Below, one piece after another: positions 1 to 47,558 of a stretch of DNA of 47,558 bases (positions are counted from its first letter, which is position 1; the number at the start of each line of letters is the position of its first letter). The DNA is taken from the NCBI GenBank assembly GCA_039638595.1, contig JBDIWM010000011.1, forward strand, positions 1 through 47,558, given 5' to 3'. The stretch comes from Atribacterota bacterium. Its GTDB lineage: Bacteria; Atribacterota; Atribacteria; Atribacterales; Caldatribacteriaceae. The notes beneath the pieces are model-generated. The model was not told where the DNA came from and made no database searches. It saw only the letters and a program-made list of their open reading frames with translations. The position numbers were made by a program, and so were the translations under genes.

Positions 1-376
1 ACGGGTCGGTCTTAAGGAAGCCATCAAAAAACGGATCAACCTCCTCTCCGGGGGTCAGCAACAGCGAGTGGCCATCGCTCGAGCACTGCTCAATTCTCCG
101 CAACTCATCTTAGCTGACGAACCCACCGGAGCTCTGGATACCAAAACTGGGGAACAAGTCCTTGAACTCCTTGCCGAAATCCGGCATGAATCAAACATGA
201 CCATGGTCATGGTAACCCACAACCGGGACGTGGCCCTCCAAGCTGACCGGGTCATTGAGCTCATTGACGGAAAGCTCTGCAAAGAGGTCTATCCCAAAAC
301 AATCGGGCTTAAGGAAGCCACTGAAATTTTGGAGTCCCATGCCTGCAACCTCGAAGACCTAGAGCATTCATCCTGA
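1..376 (+). CDS. ABC transporter ATP-binding protein, C-terminal part (cut by window edge)
   Basis: This is the C-terminal half of an ABC ATPase of the LolD/MacB/FtsE-like lipoprotein or peptide exporter group; the start lies left of the window. The reading frame is open from base 2. It shows the ABC signature LSGGQQQRVAIARAL, then Walker B with D-loop (LILADEPTGALD), and the H-loop histidine in MVMVTHN. EPTGALD after Walker B is typical of the MacB/LolD subgroup, which pairs with a MacB/FtsX-like permease. The Walker A part is outside the window, so the partner permease and substrate cannot be seen. The thioesterase gene follows 22 bases downstream on the same strand and may be co-transcribed. 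Confidence 0.93.
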   Translation, partial: RVGLKEAIKKRINLLSGGQQQRVAIARALLNSPQLILADEPTGALDTKTGEQVLELLAEIRHESNMTMVMVTHNRDVALQADRVIELIDGKLCKEVYPKTIGLKEATEILESHACNLEDLEHSS

Positions 377-398
377 TTACGCTTCGAAGAGGGATACT

Positions 399-788
399 AT
401 GGAAAAGATCGAAATGCTCAAAGAACGGTTCTCTCAAGAACCATACGCAAGGCTCTTTGGTTTTGAACTGGAAGAGTTAGCTGAGGGGTACGCTCGAATC
501 AAAATGGAACTCAAACCAGATTTACACAACATCTTCCAACTCACTCATGGCGGGGCGATTTTCTCCCTCATTGACGAAGCCTTCGAAATGGCATGCAATT
601 CACATCTTGAAGACGCGGTGGCGATGAGCATCACTGTCCATTACATTCGACCCGCCCAGGGGCGATTCCTCACCGCTTTCTGCCGGGAAGTGGCACTCAC
701 CCGAAAAACTGGCATCTACGACATTGAAGTACACAATGAAGACGGAGAGCTGATTGCTTTGGCCCGCGCTATTTCCTATCGGAAGTAG
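399..788 (+). CDS. PaaI/YdiI-like hotdog-fold thioesterase
   Basis: A 129-residue single-domain hotdog protein, the usual length for PaaI-type acyl-CoA thioesterases. The segment HGGAIFSLIDEAFEMACNSH carries the HGG loop and the acidic residue on the central helix that form the active site in this family, followed by the MSITVHYIRPA strand. It probably hydrolyses an aromatic or short acyl-CoA thioester in the cytoplasm, but the substrate cannot be read from sequence. A GAGG element lies just before the ATG. The gene follows the ABC ATPase and ends in a hairpin shared with the ferritin gene from the other strand. Confidence 0.85.
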   Translation: MEKIEMLKERFSQEPYARLFGFELEELAEGYARIKMELKPDLHNIFQLTHGGAIFSLIDEAFEMACNSHLEDAVAMSITVHYIRPAQGRFLTAFCREVALTRKTGIYDIEVHNEDGELIALARAISYRK

Positions 789-812
789 AAGACGGGGCCT
801 GGCCCCGTCTTC
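788..812. terminator. Bidirectional hairpin spanning two convergent stop codons
   Basis: A perfect 12-base inverted repeat with a single central base runs exactly from the last base of the thioesterase TAG to the last base of the ferritin TAG on the other strand. The GC-rich stem would end transcription of both convergent units. On the plus strand it is followed by a moderately T-rich run; on the minus strand there is no clear T-tract. Confidence 0.75.
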
Positions 813-1303
813 TATCCTTCTCGTTCCCCCATGACTTTATCCAGAATCATCAACCCATTTCCGCTTTCACCAACCAGCTTGAGCTTAGCCAAAATCTCAA
901 CGGCATTTTTCTCCTCTTCCACCTGCTCGTCGATAAACCACTGAAGATGAACCTGCAATGGATAATCGTTTTCCACTTTGGCCATCTCATAGAGCGCATT
1001 GATGAGTCCAGTAACCTTTTGCTCATGCTTATAGACCGCCTCAAACATCTCCTGAAGGGACTTGTACTCTACTGGTGGCTTATCAATAGCCTCCAACACC
1101 ACTCTTCCGCCCCGGTCATTGACAAAATCATAGAGTTTCATGGCATGCCCCAGTTCTTCTTTAGCCTGGACCTTCAGCCAGTGGGCAAAACCACCCAGGT
1201 TCATCGATTCGCACTGAGCAGCCATGGCTAAATACAGATATCCAGAATAGAGTTCATTTTTAATCTGCTCATTCACTGCCTGTTCCAGCTTCTGACTTAA
1301 CAT
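812..1303 (-). CDS. ftn: Bacterial non-haem ferritin
   Basis: A 163-residue FtnA-type ferritin that oxidises Fe(II) and stores it as ferric mineral in a 24-subunit shell. The ferroxidase residues sit at the same numbers as in E. coli FtnA: E17, Y24, E50, H53 (in EELGHAMK), E94, Q127 and E130. A strong AGGAGGAG ribosome site precedes the ATG. The flavodiiron protein gene lies 36 bases upstream on the same strand, so the two probably form an operon for oxygen and iron stress in an anaerobe. A TATAAT just upstream may give a second promoter. Transcription ends at the 788-812 hairpin. Confidence 0.96.
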   Translation of the reverse strand: MLSQKLEQAVNEQIKNELYSGYLYLAMAAQCESMNLGGFAHWLKVQAKEELGHAMKLYDFVNDRGGRVVLEAIDKPPVEYKSLQEMFEAVYKHEQKVTGLINALYEMAKVENDYPLQVHLQWFIDEQVEEEKNAVEILAKLKLVGESGNGLMILDKVMGEREG

Positions 1304-1338
1304 CGCAACTCCTCCTTTTCCTTCTTTTCGTTATTCCT

Positions 1339-1344
1339 ATTATA
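1339..1344 (-). promoter_or_regulatory. Possible internal promoter for ferritin (-10 TATAAT)
   Basis: A perfect TATAAT on the minus strand overlaps the stop codon of the upstream flavodiiron gene and lies 35 bases before the ferritin ATG. No good -35 hexamer stands 16-18 bases upstream, so this is tentative. Confidence 0.35.
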
Positions 1345-2539
1345 AACCACGTATCAACTGGCCAAATTCCCGACCTAATTCCACCGCCCGATGAAAGTCT
1401 TCTGGTTTTCCACTACCCTGAAACTCAAAGGATTGCACGACTTCCCAATTCAGCTGACTGGCAAACTTCTCAAATTCTCTTTTAGCTCCACCAGACCAGC
1501 CAAAACTCCCGAAATAGAGCGCCTTTTTGTGTTTTATGCTCTTTCGCTCAGCAAGATCCAGCAAATGGACTATATAAGGGAAAAGACCATTCTCATAAGT
1601 GGGTGCACCAACCACCACCCCCCTGCGCACTAAGAGTGACGGCAGGATATAACTCACATGGTGCCTCCGCACATCAAAGATTTCCACCCTTACGCCACTT
1701 TCAGCAATCCCCTGGGCAAGTGCATCCATCATGGCTTCGGTATTTCCATACATCGAGCCATACACCAGCGTTACTTCTTTTTCTCCACCACTCTCAGCGT
1801 AGGTCGCCCAGCGACGATAGAGCTCCACAATGAGGCTCGGTTGCTTGCGCCAGATAAGCCCATGGGAAGGAGCAATAATTGAAACTGGCAAACTGGAAAG
1901 CTTTTCAATGGCCCGGAGCACCATAGTGCTGAATTTTGCCACGATGTTGGCATAGTAGCGAAGGGACTCTTGCTGATAGAAATCAAAGTCACCACATTCG
2001 TCATCGAAAATAGCACCCTGCAGCGCCCCGTATCCTCCAAAAGCATCACAGGAAAAGAGGACCTGTGAACTTTTCTCATAGGTCATCATGGTCTCTGGCC
2101 AGTGAACCATGGGGGTCAGAAAAAATTTGAGTGTTTTCTCACCCAGAGGAATTTCCTCACCGTCCTTCACCACCCGGATGCGGTCAGTAATTCCATAAAA
2201 TGCCGAAACCATCATTTTTGCCTGAGGCGAACAGAGCAACGTTGCCCGTGGAGCCATCTTCCATAATACCTTGAGAATCCCGGTGTGGTCAGGTTCAAGA
2301 TGGTTCAGGATGATATAGTCAATTTGAGAAATTTCCAAAGACTCCTCAACTCGCCTCAAGTATTCGTCCACCTTAAGGGATTTGGCAAGGTCAACAATGG
2401 CCTTTTTTTCATCCATGACCAGATACGAATTGTACGAAACTCCTTCCTGGGTAATCGGCCACAGACCCTCAAAAAGGTCGGTAGTATGATCATTCACTCC
2501 TATCCAGTGTATCCCAGAGTGTATCGCTACTGAAGGCAT
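1340..2539 (-). CDS. fprA: Flavodiiron protein (A-type flavoprotein, FprA/NorV family)
   Basis: A 399-residue two-domain flavodiiron protein that reduces O2 to water and/or NO to N2O in the cytoplasm, usually with electrons from rubredoxin. The metallo-beta-lactamase-like domain has a complete diiron site: H80, E82, D84 and H85 (NHLEPDHTG), H146, D165 and H226. The flavodoxin domain starts near residue 255 with the FMN phosphate loop GSMYGNTEAM. There is no rubredoxin fusion. O2 and NO reductases cannot be told apart from sequence. The strong GGAGGTG ribosome site fixes the start. Ferritin lies downstream on the same strand, which suits oxygen defence in an anaerobe. Confidence 0.96.
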   Translation of the reverse strand: MPSVAIHSGIHWIGVNDHTTDLFEGLWPITQEGVSYNSYLVMDEKKAIVDLAKSLKVDEYLRRVEESLEISQIDYIILNHLEPDHTGILKVLWKMAPRATLLCSPQAKMMVSAFYGITDRIRVVKDGEEIPLGEKTLKFFLTPMVHWPETMMTYEKSSQVLFSCDAFGGYGALQGAIFDDECGDFDFYQQESLRYYANIVAKFSTMVLRAIEKLSSLPVSIIAPSHGLIWRKQPSLIVELYRRWATYAESGGEKEVTLVYGSMYGNTEAMMDALAQGIAESGVRVEIFDVRRHHVSYILPSLLVRRGVVVGAPTYENGLFPYIVHLLDLAERKSIKHKKALYFGSFGWSGGAKREFEKFASQLNWEVVQSFEFQGSGKPEDFHRAVELGREFGQLIRGL

Positions 2540-2568
2540 AAAAACACCTCCATTCTGAGTTTACCTTC

Positions 2569-2574
2569 ATTATA
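2569..2574 (-). promoter_or_regulatory. Probable -10 box of the fprA-ftn operon
   Basis: A perfect TATAAT on the minus strand lies 30 bases before the fprA ATG, with a GGAGGTG ribosome site between them. The sequence 17 bases upstream is a poor -35 match, so the promoter may need an activator or be weak. Confidence 0.45.
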
Positions 2575-2601
2575 CTCCAGGAAAGACCCTTTTCTCGTTT
2601 T

Positions 2602-3135
2602 CTATACGCTGAAACGAGTCCGAATTTCGTTTTGCTCTTCCAGAGAAACCAGACGTTCTAGGAGAAAAGCAATCACCAGAACTCCCCCAAAAGACATTCC
2701 ATATCGAGTGAGTGCAAAACGTACCCCCAGACTTTGAGCCTCAAAAAGGAGCATGGGAATTTTCATCGTCGACCATGCCCCAAGAAAGACCCACACATTC
2801 CGCAGACTCACCCCTTTTTTGAGTAAAACCTCAGCCACGGGAAACGCTGCATAGAGGGGACCAGCAGCAAAGGCTCCGAGGGCAACGGCGATTCCAATAC
2901 CCAACCATCCTGATGCGTCACCCAATTTTTTGATCACCTTTTCCTTAGGGACCCAAACATCAAAAAGGCCCGTTAAAACAAAAATCGGAGGAATCACACC
3001 AAGCATAAAAAGGGTATTTTGAAACGCCACGGCAAAGATTTTTCTTCCCCAGGATGGCATATAGACGGTAATCCCAAGACACACCGCCAGAACCACCAGA
3101 AAACCATAATACGAGTTCAAACCCTTCCTTTTCAT
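2602..3135 (-). CDS. Permease subunit, second half of a split PF03773-type permease
   Basis: A 177-residue hydrophobic protein with about four membrane helices. It resembles one half of the PF03773 (ArsP/DUF318) permeases, which are normally single chains of about 300 residues. Its core segment (GPLYAAFPVAEVLLKKG, then the KIPMLLFEAQSLG region) is recognisably similar to VAFPLAKVLLENG in the gene directly upstream, so the two are homologous halves and probably form a heterodimer. The gene between them is absent and the gap is only 9 bases. The substrate is unknown; metal or metalloid export is known in the wider family but is only inference here. Confidence 0.75.
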   Translation of the reverse strand: MKRKGLNSYYGFLVVLAVCLGITVYMPSWGRKIFAVAFQNTLFMLGVIPPIFVLTGLFDVWVPKEKVIKKLGDASGWLGIGIAVALGAFAAGPLYAAFPVAEVLLKKGVSLRNVWVFLGAWSTMKIPMLLFEAQSLGVRFALTRYGMSFGGVLVIAFLLERLVSLEEQNEIRTRFSV

Positions 3136-3144
3136 CTTGCCTTA

Positions 3145-3633
3145 TCACCTCACGAACAGGTAAACACTGTACCCAATGACGAAGGAATAGAAGTAGGCCA
3201 GCAGATTTCTCCATAAGGTAGCATGAAAACGGAAGTACTGTGACTCCAGAGGTGCCGTTACCACTCCGACCATCATCAATGTAGAAATGAAAACCGCCAT
3301 TTGGGCAATCCCGGCACCATTCTCTAGGAGCACCTTGGCCAGCGGAAAAGCCACAAAACCGGGAATAAGGGTAACCGAACCAACCATTGAAGCAATGAAA
3401 TACCCTACAAAACCACTTTTCTCTCCTATGTAGGTAACAATAGTTTCTTTCGGTAAAAAAACCACCAAACATGAAATGAGCAATATCATCACGGCAAAGG
3501 GAGGAAGGATAAAAAGAAAACTCCGATAAGCTCGCCACAGAGCCTGAACGGCCTTCTTTTTATCCTTTACCAAAGACACCAAAAGCCAGGTCAGAGCAAG
3601 ACCATAAAAAATTGGTACTGAAGGGTCTTTCAC
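3145..3633 (-). CDS. Permease subunit, first half of a split PF03773-type permease
   Basis: A 162-residue membrane protein with about four helices, homologous to the next gene through the VAFPLAKVLLENG segment. Its ATG overlaps the padR stop by four bases, so translation is probably coupled and the permease is controlled with its regulator. Together with the downstream gene it makes up the length of a normal PF03773 permease. There is no sign of a frameshift: the second gene has its own start, so two separate subunits is the simplest reading. Confidence 0.75.
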   Translation of the reverse strand: MKDPSVPIFYGLALTWLLVSLVKDKKKAVQALWRAYRSFLFILPPFAVMILLISCLVVFLPKETIVTYIGEKSGFVGYFIASMVGSVTLIPGFVAFPLAKVLLENGAGIAQMAVFISTLMMVGVVTAPLESQYFRFHATLWRNLLAYFYSFVIGYSVYLFVR

Positions 3634-4022
3634 GGTGTTTTCCCCCTTTTTTCAGAAAGCAGTTCCTCATATTTTCTGAGGAAGGCCTCAAATCGTTTTA
3701 GCTGGCTTTGAATATGGACAACCCAGGACCGGAGCGCAGCGTGTCCTTTTTCGGTGATGTAGTACACCCGTTTTGCCGGCCCAGAACTGCCCATGGTCCA
3801 TTCCGAACGCACCAGACCTTCCTCTTCCATCCTACGCAAACTCCGGTACACCAATCCCCCGTCACACATTTCATTCTGAAACCAGGTTTTGCGAATCTCC
3901 TCCAGAAGCTCATATCCATGAGATGGTTCATGGGCTAAAAGAAGAAGGAGACAGGGCCGAAAGAAACGTTCAATTTTAAAACCTGGGCAACCATTGGAGA
4001 CTCTTCTTTTCTTTTTCATCAT
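3630..4022 (-). CDS. PadR-family transcriptional regulator
   Basis: A 130-residue winged-helix protein of the PadR family. The recognition helix region (LLLLLAHEPSHGYELLEEI, about residues 25-43), the following GLVYRSLRRMEEEGLV and the wing ending VYYITEKGHAAL are typical. A helical C-terminal part likely serves for dimer formation, as in short PadR proteins. It is the first gene of an operon with the split permease. Two tandem ATG codons (4022 and 4019) start it, and there is no evident Shine-Dalgarno sequence. The consensus promoter and inverted repeat immediately upstream suggest it represses its own operon until a ligand, possibly the permease substrate, binds. Confidence 0.88.
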   Translation of the reverse strand: MMKKKRRVSNGCPGFKIERFFRPCLLLLLAHEPSHGYELLEEIRKTWFQNEMCDGGLVYRSLRRMEEEGLVRSEWTMGSSGPAKRVYYITEKGHAALRSWVVHIQSQLKRFEAFLRKYEELLSEKRGKTP

Positions 4023-4023
4023 T

Positions 4024-4042
4024 TATATGAAAAAAACATATA
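4024..4042. promoter_or_regulatory. Inverted repeat, likely PadR operator
   Basis: TATATG and CATATA form perfect 6-base arms around seven A residues. The repeat fills the space between the predicted transcription start (about 4047) and the padR ATG (4022). A second perfect palindrome, ATAATT-A-AATTAT at 4046-4058, overlaps the -10 box. PadR proteins usually bind short AT-rich dyads at their own promoter, so one or both are good operator candidates. Confidence 0.6.
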
Positions 4043-4053
4043 GAGATAATTAA

Positions 4054-4082
4054 ATTATATAGAAACAGGAATACTCTGTCAA
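4054..4082 (-). promoter_or_regulatory. Perfect-consensus sigma-70 promoter of the padR-permease operon
   Basis: On the minus strand TTGACA (4082-4077), a 17-base spacer and TATAAT (4059-4054) match the sigma-70 consensus in all twelve positions. The expected start near 4047 gives a leader of only about 25 bases without a Shine-Dalgarno site. Such a strong promoter in front of a regulator fits tight repression. Confidence 0.85.
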
Positions 4083-4108
4083 TCAACCCCAGCAAGAAAA
4101 TGGGCAAC

Positions 4109-4591
4109 CTATTTGAACCTGGAAGAAGGTGAGGTAGAATCGGGCTTTTCCCTCTGCACCAGGGGACAGGAGTGGCAACCTCCAGCATCGAAAAATTCAA
4201 CAATCTGGTAGTCAGGAGCAAAAGAACGGTCAATCCAACGGATGAAAAAGAAAAAAGTCATCACACTCCCTATTACCCCTAAGGTAAGGATGAGAGGGGA
4301 ACGCACAAACAGGTGCAGTACCAGATACGTAACCAAAACTCCGACCACAGGAAAAAGGTACACCAGAAAAGCCGTGGCAAGGGCTGTGGAATCCTGAAGT
4401 TCAACCAGAACCTCGTCACCCTTCGAAGCACCAATGCAATTGCGAGCATTAACCACGTAAAAATCACTTTGCGAATCATCGATCCAAGAAGTGTTGAACG
4501 GACAGCCCTCTTCCCCGCAGGAAACACCTTTTTCCATTTTCACCTGAGCGTACATTCCGCAAACGTCAATTACGGTCCCCCGACGACGCAT
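4109..4591 (-). CDS. RseC/MucC-family membrane protein
   Basis: A 160-residue protein of the RseC/MucC (SoxR-reducing) family. The N-terminal part begins RRRGTVIDV and holds C11 and the pair C25/C30 (CGEEGC). Two adjacent helices span about residues 70-96 and 98-119, with a short loop between. The C-terminal tail adds C139 and C142 (GGCHSC). Family members act in the inner membrane with the Rnf complex or with envelope-stress sigma factors, but neither is visible here. It follows pspC with a 21-base gap and a GGAG ribosome site, so the two are likely one unit. Its exact role here is unknown. Confidence 0.82.
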   Translation of the reverse strand: MRRRGTVIDVCGMYAQVKMEKGVSCGEEGCPFNTSWIDDSQSDFYVVNARNCIGASKGDEVLVELQDSTALATAFLVYLFPVVGVLVTYLVLHLFVRSPLILTLGVIGSVMTFFFFIRWIDRSFAPDYQIVEFFDAGGCHSCPLVQREKPDSTSPSSRFK

Positions 4592-4612
4592 CGCATGCTC
4601 TCCGCCAGAACC

Positions 4613-5014
4613 TTATCGTTTCAGAAGAAGAACTACACTTCCCACAATCAAAATGAGTGGAAAAAGAATCTGTCCCGGATGGGGAATAAAACGGATAAAG
4701 AAGTGAGAAAAGGTTTGGGAAAGCCAGAGAATACCAATTACAAGAAGAATCCAGGCCAGAATCTGGCGATTATTTTTCTTCTCCTCGTCTTGGCTATTAC
4801 GACTTCCTTCAGGAAGCTCAACCTCCTCTTCTTTGGGTTTCTCTGGAACCACAATCCAGGCGATAAGATATGCCACAATTGCACTTCCGGCAAGAAGAAT
4901 GAATAACACCGCGATCAACCGAACAATGGTTGGGTCCGTTTCCAGGTACTCAGCAATCCCCCCACACACACCTCCCAGAACTCGCTCTTTCCGAGAACGG
5001 TACAATCTCTTCAT
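4613..5014 (-). CDS. PspC-domain membrane protein
   Basis: A protein of 133 residues starting MKRLYRSRKERVLGGVCGGI, the hallmark of the PspC domain (about residues 1-58, including one membrane helix). Two more hydrophobic segments lie in the C-terminal half, after a charged linker rich in Glu and Lys. PspC proteins take part in envelope stress responses or regulate other membrane proteins. A GTG nine bases upstream (5023) is in frame, but the ATG at 5014 gives the usual family start and sits after a GTGGGA element. It is co-directional with the rseC-like gene. Confidence 0.87.
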   Translation of the reverse strand: MKRLYRSRKERVLGGVCGGIAEYLETDPTIVRLIAVLFILLAGSAIVAYLIAWIVVPEKPKEEEVELPEGSRNSQDEEKKNNRQILAWILLVIGILWLSQTFSHFFIRFIPHPGQILFPLILIVGSVVLLLKR

Positions 5015-5088
5015 GATTCCCACTCGCTTTCAAAAAGTCATCATGTATAATTTTATAATACACGGAAAACAAAACCCAGGATAGAGGA
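5015..5088. promoter_or_regulatory. Divergent promoter region between pspC and the Rsm22-like gene
   Basis: The 74-base gap is AT-rich in its middle. On the minus strand TTGTTT (5072-5067), a 17-base spacer and TATACA (5049-5044) can drive pspC-rseC. On the plus strand two overlapping TATAAT boxes (5046-5051 and 5054-5059) can drive the methyltransferase gene; neither has a good -35. AGGA at 5078-5081 is the ribosome site for the ATG at 5089. Confidence 0.5.
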
Positions 5089-6249
5089 ATGAGCACGCTT
5101 TTTCAAGAATTAGACACGGTCATTCCACATTATCTCTTTGGGCGTCGTACGCCTGCTCAGGAAGAAATCAGGCGTGCTATTGTTTCTGCCTCGAGCCTCT
5201 TTACCTTTGGTGAAGAAGAAAGGCCCGTTCGCTATTTCGCGCAAAAAGAAGTTTTAAAAGGATATCTCCTCTATTTCCTTCCGGTCAGTCTCCATAAGAT
5301 GTATTTCACTCTGAAAGAAACATTCAGACATCCAGCTCTCAGAACAACTACAGGAAGCCTAAGGATTCTTGATATCGGTTGTGGGATAACACCGTCCATT
5401 ATAGCACTTCTTGAACTCTATAAGCAGGAGAACCTTCCCCCTATCCATTTCGAGTATACTGGAGTCGACGTGGACCCTCACGCCCTGAGGGTGGCCTGCG
5501 AACTCATGACAATGCTGGTTCCTTCCCACTACCAGATTAGTTACCAGTTTCTCAAAATGGATTTGCGCAAAGCAGGAAGTTTTACTGAGCTCAAAAACCT
5601 CCATCCTCACCTTCTTTTGATGTCAAACTCCTTGGGAGAACTTGTCTCCCAAGGAGTCCCTTTAATGGACCTTTCAAAAAAACTTGGTGCCTTCATTTTG
5701 GAAGACCACCTCACAGCAATCTTCATCGAACCAGGAACCAAAAATGCTTCCCAACGGCTCCATTTCGTGCGGGATTTCTTAATTCAGCAATACCGAATCA
5801 CACCGTACAGCCCTTGCCCTCACTCCTTGCCCTGCCCCGCCTTAAGACAAAAAAACTGGTGCTATGAAGAATGGCGTTGGAGAAGTCCCAATTATCTCCG
5901 CTTCTTAGAACCCGTGGGGCTCCAGACTCGTCATCTTAAGTTGAGCTACGCCATTTTTACCCCACAGAATCACCATCTTACCGAAACATTTCCCCCCTGC
6001 GAGGGACCAGTCATCAAGTGCACTAGCCACCTCATCAAAGAAAAAAGCAAATCCCGGCTTTGGGGATGCATGGGGGGAGAACTCAAAGACATCGAAAAGC
6101 TCGAGCGAGACTACGTCCCAAACGATCCCTGGCTCACCATAAGAAAGGGAACCTATTTTTCCACAAGTTCACTCATCACGCTATCAGGAAAGCACCGTCT
6201 CCCCAAAGAGGCCCAAATCACCATCCTCTACCAACCCCCTGAAGGTTAA
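5089..6249 (+). CDS. Rsm22/METTL17-like SAM methyltransferase with cysteine cluster
   Basis: A 386-residue protein that I assign to the Rsm22 (METTL17) group, small-subunit-associated SAM methyltransferase-like proteins. The N-terminal helical part includes YFAQKEVLKGYLLYFLP; the SAM site reads ILDIGCGITPS (about residues 103-113), followed by YTGVDVDPHAL. After the methyltransferase fold comes CPHSLPCPALRQKNWC (C243, C249, C258), and C311 in VIKCTSHL. In METTL17 four cysteines with similar spacing bind a 4Fe-4S cluster. The gene stands alone on the plus strand with its own promoter, and its stop overlaps that of ftsY. Whether it modifies rRNA or only aids ribosome assembly is unknown. Confidence 0.75.
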   Translation: MSTLFQELDTVIPHYLFGRRTPAQEEIRRAIVSASSLFTFGEEERPVRYFAQKEVLKGYLLYFLPVSLHKMYFTLKETFRHPALRTTTGSLRILDIGCGITPSIIALLELYKQENLPPIHFEYTGVDVDPHALRVACELMTMLVPSHYQISYQFLKMDLRKAGSFTELKNLHPHLLLMSNSLGELVSQGVPLMDLSKKLGAFILEDHLTAIFIEPGTKNASQRLHFVRDFLIQQYRITPYSPCPHSLPCPALRQKNWCYEEWRWRSPNYLRFLEPVGLQTRHLKLSYAIFTPQNHHLTETFPPCEGPVIKCTSHLIKEKSKSRLWGCMGGELKDIEKLERDYVPNDPWLTIRKGTYFSTSSLITLSGKHRLPKEAQITILYQPPEG

Positions 6250-7160
6250 TAGACAACGGCACGGACAAATTCTTCCGGTTCAAAGGGAACGAGATCCTCG
6301 ATACCCTCTCCCACTCCCACATACTTCACCGGCAACCCAAATTCCCTGACCACTCGAAAGATAATGCCCCCTTTGGCCTGACTGTCCCACTTGGTGAGGA
6401 CGATTCCCGTAAGATCAGCCACCCGGGCAATTGACTCCACCTGGGAGAAGGCATTCTGTCCCGTCAAGGCGTCGATAACCAGAAGGCTCTCAAACTGTGA
6501 AGGCTCCACCAGTTTTTTCGTCACCCTCACCACTTTTTCCAGTTCAGCCAGGAGGTTTTTGTTGACGTGAGAACGCCCGGCGGTGTCTACGATAACCACA
6601 GAATGACCATTATTCAAGGCCGAACTGATACTGTCAAATACCACTGCCCCGGGATCAGCACCTATAGAACCACGAAAATAGCGACAATTTACCCTCTGGG
6701 CCCAGACTTCGAGTTGCTCCGATGCCGCAGCCCGAAAGGTATCTGCCCCAACCAAAAGGACGCGCTCACCCTGGGTTTGCAAACGATAAGCCATCTTTCC
6801 TGCTGTGGTGGTTTTTCCAACTCCGTTGATGCCACTCAAGAGAACAACTCGCAGGCGTTCCAAAGAAGCATTCGGAAAAAGGCGGGTTTCATGACCTTTC
6901 AAAAAGGAAAGCAATTTGGCATAAAGCCAACTTTGCCAATCTCCACCACCCTGAGAAGCCTCTCGCAGGGAGCGAAATTCTTCCACCAACTCGATCGCCA
7001 TACCTGGTCCAATATCAGCCTGAATGAGCATCGCTTCTAATTCTTCCCACTCTTCTTCTTTGACTTCTTTCCGGGACCAGAGCCGAGAAAAGCGCTCTTT
7101 GACCTCTTCTTTCATCATTCCAATATTTTGTAACCATTTCTTAAAAAACGCCCCACTCAT
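6246..7160 (-). CDS. ftsY: Signal recognition particle receptor FtsY
   Basis: A 304-residue SRP receptor GTPase: a short helical N domain, then the G domain with G1 GINGVGKTTT (110-119), the DTFRAAA region (140-146), G3 DTAGRSH (192-198) and G4 TKWD (256-259), where most homologues have TKLD. There is no acidic A domain, so it attaches to the membrane through its N-terminal helix, as in many Gram-positive and thermophilic bacteria. It lies 11 bases after smc, the usual order. Its stop codon and that of the convergent Rsm22-like gene share the bases TTAA, so no terminator separates them. Confidence 0.97.
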   Translation of the reverse strand: MSGAFFKKWLQNIGMMKEEVKERFSRLWSRKEVKEEEWEELEAMLIQADIGPGMAIELVEEFRSLREASQGGGDWQSWLYAKLLSFLKGHETRLFPNASLERLRVVLLSGINGVGKTTTAGKMAYRLQTQGERVLLVGADTFRAAASEQLEVWAQRVNCRYFRGSIGADPGAVVFDSISSALNNGHSVVIVDTAGRSHVNKNLLAELEKVVRVTKKLVEPSQFESLLVIDALTGQNAFSQVESIARVADLTGIVLTKWDSQAKGGIIFRVVREFGLPVKYVGVGEGIEDLVPFEPEEFVRAVVY

Positions 7161-7171
7161 ATCCTTCCTCC

Positions 7172-10100
7172 TTAAGACACAGAAAAGCTGTGGCGTGCCG
7201 GTTCAAAAGAAACAATCTGAGAAACACCAGGTTCATTCATGGTCACTCCCACAATCCGGTGCGCCTTTTCCATCACCTCTTCCTGATGTGTGACCACGAT
7301 AACCTGTCGAGAACGCGCAAACTCGGAAAGCACCGTGGCAAAAAGGGTGCTGTTTGTATGGTCCAAATTGGCATCCACTTCATCTAAGAAACAAAAAGGG
7401 AAGCGACCAGCTTCAAAAATGGCAAAAAGCAAGCACAAGGCGGTAATCGCCTTTTCTCCGCTTGACAGAAGCAAAAGCGGTTGCCTTTTCTTACCAGGGA
7501 TTTTAACCTCGATATCGATACCATGAGGCTCTTCCAGAAAATACACTTCCCCACCCTGAAATATCTTCTTGAAGTACCGTTCGAAGGCCGCTTTCACCTC
7601 CTGGAGAAATCCTCTAAACTGCCTCGTTCCTTCGCGTTCCAGACGAGAACAACCGTCTTCGACCTGATGGAAAATCTGCAGAATTTCCTGGTCTTGCTTT
7701 TGCAACGCATGGTAGTGTTGTTGCAAATCTCGCAGCTCCTCAATCGCCCCTCGGCGTATTTTTTGTGACTTCAACCAGGCGGTCCTCTCCTGGACGAAAT
7801 CCTCGACCTCTTTGAGTTCCCAAAAACTGAAGTGATCCCCTAAAGCCACGTCCTCCAGTTCTCCAAGCTCCTGCTCCAAAATTCCCCTTTCTAAAGACAA
7901 CTTTTCCTCCTGCAACCGCAATCGTTCTATCTTCTGGATAAGCCCTTCTCTCTGCCTTTCCAGTTCCCGGATTCGGTCCTCCTTTTTTTGAATGACCATA
8001 TTCTGAGCGTACTCAGAGCGTTTTCCTTCTCCAAGACGCACCGCCTTCTCGAACAGAAAAGCCTGATGTTCCTGAAACTTAGGGAGTAAAGCCTGCAAAC
8101 GCTTTTCCAAAAGAAGAACAGTCTTTTTTTCTTCCTCAAAAAAGCCCCTAACCTCAGCAAATTTATCTCTCAAAACTCGAACTTCCCAGCGCAGTTTTTC
8201 CCGTTCGCTTTCAATTTTTCTTTTCATGACAAGCATCTCTTGAACCTTTTTCAGGCTCAATTCCAATCGTTTTAGCGATTGCTCAACTTCTGCTTTTTTC
8301 CCCCTTAAGCCCTTTAAAACCTTCAAGAGTTCTCCTTTCTCTTCCCAGATTCGTTCTTCTTCCTTTTTTTTACCCTCAATCTCCAGAATAACCTCCTGAT
8401 ACTCCTTCTGGATTTGCTTTATCCTTTTCCTAGCGTGTTCAAGTTCAAATTGAGCTTCCCAGTGTTTTTTTTCCATCATCTGGAGTTCTCTTTCCAGGTT
8501 TTGAAGACGCTGCGTTGCCGATTGAACGGCCATCTCAAATTGCTTTTTCCTCTCTTGCAAACTCTTCAAAAAACGAGACCCCCGTAAAGACGAAACCGCT
8601 TTAAAAGGAAAAATCAGAATCCCCCCCTGAAGCAAAAGGCAACTACCGTCAGAAGAAATCAAATGTGATGAGAGCGAAACATTCTGGCGAAGCAAAGCCT
8701 GAATTTCCCCCATCGAACATGAAGACCAGGAAGAAGACAGAGGAACCACCATCCGACCCAGATTATCTTCCGCCATTTTTTTGAGCTCCACGGTTTCCCT
8801 TTCGTACCACCCTTTACCCTGCAAAAACCAGGAAAGCGCATAAACTGCACGCTGAGACCAGCCAGCATGCGTAAATTGCTGCACCAATTTCTCCACTTCG
8901 GGAGCACAGTGACCTTCCTGAATCTGGGCTAATTTTCCAGAAATCTTTTGAAGAATGACATTCTTTTTACGGATACGCTCTTGAAGCGTCTGGATTTCTT
9001 CAACAACGGTCTTTTTCTTCCCCTCCAAAGCGCAAAGAAGCGCTTCCTTTTTCGCACATTCTGCGGAGAGCTCCTGTATTTCCTCTTCCATACGCTTTCT
9101 CTTTTTTTCATCCTGCCGACATTCCTCGGCTATCCGAGCCAATGCGGTTTCTCTTTGTACAAGTCCTCTTTCCAGGCCAATCCGTTCCTCCTCAATCTGA
9201 GCACGTTCCTGAATCTTTCCCTTTTGGAAGTGAAGCAATACTGCCTGCGTTCTTTCGCCACGGAAAGAACAAGCCCACCGCTTGCCTTTCTCGTGCCAAT
9301 CCTGCACTTGACTTTCAAGCCGCTCAACCTCGTTTTCCAGAGCCCGCAACTTCATTCTATAGAGAAAACTCAACTTCACACTTTCTCTTCCACGCGTCAG
9401 GAGATGGTACAGCTCTTCCTCGTCTTTCCTTTTAACCCTTTCCCGTTCTTCTTTTTCCGTTTGCCATTTCCGCAGGGAAGAACGAAGGGATTCCAACTCC
9501 TTTCTTTCCAGCATAAGTTCCTCTTGAAGAACTGTAATCTGAGCACACAGCTCAGCGAGTTCCCCCTCCAGTTTTACCCTCTCCTGAGAAACGTTCCTCA
9601 TCTTCTCTTCCTTCAGCGACCTCATCTGGCAGAGATAAAATTTTCTGGCGGAACGCACTTCCTGCTCCACTCGCAAGTACTCTTCCTCTTCCCGCGCCAG
9701 GATCTTCAGACGTTCCATCTGGGACTCGACTTCCCGCAAACGCTCTGCAAATCGTTTTTCCCGTTCCTTGGCTTTCCCCAAACGGGAAAGGAGAATACCC
9801 AATTTCATCCGTATCTCAGCGATACCACTCATCTGTTCAAACCATCGCAGACGCTCAGCAGGACTAAGGTCGAATACGGCTCCCAGAGAGCCACCGTTAA
9901 CCACACCCATGCTCATTCGTTCCAGAGAAAACCCAGTTGCCCGGATTTTCGACTTTAAATCCAGAAGACGCACTTTTTCCCCATTCCACAAATATTCCGA
10001 CTCTCCAGAAACAAAAACCCTGCGCTCGATCGACCACCACACATCATCCTCTTTTTTGGCCCATTTTGTCTCTACAGAGGCCATACCAAGGGGCTTACAA

Positions 10101-10312
10101 GAGGAGGAACCATGAAAAATGACTTGGGCAATCCGACTTCCCCTTCCTTCTTGCACTCTTTCTCCCAAAACAAAGCGAAGCGCATCGAGGAGATTGCTTT
10201 TCCCAGCACCATTGGGACCCACAATGACGTTAAGGCCGGAAGAAAGCTCAACCACCGTAGGGTGAGCAAAAGACTTAAAACCCTGAAGAACTACGGTTTT
10301 CAAATAGCTCAT
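7172..10312 (-). CDS. smc: Chromosome segregation protein SMC, divergent, short hinge
   Basis: A 1046-residue SMC ATPase that compacts and separates chromosomes as a dimer with ScpA/ScpB. The N-terminal head has Walker A GPNGAGKSN (32-40). Long coiled-coil arms follow (about 170-465 and 570-890). The C-terminal head shows LLSSGEKAITAL (signature motif with Ser for the first Gly) and FCFLDEVDANLDHTN (Walker B and D-loop). Usual SMC proteins have about 1170-1190 residues. Here the hinge, about residues 465-570, keeps a GRMVVPL-like first half but the second half is strongly reduced. The start overlaps the rnc end by 38 bases, suggesting coupled translation. Confidence 0.93.
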   Translation of the reverse strand: MSYLKTVVLQGFKSFAHPTVVELSSGLNVIVGPNGAGKSNLLDALRFVLGERVQEGRGSRIAQVIFHGSSSCKPLGMASVETKWAKKEDDVWWSIERRVFVSGESEYLWNGEKVRLLDLKSKIRATGFSLERMSMGVVNGGSLGAVFDLSPAERLRWFEQMSGIAEIRMKLGILLSRLGKAKEREKRFAERLREVESQMERLKILAREEEEYLRVEQEVRSARKFYLCQMRSLKEEKMRNVSQERVKLEGELAELCAQITVLQEELMLERKELESLRSSLRKWQTEKEERERVKRKDEEELYHLLTRGRESVKLSFLYRMKLRALENEVERLESQVQDWHEKGKRWACSFRGERTQAVLLHFQKGKIQERAQIEEERIGLERGLVQRETALARIAEECRQDEKKRKRMEEEIQELSAECAKKEALLCALEGKKKTVVEEIQTLQERIRKKNVILQKISGKLAQIQEGHCAPEVEKLVQQFTHAGWSQRAVYALSWFLQGKGWYERETVELKKMAEDNLGRMVVPLSSSWSSCSMGEIQALLRQNVSLSSHLISSDGSCLLLQGGILIFPFKAVSSLRGSRFLKSLQERKKQFEMAVQSATQRLQNLERELQMMEKKHWEAQFELEHARKRIKQIQKEYQEVILEIEGKKKEEERIWEEKGELLKVLKGLRGKKAEVEQSLKRLELSLKKVQEMLVMKRKIESEREKLRWEVRVLRDKFAEVRGFFEEEKKTVLLLEKRLQALLPKFQEHQAFLFEKAVRLGEGKRSEYAQNMVIQKKEDRIRELERQREGLIQKIERLRLQEEKLSLERGILEQELGELEDVALGDHFSFWELKEVEDFVQERTAWLKSQKIRRGAIEELRDLQQHYHALQKQDQEILQIFHQVEDGCSRLEREGTRQFRGFLQEVKAAFERYFKKIFQGGEVYFLEEPHGIDIEVKIPGKKRQPLLLLSSGEKAITALCLLFAIFEAGRFPFCFLDEVDANLDHTNSTLFATVLSEFARSRQVIVVTHQEEVMEKAHRIVGVTMNEPGVSQIVSFEPARHSFSVS

Positions 10313-11009
10313 GGGTCAGATATTCTTCGCTGATAATTTTTTCCCAAGCTCGACGAGCTGCTTCCTGTTCCGCTTTCTTCTTGTTTTTCCCCTCCCCCAC
10401 AGCCAAAACCCGACTTCTTATCTTTACTGCCACCCGATATAGACCACAATCCCAGTTTTCTGCAACCACCTCGTACTCAGGAAGCGAAGCACAGTATTGC
10501 AAACACCACCGTTGTAAAAGCCCTTTATAATTGATGGAGAGGAGCGCGTCATCGATACCACCCTCACCCAAAAATATTCTCTCGAGGACTTTTTTGGTGA
10601 CATCGTAGGAAGAAGAGTCCACAAAGATGGCACCGATAAGGGCTTCAAACGCACTCGAAAGAATAGAATCCTTTGCCCGACCTCCGTTCCGTTCTTCCCC
10701 TTTACCCAATTCGATAAACTGATCCAAACGAATTTTCCGTGCTAAATGAGCCAGGCACTCCTCGCTGGCCCACTTCGACTTCATCAGAGATAACCAGCTG
10801 CGAGGTTTATCATAATTATGAAAAAGGTAGTCGGCGATAAAAAGCCCGACTACCCTATCTCCCAACCACTCCAGTTTGTCGTTACAGGATCCTTCCTTGC
10901 CTTCCAGAGCAGATTTATGACGTAACGCCAAAACTAATAATTCGCTATTTTTAAAACCATACCCAACGATATTCTCGAGCTGGCGAAAATCCCTTTCGGG
11001 TAAAACCAT
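10275..11009 (-). CDS. rnc: Ribonuclease III, with altered catalytic residue
   Basis: A 244-residue RNase III that processes rRNA precursors and double-stranded RNA. The catalytic domain has the signature NDKLEWLGD (E47 and D51 present, matching E. coli E41 and D45). The second motif reads SILSSAFEALIGAIF: E122 matches E. coli E117, but the Asp equivalent to E. coli D114 is S119 (codon AGT). The position of E. coli E65 is R70. The C-terminal dsRNA-binding domain (about 156-225) is intact, with GEGKNKKKAEQEAARRAW. It lies between acpP and smc, the classic place. It may be active with changed metal binding, or mainly bind RNA. Confidence 0.92.
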   Translation of the reverse strand: MVLPERDFRQLENIVGYGFKNSELLVLALRHKSALEGKEGSCNDKLEWLGDRVVGLFIADYLFHNYDKPRSWLSLMKSKWASEECLAHLARKIRLDQFIELGKGEERNGGRAKDSILSSAFEALIGAIFVDSSSYDVTKKVLERIFLGEGGIDDALLSINYKGLLQRWCLQYCASLPEYEVVAENWDCGLYRVAVKIRSRVLAVGEGKNKKKAEQEAARRAWEKIISEEYLTHELFENRSSSGF

Positions 11010-11021
11010 CGAAACGCCAAG

Positions 11022-11255
11022 TCAACCAATCTTGGATTCGATGTACTCCACGGCTTCGCCGACAGTGGTAATCTTTTCAGCGTCTTCGTCGGGAATTTCA
11101 ATGTCAAACTCTTCTTCAAAAGCCATAATGAGTTCCACGATGTCCAGAGAATCGGCCCCCAGGTCATCAATAAATGAAGCATCTGGCGTGACTTCTTCTT
11201 CATCGATTCCCAACTGATCCACAATGATTTCCTTCACTTTAGAGAAAACGTCCAT
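11022..11255 (-). CDS. acpP: Acyl carrier protein
   Basis: A 77-residue ACP. S36 in GADSLD is the attachment site for 4'-phosphopantetheine, and the four-helix pattern ([19 protein letters not shown]) is normal. It carries growing acyl chains for the Fab enzymes and PlsX. I place the start at the ATG at 11255, which follows AGGGGGT by eight bases; an in-frame GTG at 11264 lies inside that ribosome site. It follows fabG, and rnc follows 12 bases downstream. The fabF gene that usually stands between acpP and rnc is missing. Confidence 0.97.
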
Positions 11256-11278
11256 CTCGCACACCCCCTAAGGATATT

Positions 11279-12025
11279 TTAAATCATTAAGAGACCACCG
11301 TTAATGTGAATCGTTTGACCAGTGATATACCCAGCTCCCTTCGAAGCCAAAAAGGAAACCAACTGTGCCACTTCTTCAGGCTCACCCCACCTCTTCATGG
11401 GAACCTGATTGAGCCACAACTCTCGGACCTGTTCCGGTAATCTACGGGTCATTTCGGTATCAATAAATCCTGGAGCAATGGCATTCACCGTAATTCCCAG
11501 ATGAGCGACCTCCCGAGCCAAAGATTTGGTAAATCCCAAAATGGCCGCCTTTGCCGTCGAATAATTCACCTGTCCCATATTCCCCATCACACCAACGACG
11601 GAAGAGATATTGATGATCCTCCCGTATCTTTTTTTCATCATGTGACGCAAAGTTTCTTTCGTGCAATTATACGTTCCCTGCACACAAACATCCAGAACCA
11701 TCCTCCAGTCATCATCTTTCATGCGCACAAATAAGCCGTCTCGCGTGATACCGGCGTTATTAACCAGAATGTCAATTTGTCCCCACTTGGCAACAATATC
11801 CTCTACCACCTCTCGAATTTTTTCTCTCTCCACCACTGAAGCAACATAGCCAACGACTTCAATGTTTTCCCCATGCAATGCCTCAATGATTTTTTCCATT
11901 TCCTGGGGAGTAACAACATCATTAATCGCCACCCGGACACCACTCCGCCCCAGAGCCCTGGCAATGGCCAGACCAATTCCCCTTGCCGCACCGGTCACCA
12001 GAGCAACCTGATTCTCACCAATCAT
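11279..12025 (-). CDS. fabG: 3-oxoacyl-ACP reductase
   Basis: A 248-residue short-chain dehydrogenase of the FabG type that reduces 3-oxoacyl-ACP with NADPH. The nucleotide loop is TGAARGIG (11-18), NNAG stands at 89-92, and the catalytic triad is S142, Y155 and K159 (VNYSTAKAA). It ends with the family's C-terminal ITGQTIHINGGLLM. The start overlaps the end of fabD by 11 bases, so it belongs to the fatty-acid operon. Confidence 0.97.
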   Translation of the reverse strand: MIGENQVALVTGAARGIGLAIARALGRSGVRVAINDVVTPQEMEKIIEALHGENIEVVGYVASVVEREKIREVVEDIVAKWGQIDILVNNAGITRDGLFVRMKDDDWRMVLDVCVQGTYNCTKETLRHMMKKRYGRIINISSVVGVMGNMGQVNYSTAKAAILGFTKSLAREVAHLGITVNAIAPGFIDTEMTRRLPEQVRELWLNQVPMKRWGEPEEVAQLVSFLASKGAGYITGQTIHINGGLLMI

Positions 12026-12974
12026 CTACACCAACCGCCTCCCTCAGAAAAGATTGCACGGCCTTTAATGAATTCGTGTTCAAAGCCCGAATCGCAGGAT
12101 ATTCTCGCTCAAAAAGCTTACTCAGCACCACCCCTGGTCCTACTTCCACCACACCTCTCGCGCCACCACGATAGAGAAGGTCCATAATGTCTTTCCACCG
12201 TACCGGGGCAGTCATCTGTTGAATCAAAAGACGTTTAATCTCCTCAGGATCTTCCACATAGGAAGCCGTCACGTTGCTGACATAAGGATACCGAGGCTTC
12301 TTAAATGGTACCGCTTCCAAAAAAGTCCGAAACTTCTCTGCTGCCTCTTTCATGTAACTTGAATGAAAGGGAGCGCTGACCCGAAGTTCTATCGCTCTTT
12401 TCCCTCCACGTTCTTTTACCTGCTTCAGCACCTCTTCCACCATGACTTTAGGTAGCGACAACACCACCTGCTCCGAGGAATTCACATTGGCAATTTCGAC
12501 CTTCTCCCCCTGGCGGTGAAAGAAAGCCACCATCTCTTCGACCTGCACCATCGGAAGACCCACAATTGCCACCATGGTCCCCGTTCCCTCAGGCACTGCC
12601 TCCTGCATGAGTTCTCCCCTTTTCCGTACCAGAAAAATGGCTTCTTCAAAAGTGATACTCTCTGCTGCACAGAGGGCCGAGTATTCACCCAAACTGTGCC
12701 CCGCCACCGCAGCCAATGAAACACAAGCCCCCCGACGCTGCAAAAATCGGAAAAGGAGTATGCTAACCGCTAAGATAGCTGGTTGCGCATTAAAAGTCAA
12801 GTTTAATTCTTCTTCCGGACCTTCCAAAACGAGCTTTAAAAGATCACACCCACAGATTTGATTAACACGCCCAAAAAGGGCCTCGATTTCCGACCCCAGA
12901 AGCTCCTGCCATTCCGCAAGCATCCCGACCCTTTGCGATCCCTGCCCGGGAAAGAGAAAAACCCAGCTCATCAT
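12015..12974 (-). CDS. fabD: Malonyl-CoA:ACP transacylase
   Basis: A 319-residue transacylase that moves malonyl groups from CoA to ACP. The FPGQGSQ segment near the N-terminus, the nucleophile serine in GHSLGEY, and the active histidine in APFHSSYM are all present. Its ATG overlaps the fabK stop by four bases, so synthesis of FabK and FabD is coupled. Length and motifs are normal for the family. Confidence 0.97.
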   Translation of the reverse strand: MMSWVFLFPGQGSQRVGMLAEWQELLGSEIEALFGRVNQICGCDLLKLVLEGPEEELNLTFNAQPAILAVSILLFRFLQRRGACVSLAAVAGHSLGEYSALCAAESITFEEAIFLVRKRGELMQEAVPEGTGTMVAIVGLPMVQVEEMVAFFHRQGEKVEIANVNSSEQVVLSLPKVMVEEVLKQVKERGGKRAIELRVSAPFHSSYMKEAAEKFRTFLEAVPFKKPRYPYVSNVTASYVEDPEEIKRLLIQQMTAPVRWKDIMDLLYRGGARGVVEVGPGVVLSKLFEREYPAIRALNTNSLKAVQSFLREAVGVDDW

Positions 12975-13912
12975 TCTTTCACCAGCGCCTGCAGTGCGGA
13001 AATCGTTGCTTTAAATTCAGCCATGATTTCGGTGACGACTTCCCGAACCGGTTTCATCTCCCGAATAAGGCCCGCTATTTGTCCACACATCACCGAGCCT
13101 TCTTCCACATCGCCACATACCGCAGCCCTGAGTCTTCCCACTCCCAGCGCCTCAACCTCTTCCTTACACGCACCATGGAATTCGAGCTCCTCAAACTTGC
13201 GAGTCAGGCGATTCTTCAAACAACGCACCGGATGGCCGGTAGTGACTCCCGTTACCACCGTGGAGCGATCTCCTGCCTCGAGAACTGCCTCTTTATATGC
13301 GGGATGCACGTCACATTCAGGGGTACAAATAAAGCGAGTCCCAATCTGTACTCCCTCTGCTCCAAGGGCAAAACAAGCAGCCATACCTCTCCCATCACCG
13401 ATACCACCTGCAGCGATGACGGGAATATCCACAGCATCGACCACCTGGGGAATAAGACACATGGTCGTTACCTCGCCCACATGTCCCCCCGATTCCATTC
13501 CCTCGGCAATAATTGCCTGAATTCGGTGTCGCAAAAGTCTTTTGGCTAAAGCCACGGAAGCCACAACAGGAATAGTGAGAATACCCAGGGAAGCAAATTC
13601 CTCCACCAGCGATCCAGGGTTACCTGCCCCAGTGGTCACTACTGGCACTTTTTCTTCCTTAACCACCTGAATCTGTTCCTCTATAGCTGGGGAAAGAAGC
13701 ATGAGATTCACCCCAAAAGGTTTTGTGGTGGCTGACTTCACGAGACGAATCTCTTCCCGCAGTTGCTTTCCATCCATGCCTCCCGCACCGATAATTCCCA
13801 AACCTCCAGCCTCGGAAACTGCGGTCACAAGGGGCGCTGTGGCCACCCATGCCATCCCCCCCTGCAAAATGGGGTAGGTGATACCTAAAAGTCGGGTAAG
13901 TCGATTCTCCAT
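12971..13912 (-). CDS. fabK: Enoyl-ACP reductase II (FMN-dependent)
   Basis: A 313-residue FMN-dependent TIM-barrel protein of the FabK/nitronate monooxygenase group. It starts TRLLGITYPILQGGMAWV, has the conserved histidine in EGMESGGHVGE, and the flavin phosphate segment IAAGGIGDGRGMAACFALGA. Inside an operon with plsX, fabD, fabG and acpP it is the enoyl reductase of fatty-acid synthesis, taking the place of FabI. A nitronate monooxygenase is the alternative by sequence but not by context. fabH, which often lies between plsX and fabK, is absent. Confidence 0.94.
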   Translation of the reverse strand: MENRLTRLLGITYPILQGGMAWVATAPLVTAVSEAGGLGIIGAGGMDGKQLREEIRLVKSATTKPFGVNLMLLSPAIEEQIQVVKEEKVPVVTTGAGNPGSLVEEFASLGILTIPVVASVALAKRLLRHRIQAIIAEGMESGGHVGEVTTMCLIPQVVDAVDIPVIAAGGIGDGRGMAACFALGAEGVQIGTRFICTPECDVHPAYKEAVLEAGDRSTVVTGVTTGHPVRCLKNRLTRKFEELEFHGACKEEVEALGVGRLRAAVCGDVEEGSVMCGQIAGLIREMKPVREVVTEIMAEFKATISALQALVKE

Positions 13913-13924
13913 CCTTACACCTCG

Positions 13925-14911
13925 TTATTTCTCGAAACCCAATTTTGAAAGACGTTCTTTGATTTTATGCAGTATTCCTTTTTCTACCAGTTCACGCGCC
14001 CGGAAGATTGCACTTCGTATATCCCGCGCTTTTGATTTTCCATGACAAACCAAACAAACACCCTCCACACCAAGGAGTGGTGCACCTCCATATTCACTCC
14101 GATCCAGCTTTCGCCAGAACATACTGAGCCTCTCTTGGAGATGCGGTTCCTGAAATTCCCGACCGAGGGAAGAAGCAATAAACTCAATCAATCCTTCCCC
14201 AAATTTCAGCAGGGCGTTACCGGTAAATCCATCACACACCACCACATCGGCCTTTCCATCCACAATATTTTGCCCTTCAACATTACCCACAAATTCAAAG
14301 TTTAAAAGATTCTGTCTCTCTCGAAAGAGCTGGTACGCAGCCTTGGTTAATTCGTTTCCTTTCCCTTCTTCTTCTCCGATGCTTAAAATCCCCACCCGGG
14401 GGGAGAGAATATCCAAAACAATCTTGGCATATTCCGCCCCCATAATCCCAAAATGGAGGATGTGTTTTGGCTTACAGTCAACATTGGCACCGACATCCAG
14501 AAGAACGGTATACGATTTAACGTTGGGAATGAGCGCAGTAATCGCCGGCCTTTCAATCTCAGCAAGCCCTTTCAAGTTCAACCAGGCCGAAGCCATCACG
14601 GCACCACTATTCCCCGCAGAGACGAAGGCGTCAATCTCTTTACGAGCTAAGAGTTTAATACCCCGACAAATCGTCGCATCCGGTTTCCGGCGTACCGCAT
14701 CAGCTGGATGCTCATGCATTTCGATAACCTGGGAAGCATCCTCAATGGGGAAGTCCTGCTCACGCATCTCCAGCTCTTCGTAAAGCGGAAGCAGTTTTTC
14801 CCGCGCACCCACCACCACTAGCACGCAATCGGGGCTCAGAGCGCTCTTTATCCCCTGCAGGATTTCCCGAGGGGCAAAATCCCCACCCCATGCATCCACA
14901 GCAATCTTCAT
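13925..14911 (-). CDS. plsX: Phosphate acyltransferase PlsX
   Basis: A 328-residue PlsX, which turns acyl-ACP into acyl phosphate for phospholipid synthesis by PlsY. The start MKIAVDAWGGDFAPREILQG, the FVSAGNSGAVMASA segment and VVCDGFTGNALLKFGEG are characteristic. It stands 14 bases after rpmF, the usual neighbour, and 12 bases before fabK. It is expressed from the rpmF promoter. Confidence 0.97.
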   Translation of the reverse strand: MKIAVDAWGGDFAPREILQGIKSALSPDCVLVVVGAREKLLPLYEELEMREQDFPIEDASQVIEMHEHPADAVRRKPDATICRGIKLLARKEIDAFVSAGNSGAVMASAWLNLKGLAEIERPAITALIPNVKSYTVLLDVGANVDCKPKHILHFGIMGAEYAKIVLDILSPRVGILSIGEEEGKGNELTKAAYQLFRERQNLLNFEFVGNVEGQNIVDGKADVVVCDGFTGNALLKFGEGLIEFIASSLGREFQEPHLQERLSMFWRKLDRSEYGGAPLLGVEGVCLVCHGKSKARDIRSAIFRARELVEKGILHKIKERLSKLGFEK

Positions 14912-14925
14912 CAGTCACCCCCCAA

Positions 14926-15105
14926 CTACTTCTCGACTTTCAAAACCTGTCTTCCCTGATAATACCCGCATTCCGGACAAATCCGGTGAGGCAACTTCGG
15001 GAGATGACAATGAGGACATTCAGAAAGGATTGGTGCTTTGATGACCCAGTGGGTTCTTCTTTTATTTCTCCTGCAGCGCGATGTTTTATTGGTAAGATTC
15101 GCCAT
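14926..15105 (-). CDS. rpmF: 50S ribosomal protein L32 (small gene)
   Basis: A 59-residue L32 too short for common ORF cut-offs. Reading the minus strand from the ATG at 15105 gives MANLTNKTSRCRRNKRR, then ECPHC and ICPEC, which form the zinc ribbon (C30, C33, C43, C46), then GYYQGRQVLKVEK. A very strong AGGAGGTA ribosome site stands eight bases before the ATG. It has N-terminal T/S/K/R-rich sequence as in other L32 proteins. It is placed between yceD and plsX, the classic order, with its own promoter just upstream. Confidence 0.97.
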   Translation of the reverse strand: MANLTNKTSRCRRNKRRTHWVIKAPILSECPHCHLPKLPHRICPECGYYQGRQVLKVEK

Positions 15106-15154
15106 TGTTCGGTACCTCCTTCGCTTCTTCTCAAGCCCGAAAAGATTGTAAGAT

Positions 15155-15183
15155 AGTATAAAATAAATTCCCAGCTATTGCAA
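15155..15183 (-). promoter_or_regulatory. Promoter of the rpmF-plsX-fab operon
   Basis: On the minus strand TTGCAA (15183-15178), a 17-base spacer and TATACT (15160-15155) form a good sigma-70 promoter in the 89-base gap between yceD and rpmF. The start would be near 15148, leaving a leader of about 43 bases before the rpmF ATG. I see no FapR-like operator there, though I could not search for one. Confidence 0.75.
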
Positions 15184-15194
15184 ATTCTCCCCTA

Positions 15195-15740
15195 CTACGG
15201 AGATTTCCAGGTTTTTAAAATCGCCAGCCGGGGGTCAACGTCATCTGCCTCACAGTCACATCGCGTCTGGTTACGGTTTACCCCGCATACCGGACATATT
15301 CCCAAACACTCTGGACAGCAAAGGGGTTTCATGGGAAGATTAACCAGAATGAGCTCTTCCAGGTCTTTGGTAATATCCACATAGGTATCGTGCTCACAAA
15401 AGTATTTGATTTCGTCGGTCTCTTCTGCTTCGGCCTCCAGGTCAGAAGGACGATTCAGGCGATTCACATTACGCAATTCTAGATTAAAGTCAACGCGCAT
15501 CGCATAGAGAAAAGGCTCTAAACAACGTGAACAGTCCAAAACCAGGACCGTGGTAAGCGTTCCCTCTACCAGAATCTCTGAGCCACAATTGGTGAGTTGT
15601 ACCTCAACCGTGATCGGTTGCGCAAAAAGGATTTTTTCTCCTTCCCACCACAATGCTTCAGGGCTCTCCTGAAGGACATCCCTCCACCTATTCCCTACAC
15701 TTTTTTTCACTTCTCCAAGATAGAGCTGCACCACACTCAC
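15195..15740 (-). CDS. yceD: YceD/DUF177 protein, 23S rRNA accumulation factor
   Basis: A 181-residue YceD (DUF177) protein. It has the family core VLDCSRCLEPF and the acidic DITKDLEELILVNLPMKPLC segment, then a C-terminal cysteine group CPECLGICPVCG. Members stand beside rpmF in most bacteria and affect 23S rRNA levels in E. coli; the mechanism is unclear. Its start overlaps the ackA stop by four bases. The next gene, rpmF, has its own promoter. Confidence 0.93.
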   Translation of the reverse strand: MSVVQLYLGEVKKSVGNRWRDVLQESPEALWWEGEKILFAQPITVEVQLTNCGSEILVEGTLTTVLVLDCSRCLEPFLYAMRVDFNLELRNVNRLNRPSDLEAEAEETDEIKYFCEHDTYVDITKDLEELILVNLPMKPLCCPECLGICPVCGVNRNQTRCDCEADDVDPRLAILKTWKSP

Positions 15741-16954
15741 CTCTTTTGCTGAACAATCCTCCAGGTATCCCGAGCAATCATCAATTCCTCATTGGTCGGA
15801 ATGAGCATAATCTGTACTCTGGACTGTTCACTGTGTAAAAAGGCCTCTTTTCTCCGCACCCGATTCCGTTCCTCATCGATCTGAATACCCAGGTGTTCCA
15901 GGCCCTTACAGATTGAATACCTGATAAACGATGAATTTTCACCGATTCCCGCGGTAAAAACCAATCCATCCAGACCACCCAGAATGGCGTAATAAGCCCC
16001 GATGTATTTCTTGGCCCGGTAGGCGATAATCTCCAGCGTTAAACGGGCCCGGTGGTTGGAAGAAGACGCCGCCTCCTCAATATCTCGTGTGTCGCTGCTC
16101 ACTCCCGAAACGCCCAGGACACCACTGCGCTTATTCAGAATTTCTTCCACCTGTTTGGCCGAAAGACCTTCCTTTTCCATCAAAAAGAAGATAATAGCTG
16201 GGTCAATGTCACCAGAGCGAGTACCCATGACCAGTCCTTCCAGAGGGGTAAAACCCATGGAAGTATCGATTGATTTCCCACCTTTCACCGCAGCAAAACT
16301 GACCCCACTCCCCATATGGCAGGTAATGAGCTTTAAATTCTCTAAATTTTTTTCCATCATTTTGGCCGCTCTTTCGGCCACATAGCGGTGCGAAGTGCCG
16401 TGAAAACCATACCGTCGTATCCGATACTTCTCATAGTACTCATAAGGAATGGCATAAATGTAAGCCCACTCAGGGATCGTGCTATGAAACGCCGTGTCAA
16501 AGACCGCCACTTGGGGAACTCCTGGCATCAAAGCCTGGCAGGCTTCTATTCCCAGAATATTTGGAGGATTATGGAGAGGAGCCAGTTCAGCACACTCTTT
16601 GATGGTCCGAAGGACCACTTCGTCAATGAGCACCGAATCAACAAATCGCTCTCCCCCGTGGACCACCCGATGGCCCACCGCCCGAATCTCTGAGACATCC
16701 TCCAGGACTCTGGTCTCTCCCTGGGTTAAGACCTTAATAATCCATTCCAGAGCCACACGGTGGTTGGATACCTCCCCTTCTTCAACAAACACTCCTTCCT
16801 CAAACTTGTGCTCTAACCGCGAACCGGGAATCCCAATTCGTTCCACCAGCCCCTTGGCCAAAACCTGGCAGGCATCTTCACCATCCATAGTAAAAAGCTG
16901 ATACTTCACCGTCGAACTTCCACAATTCACCACCAGCACATTCAACGGACTCAT
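15737..16954 (-). CDS. ackA: Acetate kinase
   Basis: A 405-residue acetate kinase that makes ATP and acetate from acetyl phosphate. Diagnostic segments are NCGSSTVKYQLF at the N-terminus, GHRVVHGGERF, the phosphate-binding HMGSGVSFAAV, DTSMGFTPLEGL and MGTRSGDIDP, and the C-terminal PTNEELMIARDT. The gene follows pta by 22 bases, completing the acetyl-CoA to acetate route for ATP formation in fermentation. Confidence 0.98.
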   Translation of the reverse strand: MSPLNVLVVNCGSSTVKYQLFTMDGEDACQVLAKGLVERIGIPGSRLEHKFEEGVFVEEGEVSNHRVALEWIIKVLTQGETRVLEDVSEIRAVGHRVVHGGERFVDSVLIDEVVLRTIKECAELAPLHNPPNILGIEACQALMPGVPQVAVFDTAFHSTIPEWAYIYAIPYEYYEKYRIRRYGFHGTSHRYVAERAAKMMEKNLENLKLITCHMGSGVSFAAVKGGKSIDTSMGFTPLEGLVMGTRSGDIDPAIIFFLMEKEGLSAKQVEEILNKRSGVLGVSGVSSDTRDIEEAASSSNHRARLTLEIIAYRAKKYIGAYYAILGGLDGLVFTAGIGENSSFIRYSICKGLEHLGIQIDEERNRVRRKEAFLHSEQSRVQIMLIPTNEELMIARDTWRIVQQKR

Positions 16955-16976
16955 CTCCTTCGCGTATGGGTTTCAG

Positions 16977-17981
16977 TCAACTTAAAACCTGGCTTTGCAA
17001 AACGGTCACAGCGATTTGGTCCCGGATATCCTCAGCCTTACATCCCCTTGACAGGTCGTTGACTGGCTTTGCCACCCCCTGCAGAATAGGACCGATTGCC
17101 GACCCCTTTCCCAGGCGCTCGGTCAGTTTATAGCAAATATTTCCGGCGTTGAGATCAGGGAAAATGAGTACATTCGCTCTCCCTGCCACCTGACTTCCTG
17201 GAGACTTCTTTTGAGCAACCTGCGGCACCAAAGCTGCGTCACCCTGAAGTTCCCCATCCAGAAGAAGTTTAGGATCCAGAGAACGAGCCGTCTCCGTCGC
17301 CTGGATCACTTTATCAACCAGTTCGTGTTTCGCACTTCCCTTGGTGGAAAAGGAAAGCATCGCCACCTTCGGTTCAGTTCCAATCAGTGAACGCCAGGTT
17401 CTGGCGGTCGTAACGGCAATATGGGCCAATTCCTCAGCATTGGGGTTGGGATTGAGTCCACAATCAGCGTAGAGGAAAACCCCGTTCTCACCATAAGGAC
17501 AATCTGGAAACACCATCAAAAAACAACTGGAAGCCAGCTTAATTCCAGGGGCAGTTTTGATAATCTGCAACGCCGGCCGGATCACATCCGGAGTGGTCAA
17601 TACTGCTCCCCCCACCACCCCATCCACGTCGCCGTGGTACAGCATCATACAGGCATAGTACATCGTGTTCTCCCGAAGAACCTCTTCCGCCTGCTCCCTG
17701 GTAAGCCCTTTGGAACGCCTCAACGCATACATTGATTCTACATAGTGTTCCCGCTTTGGGTCAGTTAGCGGATTCACCACAACCACACGGCTCAGGTCAA
17801 CATTCAGGGATTGGGCTCTCTTTCGAACTGTATCCTCATCACCCAGCAAAATCACCGAGGCAATGTGTTCATCGACAGCCATTTGAGCTGCTTTTAAAAC
17901 CCGTTCATCCCCGCTTTCAGGAAGTACAACCGTTTTGTGTAAAGCCCTCGCCTTTTCCCGTATTTTCTCTAAGATTTCCAT
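16977..17981 (-). CDS. pta: Phosphate acetyltransferase
   Basis: A 334-residue single-domain phosphotransacetylase that converts acetyl-CoA and phosphate to acetyl phosphate. The PTA domain starts VVLPESGDERVL and contains SFSTKGSAKH and the C-terminal LIFPDLNAGNICYKLTERL. There is no N-terminal regulatory part, so it is the short type common in Firmicutes and Thermotogae. Its start lies inside the end of coaD (65-base overlap), which makes translation coupling likely. It is followed by ackA. Confidence 0.97.
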   Translation of the reverse strand: MEILEKIREKARALHKTVVLPESGDERVLKAAQMAVDEHIASVILLGDEDTVRKRAQSLNVDLSRVVVVNPLTDPKREHYVESMYALRRSKGLTREQAEEVLRENTMYYACMMLYHGDVDGVVGGAVLTTPDVIRPALQIIKTAPGIKLASSCFLMVFPDCPYGENGVFLYADCGLNPNPNAEELAHIAVTTARTWRSLIGTEPKVAMLSFSTKGSAKHELVDKVIQATETARSLDPKLLLDGELQGDAALVPQVAQKKSPGSQVAGRANVLIFPDLNAGNICYKLTERLGKGSAIGPILQGVAKPVNDLSRGCKAEDIRDQIAVTVLQSQVLS

Positions 17982-18489
17982 ACCCTAAAAACCCCTTTCT
18001 CTTCTCAATAGGAGTATTAAATTTCTCGCGCAGCTTTTCTTCCACAACCGAAGGCACTAGTTCCCTGACACACCCTTGAAAACGGGCAATTTCTTTGACC
18101 ACTGTAGAGTTTAAATAGGAGTACTCCGCACTGGTGGGGAGGAATACGGTCTCAATCTCAGGCGCCATCTTCCGGTTTACTAAAGCAATCTGCGTCTCAT
18201 ATTCGTAATCGGAAATCGCTCGCAACCCCCGAACAATCACTCGACACCCTCGCTCTCGGGCAAATTTCACCAGCAGCCCCTCAAAAACCGCGACCTCCAC
18301 GTTGGAAAAACTTTTAACTGTTTCCCGAATCATGGCTTCCCGCTCTTCAATCGAGAACAGAGGAACTTTCTGGGGATTTCTTAAAATCGCCACAATGAGC
18401 TTATCAAAGAGCTTACGCCCTCGTTCAATGACATCAAGATGCCCATTGGTAATGGGGTCGAAACTTCCCGGATAAACGGCCGTAAACAT
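17917..18489 (-). CDS. coaD: Phosphopantetheine adenylyltransferase with C-terminal extension
   Basis: A 190-residue CoaD, which adds AMP to 4'-phosphopantetheine to make dephospho-CoA. The start MFTAVYPGSFDPITNGH with the NGH nucleotide motif follows an AAGGAG site by seven bases, so a longer in-frame ORF upstream is not the real start. RGLRAISDYEYE and NSTVVKEIARF follow the family pattern. Usual members have about 160-165 residues and end soon after the segment VPSVVEEKLREKF; here about 28 more residues, rich in Gly and Lys, run on into the pta start. Confidence 0.95.
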   Translation of the reverse strand: MFTAVYPGSFDPITNGHLDVIERGRKLFDKLIVAILRNPQKVPLFSIEEREAMIRETVKSFSNVEVAVFEGLLVKFARERGCRVIVRGLRAISDYEYETQIALVNRKMAPEIETVFLPTSAEYSYLNSTVVKEIARFQGCVRELVPSVVEEKLREKFNTPIEKRKGFLGYGNLRENTGKGEGFTQNGCTS

Positions 18490-18503
18490 TCCTCTACTCC
18501 TTT

Positions 18504-19070
18504 TCAGACCAGATTTTTTCTGAGATACCCAAAGAATATTATACTCTCTCCGTATTTTCTCAAATCTTCCTTCCAGAAACAAGGACAAACTAAGAAAGGA
18601 TTCTGATTTTCTGGATATCGAATGATAAGCAACGAGTCCTGAAAAAAACTCTTCAGTTGCACGATCTTCTCAAGCACCCGGGAACAATCAACGGCGAAGG
18701 GTGGATCAAAAAAGACCACTTCTGGCTTTTCTAAATACCGGGGAAAATGGGTCAAAAGTAAAAAATCAAGACATAATACTTTGCCTTTGTCTTCAATTCC
18801 ACAAGCAACGAGATTTTCTTCCAATAGAGCACAGGTCTTACGATGTTTCTCCAGAAAATACACTCGTTTTGCCCCTCGACTCAAAGCCTCAAATCCCAGA
18901 ATACCACTTCCCGCAAAGATATCGTAAACGGTTTTCTGCGGAATGACTGCGCGCAGAATTTCAAAAATTGACTTCCGGACCGCACCAGGCATGGGCCTCA
19001 CTCCACTTCCAGACGGAGTGATGATTTTTCTCCCCTTCATGGTTCCACCGAGGATATGGAGATACCCCAT
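18504..19070 (-). CDS. rsmD: 16S rRNA (guanine966-N2)-methyltransferase
   Basis: A 188-residue RsmD. It begins LHILGGTMKGRKI, has the conserved RPMPGAVRKSIFEIL segment, the SAM site YDIFAGSGILGFEALSRGA and the catalytic DPPF motif. It methylates G966 of 16S rRNA during small-subunit assembly. It lies two bases after recG and 14 before coaD, the normal order recG-rsmD-coaD. Confidence 0.95.
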   Translation of the reverse strand: MGYLHILGGTMKGRKIITPSGSGVRPMPGAVRKSIFEILRAVIPQKTVYDIFAGSGILGFEALSRGAKRVYFLEKHRKTCALLEENLVACGIEDKGKVLCLDFLLLTHFPRYLEKPEVVFFDPPFAVDCSRVLEKIVQLKSFFQDSLLIIRYPENQNPFLVCPCFWKEDLRKYGESIIFFGYLRKNLV

Positions 19071-19072
19071 TG

Positions 19073-21409
19073 CTAACTAATTTCCCCCAGAAAAAGATAC
19101 CTTCCAAAATGCCTTTCCACCGCATTCTTAAGAAGCGCGTATTTCCCTCTCAGGCCGGGGTCCTCAAGGAGGATCGATTCAGCTTCCCGATGGGCCTTTT
19201 CAAGGATTGGCCAATCCTCAAGCGGATTAGCCAGTTTAAACTCAGGAACTCCATGCTGTCGAACTCCGTAAAATTCTCCTGGACCGCGAAGACGCAAATC
19301 TTCTTCGGCAATTCGAAAACCATCGTTGGTCGAAGTCATGACCTCCATCCTCCGACGGACGTCTTCACCGTTGAGGGAAGCAAGAAGAATGCACAGGCTT
19401 TCCTGCGAGCCTCTTCCTATACGACCTCGTAACTGGTGGAGTTGCGCAAGGCCAAAACGCTCTGCATTTTCAATCACCATGACGCTGGCATTGGGAACAT
19501 CGATACCAACTTCAATAACCGAAGTGGCAACCAACACCTGGATTTCACCTTTTTCAAAGCGACGCATGATTTCTTCCTTTTCTCGAGAAGGAAGGCGACC
19601 ATGAATCATTTCCACTTGAAACCCCGCCATCCACTTCAATCGTAAAAGTTCCAGGACTTCTTCGACATTGCTTATTTCTTCCTCACTCTCCTCAATGGCC
19701 GGACATACCACGTATCCCTGTCTTCCTTCTTCAACTTTTTTGCGCAACCTCTGATAGGCCTTAAAGCGTTCACCCAGAGAAAAACAGACCGTTTCCACTG
19801 GTTTTCTCCCGGCCGGCTTTTCGTCGACCACCGAAACATCGAGATCCCCATAAAGGGTTAAGGCCAGAGTGCGAGGAATAGGGGTTGCAGTCATAACCAG
19901 GGTATGGGGAATGGTGGCTTTTTCTTTCAATCTCGCTCGCTGAATGACTCCAAAACGATGCTGTTCGTCGACGATTACCAAACCCAGATTCCCAAAGGTA
20001 ACCTTCTCTTCAAGGAGCGCATGGGTACCGATGACCAGATCGACTGCTCCCGCACGGATTTCCTCAAGAAGTGCGTTCTTCCCTTTACTTGTTCCTCCCT
20101 TTAACAATTTCACCCGCACCCCCAGAGAAGCCAAGAGGTCTCTGGAACGGAAATAGTGCTGCTCCGCCAGAATTTCGGTGGGAACCATAAAAGCCACCTG
20201 TTTGCCAAAGCCAATGACATGCAAAGCACTGAGCAGGGCTACAATCGTTTTTCCCGAACCAACATCACCCTGAATGAGGCGATTCATAACCCTACCGCTG
20301 GTAAGGTCACGCACAATTTCTCCATAAACCCTCTTCTGCGCTCCAGTGAGCTGAAAAGGCAGTACCTGGAGGAACTTTTCTACCAGTGAGACTTTTGCTG
20401 GACACGGTTCAACTTGAATCCGGCTCATAAGAAGACGTCTCATTTTGAGGCTCAACGCAAAGAGCAAAAATTCTTCAAAAATGAGGGCAACATGTGCCCG
20501 ACTGCGACGACTATTCAGCCCTTCTTCCCAAACACTGGGACAGTGAAGTTCACGAATGGCTTCTCTTTTTGAAGGAAAACCGTATTTTTTTTGAATCGTA
20601 ACCGGTAATACGTCCTCCACCAAGGGCAAAAAGCTGTCCAGAGCAAAAAGGAGCACAGATCGGAGTCGTTTTGGATTCAACCCTTCGGTGAGACTGTAAA
20701 CTGGAATGATGCGGTCAAATGGCACCGAATGTCCATCTCGAATCTGAAAATCAAAGTTGGCCGTCTCCCATCCCTGCGAAGAGCGTTGGAAATTGCCCCA
20801 TAGAAGCACTGGTATCCCCTTACGCAAAACCTGAGCAAGGTAATCCCGATTAAAACACACCAGAGTCACCACTCCGGTGTCGTCCCGTACCACAATCTTC
20901 AAAAGCATTCCCCTCCGGGTATGCTGTCGCTTATGGTCAACCACCACTCCCTGAATAGTCTCTATGGACTTCCCGGTCAATTTTGCAATGGGCTTCATTT
21001 CACCTCGGTCCCGGTAAGCTCGAGGGAAAAAACAAAGGAGGTCCTCTACAGTCCGAATCCCGAGACGGTGGAACTTTTTCTCTAAAGCTGGACCGACTCC
21101 TTTGAGGTAGCGCACCGGCTGATGGAGGTCAAGCAACGAATTCTTGGTAGCCAGTTTGGTCGGAGATGGCACCATAACTTTCCCATTCAGAAAATCCTCG
21201 ATCTTGGCCAGAAGTTCTCTTTTTTTGCCTATCCCCAGCGCAGGATATGCTTCAAGAAGCGGAACAAACTGTAAGGCTTCTTCGCTCCCCTGCTGCGTAA
21301 ACCAGTTTTTCAGGAAAGAGGAAAAACCGCCGATGACGGAGGTATCATCACATTTCTGCTTTTCCCGATTGAGAATTTTCAAAACGAGATTATTCTGGTC
21401 CACTTCCAT
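19073..21409 (-). CDS. recG: ATP-dependent DNA helicase RecG
   Basis: A 778-residue RecG helicase that regresses stalled forks and moves Holliday junctions. An N-terminal extension of about 110 residues is followed by the wedge/OB domain (GVVTLVCFNRDYL), Walker A GDVGSGKT, VDEQHRFGV, motif III TATPIPRTL, and VIEVGIDVPNASVM with QLRGRIGRG. I choose the ATG at 21409, after GGGAGGG; the open frame runs to 21502 but that part is hydrophobic and unlike RecG. It heads the long run down to ftsY and stands back to back with rpmB. Confidence 0.96.
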   Translation of the reverse strand: MEVDQNNLVLKILNREKQKCDDTSVIGGFSSFLKNWFTQQGSEEALQFVPLLEAYPALGIGKKRELLAKIEDFLNGKVMVPSPTKLATKNSLLDLHQPVRYLKGVGPALEKKFHRLGIRTVEDLLCFFPRAYRDRGEMKPIAKLTGKSIETIQGVVVDHKRQHTRRGMLLKIVVRDDTGVVTLVCFNRDYLAQVLRKGIPVLLWGNFQRSSQGWETANFDFQIRDGHSVPFDRIIPVYSLTEGLNPKRLRSVLLFALDSFLPLVEDVLPVTIQKKYGFPSKREAIRELHCPSVWEEGLNSRRSRAHVALIFEEFLLFALSLKMRRLLMSRIQVEPCPAKVSLVEKFLQVLPFQLTGAQKRVYGEIVRDLTSGRVMNRLIQGDVGSGKTIVALLSALHVIGFGKQVAFMVPTEILAEQHYFRSRDLLASLGVRVKLLKGGTSKGKNALLEEIRAGAVDLVIGTHALLEEKVTFGNLGLVIVDEQHRFGVIQRARLKEKATIPHTLVMTATPIPRTLALTLYGDLDVSVVDEKPAGRKPVETVCFSLGERFKAYQRLRKKVEEGRQGYVVCPAIEESEEEISNVEEVLELLRLKWMAGFQVEMIHGRLPSREKEEIMRRFEKGEIQVLVATSVIEVGIDVPNASVMVIENAERFGLAQLHQLRGRIGRGSQESLCILLASLNGEDVRRRMEVMTSTNDGFRIAEEDLRLRGPGEFYGVRQHGVPEFKLANPLEDWPILEKAHREAESILLEDPGLRGKYALLKNAVERHFGRYLFLGEIS

Positions 21410-21428
21410 AGTTCTACCAGCCCTCCCT

Positions 21429-21457
21429 ATTTTAGCCATAACCAGAAGGACAGACAA
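21429..21457 (-). promoter_or_regulatory. Possible recG promoter
   Basis: On the minus strand TTGTCT (21457-21452), 17 bases and TAAAAT (21434-21429) resemble a sigma-70 promoter. The start would be only about 12 bases before the chosen recG ATG, cutting into the ribosome site, so the promoter or the start codon may be different. Confidence 0.35.
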
Positions 21458-21491
21458 GAAAATGTGTTGCAACAGATTAAAAATAAAAAGC

Positions 21492-21520
21492 TTGCAGTTC
21501 ACCCGAAAAACTGGTATATT
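21492..21520 (+). promoter_or_regulatory. Promoter of rpmB (extended -10)
   Basis: TTGCAG (21492-21497), a 17-base spacer and TATATT (21515-21520), with TG one base before the -10, form a good extended -10 promoter. The start near 21527 gives a leader of about 32 bases including the AAGGTGAG ribosome site of rpmB. Confidence 0.75.
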
Positions 21521-21558
21521 TTCATCGCTATCGCAAAATACGCAAGAAGGTGAGAAAA

Positions 21559-21744
21559 ATGGCCAAATGCGAAATCTGTGGAAAAACGGCGGTCTTTGGA
21601 CACCAAATTAGTCACTCCCACAAAGTCAGCCGGCGAATTTGGCGTCCCAATATTCAAAAAGTAAGAACCCTTATTAACGGAAGGGTAGAGAGGGTTTCGG
21701 TGTGTACGTCCTGTCTCAAGGCAGGAAAAGTGAAAAAGGCATAG
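21559..21744 (+). CDS. rpmB: 50S ribosomal protein L28
   Basis: A 61-residue L28. It starts MAKCEICGKTAVFGHQ, with HSHKVSRRIWRPNIQKVR typical of the family, and has a four-cysteine zinc site (C4, C7, C49, C52). An in-frame GTG nine bases upstream lies inside the ribosome site, so the ATG is chosen. It is a single-gene unit on the plus strand with its own promoter, and the terminator begins on the last base of its stop codon. Confidence 0.98.
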   Translation: MAKCEICGKTAVFGHQISHSHKVSRRIWRPNIQKVRTLINGRVERVSVCTSCLKAGKVKKA

Positions 21745-21778
21745 AGCGTCCCGCCAAAACCAGCGGGACGCTCCTTTT
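21744..21778. terminator. Bidirectional terminator between rpmB and rpe
   Basis: GAGCGTCCCGC (21744-21754), an eight-base loop and GCGGGACGCTC (21763-21773) form an 11-bp GC-rich stem. It is followed by CTTTT on the plus strand, and by TATGCCTTTTT on the minus strand, so it can stop rpmB and rpe transcripts. Confidence 0.9.
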
Positions 21779-22442
21779 AAAAAGCCTGGATCATTTCTGA
21801 AAGCCGCCGCACTCGTTCTCGAATCTCTGCCTTACGAGCAAAAATGAGAGACCCTGCAACGATGATAGAAGCCCCTCGAGAAGCTAAAAAGGTGATGTTT
21901 TGTTCGTTAACGCCTCCATCAATTTCAACGTCGGTGGAGAGCCCTTTCTCTCGAATCTTCCTTCTCAGAACCACAATCTTTTCCTCCATCCCAGCGAGGA
22001 ACTTCTGTCCTCCAAATCCTGGGTTCACCGTAAGTAGGAGCACAAAAGCCAGTCTTTCCAGAACATGGTCAATCGTACTGAGGGGTGTTCCTGGACAAAG
22101 CGCTACACCAGGTTTCAATGCCTGTTTTTCGACTTCGTGAATGACAGCGTCAAAATCCTCCACCGCTTCCACATGGAAACTGAGCATGTCGGCTCCAGCC
22201 TGAGCAAAATCTCTGATGTACGAACGAGGATTGGAAATCATGAGGTGCACATCGAGGATGGCTTCAGGAAGAATTTTGCGCACAGCTTCAACCATCAAGG
22301 GTCCAAAGGTCAGATTAGGAACGAAATGCCCATCCATCACATCGATGTGAATCACCTCTGCTCCTCCCTCTTTTGCCAAAAGGAGCTCTTCGCGGAGACG
22401 AGAAAAATCACAGGATAGAATCGAAGGTGCCAGTTTTGCCAT
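21777..22442 (-). CDS. rpe: Ribulose-phosphate 3-epimerase
   Basis: A 221-residue TIM-barrel enzyme interconverting ribulose 5-phosphate and xylulose 5-phosphate. LAPSILSCDFSRL, the metal-site HIDVMDGHFVPNLTFGP, VNPGFGGQKF and DGGVNEQNI are conserved, with metal ligands H and D in those segments. It is the last gene of the yicC-to-rpe run, as in Firmicutes where rpe follows prkC and rsgA. Confidence 0.97.
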   Translation of the reverse strand: MAKLAPSILSCDFSRLREELLLAKEGGAEVIHIDVMDGHFVPNLTFGPLMVEAVRKILPEAILDVHLMISNPRSYIRDFAQAGADMLSFHVEAVEDFDAVIHEVEKQALKPGVALCPGTPLSTIDHVLERLAFVLLLTVNPGFGGQKFLAGMEEKIVVLRRKIREKGLSTDVEIDGGVNEQNITFLASRGASIIVAGSLIFARKAEIRERVRRLSEMIQAF

Positions 22443-22460
22443 CCCTTTCCTCCTTCGTAT

Positions 22461-23513
22461 TTACTCCAAAGCCTTTTCCCAATAATAGTAGCCGTTGAGG
22501 AAAATAACCACCTTTCCCTTGCCTTTCGTGGGAGCAGAAAACTCGACCAGCTCCCCTCCCTGATGGGTTTTCTCGTAGAGTACCCTTTCCCCCAGTTCAT
22601 CACTGACCACAACCTTCACCTCAATAGGAACTCGAGAATCAGGCAACACAAAGCGCAAACTCAACTCCTTCGCCCCAGACATCACCTGAGAACCAGCTGA
22701 TTCTGAGGGACCCTTGCTAACCCATACATTGATACTTTGCCCTACCTCCACTTCCTCTCCAGACGAAGGATTCTGGTCAACAACAATCCCTGCCCGCCGT
22801 TCTCCGGCTGGTATTTCTTCCACGGTACCAACACGAAGCCCTTCCTGAGCCAAAAGAACTTTGGCCTCTTCAAGCTTCAGACCGACCAGGTCAGGAACTT
22901 TTACCACAGCGTTATCCCGTGCAGCTTCACTTCCTTTGCTAACGAGAAGATTCACCTTTTCTCCCTGGAAAATCTTGCTTTGGGGAGGTGGATTCTGAGA
23001 AATCACATATCCACGAGGAACACGGTCATGGGTTGCCTCAACCACCCTTCCTAATTGTAATCCATGCTCACGCAGTATCATTTCGACTTCCTCTAGATTC
23101 TTTTCTCGTAGATCCGGAACAATTGCCATACCACCTGAAGAACCCCCACCATGCCCAACTATCGTACCCCCACCATTCACCACCACCCAAATTCGGCTCC
23201 CTCTTTTCACCGTGCTTCCTGGCTGAGGATCCTGACTTAACACCAAATTCAACGGTGTTTGGGGATCGTACTCCAGTTTTTTTACTTCCACCTGTAAACC
23301 CAGCCGAGCCGCGTTATTAATAACTTCGATCAGGTCCTGACTTCGAAAGTCTGGGAGCACCACCGTACCCCCTTCCAGGTACCACTGGAAAAGCACCAAA
23401 CTCAAATATGCACTCAAGGCCAACCCCAGGACAAAAAGGAAAATATACGCCACACCCCGGGCAAACAAAGACAAAGTATCCTCTTTTCTCCGGTCTCTCA
23501 CTTTTTCTTCCAT
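22461..23513 (-). CDS. Membrane-anchored PASTA-repeat protein without a kinase domain
   Basis: A 350-residue protein: about 16 cytoplasmic residues, one membrane helix (about 17-45), three PASTA domains (about 50-115, 129-193 and 204-268) and a C-terminal beta-rich domain (about 280-350). PASTA domains bind peptidoglycan fragments. The layout is that of the outer part of a PrkC/Stk kinase, and its place between rsmB and rpe is where Firmicutes carry prpC-prkC-rsgA, but no kinase domain is encoded here or nearby. It probably senses or binds cell wall. The start overlaps rsmB by 16 bases. Confidence 0.88.
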   Translation of the reverse strand: MEEKVRDRRKEDTLSLFARGVAYIFLFVLGLALSAYLSLVLFQWYLEGGTVVLPDFRSQDLIEVINNAARLGLQVEVKKLEYDPQTPLNLVLSQDPQPGSTVKRGSRIWVVVNGGGTIVGHGGGSSGGMAIVPDLREKNLEEVEMILREHGLQLGRVVEATHDRVPRGYVISQNPPPQSKIFQGEKVNLLVSKGSEAARDNAVVKVPDLVGLKLEEAKVLLAQEGLRVGTVEEIPAGERRAGIVVDQNPSSGEEVEVGQSINVWVSKGPSESAGSQVMSGAKELSLRFVLPDSRVPIEVKVVVSDELGERVLYEKTHQGGELVEFSAPTKGKGKVVIFLNGYYYWEKALE

Positions 23514-24832
23514 ATCGCTACGAAAAATCCGTCATTCCTCATCCGGTGAGGGAGGATAAAGATACCTCCATCGCTCACCAGACTGAAATGGGAAAAAGCT
23601 GTTCCTTCGCCATCCATCACTCGTTCCGAAATTCTTTCAAATTCGCCTCTCATTTGTTCCTCAAACTTCCTCACCACACCCTCGGTCTCTTCCATGCTCA
23701 GAGCACAAACACAATATAGTATTATACCTCCTCTTTTTACTAAACGAGAAGCCGACAACAACAAATTCAGTTGCTTTTCAGCCAATGCCCTGACCGTATT
23801 TTGGTCCGTTCTTTCTAAAACCTCAGGATGTCGGCGTAACGTTCCCAAACCGGAACAGGGAGCATCGAGAAAAACCCGGTCAGCACTCTCCAAAAACTCC
23901 TCAGGTGGTTTGAATCCATCCACGACCGCTGGAACAATACTCTTTATTCCCATACGGGAGATGAAATGTCGTAATACCTCAATTTTTTTGGAGTCCCAGT
24001 CCCAGGCAAAAATTTCACCCCGATCCCCCATCAGTTGGGCAAAAGCCGTCGATTTCCCTCCTACCCCACAACAAAGATCCACAATTCTCTCCCCAGCAGA
24101 GGGATTACAGAGCATCGTCACCACCTGCGAACCCACATCCTGGAGATAGAAAAGTCCTTCTTGCCACTCCGGAATGGTAAACAAGACTGACGATTCCCCC
24201 TCTACTCGAAGGGTGAAAGGGAGACCGGGAATCTCTTCCACCAGCATGCCATAGTGCTCAAGCCGCTTTCGAAGTGCATCTTTTCCGATACGGAGGGTAT
24301 TCACCCGAACATGGGTTTCAGGGGGGAGCATCAAAGAACGTTTGATTTCCGCTTGGTCTTCTGGAAAAAGCGCTTTCCATTCCTCCTCTATCCAGTCTGG
24401 CAGTATCATGCCCCACTCCAGCGCTTTTTCCCGATAGTTGGGAATCTCTTCTCCAACTTTCCTCAGAACGGCGTTCACCAGAGGAACAAATTCCCTATTT
24501 GGCAAACTTTTGGTTACTTCCACCCATTCATGAACCGTGGCGAAAACCGGAATTCCCGAATGAAAAATCATCTGAAACAGAGCCAACCGAAGAAGATTCT
24601 GAATCGCCAGAGGCAGCCGTTCCCATTTCGGTAAATGGCCACGAAGGATCCCTTCAAGGTGTGCCTTGGTTTTCACCGTTCCCCGCACCACACTTACCAG
24701 AAGACTCCGCTCTCGAGGGGAATACAAACGTCTGGCAAAAAACCCATTGTATCCCTCTTCCAAGAAACAAATCTTCCTCTGATAAAACCGGTTGAGAATC
24801 GAGACCGCGTCGAGGCGATATCGTTCGCTCAA
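23498..24832 (-). CDS. rsmB: 16S rRNA (cytosine967-C5)-methyltransferase
   Basis: A 444-residue RsmB. The N-terminal NusB-like RNA-binding domain covers about 1-140; the methyltransferase part has VDLCCGVGGKSTAFAQL (SAM site), the FLDAPCSGLGTLRRHPE segment and the catalytic cysteine segment YCVCALSMEETE, where most members have TCT. It methylates C967 of 16S rRNA. It overlaps the Zn peptidase gene by four bases. Confidence 0.95.
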   Translation of the reverse strand: MSERYRLDAVSILNRFYQRKICFLEEGYNGFFARRLYSPRERSLLVSVVRGTVKTKAHLEGILRGHLPKWERLPLAIQNLLRLALFQMIFHSGIPVFATVHEWVEVTKSLPNREFVPLVNAVLRKVGEEIPNYREKALEWGMILPDWIEEEWKALFPEDQAEIKRSLMLPPETHVRVNTLRIGKDALRKRLEHYGMLVEEIPGLPFTLRVEGESSVLFTIPEWQEGLFYLQDVGSQVVTMLCNPSAGERIVDLCCGVGGKSTAFAQLMGDRGEIFAWDWDSKKIEVLRHFISRMGIKSIVPAVVDGFKPPEEFLESADRVFLDAPCSGLGTLRRHPEVLERTDQNTVRALAEKQLNLLLSASRLVKRGGIILYCVCALSMEETEGVVRKFEEQMRGEFERISERVMDGEGTAFSHFSLVSDGGIFILPHRMRNDGFFVAIWKKK

Positions 24833-25512
24833 TCACGACTCTCCCGGAGTAAAAAGAGTCGGAGTAACTGCAAAGCGGCCACGGCTGCGGCCGCCACATA
24901 GGTCAATGCTGCAGCGCTGAGCATTTTCTGTGCCAGCGGTTTTTCTTCGAAACCCAAAAGACCTGTTCTCTCCAAAAGAACCATCGCTCTTCGGCTTGCA
25001 TCGTACTCTACCGGGAGTGTAGCCAGCTGAAACAGTACGGCGAAACTGAAAAAGAGAATCCCCAGGTCCATAAGCGGGCGAATGACAAAGATCAACCCGA
25101 TAAAAAAGAGTGGTAACGCGAGCTGGGAGCCAAAACCAGCCACTGGAACCAGAGCAGAACGAAAGGCAAAAAGCGCATACCCTTCCTTCTTTTGCATCAC
25201 ATGTCCGATTTCATGTGCCACAATCCCGTAGTCAGCAATCGATGTACCCCGCGCCACCGAAGAAGACAGACGAAGCACACCTTTACTGGGGTCATAGTGG
25301 TCGGTGAGCGAACCGGGAATTTCTTCCACCTTAAGGTGTAGACCTAAAGTATTCAACAACTCCTGAGCCACCTGCCATCCGGAAAGACCAGCCTGGGCGC
25401 GCTTCCGAGAAAGGAACGCATAGGTGTTCGTCACCCTACCCTGAGCATAAAAGGCGAGCACCAGAGCTGGAATCAGCAACAAAAACGTATAATCAAAGGG
25501 AAGGAAAAACAC
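24829..25512 (-). CDS. yugP: YugP-type membrane zinc metallopeptidase
   Basis: A 227-residue protein of the neutral zinc metallopeptidase (PF04298) family. It has an N-terminal membrane helix, the conserved LTDHYDP segment, the zinc site HEIGH with the third ligand in the VEYDASRRA segment, and three or four further membrane helices. The substrate is unknown; the active site probably faces the cytoplasmic side or the membrane. It stands between fmt and rsmB, a position also seen in Clostridia. Confidence 0.9.
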   Translation of the reverse strand: MFFLPFDYTFLLLIPALVLAFYAQGRVTNTYAFLSRKRAQAGLSGWQVAQELLNTLGLHLKVEEIPGSLTDHYDPSKGVLRLSSSVARGTSIADYGIVAHEIGHVMQKKEGYALFAFRSALVPVAGFGSQLALPLFFIGLIFVIRPLMDLGILFFSFAVLFQLATLPVEYDASRRAMVLLERTGLLGFEEKPLAQKMLSAAALTYVAAAAVAALQLLRLFLLRESRD

Positions 25513-25526
25513 CCCGTCTCACCTCC

Positions 25527-26462
25527 TCATTGAAACTGATCTCCAACTTTCAGTCGATATCCACAATAAAAATCCCAGAAAGACATGGGTTTTCGGCCCT
25601 CCACCTGGACGGTACGGATGCCGACCGTACCCCTTCCTGCCTGAACTACAATCCCCTTTTTCTTCTCAATGTCCAATATCGTGCCAGGCGACAAAGAGTT
25701 CCCTTCCTGACCGGCAAGGAACCCCTCCAGAATTTTAACTCGCCTTTCTTGAAAGAAGGTATAAGCCCCCGGAGAGAGGGAAAATGCCCGTATCTGGTTC
25801 ACGATGATCCGCGCTTCTTTTTCCCACGAAATCTTGGCCATCTCTTTCGTTATCATCGGGGCATACGAAACCTCGCCTTCCTGTGAAAAGGGAGTAATAG
25901 CCCCTTTCGCCCAAAGAGGAAGAACTTCGCAAACCATCTTCCCCCCCAAAATACCCAGTTTATGGAGTAAAGAGGAATACGTGTCACCTTCTTCAATCTG
26001 GACTCTTCTTTGAGCCAGTAAAGGCCCAGTATCAATCCCCTCATCCATAAGCATCAAGCTCACCCCGCTCTCCTTATCTCCATTGAGTAAAGTCCATCGA
26101 ATAGGGTCAGCACCTCGATAACGGGGTAAAAGTGATGCATGCACATTCACACAGCCAAGATGGGGAAGAGAAAGAATTGCCCGTTTTAAAATCTGCCCGT
26201 AGGCTGCCACCACCACAATATCCGGAAGAAGAACTCGAAAAGCCTCAAGCGAGTTCGGATCGTTGACTCGAGGGGGTTCCATAACCGGGATTCCTCGTTC
26301 TTGCGCCTTGACACAGACCGGTGAAGGCACAATTTTTTGCCCTCTTCCAGCCCGGCAGGCTGGTTTCGTAACAACTGTCTGGATGGTAAAGTCATTACTT
26401 TTGAGCATCTCCTCAAGAACCAAAACTGCAAAGGGCGAGGTACCCATAAAAACAACCTTCAT
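25527..26462 (-). CDS. fmt: Methionyl-tRNA formyltransferase
   Basis: A 311-residue formyltransferase that modifies initiator Met-tRNA. KVVFMGTSPFAVLVLEEM at the N-terminus, the catalytic NVHASLLPRYRGADPI segment and DEGIDTGPLL are conserved. It follows def by three bases, and the two are functional partners in formyl-methionine start and removal. Confidence 0.97.
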   Translation of the reverse strand: MKVVFMGTSPFAVLVLEEMLKSNDFTIQTVVTKPACRAGRGQKIVPSPVCVKAQERGIPVMEPPRVNDPNSLEAFRVLLPDIVVVAAYGQILKRAILSLPHLGCVNVHASLLPRYRGADPIRWTLLNGDKESGVSLMLMDEGIDTGPLLAQRRVQIEEGDTYSSLLHKLGILGGKMVCEVLPLWAKGAITPFSQEGEVSYAPMITKEMAKISWEKEARIIVNQIRAFSLSPGAYTFFQERRVKILEGFLAGQEGNSLSPGTILDIEKKKGIVVQAGRGTVGIRTVQVEGRKPMSFWDFYCGYRLKVGDQFQ

Positions 26463-26465
26463 ATA

Positions 26466-26969
26466 TCATTCACCATTACCCCGGGCAATTTTTTTGAGCT
26501 TATTCCCCAAAAGTAATCTCCGTGAAGGACTCAAGTGGTCCACGAAAAGAACCCCGTCCAGATGGTCGATTTCATGCTGCAGAACACGAGCCAAAAATCC
26601 CTCGGCTTCAAAAACCATTTCTTTACCTTGCTCATCGAGACCTCGAACCGTTATTTTTCGGCTCCGTTCTACCTTGGCATAAATCTCAGGGACACTCAAG
26701 CACCCTTCTTCACCCACCTCCCTCTCTTCGCTTTGCCATAGAAGTTCTGGATTAACCAGCACTAGGTCTTCTTTGGTATCGGGATGAATGAAGGTAATAA
26801 GGCGAAGCGGAACTCTAACCTGATTCCCGGCCAGCCCCACTCCAGAAAAGGCATGCATTGTTTCCTTCATATCCTGAAGAATGGCACGAATCGCTCCATC
26901 CACATGATCCACTCGTTGCGCCTTCTGCCTCAGGATTTCACTCCCGTATCGTTCAATTGTTCGGATCAT
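26466..26969 (-). CDS. def: Peptide deformylase
   Basis: A 167-residue metallo-enzyme that removes the N-terminal formyl group. All three motifs are present: GVGLAGNQ (usual form GxGLAAxQ), EEGCLSVPEIY with the metal Cys, and LQHEIDHLDG with the two His and the catalytic Glu. It is followed at once by fmt. Confidence 0.97.
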   Translation of the reverse strand: MIRTIERYGSEILRQKAQRVDHVDGAIRAILQDMKETMHAFSGVGLAGNQVRVPLRLITFIHPDTKEDLVLVNPELLWQSEEREVGEEGCLSVPEIYAKVERSRKITVRGLDEQGKEMVFEAEGFLARVLQHEIDHLDGVLFVDHLSPSRRLLLGNKLKKIARGNGE

Positions 26970-26986
26970 TTTCCAAAAGCCTCCCC

Positions 26987-28999
26987 CTACCTGTACACCT
27001 CAAAGCGCCATTGGATTCTTTCCCTTTCCACAGAAACCATCCAGCACGAAAAAAGCTCAAACACCTCTTTCAAACGTTCCTCTTCAAAATTGAAATCCAA
27101 CTCCTCGGTCCACTTTCCCCTTCTCCGCAAACCGGCCCCTGGAAAAGGTCCAGTCACGCCTACTCCATTCTCTTCCATTATACTTCGTAACGAATTCAAA
27201 ACCAAAATACATCGATTCTTATTCCTGCTTTCACCCATGACCCGAACCAGGCAAAAAAATGGAGGATAACACAGTGCTTTTCTCTTTTGCAGACTCTCCC
27301 CGTAAAAAGTCCTCCAAGGTTTTAAAAAACGCGCGACTCTGGCAATAGCTTCTGAAGAACCCTGAATGAGCACCTGAGGAGTACTCTGTGCATCGGTTCC
27401 CATCAACCACAAAGCCCGATGCAGCTCACCGTAAAATTCATCTCGAGCATTGAAATCAGAGAGATAGAGCCAGTCCTCAAAGGAAAGAACGACAAGTAAA
27501 GCGCTTCCCCTCAACAGGTCTTCTTTCAGCATCCCCGAAGTTCCAACCACAATACCGGGAAACTCCAGTATCTCCTTGGGAGATTCCTTCCAAGGACTCT
27601 CAGAGTCAACTCGCAACAAACGATTTTTGGGAAAATACTTCTGCAATTCCTCATATATCTTTTCTATACCTTCTCCCCATCCTTCCCAGAACGTTCCCCT
27701 ACACCTGGGACAGACATCGTCCGGCTTCACTTTTTTCCCACAGAGAGGGCAAAACAAAATCTTGAAATCCAGATGATACCTCAGGGCCACTTCGCAATCC
27801 GAACAGAGATAATAAAATCCGCAATCCCGACAGCCCAAAGCCGCAGCATACCCTGTTTTCTGCACCCAAACCAGGACTTTTTCCCCCCGTGCCAAAGCCC
27901 GAGCAATGCTTTCCCGAACCGAAGGAGCAATCGCGGGTTGTTGCCTCTTTTTTTCCAGCGCTATCGTCTTGACCTTTTTCGTCCTCACCAAACGGGAATG
28001 CCCAAAATCGCCTTCCTGAAACTCACCCCTACACAACCGGTGATAAATCCACAGAGAGGGGACCACTCCCACAACATGCAATGTTCCCCCTCTCTGCTGC
28101 ACGTTCTCATAAAGAATCTGGAGCGCATGATAGTGAGGAGTCTTTTCTGAATAATGCCCTTGGGCTTCTGGATCAAAAAGGACATAAAGGTATACATCGG
28201 GAATGGGCAAAAAAAGCGCCAATCTTGTTCCCAGAATAATTTCATACTGACTCTCCTCAACCAGCCGGTACACCACCATCCTGCGGGTGGCACTCAAACG
28301 ACTATCGTATTTCACAATCTGTTTTTCTGGAAATTCGCTACGCAGGAACACCTCAAAGGTATCCAGACTCTGAAAATCGGGAAAAATGAGGAGTGCTTTC
28401 TTGCGCTCACCTGATGCATTCGCAATTAAGCCCTTGAACCATTCCATTCGCTCTTCTCTCAGAGCAATACGCCAGAAGCGGAAAACCCTCTCTCCAAAAA
28501 TCACCTCCCGGGGCTGCCAGTCCTCTTCTTCGGTCCGGAAAATACCATCCCGGAACAATTTCCGTAAGCTGGATGCACTCAACCCGAACGTTTCACGAAA
28601 TAGAAAGAGGTTCATGCCCCCGGGAGGGAAACCATTCCATCCCGGCAGGTCCCGGACAAGAAAAGCCCGCCTTTCAAGAAGTGGCCATAGAGAACGCAAC
28701 AAAGGAGGAAAAAATAGACTGGCCACCTCCCCAAAAGGAGCAAAGTACATCTGAGCAAGCTTTTCAACGAGGGCGATCCGTTTCTCCATCCAAGGTGACA
28801 CGGGAACAACCCGGATAATCGGTTTGAGTTCATGTGTATCTTTCTCTTCGAAGGCATGCACCAAACCAATCAAACGGCGTTTGTGGAACTCAACTTCCAC
28901 AAGACTTCCGACTTTCACTCTATCAATCCAGGAAGGGGGAACCAGATAGGAAAACTCCCGAAACAGGGGAAGCGGTAAAGCGAGGGATACAACCTTCAT
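26987..28999 (-). CDS. priA: PriA-like primosome protein, probable pseudohelicase
   Basis: A 670-residue PriA, shorter than the usual 730-820. The 3' DNA-binding N-domain (VVSLALPLPLFREFSYLVP) is recognisable. All eight zinc cysteines are present: C390, C393, C399, C402, C417, C420, C430 and C433. GTRLALFLP is also kept. But Walker A (GVTGSGKT in others) is absent around residues 178-190, DEEH is replaced by DPEA (276-279), and the later helicase motifs (GTQMIAKGHDF and QVAGRAGR in others) are lost. It likely loads the replisome without ATP-driven unwinding, as reported for Deinococcus PriA. It stands between coaBC and def, the normal place. Confidence 0.9.
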   Translation of the reverse strand: MKVVSLALPLPLFREFSYLVPPSWIDRVKVGSLVEVEFHKRRLIGLVHAFEEKDTHELKPIIRVVPVSPWMEKRIALVEKLAQMYFAPFGEVASLFFPPLLRSLWPLLERRAFLVRDLPGWNGFPPGGMNLFLFRETFGLSASSLRKLFRDGIFRTEEEDWQPREVIFGERVFRFWRIALREERMEWFKGLIANASGERKKALLIFPDFQSLDTFEVFLRSEFPEKQIVKYDSRLSATRRMVVYRLVEESQYEIILGTRLALFLPIPDVYLYVLFDPEAQGHYSEKTPHYHALQILYENVQQRGGTLHVVGVVPSLWIYHRLCRGEFQEGDFGHSRLVRTKKVKTIALEKKRQQPAIAPSVRESIARALARGEKVLVWVQKTGYAAALGCRDCGFYYLCSDCEVALRYHLDFKILFCPLCGKKVKPDDVCPRCRGTFWEGWGEGIEKIYEELQKYFPKNRLLRVDSESPWKESPKEILEFPGIVVGTSGMLKEDLLRGSALLVVLSFEDWLYLSDFNARDEFYGELHRALWLMGTDAQSTPQVLIQGSSEAIARVARFLKPWRTFYGESLQKRKALCYPPFFCLVRVMGESRNKNRCILVLNSLRSIMEENGVGVTGPFPGAGLRRRGKWTEELDFNFEEERLKEVFELFSCWMVSVERERIQWRFEVYR

Positions 29000-29008
29000 A
29001 CTTGCGAT

Positions 29009-30220
29009 TCACAAAAGAGAAACAAGACGGGTGACAATCGCTTCGGCAAGTTCTCTTTTATCCAGAAGAGGCAACTCGATTTCCTGACCATTCCGCTCTA
29101 CAATCCAGGCCTTGTTGGTGGGTACTTCAAAACCACTCTTCCCCTTTTCAACCAGATTCGCCACCATCATATCCAGATTCTTTTTCCCGAGTTTCCTTTT
29201 TGCCTCTGAAAGAAGATTTTCGGTTTCTGCGCAGAATCCAACCACAATTTGGTTTTTCTTCTTTTGAGCGAGGCCTTCAAGAAGGTCCGGAGCAGGCAGA
29301 AGCGAAAGAGTAAGATTCGTCTTGTGCTCTTTTTTTATCTTGGCTGCACTCCAGGAAGAAGGACAGAAATCCGATACCGCTGCACTCATGAAAAGGATAT
29401 CACAAAGAGGGAAATTCCGTTCCAGCGCCTCTTTCATCTCTAAAACAGTTTCCACCCTTTCCACCGCCACCGAAGAAGGCACACGGACCGAAGAAACACC
29501 TAGAATCATTCTGACCTCTGCCCCCCAGGCTTTTGCCACTGCCGCCAGAGCACACCCCATGAAACCACTGCTGGGATTGGAAATGAACCGCACCGGATCA
29601 ATCCACTCTCGAGTTGCGCCACCCGTAACCAGAACCTTCTTTCCTTCGAGTTTTCGGGGCACATGGAGATAATAAAAAATTTCTTCCACCAGCTCCTCAA
29701 GCTCGGGCAATCTCCCTTCTCCTTCTTCTCCGCAGGCTAAAAGTCCAGAAACCGGGAAGATAACCCGGATTCCTCGTCTACGGAGCGTATCCAGGTTTTC
29801 CTGGACCAGAGGGTTTTTCCACATACTCACATTCATCGCTGGAGCAACGATGACTTTCTGAGGCTCAACTAAGGTAAGGGTGCTGAGAAGGTCATCAGCA
29901 ATTCCTGCGGCAATTTTACCAATGATATTGGCGGTGGCAGGAACGATGAGGATGACATCGCTCTCCCGAGCCAAGGCGATATGGACGATACTTCCTCCCC
30001 GAGCAAAGAGGTCACTATAGACATGATTCCCGGTAATGGCTTCAAAGGTGCTTTCTCCAACAAGCTGCCGAGCATGTTCAGTCATACACACCGTTACCTG
30101 AGCTTGAGCTTTCGTTAAATAACTGGCCAAACCAACCGCCTTAAACGCCGCAATACTCCCCGTTACGCCCAGAGCGATTTTTTTCCCTTTAAAGAAGTAC
30201 GGAGGATGGTACACAATCAT
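29009..30220 (-). CDS. coaBC: Phosphopantothenoylcysteine decarboxylase / phosphopantothenate-cysteine ligase
   Basis: A 403-residue bifunctional CoA-synthesis enzyme. The CoaC half has GVTGSIAAFKA, the FMN/active region with the His in GSIVHIALARE, the PAMNVSMW loop and the catalytic Cys in LLACGEEGEGRL. The CoaB half (from about 190) has VTGGATREWIDPVRFISN, MSAAVSDF and the KIKK lysine segment. It overlaps rpoZ by four bases. The usual order gmk-rpoZ-coaBC-priA is kept. Confidence 0.97.
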   Translation of the reverse strand: MIVYHPPYFFKGKKIALGVTGSIAAFKAVGLASYLTKAQAQVTVCMTEHARQLVGESTFEAITGNHVYSDLFARGGSIVHIALARESDVILIVPATANIIGKIAAGIADDLLSTLTLVEPQKVIVAPAMNVSMWKNPLVQENLDTLRRRGIRVIFPVSGLLACGEEGEGRLPELEELVEEIFYYLHVPRKLEGKKVLVTGGATREWIDPVRFISNPSSGFMGCALAAVAKAWGAEVRMILGVSSVRVPSSVAVERVETVLEMKEALERNFPLCDILFMSAAVSDFCPSSWSAAKIKKEHKTNLTLSLLPAPDLLEGLAQKKKNQIVVGFCAETENLLSEAKRKLGKKNLDMMVANLVEKGKSGFEVPTNKAWIVERNGQEIELPLLDKRELAEAIVTRLVSLL

Positions 30221-30411
30221 TCTTCGACAAAATCAAAGGAGAATCTATCGGCCATCAGTTCCGCCAGCGCAATAAACAGTGGCTTATGAGGTTCCTTAAG
30301 TTCAATAAGAGGTATCGCTCCTTCATTAAGCTGTCTTGCTCTTTTGGCAATCACAAGAGCTGCGACGTAAGAATTACCAACCTTGCGCACCAAATCATCA
30401 ATAGAGAACAT
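30217..30411 (-). CDS. rpoZ: RNA polymerase omega subunit
   Basis: A 64-residue omega subunit. FSIDDLVRKVGNSYVAALVIAKRARQL is the conserved helix region that binds the beta' tail, followed by the short C-terminal part PLFIALAELM. I choose the ATG at 30411 after AGGGGGAA; a longer open frame upstream runs into gmk and lacks family likeness. It lies between gmk and coaBC as in most bacteria. Confidence 0.94.
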   Translation of the reverse strand: MFSIDDLVRKVGNSYVAALVIAKRARQLNEGAIPLIELKEPHKPLFIALAELMADRFSFDFVEE

Positions 30412-30433
30412 ATGCTTTCCCCCTTTTTTCCCT

Positions 30434-31003
30434 CTATTCTCTGATCCGACATCGCTCTGCAATAATAATGGCCCGAAATTGATCCACCGCTTTTTCCAAA
30501 ACATCGTTAATAATTAAGTAATTGTAGTCCCGAATGGACCGCATTTCAAGATGGGCGTTGGTCATGCGCAGCAAGATATCATCTTCTACATCGGAGCGTC
30601 TTCCCCGCAATCGCTCTTCCAGAATACGCAAAGACGGAGGAGCAATGAAAACAAAAATTCCCCGTGGAAAAACTGCTTTAACCTGCTTCGCCCCCTGGAC
30701 ATCGATCTCCAAGATGACATCAAAACCTTCCTGCCACCAGGATTCCAGAGGACCGCGAGGAGTGCCGTAATAGTTCCCGTGTACCTTCGCCCACTCAATA
30801 AACTCCCCTTGATCCCTCATTTTCTCAAAGGTAGGAAGATCCACGAAATGGTAGTCAGCACCTTCCACCTCGTTGACTCGCGGTGAGCGTGTCGTACAGG
30901 AAATCGAGTATCGTAACCCCGGACACAGCTTCATGACCTCCCTTCTGATGGTGCTTTTTCCTACTCCCGAAGGTCCAGAAAGGACAAAAAGAAGCCCCGA
31001 CAT
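30434..31003 (-). CDS. gmk: Guanylate kinase
   Basis: A 189-residue GMP kinase. The P-loop is GPSGVGKST (9-17); SCTTRSPRVNEVEGADYHFV is the GMP-binding region, and the LEIDVQGAKQVK and FIAPPS segments are typical. It makes GDP from GMP. It follows yicC by one base and precedes rpoZ. Confidence 0.97.
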   Translation of the reverse strand: MSGLLFVLSGPSGVGKSTIRREVMKLCPGLRYSISCTTRSPRVNEVEGADYHFVDLPTFEKMRDQGEFIEWAKVHGNYYGTPRGPLESWWQEGFDVILEIDVQGAKQVKAVFPRGIFVFIAPPSLRILEERLRGRRSDVEDDILLRMTNAHLEMRSIRDYNYLIINDVLEKAVDQFRAIIIAERCRIRE

Positions 31004-31004
31004 T

Positions 31005-31877
31005 TTACTCTACGTTGTGCGCCTGTTCCCACATTTTTTCCAACGTGGTCTTCATGTCCAACACCAAGGACGAGAGCAATACGCCACTCGACTTGGAACC
31101 GATGGTATTGATTTCCCGATGCATTTCCTGGAGGATAAATTCCAGTTCCCTCCCTACGAGGTCTTTTGCAAGAAGCACTTTCCGTGCCCGGCTTATATGC
31201 GCTTTCAGCCTTACCACCTCTTCATTGATATCACTCCGATCCACGTAAAAAACGACTTCCTGTGCCAACACCACCTCATCGATTTTGGACTGGGGCATCG
31301 CTTCCTGAAGTCGCTGAGAAAGTTTCTCCCGATAGTATTCCCTAATCATTCCAGCTTCTTTTTCTATCTCCTGGATCAACCGCTCCAGCTCTTCAAGCTG
31401 AGTCAAAAGATCTTCCCGGAGTTTTTCCCCTTCCACCTCCCGATAGGTAAGAAAACCAGTCATCGCCGCTTCAAAAATGGGCAAGAAAGAATCCCACTCC
31501 CTACCCCACACACTCTCCCCCTTTTTCAGATGAATAAACTCACCAATCTGAAATAACAACTCCAAACGAGGCTCAAATGGCAAAGAAAGTTCTGCGCTCA
31601 GTCTTTTCAAAGCCTCAAGATACGCTTGAGCCAGTACTGTATTCACTTCAATGGCAAAGGCCTCTTCCCTAGGCTCAAAATCGACCCTGAGTTCCAGTTT
31701 CCCTCGAGAAGCAACTTTTCTCAGTGCAGCGTTAATCCGCTCCTCCCATCCCAGAAGTTCCCGAGGCAAACGCAGGTTGATTTCCAGAAAGCGGTGATTG
31801 ACACTTTTCAGGTACACTTGATAGAAACCAAGTTCTCCCATCCCTTCGGCATATCCAAACCCGGTCATGCTCTTCAT
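31005..31877 (-). CDS. yicC: YicC/YloC-family endoribonuclease
   Basis: A 290-residue YicC protein. It begins MKSMTGFGYAEG and has the KSVNHRFLEINLRLPREL segment and the C-terminal part EMHREINTIGSKS, all standard in this family. Members have been shown to cut RNA and to affect small RNA stability. It is the first gene of a long minus-strand run (yicC to rpe), with an AAAGGGAG ribosome site and a promoter in the gap shared with rqcH. Confidence 0.94.
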   Translation of the reverse strand: MKSMTGFGYAEGMGELGFYQVYLKSVNHRFLEINLRLPRELLGWEERINAALRKVASRGKLELRVDFEPREEAFAIEVNTVLAQAYLEALKRLSAELSLPFEPRLELLFQIGEFIHLKKGESVWGREWDSFLPIFEAAMTGFLTYREVEGEKLREDLLTQLEELERLIQEIEKEAGMIREYYREKLSQRLQEAMPQSKIDEVVLAQEVVFYVDRSDINEEVVRLKAHISRARKVLLAKDLVGRELEFILQEMHREINTIGSKSSGVLLSSLVLDMKTTLEKMWEQAHNVE

Positions 31878-31889
31878 TGGTTTTCTCCC

Positions 31890-31942
31890 TTTACAAGTGG
31901 TGCGTTTGCCACTATATTATTGAATATCACATTTTCTGTCAA
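31890..31942. promoter_or_regulatory. Back-to-back promoters for yicC (-) and rqcH (+)
   Basis: On the plus strand TTTACA (31890-31895), 17 bases and TATATT (31913-31918) drive rqcH. On the minus strand TTGACA (31942-31937), 17 bases and TAATAT (31919-31914) drive the yicC run. The -10 boxes sit on opposite strands of the same few bases, so the two polymerases probably exclude each other. Confidence 0.75.
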
Positions 31943-31952
31943 TCGAAGAACA

Positions 31953-33623
31953 ATGAAGGTGCTCGAAGGGATTCCACTTCGATTTCTCAAGCAGGAACTC
32001 GAACCCCAGATCAGGGAAAGCCGAATTCAGAAAGTTTTCCTGTATCCATCAAGGCACGAGACAAGATTTGAACTGTATACACCCCAGGGGCGGCGATTTC
32101 TGGTTTTATCCTGTCATCCTGACATAAGCCTCCTTTTTCTCAGCACTTTGAAAGATACCCAATATTCCGGAGCACAAAACACACAGTGGGTCCAACTCCT
32201 CAACAAATACCTGGTTGGGGGGGAAATTCTCTCCGTCGAGCAGGAGGGATGGGATCGTATCCTTCGCCTTAAGGTCAAAAATACCTCCCTGTGGGAGGAA
32301 ACTAACGAGTTTCTCCTGTTTATCGAGCTTACCGGGAGGAACGCCAACTGCATTCTGACCCAAAACGATACCTCCCTGACCATCCTGGGAACATACCGGA
32401 AAATAACTCCCGAAAAGAGTCGTTTTCGAGTGATTCTTCCTGGTCACCCATATATGCTCCCCCCTCAGAAAGATAAAGAGGACCCCTTTGCCCTCATGGA
32501 AGGAAAGAGAGAACTCGATCTTCCCCCAGATACCGAAAAGGTGGAACAATGGATTATCGACCACGTTAACGGCGTCGGGCCATTTCTGGGAAACGCAATT
32601 GCCATGGGAATCTCCTTCTGGAAAGTCAATCTTGCCACCGCACTCTCGCAACTCATCGCACCGCTTTGCCAAACCCCACCACCTCTTTTTACGTTTTCGC
32701 CTTCTCCATACGAACCACCCCAGGGAGTCTTCTGGCAAAATCCGCTCTACTCTTTCGAAGCGTACTGCCATCATCATTCATCCTGGAATGAAGCCCTAAA
32801 GCACTTTTACCAAAAATGGTGGGAATATAAAGAAAGAGAAATTCAAGAAAAAGCCAAGCAAAAAAGAATCCAAAAAGAGCTGGATTTTCTCGATAACGAA
32901 ATTCAGGAAGTGAAAAATCTCCTCCAAGAAGAGGAAACCATAGAGGAAACCCGGAGCAAAGGTGAACTGCTGAAGATTTTACCTGCCTTAGAAGTACTGG
33001 AAGAAACAGAAACCATGATACGGGTCAAAAATCCTTTTACCGGGAACGAAACCACCATAGCACTCAATCCCCTGCTCACCAAAAACCAGAATATGCAACA
33101 CTACTTCCGTCTCTACCGTAAAATGCTGAATCGCAACCAAAAGTTACAGGAAAAACTGGTTGAACTCGAACACAAGAGGAGAAAAATCCTTCAGAACAAT
33201 GAAGTTTGGGAAGAAGTTTGGTCCAGCATATCCGGTTCCTCCTCTTCTCCGTTCCGGAAACTGAAAACCGCCCAGGGAAGCGAAATCTGGATCGGGAAAA
33301 GTCAGAAGAGCAATCAGAAATTACTCCGGAGCGCTTCTCGAGACGACTACTGGCTCCACGTCCGGGACCTTCCTGGCGCCCATGTCATTCTCAAGCTTTC
33401 CCCCAAAGGAAATAAAAATAAAGAGGAGGAAATACAGCAAGCAGCCCAGTTAGCTGGTTACTTTTCTGCAGGGAAAAACGATTCCAAGGTAGAAGTCATC
33501 GTCACCCAGGTGAAGTATCTTCACTCCATTCCGGGAGTCATGGGAAAAGTGTCCTTTCGCAACGAAAAAACCATCCTTGTCCAGCCGACCTGGCCAAAAA
33601 ACATCATCGTTCAAGAAGACTAA
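31953..33623 (+). CDS. rqcH: NFACT-family ribosome quality control protein RqcH
   Basis: A 556-residue NFACT protein (RqcH, formerly FbpA/fibronectin-binding-like). The NFACT-N domain includes the WDRIL segment with the Asp-Arg pair used for Ala-tRNA binding in B. subtilis RqcH, and LTGRNANCIL. The middle has helix-hairpin-helix and coiled-coil parts (about 290-400); the C-terminal NFACT-R domain has SRDDYWLHVRDLPGAHVIL. It adds alanine tails to chains stalled on the 50S subunit. The ATG at 31953 is chosen; the open frame runs far upstream over yicC but has no family likeness there. Its stop overlaps that of rluD. Confidence 0.92.
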   Translation: MKVLEGIPLRFLKQELEPQIRESRIQKVFLYPSRHETRFELYTPQGRRFLVLSCHPDISLLFLSTLKDTQYSGAQNTQWVQLLNKYLVGGEILSVEQEGWDRILRLKVKNTSLWEETNEFLLFIELTGRNANCILTQNDTSLTILGTYRKITPEKSRFRVILPGHPYMLPPQKDKEDPFALMEGKRELDLPPDTEKVEQWIIDHVNGVGPFLGNAIAMGISFWKVNLATALSQLIAPLCQTPPPLFTFSPSPYEPPQGVFWQNPLYSFEAYCHHHSSWNEALKHFYQKWWEYKEREIQEKAKQKRIQKELDFLDNEIQEVKNLLQEEETIEETRSKGELLKILPALEVLEETETMIRVKNPFTGNETTIALNPLLTKNQNMQHYFRLYRKMLNRNQKLQEKLVELEHKRRKILQNNEVWEEVWSSISGSSSSPFRKLKTAQGSEIWIGKSQKSNQKLLRSASRDDYWLHVRDLPGAHVILKLSPKGNKNKEEEIQQAAQLAGYFSAGKNDSKVEVIVTQVKYLHSIPGVMGKVSFRNEKTILVQPTWPKNIIVQED

Positions 33624-34543
33624 CCATGAAGGGATGAAGCAAAATACTGCCGCACAAATTCCCGCATATCTGAGGGTAAAGAAGCTGCAAAAATCATTCG
33701 TTTCTTTAAAGTCGGATGAGAAAAAACCAGGGTAAACGCATGCAAGGCCTGACGGGAAAAATAGGCACTTCCTTTTGTACTTCCATAGAGTAAATCCCCT
33801 GCGATTGGATACCCTGCAAAGCTTAAATGCGCTCGAATCTGGTGTGTCCTTCCCGTCCTGGGTTTCACCAGAAGAAGAGAAAAATCCTCACGAACCCCAA
33901 GCACCCGAATCTCGGTATAACAGGGTTTCCCTCTCCAATTTTTCACCTCCATGCGCAGAGGATTTTTGCGACTCCTGCCAAGAGGTACATCGATGATTCG
34001 ACCCTCTTTCCATTTCCCCTCCACAACCACCAGGTAGGACTTCTCCACGCGACGAGCTTTGAATTCCTGCACAAGATGCAAATACGCCTGATCCGATTTT
34101 GCAACCACCATAACACCGGAAGTGTCTTTATCCAGGCGATGCACCACTCCGGGACGAAGGGGCAAGCCATAGCGAGAAAGCGAAAAACCATGATAAAGAA
34201 GGGCATTCACCAGGGTATTGGTTTCAAAGGGCGATACTGGATGAACCGAAACCCCACTCCGTTTGGAAAGAACCACAATCTCAGCGTCTTCATATAGCAC
34301 GTCGAGCGGCAAAAATCGTGGGGTAGGAGAAAGAAAGTTCTCTTCTGGCCAGCAAATTTCCAAAAGGTCGCCTGGTTGCAGTTTTTTACTCGGTTTCTTT
34401 TCCACAACCCGGTTCACCTTCACCCGTCCTTCTTTGATGAGCCGAGCAAGAAGGGAGCGAGAAATGTCCGGGAAATTCCCTTTCAACCACACATCCATGC
34501 GAGGAGAAAAATCGTAGACATAGAGTTTTCGAGTTTTCACCAT
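33620..34543 (-). CDS. rluD: RluD-family pseudouridine synthase
   Basis: A 307-residue RNA pseudouridine synthase. An N-terminal S4 RNA-binding domain (SRSLLARLIKEGRVKVN, about 28-44) is followed by the catalytic segment VVHRLDKDTSGVMVVAK with the active Asp, then VKPRTGRTHQIRAHL. It modifies helix 69 uridines of 23S rRNA in E. coli; the exact target here is inferred. It follows lspA with a 7-base overlap, the classic Gram-positive order. Confidence 0.94.
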   Translation of the reverse strand: MVKTRKLYVYDFSPRMDVWLKGNFPDISRSLLARLIKEGRVKVNRVVEKKPSKKLQPGDLLEICWPEENFLSPTPRFLPLDVLYEDAEIVVLSKRSGVSVHPVSPFETNTLVNALLYHGFSLSRYGLPLRPGVVHRLDKDTSGVMVVAKSDQAYLHLVQEFKARRVEKSYLVVVEGKWKEGRIIDVPLGRSRKNPLRMEVKNWRGKPCYTEIRVLGVREDFSLLLVKPRTGRTHQIRAHLSFAGYPIAGDLLYGSTKGSAYFSRQALHAFTLVFSHPTLKKRMIFAASLPSDMREFVRQYFASSLHG

Positions 34544-34989
34544 TTCCCGTGCAGGAGAAGTCGATATCCGAAAAGGAACACACCCCCTAAAATCAGCACA
34601 TCTCCCAAATTAAAGGTAGCCCAGAACGATGGTTCGATAAAATCAACCACGTACCCCCACCGCAAGCGGTCCAGAAGGTTTCCCCAGGCACCAGCCAGAA
34701 AAAGAGAGCCTCCCAAAAGGAAAAGGAGTGACACCTCGTTCCTCTTTCCCATCCATAAAAGAAAAGCAATGGTTAACCCCACAGTAATAACCAGTATTCC
34801 AAATCGACTGAGGAGCATCAAACCAAAAGCACTCCCCACATTCTCACGCAGACGCAACTCCAAAATGCCCTTCCACAGAGTTAGGGAACGTCCCCGAAGG
34901 GTTTGTAGAGCCCAATATTTGGTTACTTGGTCTGCCAAAAAACCCAAACCAAAAACACCCAGAAAGTACATCCACTTCTGTTTAATCAA
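34537..34989 (-). CDS. lspA: Lipoprotein signal peptidase
   Basis: A 150-residue membrane aspartic protease with four helices. The catalytic Asp residues lie in GNLLDRLRWGYVVDFI and ATFNLGDVLIL, and GFLADQVTKYWAL and RENVGSAFGL are the other family motifs. It removes the signal peptide of prolipoproteins after lipid attachment. It overlaps divIVA by four bases. Confidence 0.97.
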   Translation of the reverse strand: MIKQKWMYFLGVFGLGFLADQVTKYWALQTLRGRSLTLWKGILELRLRENVGSAFGLMLLSRFGILVITVGLTIAFLLWMGKRNEVSLLFLLGGSLFLAGAWGNLLDRLRWGYVVDFIEPSFWATFNLGDVLILGGVFLFGYRLLLHGKW

Positions 34990-35555
34990 GACCGCTTTAT
35001 CCTGCCTTCATCTTTAAAGTCTTTGAGAGAAAAACGAGCAATTTCTCCTCCGGTCTCTTCTTCCTCATTTTTTGTTCCTTCTTTTCTGTTTTCTTCAACA
35101 ATGTCCCATCCCTTCCCTTTCCATTCAATACTTTCCATGAACGTCTGCAGGAGAGATCGGAAGCGAATCTGGAAAAGACGGTACTTTTCCAGAAGCTCGT
35201 TATACCCCATTTCAATTGTTTTCTTCTTTTCCAGTGCATCGTCAACAATTTTGCGGGCTTTCATCTCTGCCTCTTCCACAATCATCGCTGCTTCCTTTTT
35301 GGCTAACCCTTTTTCAATTTCCAGTTGTTTCCTCCATTCCTCCATCTGAGCATCAATTCTTTTCAAATATTCCTCTTTCTCAGTTAATTTCTTCTTGAGT
35401 TCCCGATTTTCCTGGATAACCTTTTCTCTCTCCGTTAAAAGTGCTTCCCAGTGAGCAGCCAATTCTTCTAAAAACTCCCGAACCTCAGCTTCATTGTATC
35501 CTCGAAAAGAACGGCTAAAATCAACCTCTACGATGTCCTCCGGTTTCCAATCCAT
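34986..35555 (-). CDS. divIVA: DivIVA-domain protein
   Basis: A 189-residue DivIVA family protein. It begins MDWKPEDIVEVDFSRSFRGY, the membrane-curvature-binding start of the domain, and NEAEVREFLEEL follows; from about 40 to 150 it is long coiled coil. I choose the ATG at 35555 with GGGGTGA before it; the longer open frame belongs to proC in another frame. DivIVA marks curved poles and septa. It stands after proC and before lspA. Confidence 0.92.
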   Translation of the reverse strand: MDWKPEDIVEVDFSRSFRGYNEAEVREFLEELAAHWEALLTEREKVIQENRELKKKLTEKEEYLKRIDAQMEEWRKQLEIEKGLAKKEAAMIVEEAEMKARKIVDDALEKKKTIEMGYNELLEKYRLFQIRFRSLLQTFMESIEWKGKGWDIVEENRKEGTKNEEEETGGEIARFSLKDFKDEGRIKRS

Positions 35556-35562
35556 GTTCTTG

Positions 35563-36375
35563 TCACCCCATCTCGGCAAACAACGCCACAAGGCGTTCAT
35601 ACGCCTCTTCAAATCCCTCCATAACGATTCCTTTAAAACCTCTTTTTTCCAAGGCTTTAATTCCCGCAATCGTGGTTCCACCCGGGGAAGCAACCAGATT
35701 CTTGAAATGTGCTGGATGTAATTTCTTGGTCTTCAATAGGGTAGCTGTACCCAAGACCGTTTGCAACGCAATTTTGAGGCTTGTTTCCCAGGGCAAACCC
35801 ATGGCTACCCCTTCATCCATCATCCCTTCGATGAACATTGCGATCATTCCCGGACCGCTTCCACTCAATGCAGTAAAATACCCCAGGTTTTCCTCCTGGG
35901 TTTCAAAAATCCACCCCAGAGAAGAGAGGAGAAACAACAGTTCTTCTCTTTCTTCCTGAGGCACCGATTCTGAAAAACAGATGGGTACCACACCCTCACC
36001 AACCTCCACACAGAGATTGGGCATCAGACGAACGAGTTTGGTCTCTTTCCCCAGGAGTTCCTGCCATCTTCCGAGGGAAAACCCGGCAACGACCGAAATA
36101 AAAGTGGTATGCTGAAAGAGTTTCAATACTTTACAGGCTTCCTCAACGTTTCCCGGTTTCACCGCCACAAAAACAAAGCGCGGAGAAAGCCCATCAAACG
36201 CCTCAATATTTTGCAGACCAAGAACATTGGCCAATTCTTGAGAGCGCTCCGGTAAAACGTCATAGAGAAAAAAGTGAAACTTCTTATGCCAGTTGTCGCG
36301 CCAAAGCCCTTTCACCAGAGCACTACCCATGTTGCCACATCCTAAAAAGAGAATCGAATCTGTCACCAATTTCAC
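35563..36375 (-). CDS. proC: Pyrroline-5-carboxylate reductase
   Basis: A 270-residue ProC, last enzyme of proline synthesis. The NAD(P)H loop is FLGCGNMGSALVKGL, and the C-terminal dimer/active region has LVASPGGTTIAGIKALEKRGFKG. The start overlaps the yggS stop by four bases (ATGA type). Both genes are often paired near the division cluster. Confidence 0.95.
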   Translation of the reverse strand: MKLVTDSILFLGCGNMGSALVKGLWRDNWHKKFHFFLYDVLPERSQELANVLGLQNIEAFDGLSPRFVFVAVKPGNVEEACKVLKLFQHTTFISVVAGFSLGRWQELLGKETKLVRLMPNLCVEVGEGVVPICFSESVPQEEREELLFLLSSLGWIFETQEENLGYFTALSGSGPGMIAMFIEGMMDEGVAMGLPWETSLKIALQTVLGTATLLKTKKLHPAHFKNLVASPGGTTIAGIKALEKRGFKGIVMEGFEEAYERLVALFAEMG

Positions 36376-37052
36376 CTCTCTCCAAAGAGTGCCCTTCCCA
36401 GCCTCAACATCGTGGATCCCTCCAGAATGGCCCAGTGAAAATCATCACTCATTCCCATTGAGAGCTCCCGAACTTCTTCTTTAAAAATGCCTCTCCGGTT
36501 CACCTCGTCTCGAAGTTCTCGCAGTCGACCAAAAACCCTTCTGACTTCGCTCTCACCAGCTTGAGGACCAATCGTCATCAAACCAACCACTCGAATGCGA
36601 AGCCACAGAGCAATACGCTCCAAAAAGGGGAAAACATCTCTTTCGGAGATTCCACCCTGAGTTTCCTTACCAGTAAGGTTCACCTGAACAAAAATAGGAT
36701 AATCCCTCAAGCGTAAATTTTCAAGTTCTCTTTCTATTCTGGTAATAACTTCCAGTCGATCCACCGAGTGAATGACATGGAAATACTGCACAACCTTCTT
36801 CACCTTATTGGCCTGCAAACGCCCTACAAAATGCCACTCAACTCCCTCATGCGAAATTTGAAGCACTTTGGGCAGTGCCTCTTGAAGGCGATTTTCGCCC
36901 AGAAAGCGAACCCCACTGGCAACGGCTTCCTCAATTTTCTCCACCCCCACACCTTTGGTGACCGCCACCATTTGAATTTCTTCCGCCTTTCGACCTGCTT
37001 TCTGAGCAAAGAAGTCAATTTTTTCTCGAACCCGTTCCAGATTTTCTCTCAC
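36372..37052 (-). CDS. yggS: PLP homeostasis protein YggS
   Basis: A 226-residue PLP-binding protein of the YggS/PLPBP family, keeping free pyridoxal phosphate low. The PLP lysine is in MVAVTKGV, and FLGENRLQEALPKV, WHFVGRLQANKVKKV and LSMGMSDDFHWAI are conserved. It follows the radical SAM gene and precedes proC. Confidence 0.96.
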   Translation of the reverse strand: MRENLERVREKIDFFAQKAGRKAEEIQMVAVTKGVGVEKIEEAVASGVRFLGENRLQEALPKVLQISHEGVEWHFVGRLQANKVKKVVQYFHVIHSVDRLEVITRIERELENLRLRDYPIFVQVNLTGKETQGGISERDVFPFLERIALWLRIRVVGLMTIGPQAGESEVRRVFGRLRELRDEVNRRGIFKEEVRELSMGMSDDFHWAILEGSTMLRLGRALFGER

Positions 37053-37070
37053 CCCATTGCTTTTCCCCCT

Positions 37071-38627
37071 TCAGTTCTCCACCATAGTCCAGGGTCTTAT
37101 GTCATTCTCCCAAGGATGGCGAGGCCATTCTTCAGGGTCTCGTTTTAAATCCCGAAGTACCTTCCGCCATACAGTGAGGCTTCCTCCCCCGGCTAAAACT
37201 TCAGGTATTTTCTCAGCCAGCAATCGATCTCCCCGGGAAAGCAATAATTCCAAAAAAGCAAAACGGGGGCTCTCTCCAAAAATTTCGATTTTCAACTTTC
37301 GCACATACCCTTCAAATACCTCTTTCTCTCTTTTCCAAACCTGAAACGGTGGCGGTACAAAATCCTGTAAAAGAGTGTGGGGTTTTGGCACCAGAAAACT
37401 GTACGAAACCGTTACCTTCGAGGGAGAAATCATTTCCGTAATTTCCCTCAAAAACTCGACATCTTCCTCAATTCCACCACCTGGTTTACCCAACATAAAA
37501 TACAGCTTCACCTTATCAAAGCCCACTCGAATAGCTTGGTTAACGAGTGCCTTCCACTCCTCGTTCTTTAAACCCTTACCCAAAAAGGTCCTTAACGCAC
37601 AGTTTCCACTTTCCGGAGCAATGGTAAGCGTCCGCAATCCACCCTTTCGCAACAGAGCAAAGAGCGACTCATCCTGCAGGAGTCTACGGCCTGAAAGTGA
37701 GGAACAGGTTAGCTCCTTTTCGTGTCTTGCCAGATAGTCCAAAAGCTCCTTCAAGTGAGGATGACTGAGCACATCTGAACCAACTAAACCGACCTTGGTT
37801 GTCCAGGAAAAGACGTAATCGAGCATACGGAGAACAAGTGGAAAAGAACGCTGGCGCAAAGGAGCATAAATAAAACTCCCCGCACAGAACCGACACCGGT
37901 AAGCGCACCCCCGATTAACCTCGATGAGCGCCGTTTGTTTAAAGTATGAAGAAGGGGTATAGAGAAAAGTCCTGGTTTCAAAACGATCAAGATGCACGGT
38001 TTGTCGAGAGACTGGAAACTGAAATCCCTCCTGTACCTCAAACTTGATCAAATCGCCATTCCTATAAACTGGAACAATCCCCTCCGGCACATAAACTCCG
38101 GGCAGAGAAGCAAGCATCCTTTTAAGCTCAGCTCGAGAGTACCTTGCCTCTTTTCCTTTTTCCCAAAGGGCCAGAATCTGAGCAAATACCTCTTCTACCT
38201 CTCCGATAAACGCCAAATCAACAAAAGGGGCAACAATTTCAGGATTCAAGGTTACCAGAGGCCCACCCGCAATCACCCAAGGGTCACGCTCATCTCGTTG
38301 TTGCGTAAAAATCGGAATCATCCCTTTTTGGAGAAGCGAAACCAGATTCAAAACATCAAACTCAAAGGACAAACTGAAAGCCAGAAGATCAAATGCACCA
38401 AGCGGGGCACGAGTTTCCATCGAAAAAGGACCAAAAGAGGAGAAAACCCTTTCCCCTCGCCAAGAAGGAGTTTCAAAAACCAGACGCAACAAAGATTGGT
38501 ACCCCAAATTTGACATTCCCCAGGCATATTCCCCAGGGAAACAGAGTGCAATCCTGAATCTCCCTACCTTGCTCAGAACGGGAAGCCCTTTTTCCTCACT
38601 CAGGAGAGAACGCACCAAACGTTCCAT
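37071..38627 (-). CDS. B12-binding-like radical SAM protein of unknown function
   Basis: A 518-residue radical SAM protein. Residues 1-190 resemble a B12-binding-like Rossmann domain without a clear DxHxxG motif (RIALCFPGEYAWGMSNLGYQ; IAGGPLVTLNPE). The radical SAM site is NRGCAYRCRFCAG with CxxxCxxC for the 4Fe-4S cluster, and a TIM-barrel part follows (TIAPESGNCALR, KLYFMLGKPGG). It resembles the TIGR03960-like group, often encoded near ribosome or division genes. The substrate is unknown. It lies between ftsZ and yggS, where Firmicutes often carry other genes. Confidence 0.8.
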   Translation of the reverse strand: MERLVRSLLSEEKGLPVLSKVGRFRIALCFPGEYAWGMSNLGYQSLLRLVFETPSWRGERVFSSFGPFSMETRAPLGAFDLLAFSLSFEFDVLNLVSLLQKGMIPIFTQQRDERDPWVIAGGPLVTLNPEIVAPFVDLAFIGEVEEVFAQILALWEKGKEARYSRAELKRMLASLPGVYVPEGIVPVYRNGDLIKFEVQEGFQFPVSRQTVHLDRFETRTFLYTPSSYFKQTALIEVNRGCAYRCRFCAGSFIYAPLRQRSFPLVLRMLDYVFSWTTKVGLVGSDVLSHPHLKELLDYLARHEKELTCSSLSGRRLLQDESLFALLRKGGLRTLTIAPESGNCALRTFLGKGLKNEEWKALVNQAIRVGFDKVKLYFMLGKPGGGIEEDVEFLREITEMISPSKVTVSYSFLVPKPHTLLQDFVPPPFQVWKREKEVFEGYVRKLKIEIFGESPRFAFLELLLSRGDRLLAEKIPEVLAGGGSLTVWRKVLRDLKRDPEEWPRHPWENDIRPWTMVEN

Positions 38628-38642
38628 TCAGAAAAAAAACAT

Positions 38643-39689
38643 TCATTTCCGCAGAAAGGTCGGGAAATCCAGATCGCCAGGGGAAAAAGAGTCAGAAAAT
38701 TGCTCTGTTTTGAGTCCATCATCCACAGGTTTTTCCTCATTAAACCCGGTAGCGATGACCGTTACTTCAATCTCCTCTTTCATTTTTTCATCAATCACAG
38801 CTCCAAAGATGATGTTGGCCTCCTGAGAAGCGGTTTGACTGATGATCTCTGCAACCCGGTTCACTTCCCAGAGTCCGAGATTCGGTCCTCCAGTGATATT
38901 AAAAAGAATCCCCTTCGCTCCTTCAAAAGGAGTCTCAAGGAGCGGACTACGAACAGCCATTTGCGCAGCTTCCTTCGCTCTTCCCTCTCCACTCGCTCTC
39001 CCAATACCCATAAGGGAAGTACCAGCATTTTCCATAATCGCTTTGACATCGGCAAAGTCCAGGTTAATGATCCCTGGAACGTTAATCAAATCGGAAATAC
39101 TTCGTATACCTTGTAAAAGAACATCGTCAACCATCTGAAAGGCTTCAACCACAGAAGTGGAAGCATCAATAATCTTGAGCAAGCGGTCATTGGGAATGAC
39201 GATTAACGCATCAACACTTTTTTGTAGGAGCACAATACCCTCTTCAGCCTGACGCATTCTTTTTTTACCCTCAAAAGAGAAGGGTTTGGTCACGACTCCA
39301 ATGGTCAGTACTCCTAATTCTTTTGCCACCGAAGCCACCACGGGTGCACCACCGGTACCCGTACCGCCACCCATACCAGCAGTAATAAACGTCATATCCA
39401 CACCTTCGAGCAGCTTAAAAAGTTTATCCTTGTCTTCCTCTGCAGCCCTTCGACCAATCTCAGGGTTCGCTCCCGCACCCAAACCTCGAGTTAATTTCGT
39501 TCCAATCTGAAGTTTCACCTCAGCTAGAGACTTCTTCAACACCTGGGTATCGGTGTTGATTGCTACAAAAGTCACCCCTTTCAGTCCCGCTTTAATCATT
39601 CGATTGACGGCGTTTCCCCCTCCACCACCAACCCCAATCACTTTGATATTGACCACACCATTATTGACACCTTTACTCTGAAACGACAT
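38643..39689 (-). CDS. ftsZ: Cell division GTPase FtsZ
   Basis: A 348-residue FtsZ. The nucleotide pocket has [13 protein letters not shown] (19-31) and the tubulin signature GGGTGTG (107-113); the T7 loop segment is [12 protein letters not shown] short linker leads to the C-terminal peptide DFPTFLRK, which binds FtsA. It forms the Z ring. The order ftsQ-ftsA-ftsZ is kept, and a ribosome site stands before it in the 18-base gap. Confidence 0.98.
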
Positions 39690-39707
39690 TTTCCATACCT
39701 CCAGTGT

Positions 39708-40967
39708 TCAACCCATCATGAAAAAATCCTTTAACCAACTGATAACCCTGGACCCTTTTTCCTCTAAGTTAAGGAAAAGAGTTACCATATCGTTCCGCTC
39801 CGATTTTTCATTAAAAGCAAACTGCAAAAGACCACAAGCAGTAGAAAAAATAGGGTTCGCTATACTCTGTACCATACCCACATAGTTCTTGCTATCCGGG
39901 TAACCAATTCTCGCTGGAAGTTTGAGGAAGGAAGAAGCAAAATCGGCAATGTTTTCTAAAAGTGCCGAGCCACCCGTGATCACCATACCTCCTCGCAGAA
40001 AGGAGAAAAACCCCGAAGACTTCATTTCTTTTCCTAAAAGGAAAAAGATTTCCCGAACTCTGGCCTCGATAATTTTGCAAACATACTTCCTTTCAATGGT
40101 CTTGAGCGAAGAAGAACCCAGATCCCGCACTTCGATCAACTCGTCATCCTGAATATGACCACTAAACGCACTTCCGTAACTGAGCTTTACCCTCTCAGCT
40201 TCGTCACGATACGTTCGCATACCGATACTTAAATCAGACGTTAAGTGTTCCCCACCTACAGGAATAACTCTGGAATACCGAACACTCCCTCCGTAGAAGA
40301 GGGTGAGATCGGTGGTGCCACCACCAATGTCGACCAAGGCCGTACCTATTTCCTTTTCCATGGGAGTGAGCACCGCCAGCGATGAAGCAAGGGGTTGAAA
40401 AATCGTTTGAGTAATTTCCAAACCTGCCTGACGAAAAACTTTAACAAAACTTTGAAATTGGTTCTCTTGAGCAAGTACCAGATGCACCGAAACTTTAAGT
40501 TTTGACGCCACCATACCTACTGGGTCCACGACGTTCGTTCCATCATCCAAGAGGTACTCTTGAGGGAAAATATGAATCACCTTCCGGGCAGTTAAATCAA
40601 TCTTGGAACGCGAACCCTCCACCGCCCTGGCCACGTCTTTGCTGGTAATTTCTCTTCCACTCTTCCCAAGAAAAATTTCGTGTTCCAGGTTTACCGAGGT
40701 GATATAATCTCCAGAAATACCCACATAGATATTTTCAGGAACCACCTTGGCGATGTCTACTGCCAGAGCAAAGGACTCACGTACTGCTTCAGAAACCCGG
40801 CTGATATCGACAATTTTTCCCTTTTTGATGCCCCGGGAACTGCTTAAACCCAACCCCAGAATTTCGATCGTCGAACCCTTCTTGCGGCCTATCAAAGTAC
40901 ATACCTTACTTGTTCCGACATCAATTGCTCCAACCAGCAACGACCCCGTACCTCTCATAAACGCCAC
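39708..40967 (-). CDS. ftsA: Cell division protein FtsA
   Basis: A 419-residue actin-like protein that ties FtsZ to the membrane. The ATPase motifs are AIDVGTSKVCTLIG, DIGGGTTDLTLFYGG and VITGGSALLENI, and the 1C subdomain (about 90-170) lies in its usual place. The C-terminal helix SRVISWLKDFFMM is amphipathic and fits membrane binding. It starts five bases after ftsQ. Confidence 0.97.
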   Translation of the reverse strand: MAFMRGTGSLLVGAIDVGTSKVCTLIGRKKGSTIEILGLGLSSSRGIKKGKIVDISRVSEAVRESFALAVDIAKVVPENIYVGISGDYITSVNLEHEIFLGKSGREITSKDVARAVEGSRSKIDLTARKVIHIFPQEYLLDDGTNVVDPVGMVASKLKVSVHLVLAQENQFQSFVKVFRQAGLEITQTIFQPLASSLAVLTPMEKEIGTALVDIGGGTTDLTLFYGGSVRYSRVIPVGGEHLTSDLSIGMRTYRDEAERVKLSYGSAFSGHIQDDELIEVRDLGSSSLKTIERKYVCKIIEARVREIFFLLGKEMKSSGFFSFLRGGMVITGGSALLENIADFASSFLKLPARIGYPDSKNYVGMVQSIANPIFSTACGLLQFAFNEKSERNDMVTLFLNLEEKGSRVISWLKDFFMMG

Positions 40968-40972
40968 ACTCT

Positions 40973-41689
40973 CTATTGGCTTTCTTCGGTCATAATGACA
41001 ATACCCTCGCCAGCTCGCAGATCAAATCCGAAAACCCTGATAGAACGAATACTCACTTCTCGTAAATACGGTCTCAACAACCTCGCTTTGCTTTTTACAT
41101 TCGACGCTCCTTCACATTTTATAACTATACCATTTCGAAGCCGAAGAATAAACAATCGTTCTCCAACAACCTCAATTGCTTCCAGAGGATAATCAAAACT
41201 ATTCTTCCAGGTGGTCACCAAAACGAGAACTTCTCTAAGCAAACCCTCATATTCTGAGGTGTACCGTTCCAACTTTTTAATCATGACCAGCGGTGACGAT
41301 GAATCAATCCTACATGGCACTTCTACCCCCTCTCCGTCAAAACAAACCAATCCTGTCTTTCCCTCCAGGGCAACCTCAGGCTTTCGCTCTTCAATGGTAA
41401 TTCGTAGAGTACGGGGGAAAACCTTTTCTACTCGGGCCCGTTTTATTCCGGGAAGTCTCTGCAGCACCTTTTCAAGTTCCCAGGAACGAATCCCAAAAAT
41501 GTTTTTGCCTTTGAGTTCTTCGAGGCGGTCCATCAAACGTTGCCCTAAAAGATCACGGTTTGCATCGATTTCCAGAGTGGTTACTTCAAACATGGCACTT
41601 CGGAAAACCATGGCAAAAATTCCAAAGGAAACAAAACCCAGAAAAAGGTAAAAAAAAAGATTTCCTGGAAAAGCTTCGTTTTCTTCCAA
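40973..41689 (-). CDS. ftsQ: Cell division protein FtsQ (POTRA domain), likely TTG start
   Basis: A protein of about 238 residues: a short cytoplasmic part, one membrane helix (FFYLFLGFVSFGIFAMVF), a POTRA domain (FEVTTLEIDANRDLLGQ to IEERKPEVAL) and a C-terminal beta part. It joins FtsL/FtsB-type proteins in the divisome. I choose a TTG at 41689, one base after the murB stop and just behind GGAG. An in-frame ATG at 41776 would overlap murB by 86 bases and adds residues unlike FtsQ. Confidence 0.88.
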   Translation of the reverse strand: MEENEAFPGNLFFYLFLGFVSFGIFAMVFRSAMFEVTTLEIDANRDLLGQRLMDRLEELKGKNIFGIRSWELEKVLQRLPGIKRARVEKVFPRTLRITIEERKPEVALEGKTGLVCFDGEGVEVPCRIDSSSPLVMIKKLERYTSEYEGLLREVLVLVTTWKNSFDYPLEAIEVVGERLFILRLRNGIVIKCEGASNVKSKARLLRPYLREVSIRSIRVFGFDLRAGEGIVIMTEESQ

Positions 41690-41690
41690 A

Positions 41691-42626
41691 TCATCTCCAC
41701 ACTTCCACTTCGTTCTCGAGCACAATACCCTTTCCTCGATACACTTCTCTCCGAATCCACTCCATAAGACTTTCAACCTGCAACGCCGTCGCTCCTCCTA
41801 AATTCACAATAAAATTGGCATGCTTGGGAGAAACCTGGGCTTGACCTAACCGCAAACCCTTAAAACCCATTTCCTCTATGAGGCGAGCCGCATAATCCCC
41901 TGGGGGGTTACGAAAAACGCTCCCAGCTGATGGCCATTCCAGGGGTTGGGCATTTTTCCGCAGTGACGAAAATGTTCCAATCATTTTCCAGGATCGATCT
42001 TTGGTCTGAGGAAAAAGTTTCAGAATCACTCTGAGAATTACCGTATTCTTTTGCTTCAGATTGGAATACCGATAGGAAAAAGAAAGTTCGTTCCGGCTTT
42101 TCCATTCTCTCTGACCTTTTTCGTTTCTCCACAAAATTTTCTCCACCAGATTCCCGATCTCTCCTCCAAAACATCCAGCGTTGAGGAGCACTGCTCCTCC
42201 CACCGTTCCAGGTACTCCAAATAAAAACTCACATCCTCCCAACTCATGCTGAATACAGAACTCAACCATCCTTTTTAATAGCACACCAGCTCCAATCTCC
42301 ACCCTCGATTCATCAAGTTGTCTTAAATCGGTGAAATCTCCTCGCAAACGCAGAACCACTCCCCCAAAACCCAAATCACTCACCAAAATATTCGAACCCC
42401 GGCCCAGAATACGCCAGGGGATTTGATTCTCTTCACACAGAGCAATGACTGCCTCGAGGTGTTCATCGTTTTGTACATCGAGGAGGGCTAAAGCCTGCCC
42501 CCCAATTCTGAAGGTCGTAAAACACTTCATTTCTGGACACAATCTGATGCTCAAACCTCGTACCCGGCGAAATTTTTCCTCTACTCTTTCCCATTTTTCC
42601 CACAGAGCATTGCTCCAACTTTCCAT
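41691..42626 (-). CDS. murB: UDP-N-acetylenolpyruvoylglucosamine reductase
   Basis: A 311-residue MurB that reduces UDP-GlcNAc enolpyruvate to UDP-MurNAc using FAD and NADPH. TTFRIGGQALALLDV, ILGRGSNILVSDLGF, FGVPGTVGGAVLLNAGCFGGEI and the catalytic Ser in PSAGSVFRNPPGDYA are present. It is the short type II form. It overlaps murC by 46 bases and is followed directly by ftsQ. Confidence 0.97.
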   Translation of the reverse strand: MESWSNALWEKWERVEEKFRRVRGLSIRLCPEMKCFTTFRIGGQALALLDVQNDEHLEAVIALCEENQIPWRILGRGSNILVSDLGFGGVVLRLRGDFTDLRQLDESRVEIGAGVLLKRMVEFCIQHELGGCEFLFGVPGTVGGAVLLNAGCFGGEIGNLVEKILWRNEKGQREWKSRNELSFSYRYSNLKQKNTVILRVILKLFPQTKDRSWKMIGTFSSLRKNAQPLEWPSAGSVFRNPPGDYAARLIEEMGFKGLRLGQAQVSPKHANFIVNLGGATALQVESLMEWIRREVYRGKGIVLENEVEVWR

Positions 42627-43984
42627 ACATCACCTGCACCCATGGTAATGATGATATCTCCTGCCCGCGAAGCGTTCCGGCATTCCATCGCCGCTTCCTC
42701 AAAATTTTCCACCAATCTGATTCCACGAAATCCCTGCGCGACCATCTCTCTATATACCAGTTCCGCCGAAATCCCGGCAAGGGGTTCTTCATTGGCAGAA
42801 TAAATGGGGAGAAGAATAACCTGGTGCGCCTTTTTGAGTGCCTCGGCCATCTCCCGATAAAGCCTTTTTGTCCTTGTATACCGATGAGGCTGAAAAACCA
42901 CAACAACCCTTCCTGTGGTAAAATTCAACGCCGCGTTCAAAACTACCTTCATCTCTGTGGGATGGTGCGCATAATCATCAACCACCAAAGCCCCCCGGAA
43001 AGTGCCAATCTTTTCAAACCGCCTTTTTACTCCTCGAAACGAAACTAAAGCCTCTTGAATGTGACAAGTCTGAACGCCCAGCTCGACCCCAACCGCGATA
43101 CAGGCCAGCGCATTTTCCACATTATGGATACCAGGAAGATTTAAGTGGAAATCACCGATTTTGGTGTCCTTCCGAAAAGCCTCAAAGACAAACCCATCTC
43201 TTTTTTCAACTACAACCCTTCCGCGAAAATCGACCCGTTGATTCTCTATACCATAGGTCAAAATATTTGAAAGGCGCTTTTTACTCAGAATATCCACCAC
43301 ATTTGGATGATCACCACAGACCACCCCAAAACCACCAGTTTTAATTCCTTCCAAAAACATAACGAAGGCTTTTTTTTCCTTTTCGATATCTCCGTAAAAC
43401 TCTATATGATCATCCTCAATGTTCGTAACCACGGCACAGAAAGGGGAAAGCCTCAAGAAAGAGCCATCACTTTCGTCAGCCTCAGCCACAAAGAGTTCCC
43501 CTTTCCCTCCTTTGGCATTACCACCAATATCTTCCAGTTCTCCCCCGATTAAAACCGTTGGTTCTAAACCGGCGGTTTCCAGGAGCAAGGAAATCATAGA
43601 AGTCGTGGTCGTTTTACCATGGGTGCCAGCCACAGCAATTCCTTTTTTGCGGTTAAGAAGGAAGGCTAACATCTCACCTCGCGGAATCACTAAAAGATTT
43701 AATTTTCTTGCTTCCTCCAACTCTTCGTTGTTCTCCGGAATTGCAGAAGAAACAACCACAGCTTCTGCTTGTCGCACCCGATCGCGGCTGTGCCCCACGA
43801 AAACCGTCACTCCTTTTGCTCGCAAACGGGCAATGGCTTCGTTTTCCACAAGATCCGAACCACTCACCCAGTACCCGGCTTCTTGCGCCAATAAAGCCAG
43901 ACCACTCATTCCGGTACCACCGATACCGATAAAATGAAGACGAAGTGGTAATCGTTCCAAATCAACACGTACCTGTTCGACCAA
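42581..43984 (-). CDS. murC: UDP-N-acetylmuramate-L-alanine ligase, likely TTG start
   Basis: A protein of about 467 residues adding L-Ala to UDP-MurNAc. LHFIGIGGTGMSGLALLA, the P-loop AGTHGKTTTTSM, TNIEDDHIEFYGD and DDYAHHPTEMK are all typical. The first open codon is a GTG at 44047, overlapping murG by 86 bases with no ribosome site. A TTG at 43984 stands eight bases after AGGAG and gives the usual length, so I prefer it. Confidence 0.94.
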   Translation of the reverse strand: MVEQVRVDLERLPLRLHFIGIGGTGMSGLALLAQEAGYWVSGSDLVENEAIARLRAKGVTVFVGHSRDRVRQAEAVVVSSAIPENNEELEEARKLNLLVIPRGEMLAFLLNRKKGIAVAGTHGKTTTTSMISLLLETAGLEPTVLIGGELEDIGGNAKGGKGELFVAEADESDGSFLRLSPFCAVVTNIEDDHIEFYGDIEKEKKAFVMFLEGIKTGGFGVVCGDHPNVVDILSKKRLSNILTYGIENQRVDFRGRVVVEKRDGFVFEAFRKDTKIGDFHLNLPGIHNVENALACIAVGVELGVQTCHIQEALVSFRGVKRRFEKIGTFRGALVVDDYAHHPTEMKVVLNAALNFTTGRVVVVFQPHRYTRTKRLYREMAEALKKAHQVILLPIYSANEEPLAGISAELVYREMVAQGFRGIRLVENFEEAAMECRNASRAGDIIITMGAGDVWKVGAMLCGKNGKE

Positions 43985-45083
43985 TCTTCTTTCTCCTCTC
44001 TCGCTGAGCGTCTCCCACGATCTCCTCAGCAATGATCGATGCTGCACGTTTCAAATATTGAGTGTCCTCAGAATAGCGATGCGCAGTAAGAAACATGGTG
44101 CGAATTTTTTCACCCAGAAGATCTGGACATAACACATGCTCTTCAATAATTTCCACCGGTTGGTGCCTCTGTAACCACAAGGCATTATAAACTTGATGAG
44201 ATTCTGTAGCCTCGGCATACGGTACCAGAATGCTGGGTACACCAAAGAAAAAAAGTTCAAAAACGGTGTTTGCTCCCGCTCTACAGATGGCTAAATCTGA
44301 AACCGCATATACCATCCCCGGACAGGAAAGAAAGGGATAAACCCGATAAGGGAAAGAAAAACGCCTGGCTCTTTCTTCTACCCGGAAGAAATCCTCTTTC
44401 CCAGTTATATGAACCACCTGAATCGCGCTTTCATCCAGAAAATCCAGAGCTTGCAAAAAATTCTCATTGATGACTTCTGAACCTCGACTTCCACCCATAA
44501 CCAGAATCGTACGACGTCCTGGCTCTAACATCAATCTTTTGCGCGCCTCCTCTTTTTTACCCCTCCACTCCATCACTTCCTCCCGTAAGGGGTTCCCCAC
44601 CACCTTTACGGTTTTGCATCCTTCAAAATACGGAATCGCGTCCTGCGCAGCAACAAAAACCATTTTCGCCCATCGGGCTACAATCCGATTGGCAAGGCCG
44701 GGGTATATATTTTGCTCGTGAACGTAAATGGGAATGCGAAACCAACGCGCCCATATCCCCCCAAGCAGAGAGAGATAACTTCCCATAGCCAAAAAAGCAC
44801 GGGGTCGGTAGCGCAAAAAATACCATCCTCCCAGTAAAAATCCTACCAGATTTTCAACCAAAAGGCGAAGAAATCTCCAATCAAAATGTCGATTCCAACC
44901 CCGAGCTACAAGATACACCATTCGAAAATCACTACTGCGCACAAGCTCTCTCTCCATGCCTCTTTTGGTTCCCAGAAAGATGATATCCCAATCCACTCGC
45001 TTACGAATCTCAAGAGCAATGCACAAGGAAGGAATTACATGACCTCCGGTGCCACCTCCAGCTATGAAAACACATGGCTTCAT
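43962..45083 (-). CDS. murG: Lipid II synthase MurG
   Basis: A 373-residue GT28 glycosyltransferase that adds GlcNAc to lipid I at the inner face of the membrane. The FIAGGGTGGHVIPSLCIA loop, HEQNIYPGLANRI, LVMGGSRGSEVINEN and the C-domain CRAGANTVFELFFFGVPSILVPY fit the family. It overlaps ftsW by four bases and murC by 23. Confidence 0.97.
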   Translation of the reverse strand: MKPCVFIAGGGTGGHVIPSLCIALEIRKRVDWDIIFLGTKRGMERELVRSSDFRMVYLVARGWNRHFDWRFLRLLVENLVGFLLGGWYFLRYRPRAFLAMGSYLSLLGGIWARWFRIPIYVHEQNIYPGLANRIVARWAKMVFVAAQDAIPYFEGCKTVKVVGNPLREEVMEWRGKKEEARKRLMLEPGRRTILVMGGSRGSEVINENFLQALDFLDESAIQVVHITGKEDFFRVEERARRFSFPYRVYPFLSCPGMVYAVSDLAICRAGANTVFELFFFGVPSILVPYAEATESHQVYNALWLQRHQPVEIIEEHVLCPDLLGEKIRTMFLTAHRYSEDTQYLKRAASIIAEEIVGDAQRERRKKIGRTGTC

Positions 45084-46246
45084 CGATTTTCTATCTCCCT
45101 CCGACCTCGGGCAATATTAAATAAAATCCCAATACTGGCTAGAAGAACAATTAACGAAGAATTCCCATAGCTCACCAGGGGAAAGGTAATGCCAGTAATG
45201 GGGAAAAGGCGTAAAACCGCACCCATGTTGACAAAGGCCTGCAGGACAATCATGGCTACAATCCCCATAGCGACAAGACAGCGAAATTCATCCTCTGCTC
45301 TCAGAGCAATTCTCCAGCCCCTCCAGAGAATTATGATCAAAAGAGCCACCAGGGATAAAGTGCCCAAAAGACCAAACTCTTCCCCTACAATAGCATAGAT
45401 AAAATCGGTATGTCGATCAGGCAAAAAGAAGAATTTCTGCCGACTCTCGCCAAGTCCTCGTCCCCAGAGCCCCCCAGAACCGAGAGCGATAAGCGATTGA
45501 AGAATATGAAAGCCCTTCCCCAAAGGATCTTTCCAGGGATCCAGAAAAGCAACAAAACGATCTTTCCAGTACTCTTTTCCTCTCGCCAGAATCAGGAAAA
45601 GACCCGTAGGCATGAGAATAATCCAAACCAGAAAAAGATGCAGGACCTTTCCTCCCCCCAGAAAGAGCATCACAAAAGTCAACAACAGAAGAAACAGCGC
45701 CGTACCAAGGTTTGGTTCAATCAAAACTAAAAGACAGGCAATCCCCACCAGAATGAAAAACGGCACGACACCTCGCCAAAAATCCTCAACCCGATCCTGA
45801 TGAGTGGCCAAAGCATCCGCCATATAGAGCACAATAACCAACTTGGCAAACTCGGAAGGTTGCAAACTAAAAACTCCCAGATTGATCCACCGGTTCACCC
45901 CCGCTCCCTGCCGGCCTACACCAGGAACGAAAACCAGCACCAGCAATACAAGTATAGCAAGTAACAGGAACCTGCTCCGTTCCCGTAGCCAAGAAAGCGG
46001 GAAAAAACTGGTAATCACACCGGTAATAAGCCCCAGAGCAACTCCCAAAAGATGCTTCCGAAAGAAATAGAAAGCATCCCCATACGCGTACAGTCCCGTG
46101 GTCATACTGGCACTAAAGACCATCACAATCCCAAATAAAAGTAAACTCATCACCGACCAGAAAAGCCACGAGTCGATTTCCCACCACCATTTTGCTCTTC
46201 CTTCCGCTCGAGCCATGGTAACCGAAACGTCTTTAAGCCAAATCAT
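45080..46246 (-). CDS. ftsW: SEDS peptidoglycan polymerase FtsW
   Basis: A 388-residue SEDS-family glycosyltransferase with about ten membrane helices. Diagnostic are the SMTTGLYAYGDAFYFFRKHL segment, the WINLGVFSLQPSEFAKLVIVLYMA segment, the DFIYAIVGEEFGLLG loop with the conserved acidic residues, and GITFPLVSYGNSSLIVLL. The place between murD and murG points to FtsW rather than RodA. It polymerises septal glycan with an FtsI-type transpeptidase, not in the window. The start overlaps murD by four bases. Confidence 0.96.
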   Translation of the reverse strand: MIWLKDVSVTMARAEGRAKWWWEIDSWLFWSVMSLLLFGIVMVFSASMTTGLYAYGDAFYFFRKHLLGVALGLITGVITSFFPLSWLRERSRFLLLAILVLLVLVFVPGVGRQGAGVNRWINLGVFSLQPSEFAKLVIVLYMADALATHQDRVEDFWRGVVPFFILVGIACLLVLIEPNLGTALFLLLLTFVMLFLGGGKVLHLFLVWIILMPTGLFLILARGKEYWKDRFVAFLDPWKDPLGKGFHILQSLIALGSGGLWGRGLGESRQKFFFLPDRHTDFIYAIVGEEFGLLGTLSLVALLIIILWRGWRIALRAEDEFRCLVAMGIVAMIVLQAFVNMGAVLRLFPITGITFPLVSYGNSSLIVLLASIGILFNIARGRREIENR

Positions 46247-47558
46247 GGAATCACCTGATATACAAGCCTTCGAAAATGCTCCCCTCTTTCTTCAAAACTT
46301 TTATATTGATCCCAGCTGGTACAGGCTGGAGAGAGAAGGACGGTATCTCCTTCTTGTGCTAATTTTTTGGCCACTTCCACCGCCTCAGAAAGAGAGCAAA
46401 CAAGATGCGGCAAAAGGTTTTTCGGGAGAAAACGTGACACCACAAAACGCGATGCACCATATACGATGACCTCTTTCACTTTACCAGAAGTAAAAACTCC
46501 AGTGAGTTCTGAGAAATCTTCAACCTTGGCTTTACCACCAAGAATGAGAACCACGGGACCCCGCACGGCTTCGACAGCAACCTTTGTCGCCGCAGGAGTG
46601 GTGGATTTTGAATCATTGAAATAATGAACCCCGTCCACGCAACCAATCCATTCCAAACGGTGTGGTAAACCACGAAAACTCTCTACCGCTCGAGCAATCA
46701 GCTCTTCACGCACCCCGACCGCCTTCGATACAGCCACAGCCACAAGGAGATTTTCCCAATTGTGTCGACCTGGCAGTGAAAGTTGCCTCAAACAGAGAAT
46801 CTCCCGGTCATTCACTCCAGCCTCTCTTATGGCATCCTCCCACACATAAAACCCCTCTTTTAACTTTCCAGACACAGTTACGGGAATAATCTGAGCTCTC
46901 AGGTTTTTTACCAGACGGGTTGACCACCATGGAGAAGTGAAATTCACCACAGCCACATCATCCCGTCTCTGGTTCTCAAAAATTTTTTGCTTCGCCCGAA
47001 AGTACTCTTCATGAGTCTGGTGATAATCTAAGTGATTTGAGAAAAGGTTTAGGAACGCTGCAACATGGAAACGAGCCCTCGTGGTACGCCCCAACTGGAA
47101 GCTACTCAACTCCACGACTCCCCAGTCCCACCGCTCCTCTGCTTCCAGACTCTCAACAAGGGCAGTTCCAAAGTTTCCACCGACAAAAACCGAAAAATGA
47201 GCTTCTCGAAGAATATGTCCAATCAACGCCACGGTGGTGCTCTTCCCACAGGATCCCGTAACACCGACAAGGGGAAAAGAAATGAAACGAGCTGCAAACT
47301 CAATCTCACTTACCACCGGTATCCCTTTAGCCACAAGAAACGTAAAAAGAGGATGGCAAGGAGGAAAACCAGGACTGGCGATGCACTCCTCTACCGCAGA
47401 GAGTTCAAAACCGGCCAATTTCGATGATGGAACAAATTGAAAGCGAGCATGATTTTTCAACTCATCCGGAATCGATTCCCAGGACACCTGATCATCAGTG
47501 GCAATGACCCGCTCTCCACGATTTAAGAGATAACGAGCAACAGCATACCCAGTTTTGC
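46243..47558 (-). CDS. murD: UDP-N-acetylmuramoyl-L-alanine-D-glutamate ligase (cut at window edge)
   Basis: MurD, missing only about the first ten residues beyond the right edge. The frame is open to the last base; the terminal codons read KTGYAVARYLLNRGERVIATD, the first Rossmann strand. The P-loop is GVTGSCGKSTTV; NLFSNHLDYH and FNDSKSTTPAATKVAVE are the usual Mur ligase motifs. It adds D-Glu to UDP-MurNAc-Ala. A GTG at 47487 is only an internal codon. It heads the visible part of the division cluster; mraY, murF and murE presumably lie further right. Confidence 0.96.
   Translation of the reverse strand, partial: KTGYAVARYLLNRGERVIATDDQVSWESIPDELKNHARFQFVPSSKLAGFELSAVEECIASPGFPPCHPLFTFLVAKGIPVVSEIEFAARFISFPLVGVTGSCGKSTTVALIGHILREAHFSVFVGGNFGTALVESLEAEERWDWGVVELSSFQLGRTTRARFHVAAFLNLFSNHLDYHQTHEEYFRAKQKIFENQRRDDVAVVNFTSPWWSTRLVKNLRAQIIPVTVSGKLKEGFYVWEDAIREAGVNDREILCLRQLSLPGRHNWENLLVAVAVSKAVGVREELIARAVESFRGLPHRLEWIGCVDGVHYFNDSKSTTPAATKVAVEAVRGPVVLILGGKAKVEDFSELTGVFTSGKVKEVIVYGASRFVVSRFLPKNLLPHLVCSLSEAVEVAKKLAQEGDTVLLSPACTSWDQYKSFEERGEHFRRLVYQVIP

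Follow-up and report, generated by a model that had tools for sequence, protein, structure and literature searches.

According to reviews, D114 (E. coli numbering) is one of the catalytic acids of RNase III that are highly conserved. The post-cleavage complex of the E. coli enzyme, at 1.8 Å resolution, has MgA coordinated by E41 and E117 and MgB by D45 and E117; of the four acids, D114 alone makes no direct contact to Mg2+ (PMC9291653). The equivalent aspartate is a direct metal ligand in Dicer/Aquifex-type models (PMC13334501) and contacts the metal directly in the RNase III of Entamoeba (PMC5357909). A preliminary description of the locus named D114 as a ligand of the catalytic Mg2+. This view is disputed: it agrees with the latter two reports and is contradicted by the E. 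coli structure.

The E. coli mutant D114A retains weak activity in excess Mg2+ and shows low RNA binding (PMC8708148 Table 1), Aquifex D107N appears in a list of mutants which bind without cleaving (PMC8138440), and changes of the equivalent residue D1810 of Dicer are cancer hotspots. The E. coli mutant F42W is active (PMC8708148 Table 1). For other active-site mutants, D45A and E117D of E. coli and the corresponding ones of Campylobacter, rescue by Mn2+ is on record, and the Entamoeba enzyme, which has all four acids, cleaves with Mn2+ and not with Mg2+ (PMC5357909). The triple exchange E38A/E65A/Q165A turns the E. coli enzyme into the siRNA-producing EcEEQ, a 'bacterial Dicer' (PMC9291653); products of about 22 bp from long dsRNA would mark an enzyme of this kind. 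Some eukaryotic RIIIDa domains naturally carry Asn for Asp at the D114 site (PMC5357909); for bacteria we found no report of a natural loss of D114 in the open-access literature.

The window, i.e. the whole stretch of 47,558 nucleotides analysed here, belongs to a genome of 2.1 Mb that is 97% complete. The phylum is Atribacterota, represented among the named public genomes by 'Candidatus Atribacteria', and the order is presumably Atribacterales. Its rnc gene (10275..11009, reverse strand) codes for an RNase III of 244 amino acids, and the open reading frame, strand and coordinates given previously proved to be correct. The nuclease domain (RIIID) comprises residues 21-146 (10572..10949, reverse strand) and matches Ribonucleas_3_3 (PF14622, 98.9 bits) and Ribonuclease_3 (PF00636, 74 bits); residues 161-224 (10338..10529, reverse strand) form a dsRNA-binding domain (dsrm, PF00035; dsRBD). 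This order of domains, RIIID at the N-terminus and dsRBD at the C-terminus, is that of bacterial RNase III, and the presence of the dsRBD separates the protein from Mini-RNase III, which is a RIIID without dsRBD. The score against the RNase III equivalog model TIGR02191 (174.2 bits) lies above the curated cut-off of 166.25. AlphaFold2 predicted helices followed by an alpha-beta-beta-beta-alpha arrangement with a mean pLDDT of 85.4; both domains are confident, and the nuclease domain is mostly above 90. In the Foldseek search bacterial RNase III structures ranked first (best matches 1o0w, 7r97, 1rc7 and 2nug), with the nuclease domain 1.0-1.9 Å from the Campylobacter, Mycobacterium and Aquifex domains. 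The nearest solved relative is the RNase III of Thermotoga maritima.

Each genome contains at most one RNase III-family (PF00636) gene and consequently no back-up; in the genome of the window this gene is rnc. A second RNase III or a Mini-III was considered as back-up and rejected, as the genome search found none. The neighbours of rnc are acpP (11022-11264) and, on the other side, smc (7172-10312), whose start lies within the end of rnc. The overlap of 38 bp suggests translational coupling in the cluster plsX-fabK-fabD-fabG-acpP-rnc-smc, the gene names of which were read off the translations only.

Alignment with the E. coli enzyme places E47 (10869..10871), D51 (10857..10859) and E122 (10644..10646; these and all following codons on the reverse strand) at the positions of E41, D45 and E117, so that all three Mg2+ ligands are present. 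The second catalytic motif reads KDSILSSAFEALIGA and has S119 (AGT, 10653..10655) at the position of D114; the fourth catalytic acid is missing. The position of E65 is occupied by R70 (CGC, 10800..10802) within a PR[SG]WL motif that stands in place of xEGxLS/T. The serine, the arginine and the intact state of E47, D51, E122 and the dsRBD had been described before and are borne out by the alignment, the codon and the domain matches. Three further exchanges had not been mentioned: D44 at the position of E38 (10878..10880), W48 at that of F42 (10866..10868), and L170 at that of Q165, which contacts the +3 G (10500..10502).

As the preliminary description had proposed, the protein was aligned with those of related genomes. 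A small residue is fixed at the D114 position throughout the order: all 20 relatives covering the site, which represent four families and separate assemblies, carry Ser (18) or Gly (2; L003 and L021). E38D, E65R, F42W and Q165L are fixed alongside this loss, and the three remaining acids are invariant and show no decay. Wherever the serine codon was read in the order it was AGY, which lies two base changes away from the Asp codons GAY. This codon distance, together with Ser or Gly in 20 of 20 relatives, means that S119 is neither a sequencing error nor a product of chance. As the reading frame is moreover intact and under purifying selection, there is next to no probability that the residue stems from an error in sequencing or assembly, or that the gene is a pseudogene.

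Elsewhere in Atribacterota Asp has been retained by the sister lineages f5 and f7, save for one f7 genome (G030; L242 / L026). This genome shows a separate exchange of Asp for Ser (AGT), with Asp kept in its relatives and with E65 and Q165 intact. In the f6 genome G026 (L241, C182:1-4557) the position is taken by His. The RNase III frame of this locus comprises 165 amino acids, has no dsRBD, is directly followed by a radical-SAM-like frame and could be a form that naturally consists of the RIIID alone or else a defective gene.

We further sampled RNase IIIs from other phyla, from the class of an Aminicenantes genome and from its phylum, taken as Acidobacteriota. Across the survey of 240 non-redundant sequences, which includes the order of the window, E41, D45 and E117 were invariant throughout. 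The D114 position was occupied by Asp in 133, Gly in 47, Ser in 40, Asn in 17 and Ala in 3 of them. Since the sampling was aimed at the clade in which D114 loss had first been met again, the 107 of 240 without Asp do not stand for the frequency in bacteria at large; in a multi-phylum sample outside Atribacterota, Asp was present at 72 of 73 loci. Given so many members without it, the fourth acid is no defining feature of the family. A FastTree tree from which the D114 column had been left out shows at least 14 changes between Asp and other residues, mostly in Acidobacteriota, and five independent pairs with and without Asp rest on well-supported branches. Judged from these alignments, D114 alone among the four acids of RNase III is replaceable in evolution.

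In full-length proteins the replacement was always Gly, Ser, Asn or Ala. Such small (Gly, Ser, Ala) or isosteric (Asn) residues would fit a role that a water molecule can fill. E65R and F42W were each confined, within this set of 240, to the order of the window, while Q165 varies more widely. E65R as compensation for the loss of D114 was considered and rejected, because Acidobacteriota lose D114 yet keep E65. A scan of the alignment columns for residues co-changing with D114 gave nothing convincing, with only the five well-supported pairs to draw on. One divergent group of Acidobacteriota RNase IIIs (L311-L319) keeps Asp at the D114 position and has Gln for E38 and mostly His for E100.

We considered whether the enzyme of the order could have lost cleavage altogether and act as a dsRNA-binding factor, with other RNases processing the rRNA. 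The fourth catalytic acid and E65 are both gone throughout the order, the mutants Aquifex D107N and E. coli D114A are defective in vitro, and RNase III-like proteins that are no enzymes exist, such as maize RNC1; the fold of mL44 was among the structural matches of the protein. In several order members, moreover, the rRNA genes seem to be partly unlinked. On the other hand, the three direct Mg2+ ligands never vary, a conservation that would be superfluous in a protein that only binds, and many Acidobacteriota show the same kind of change in their RNase III. Pairwise comparisons within the order gave dN/dS values of 0.03-0.1 for the nuclease domain, i.e. strong purifying selection. The dsRBD values are similarly low, so that the nuclease domain is constrained no less than the binding domain.

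The processing stems of the rRNA, the cognate substrates of RNase III, are kept as well. The 16S gene of the window's own genome is flanked by a perfect 18-bp stem formed by AATATTCCGCCTACTTCC upstream and GGAAGTAGGCGGAATATT downstream, the two flanks sitting on different contigs (L181, L171). The stem scored 44, compared with a mean of 24.7 (sd 3.7, maximum 38) for 100 shuffled sequences. These stems were found by local helix scoring, as RNAduplex on whole flanks gave long and uninformative pairings. The same stem, in a longer form, is present in G003, G007 and G017; in the relatives stems of 21-35 positions flank 16S, and stems of 19-22 bp flank 23S in G014, G017 and G007. Two Acidobacteriota without D114 gave a mixed result, with a clear 16S stem in G093 (Gly) and none in G246 (Asn), and were left out as general evidence. 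The retained stems are supportive of cleavage and no proof of it, since they could have other uses such as assembly or antitermination.

The 16S flanking stem is nearly invariant in the order (TATTCCGCCTACTTCC / GGAAGTAGGCGGAATA; L181 and L171 on the genome's own C20 and C63, and the relatives), and a boxA-like CTTGAAAAGT lies immediately upstream. Several members of the order seem to carry their 16S and 23S genes apart: in G017 (L145, L152, L161, L163) one 16S-23S pair is linked and a further 16S and 23S are separate, and in G007 (L146, L160) and G003 (L144) no 23S match was found downstream of 16S on the contig. The 16S contig L147 (G005 C67) has a 5' flank that fits the genus, whereas the 16S gene itself and the flank 3' of it do not (84% identity to G003); the contig looks chimeric or contaminated.

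Low dN/dS in the nuclease domain, the lack of a back-up gene and the kept stems all argue that the protein is still an enzyme. The suggestion in the preliminary description that cleavage was lost in favour of RNA binding found no support in these data or in the 107 surveyed sequences lacking D114, and we regard a pure binding function as quite unlikely. Its suggestion of a changed metal site is supported, as one of the four acids is lacking in the entire order, with the remaining three invariant; slow cleavage, which it had also raised, is possible for the window's enzyme.

We therefore favour, with good though not full confidence, the reading that rnc encodes the only RNase III of the cell and that this enzyme still cleaves dsRNA, using a three-carboxylate metal site. 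The sequence, its fixation in the order, the purifying selection, the retained stems and the single copy are observed, whereas anything said on activity, rate, metal preference and specificity is inferred. The metal site would consist of the invariant carboxylates E47, D51 and E122, and a water molecule held by the small side chain of Ser or Gly probably stands in for the lost fourth carboxylate. That D114 is not a direct Mg ligand in E. coli and that D114A keeps weak activity in excess Mg2+ are in favour of an active enzyme. The weak E. coli D114A, the reportedly non-cleaving Aquifex D107N, the Dicer D1810 hotspots and the co-change scan over five well-supported pairs, which yielded no compensating residue, speak against it. 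With fewer acidic side chains and an additional Arg in the RNA-binding valley, tighter binding of dsRNA would be expected, and the loss of Q165 would remove the preference for +3 G, partly as in EcEEQ. The enzyme of the order thus probably binds dsRNA tighter and with less sequence specificity. It probably acts mainly on the stems of pre-16S and pre-23S rRNA.

The loss of a carboxylate could also have weakened the use of Mg2+, such that the enzyme would work chiefly with Mn2+ or some other transition metal. This idea draws on the rescue of E. coli D45A and E117D and the Campylobacter counterparts by Mn2+ and on the Entamoeba enzyme, which cleaved with Mn2+ and not with Mg2+. Since the latter has all four acids, metal preference does not simply track the fourth acid, and a switch of cofactor seems very unlikely to us. 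It is likewise unlikely that in this order, and possibly in many Acidobacteriota, the sole RNase III is non-cleaving or works with another metal only, so that the stems would be bound and matured otherwise.

The protein is a genuine variant of a known enzyme, shared by the whole order, and it is probably active. D114 is probably less essential in nature than the laboratory mutants imply. As D114 has been replaced repeatedly in nature while the other three acids stay, the role of the fourth acid can be tested with natural enzymes; the question raised is what this acid does and how enzymes manage without it. The natural changes at the 'bacterial Dicer' positions may make the order's enzymes useful as reagents for dsRNA processing.

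Compared with the bacterial RNase IIIs of E. coli, A. aeolicus and T. maritima (TIGR02191), the domain order, the fold and three of the four acids are alike, whereas the window protein differs by Ser/Gly for D114, Arg for E65, Asp for E38, Trp for F42, Leu for Q165 and a one-residue deletion ahead of the E65 position. The D114-less RNase IIIs of Aminicenantia and other Acidobacteriota share with it the exchange of D114 (for Gly, Ser, Asn or Ala) and the retention of E41, D45 and E117; they nearly all keep E38 and E65, in contrast to the order of the window, to which E65R and F42W are restricted in this sample. In EcEEQ (PMC9291653) the same three positions are altered as in the order. Of its three neutralised residues, the acidic valley residue E65 and Q165 are lost here too through E65R and Q165L, whereas E38 only becomes the shorter acid Asp; at E65 the charge is turned round by Arg, and D114 is lost in addition. 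The eukaryotic RIIIDa domains with Asn for Asp (PMC5357909) have naturally lost the same catalytic aspartate; unlike the window protein they possess an extra catalytic Asn/Lys and a partner domain in one chain. The inactive RNase III-like proteins mL44 and RNC1, finally, share the fold and altered catalytic residues with the window protein, which differs from them in its three invariant Mg ligands and in being encoded by a stand-alone rnc with a dsRBD.
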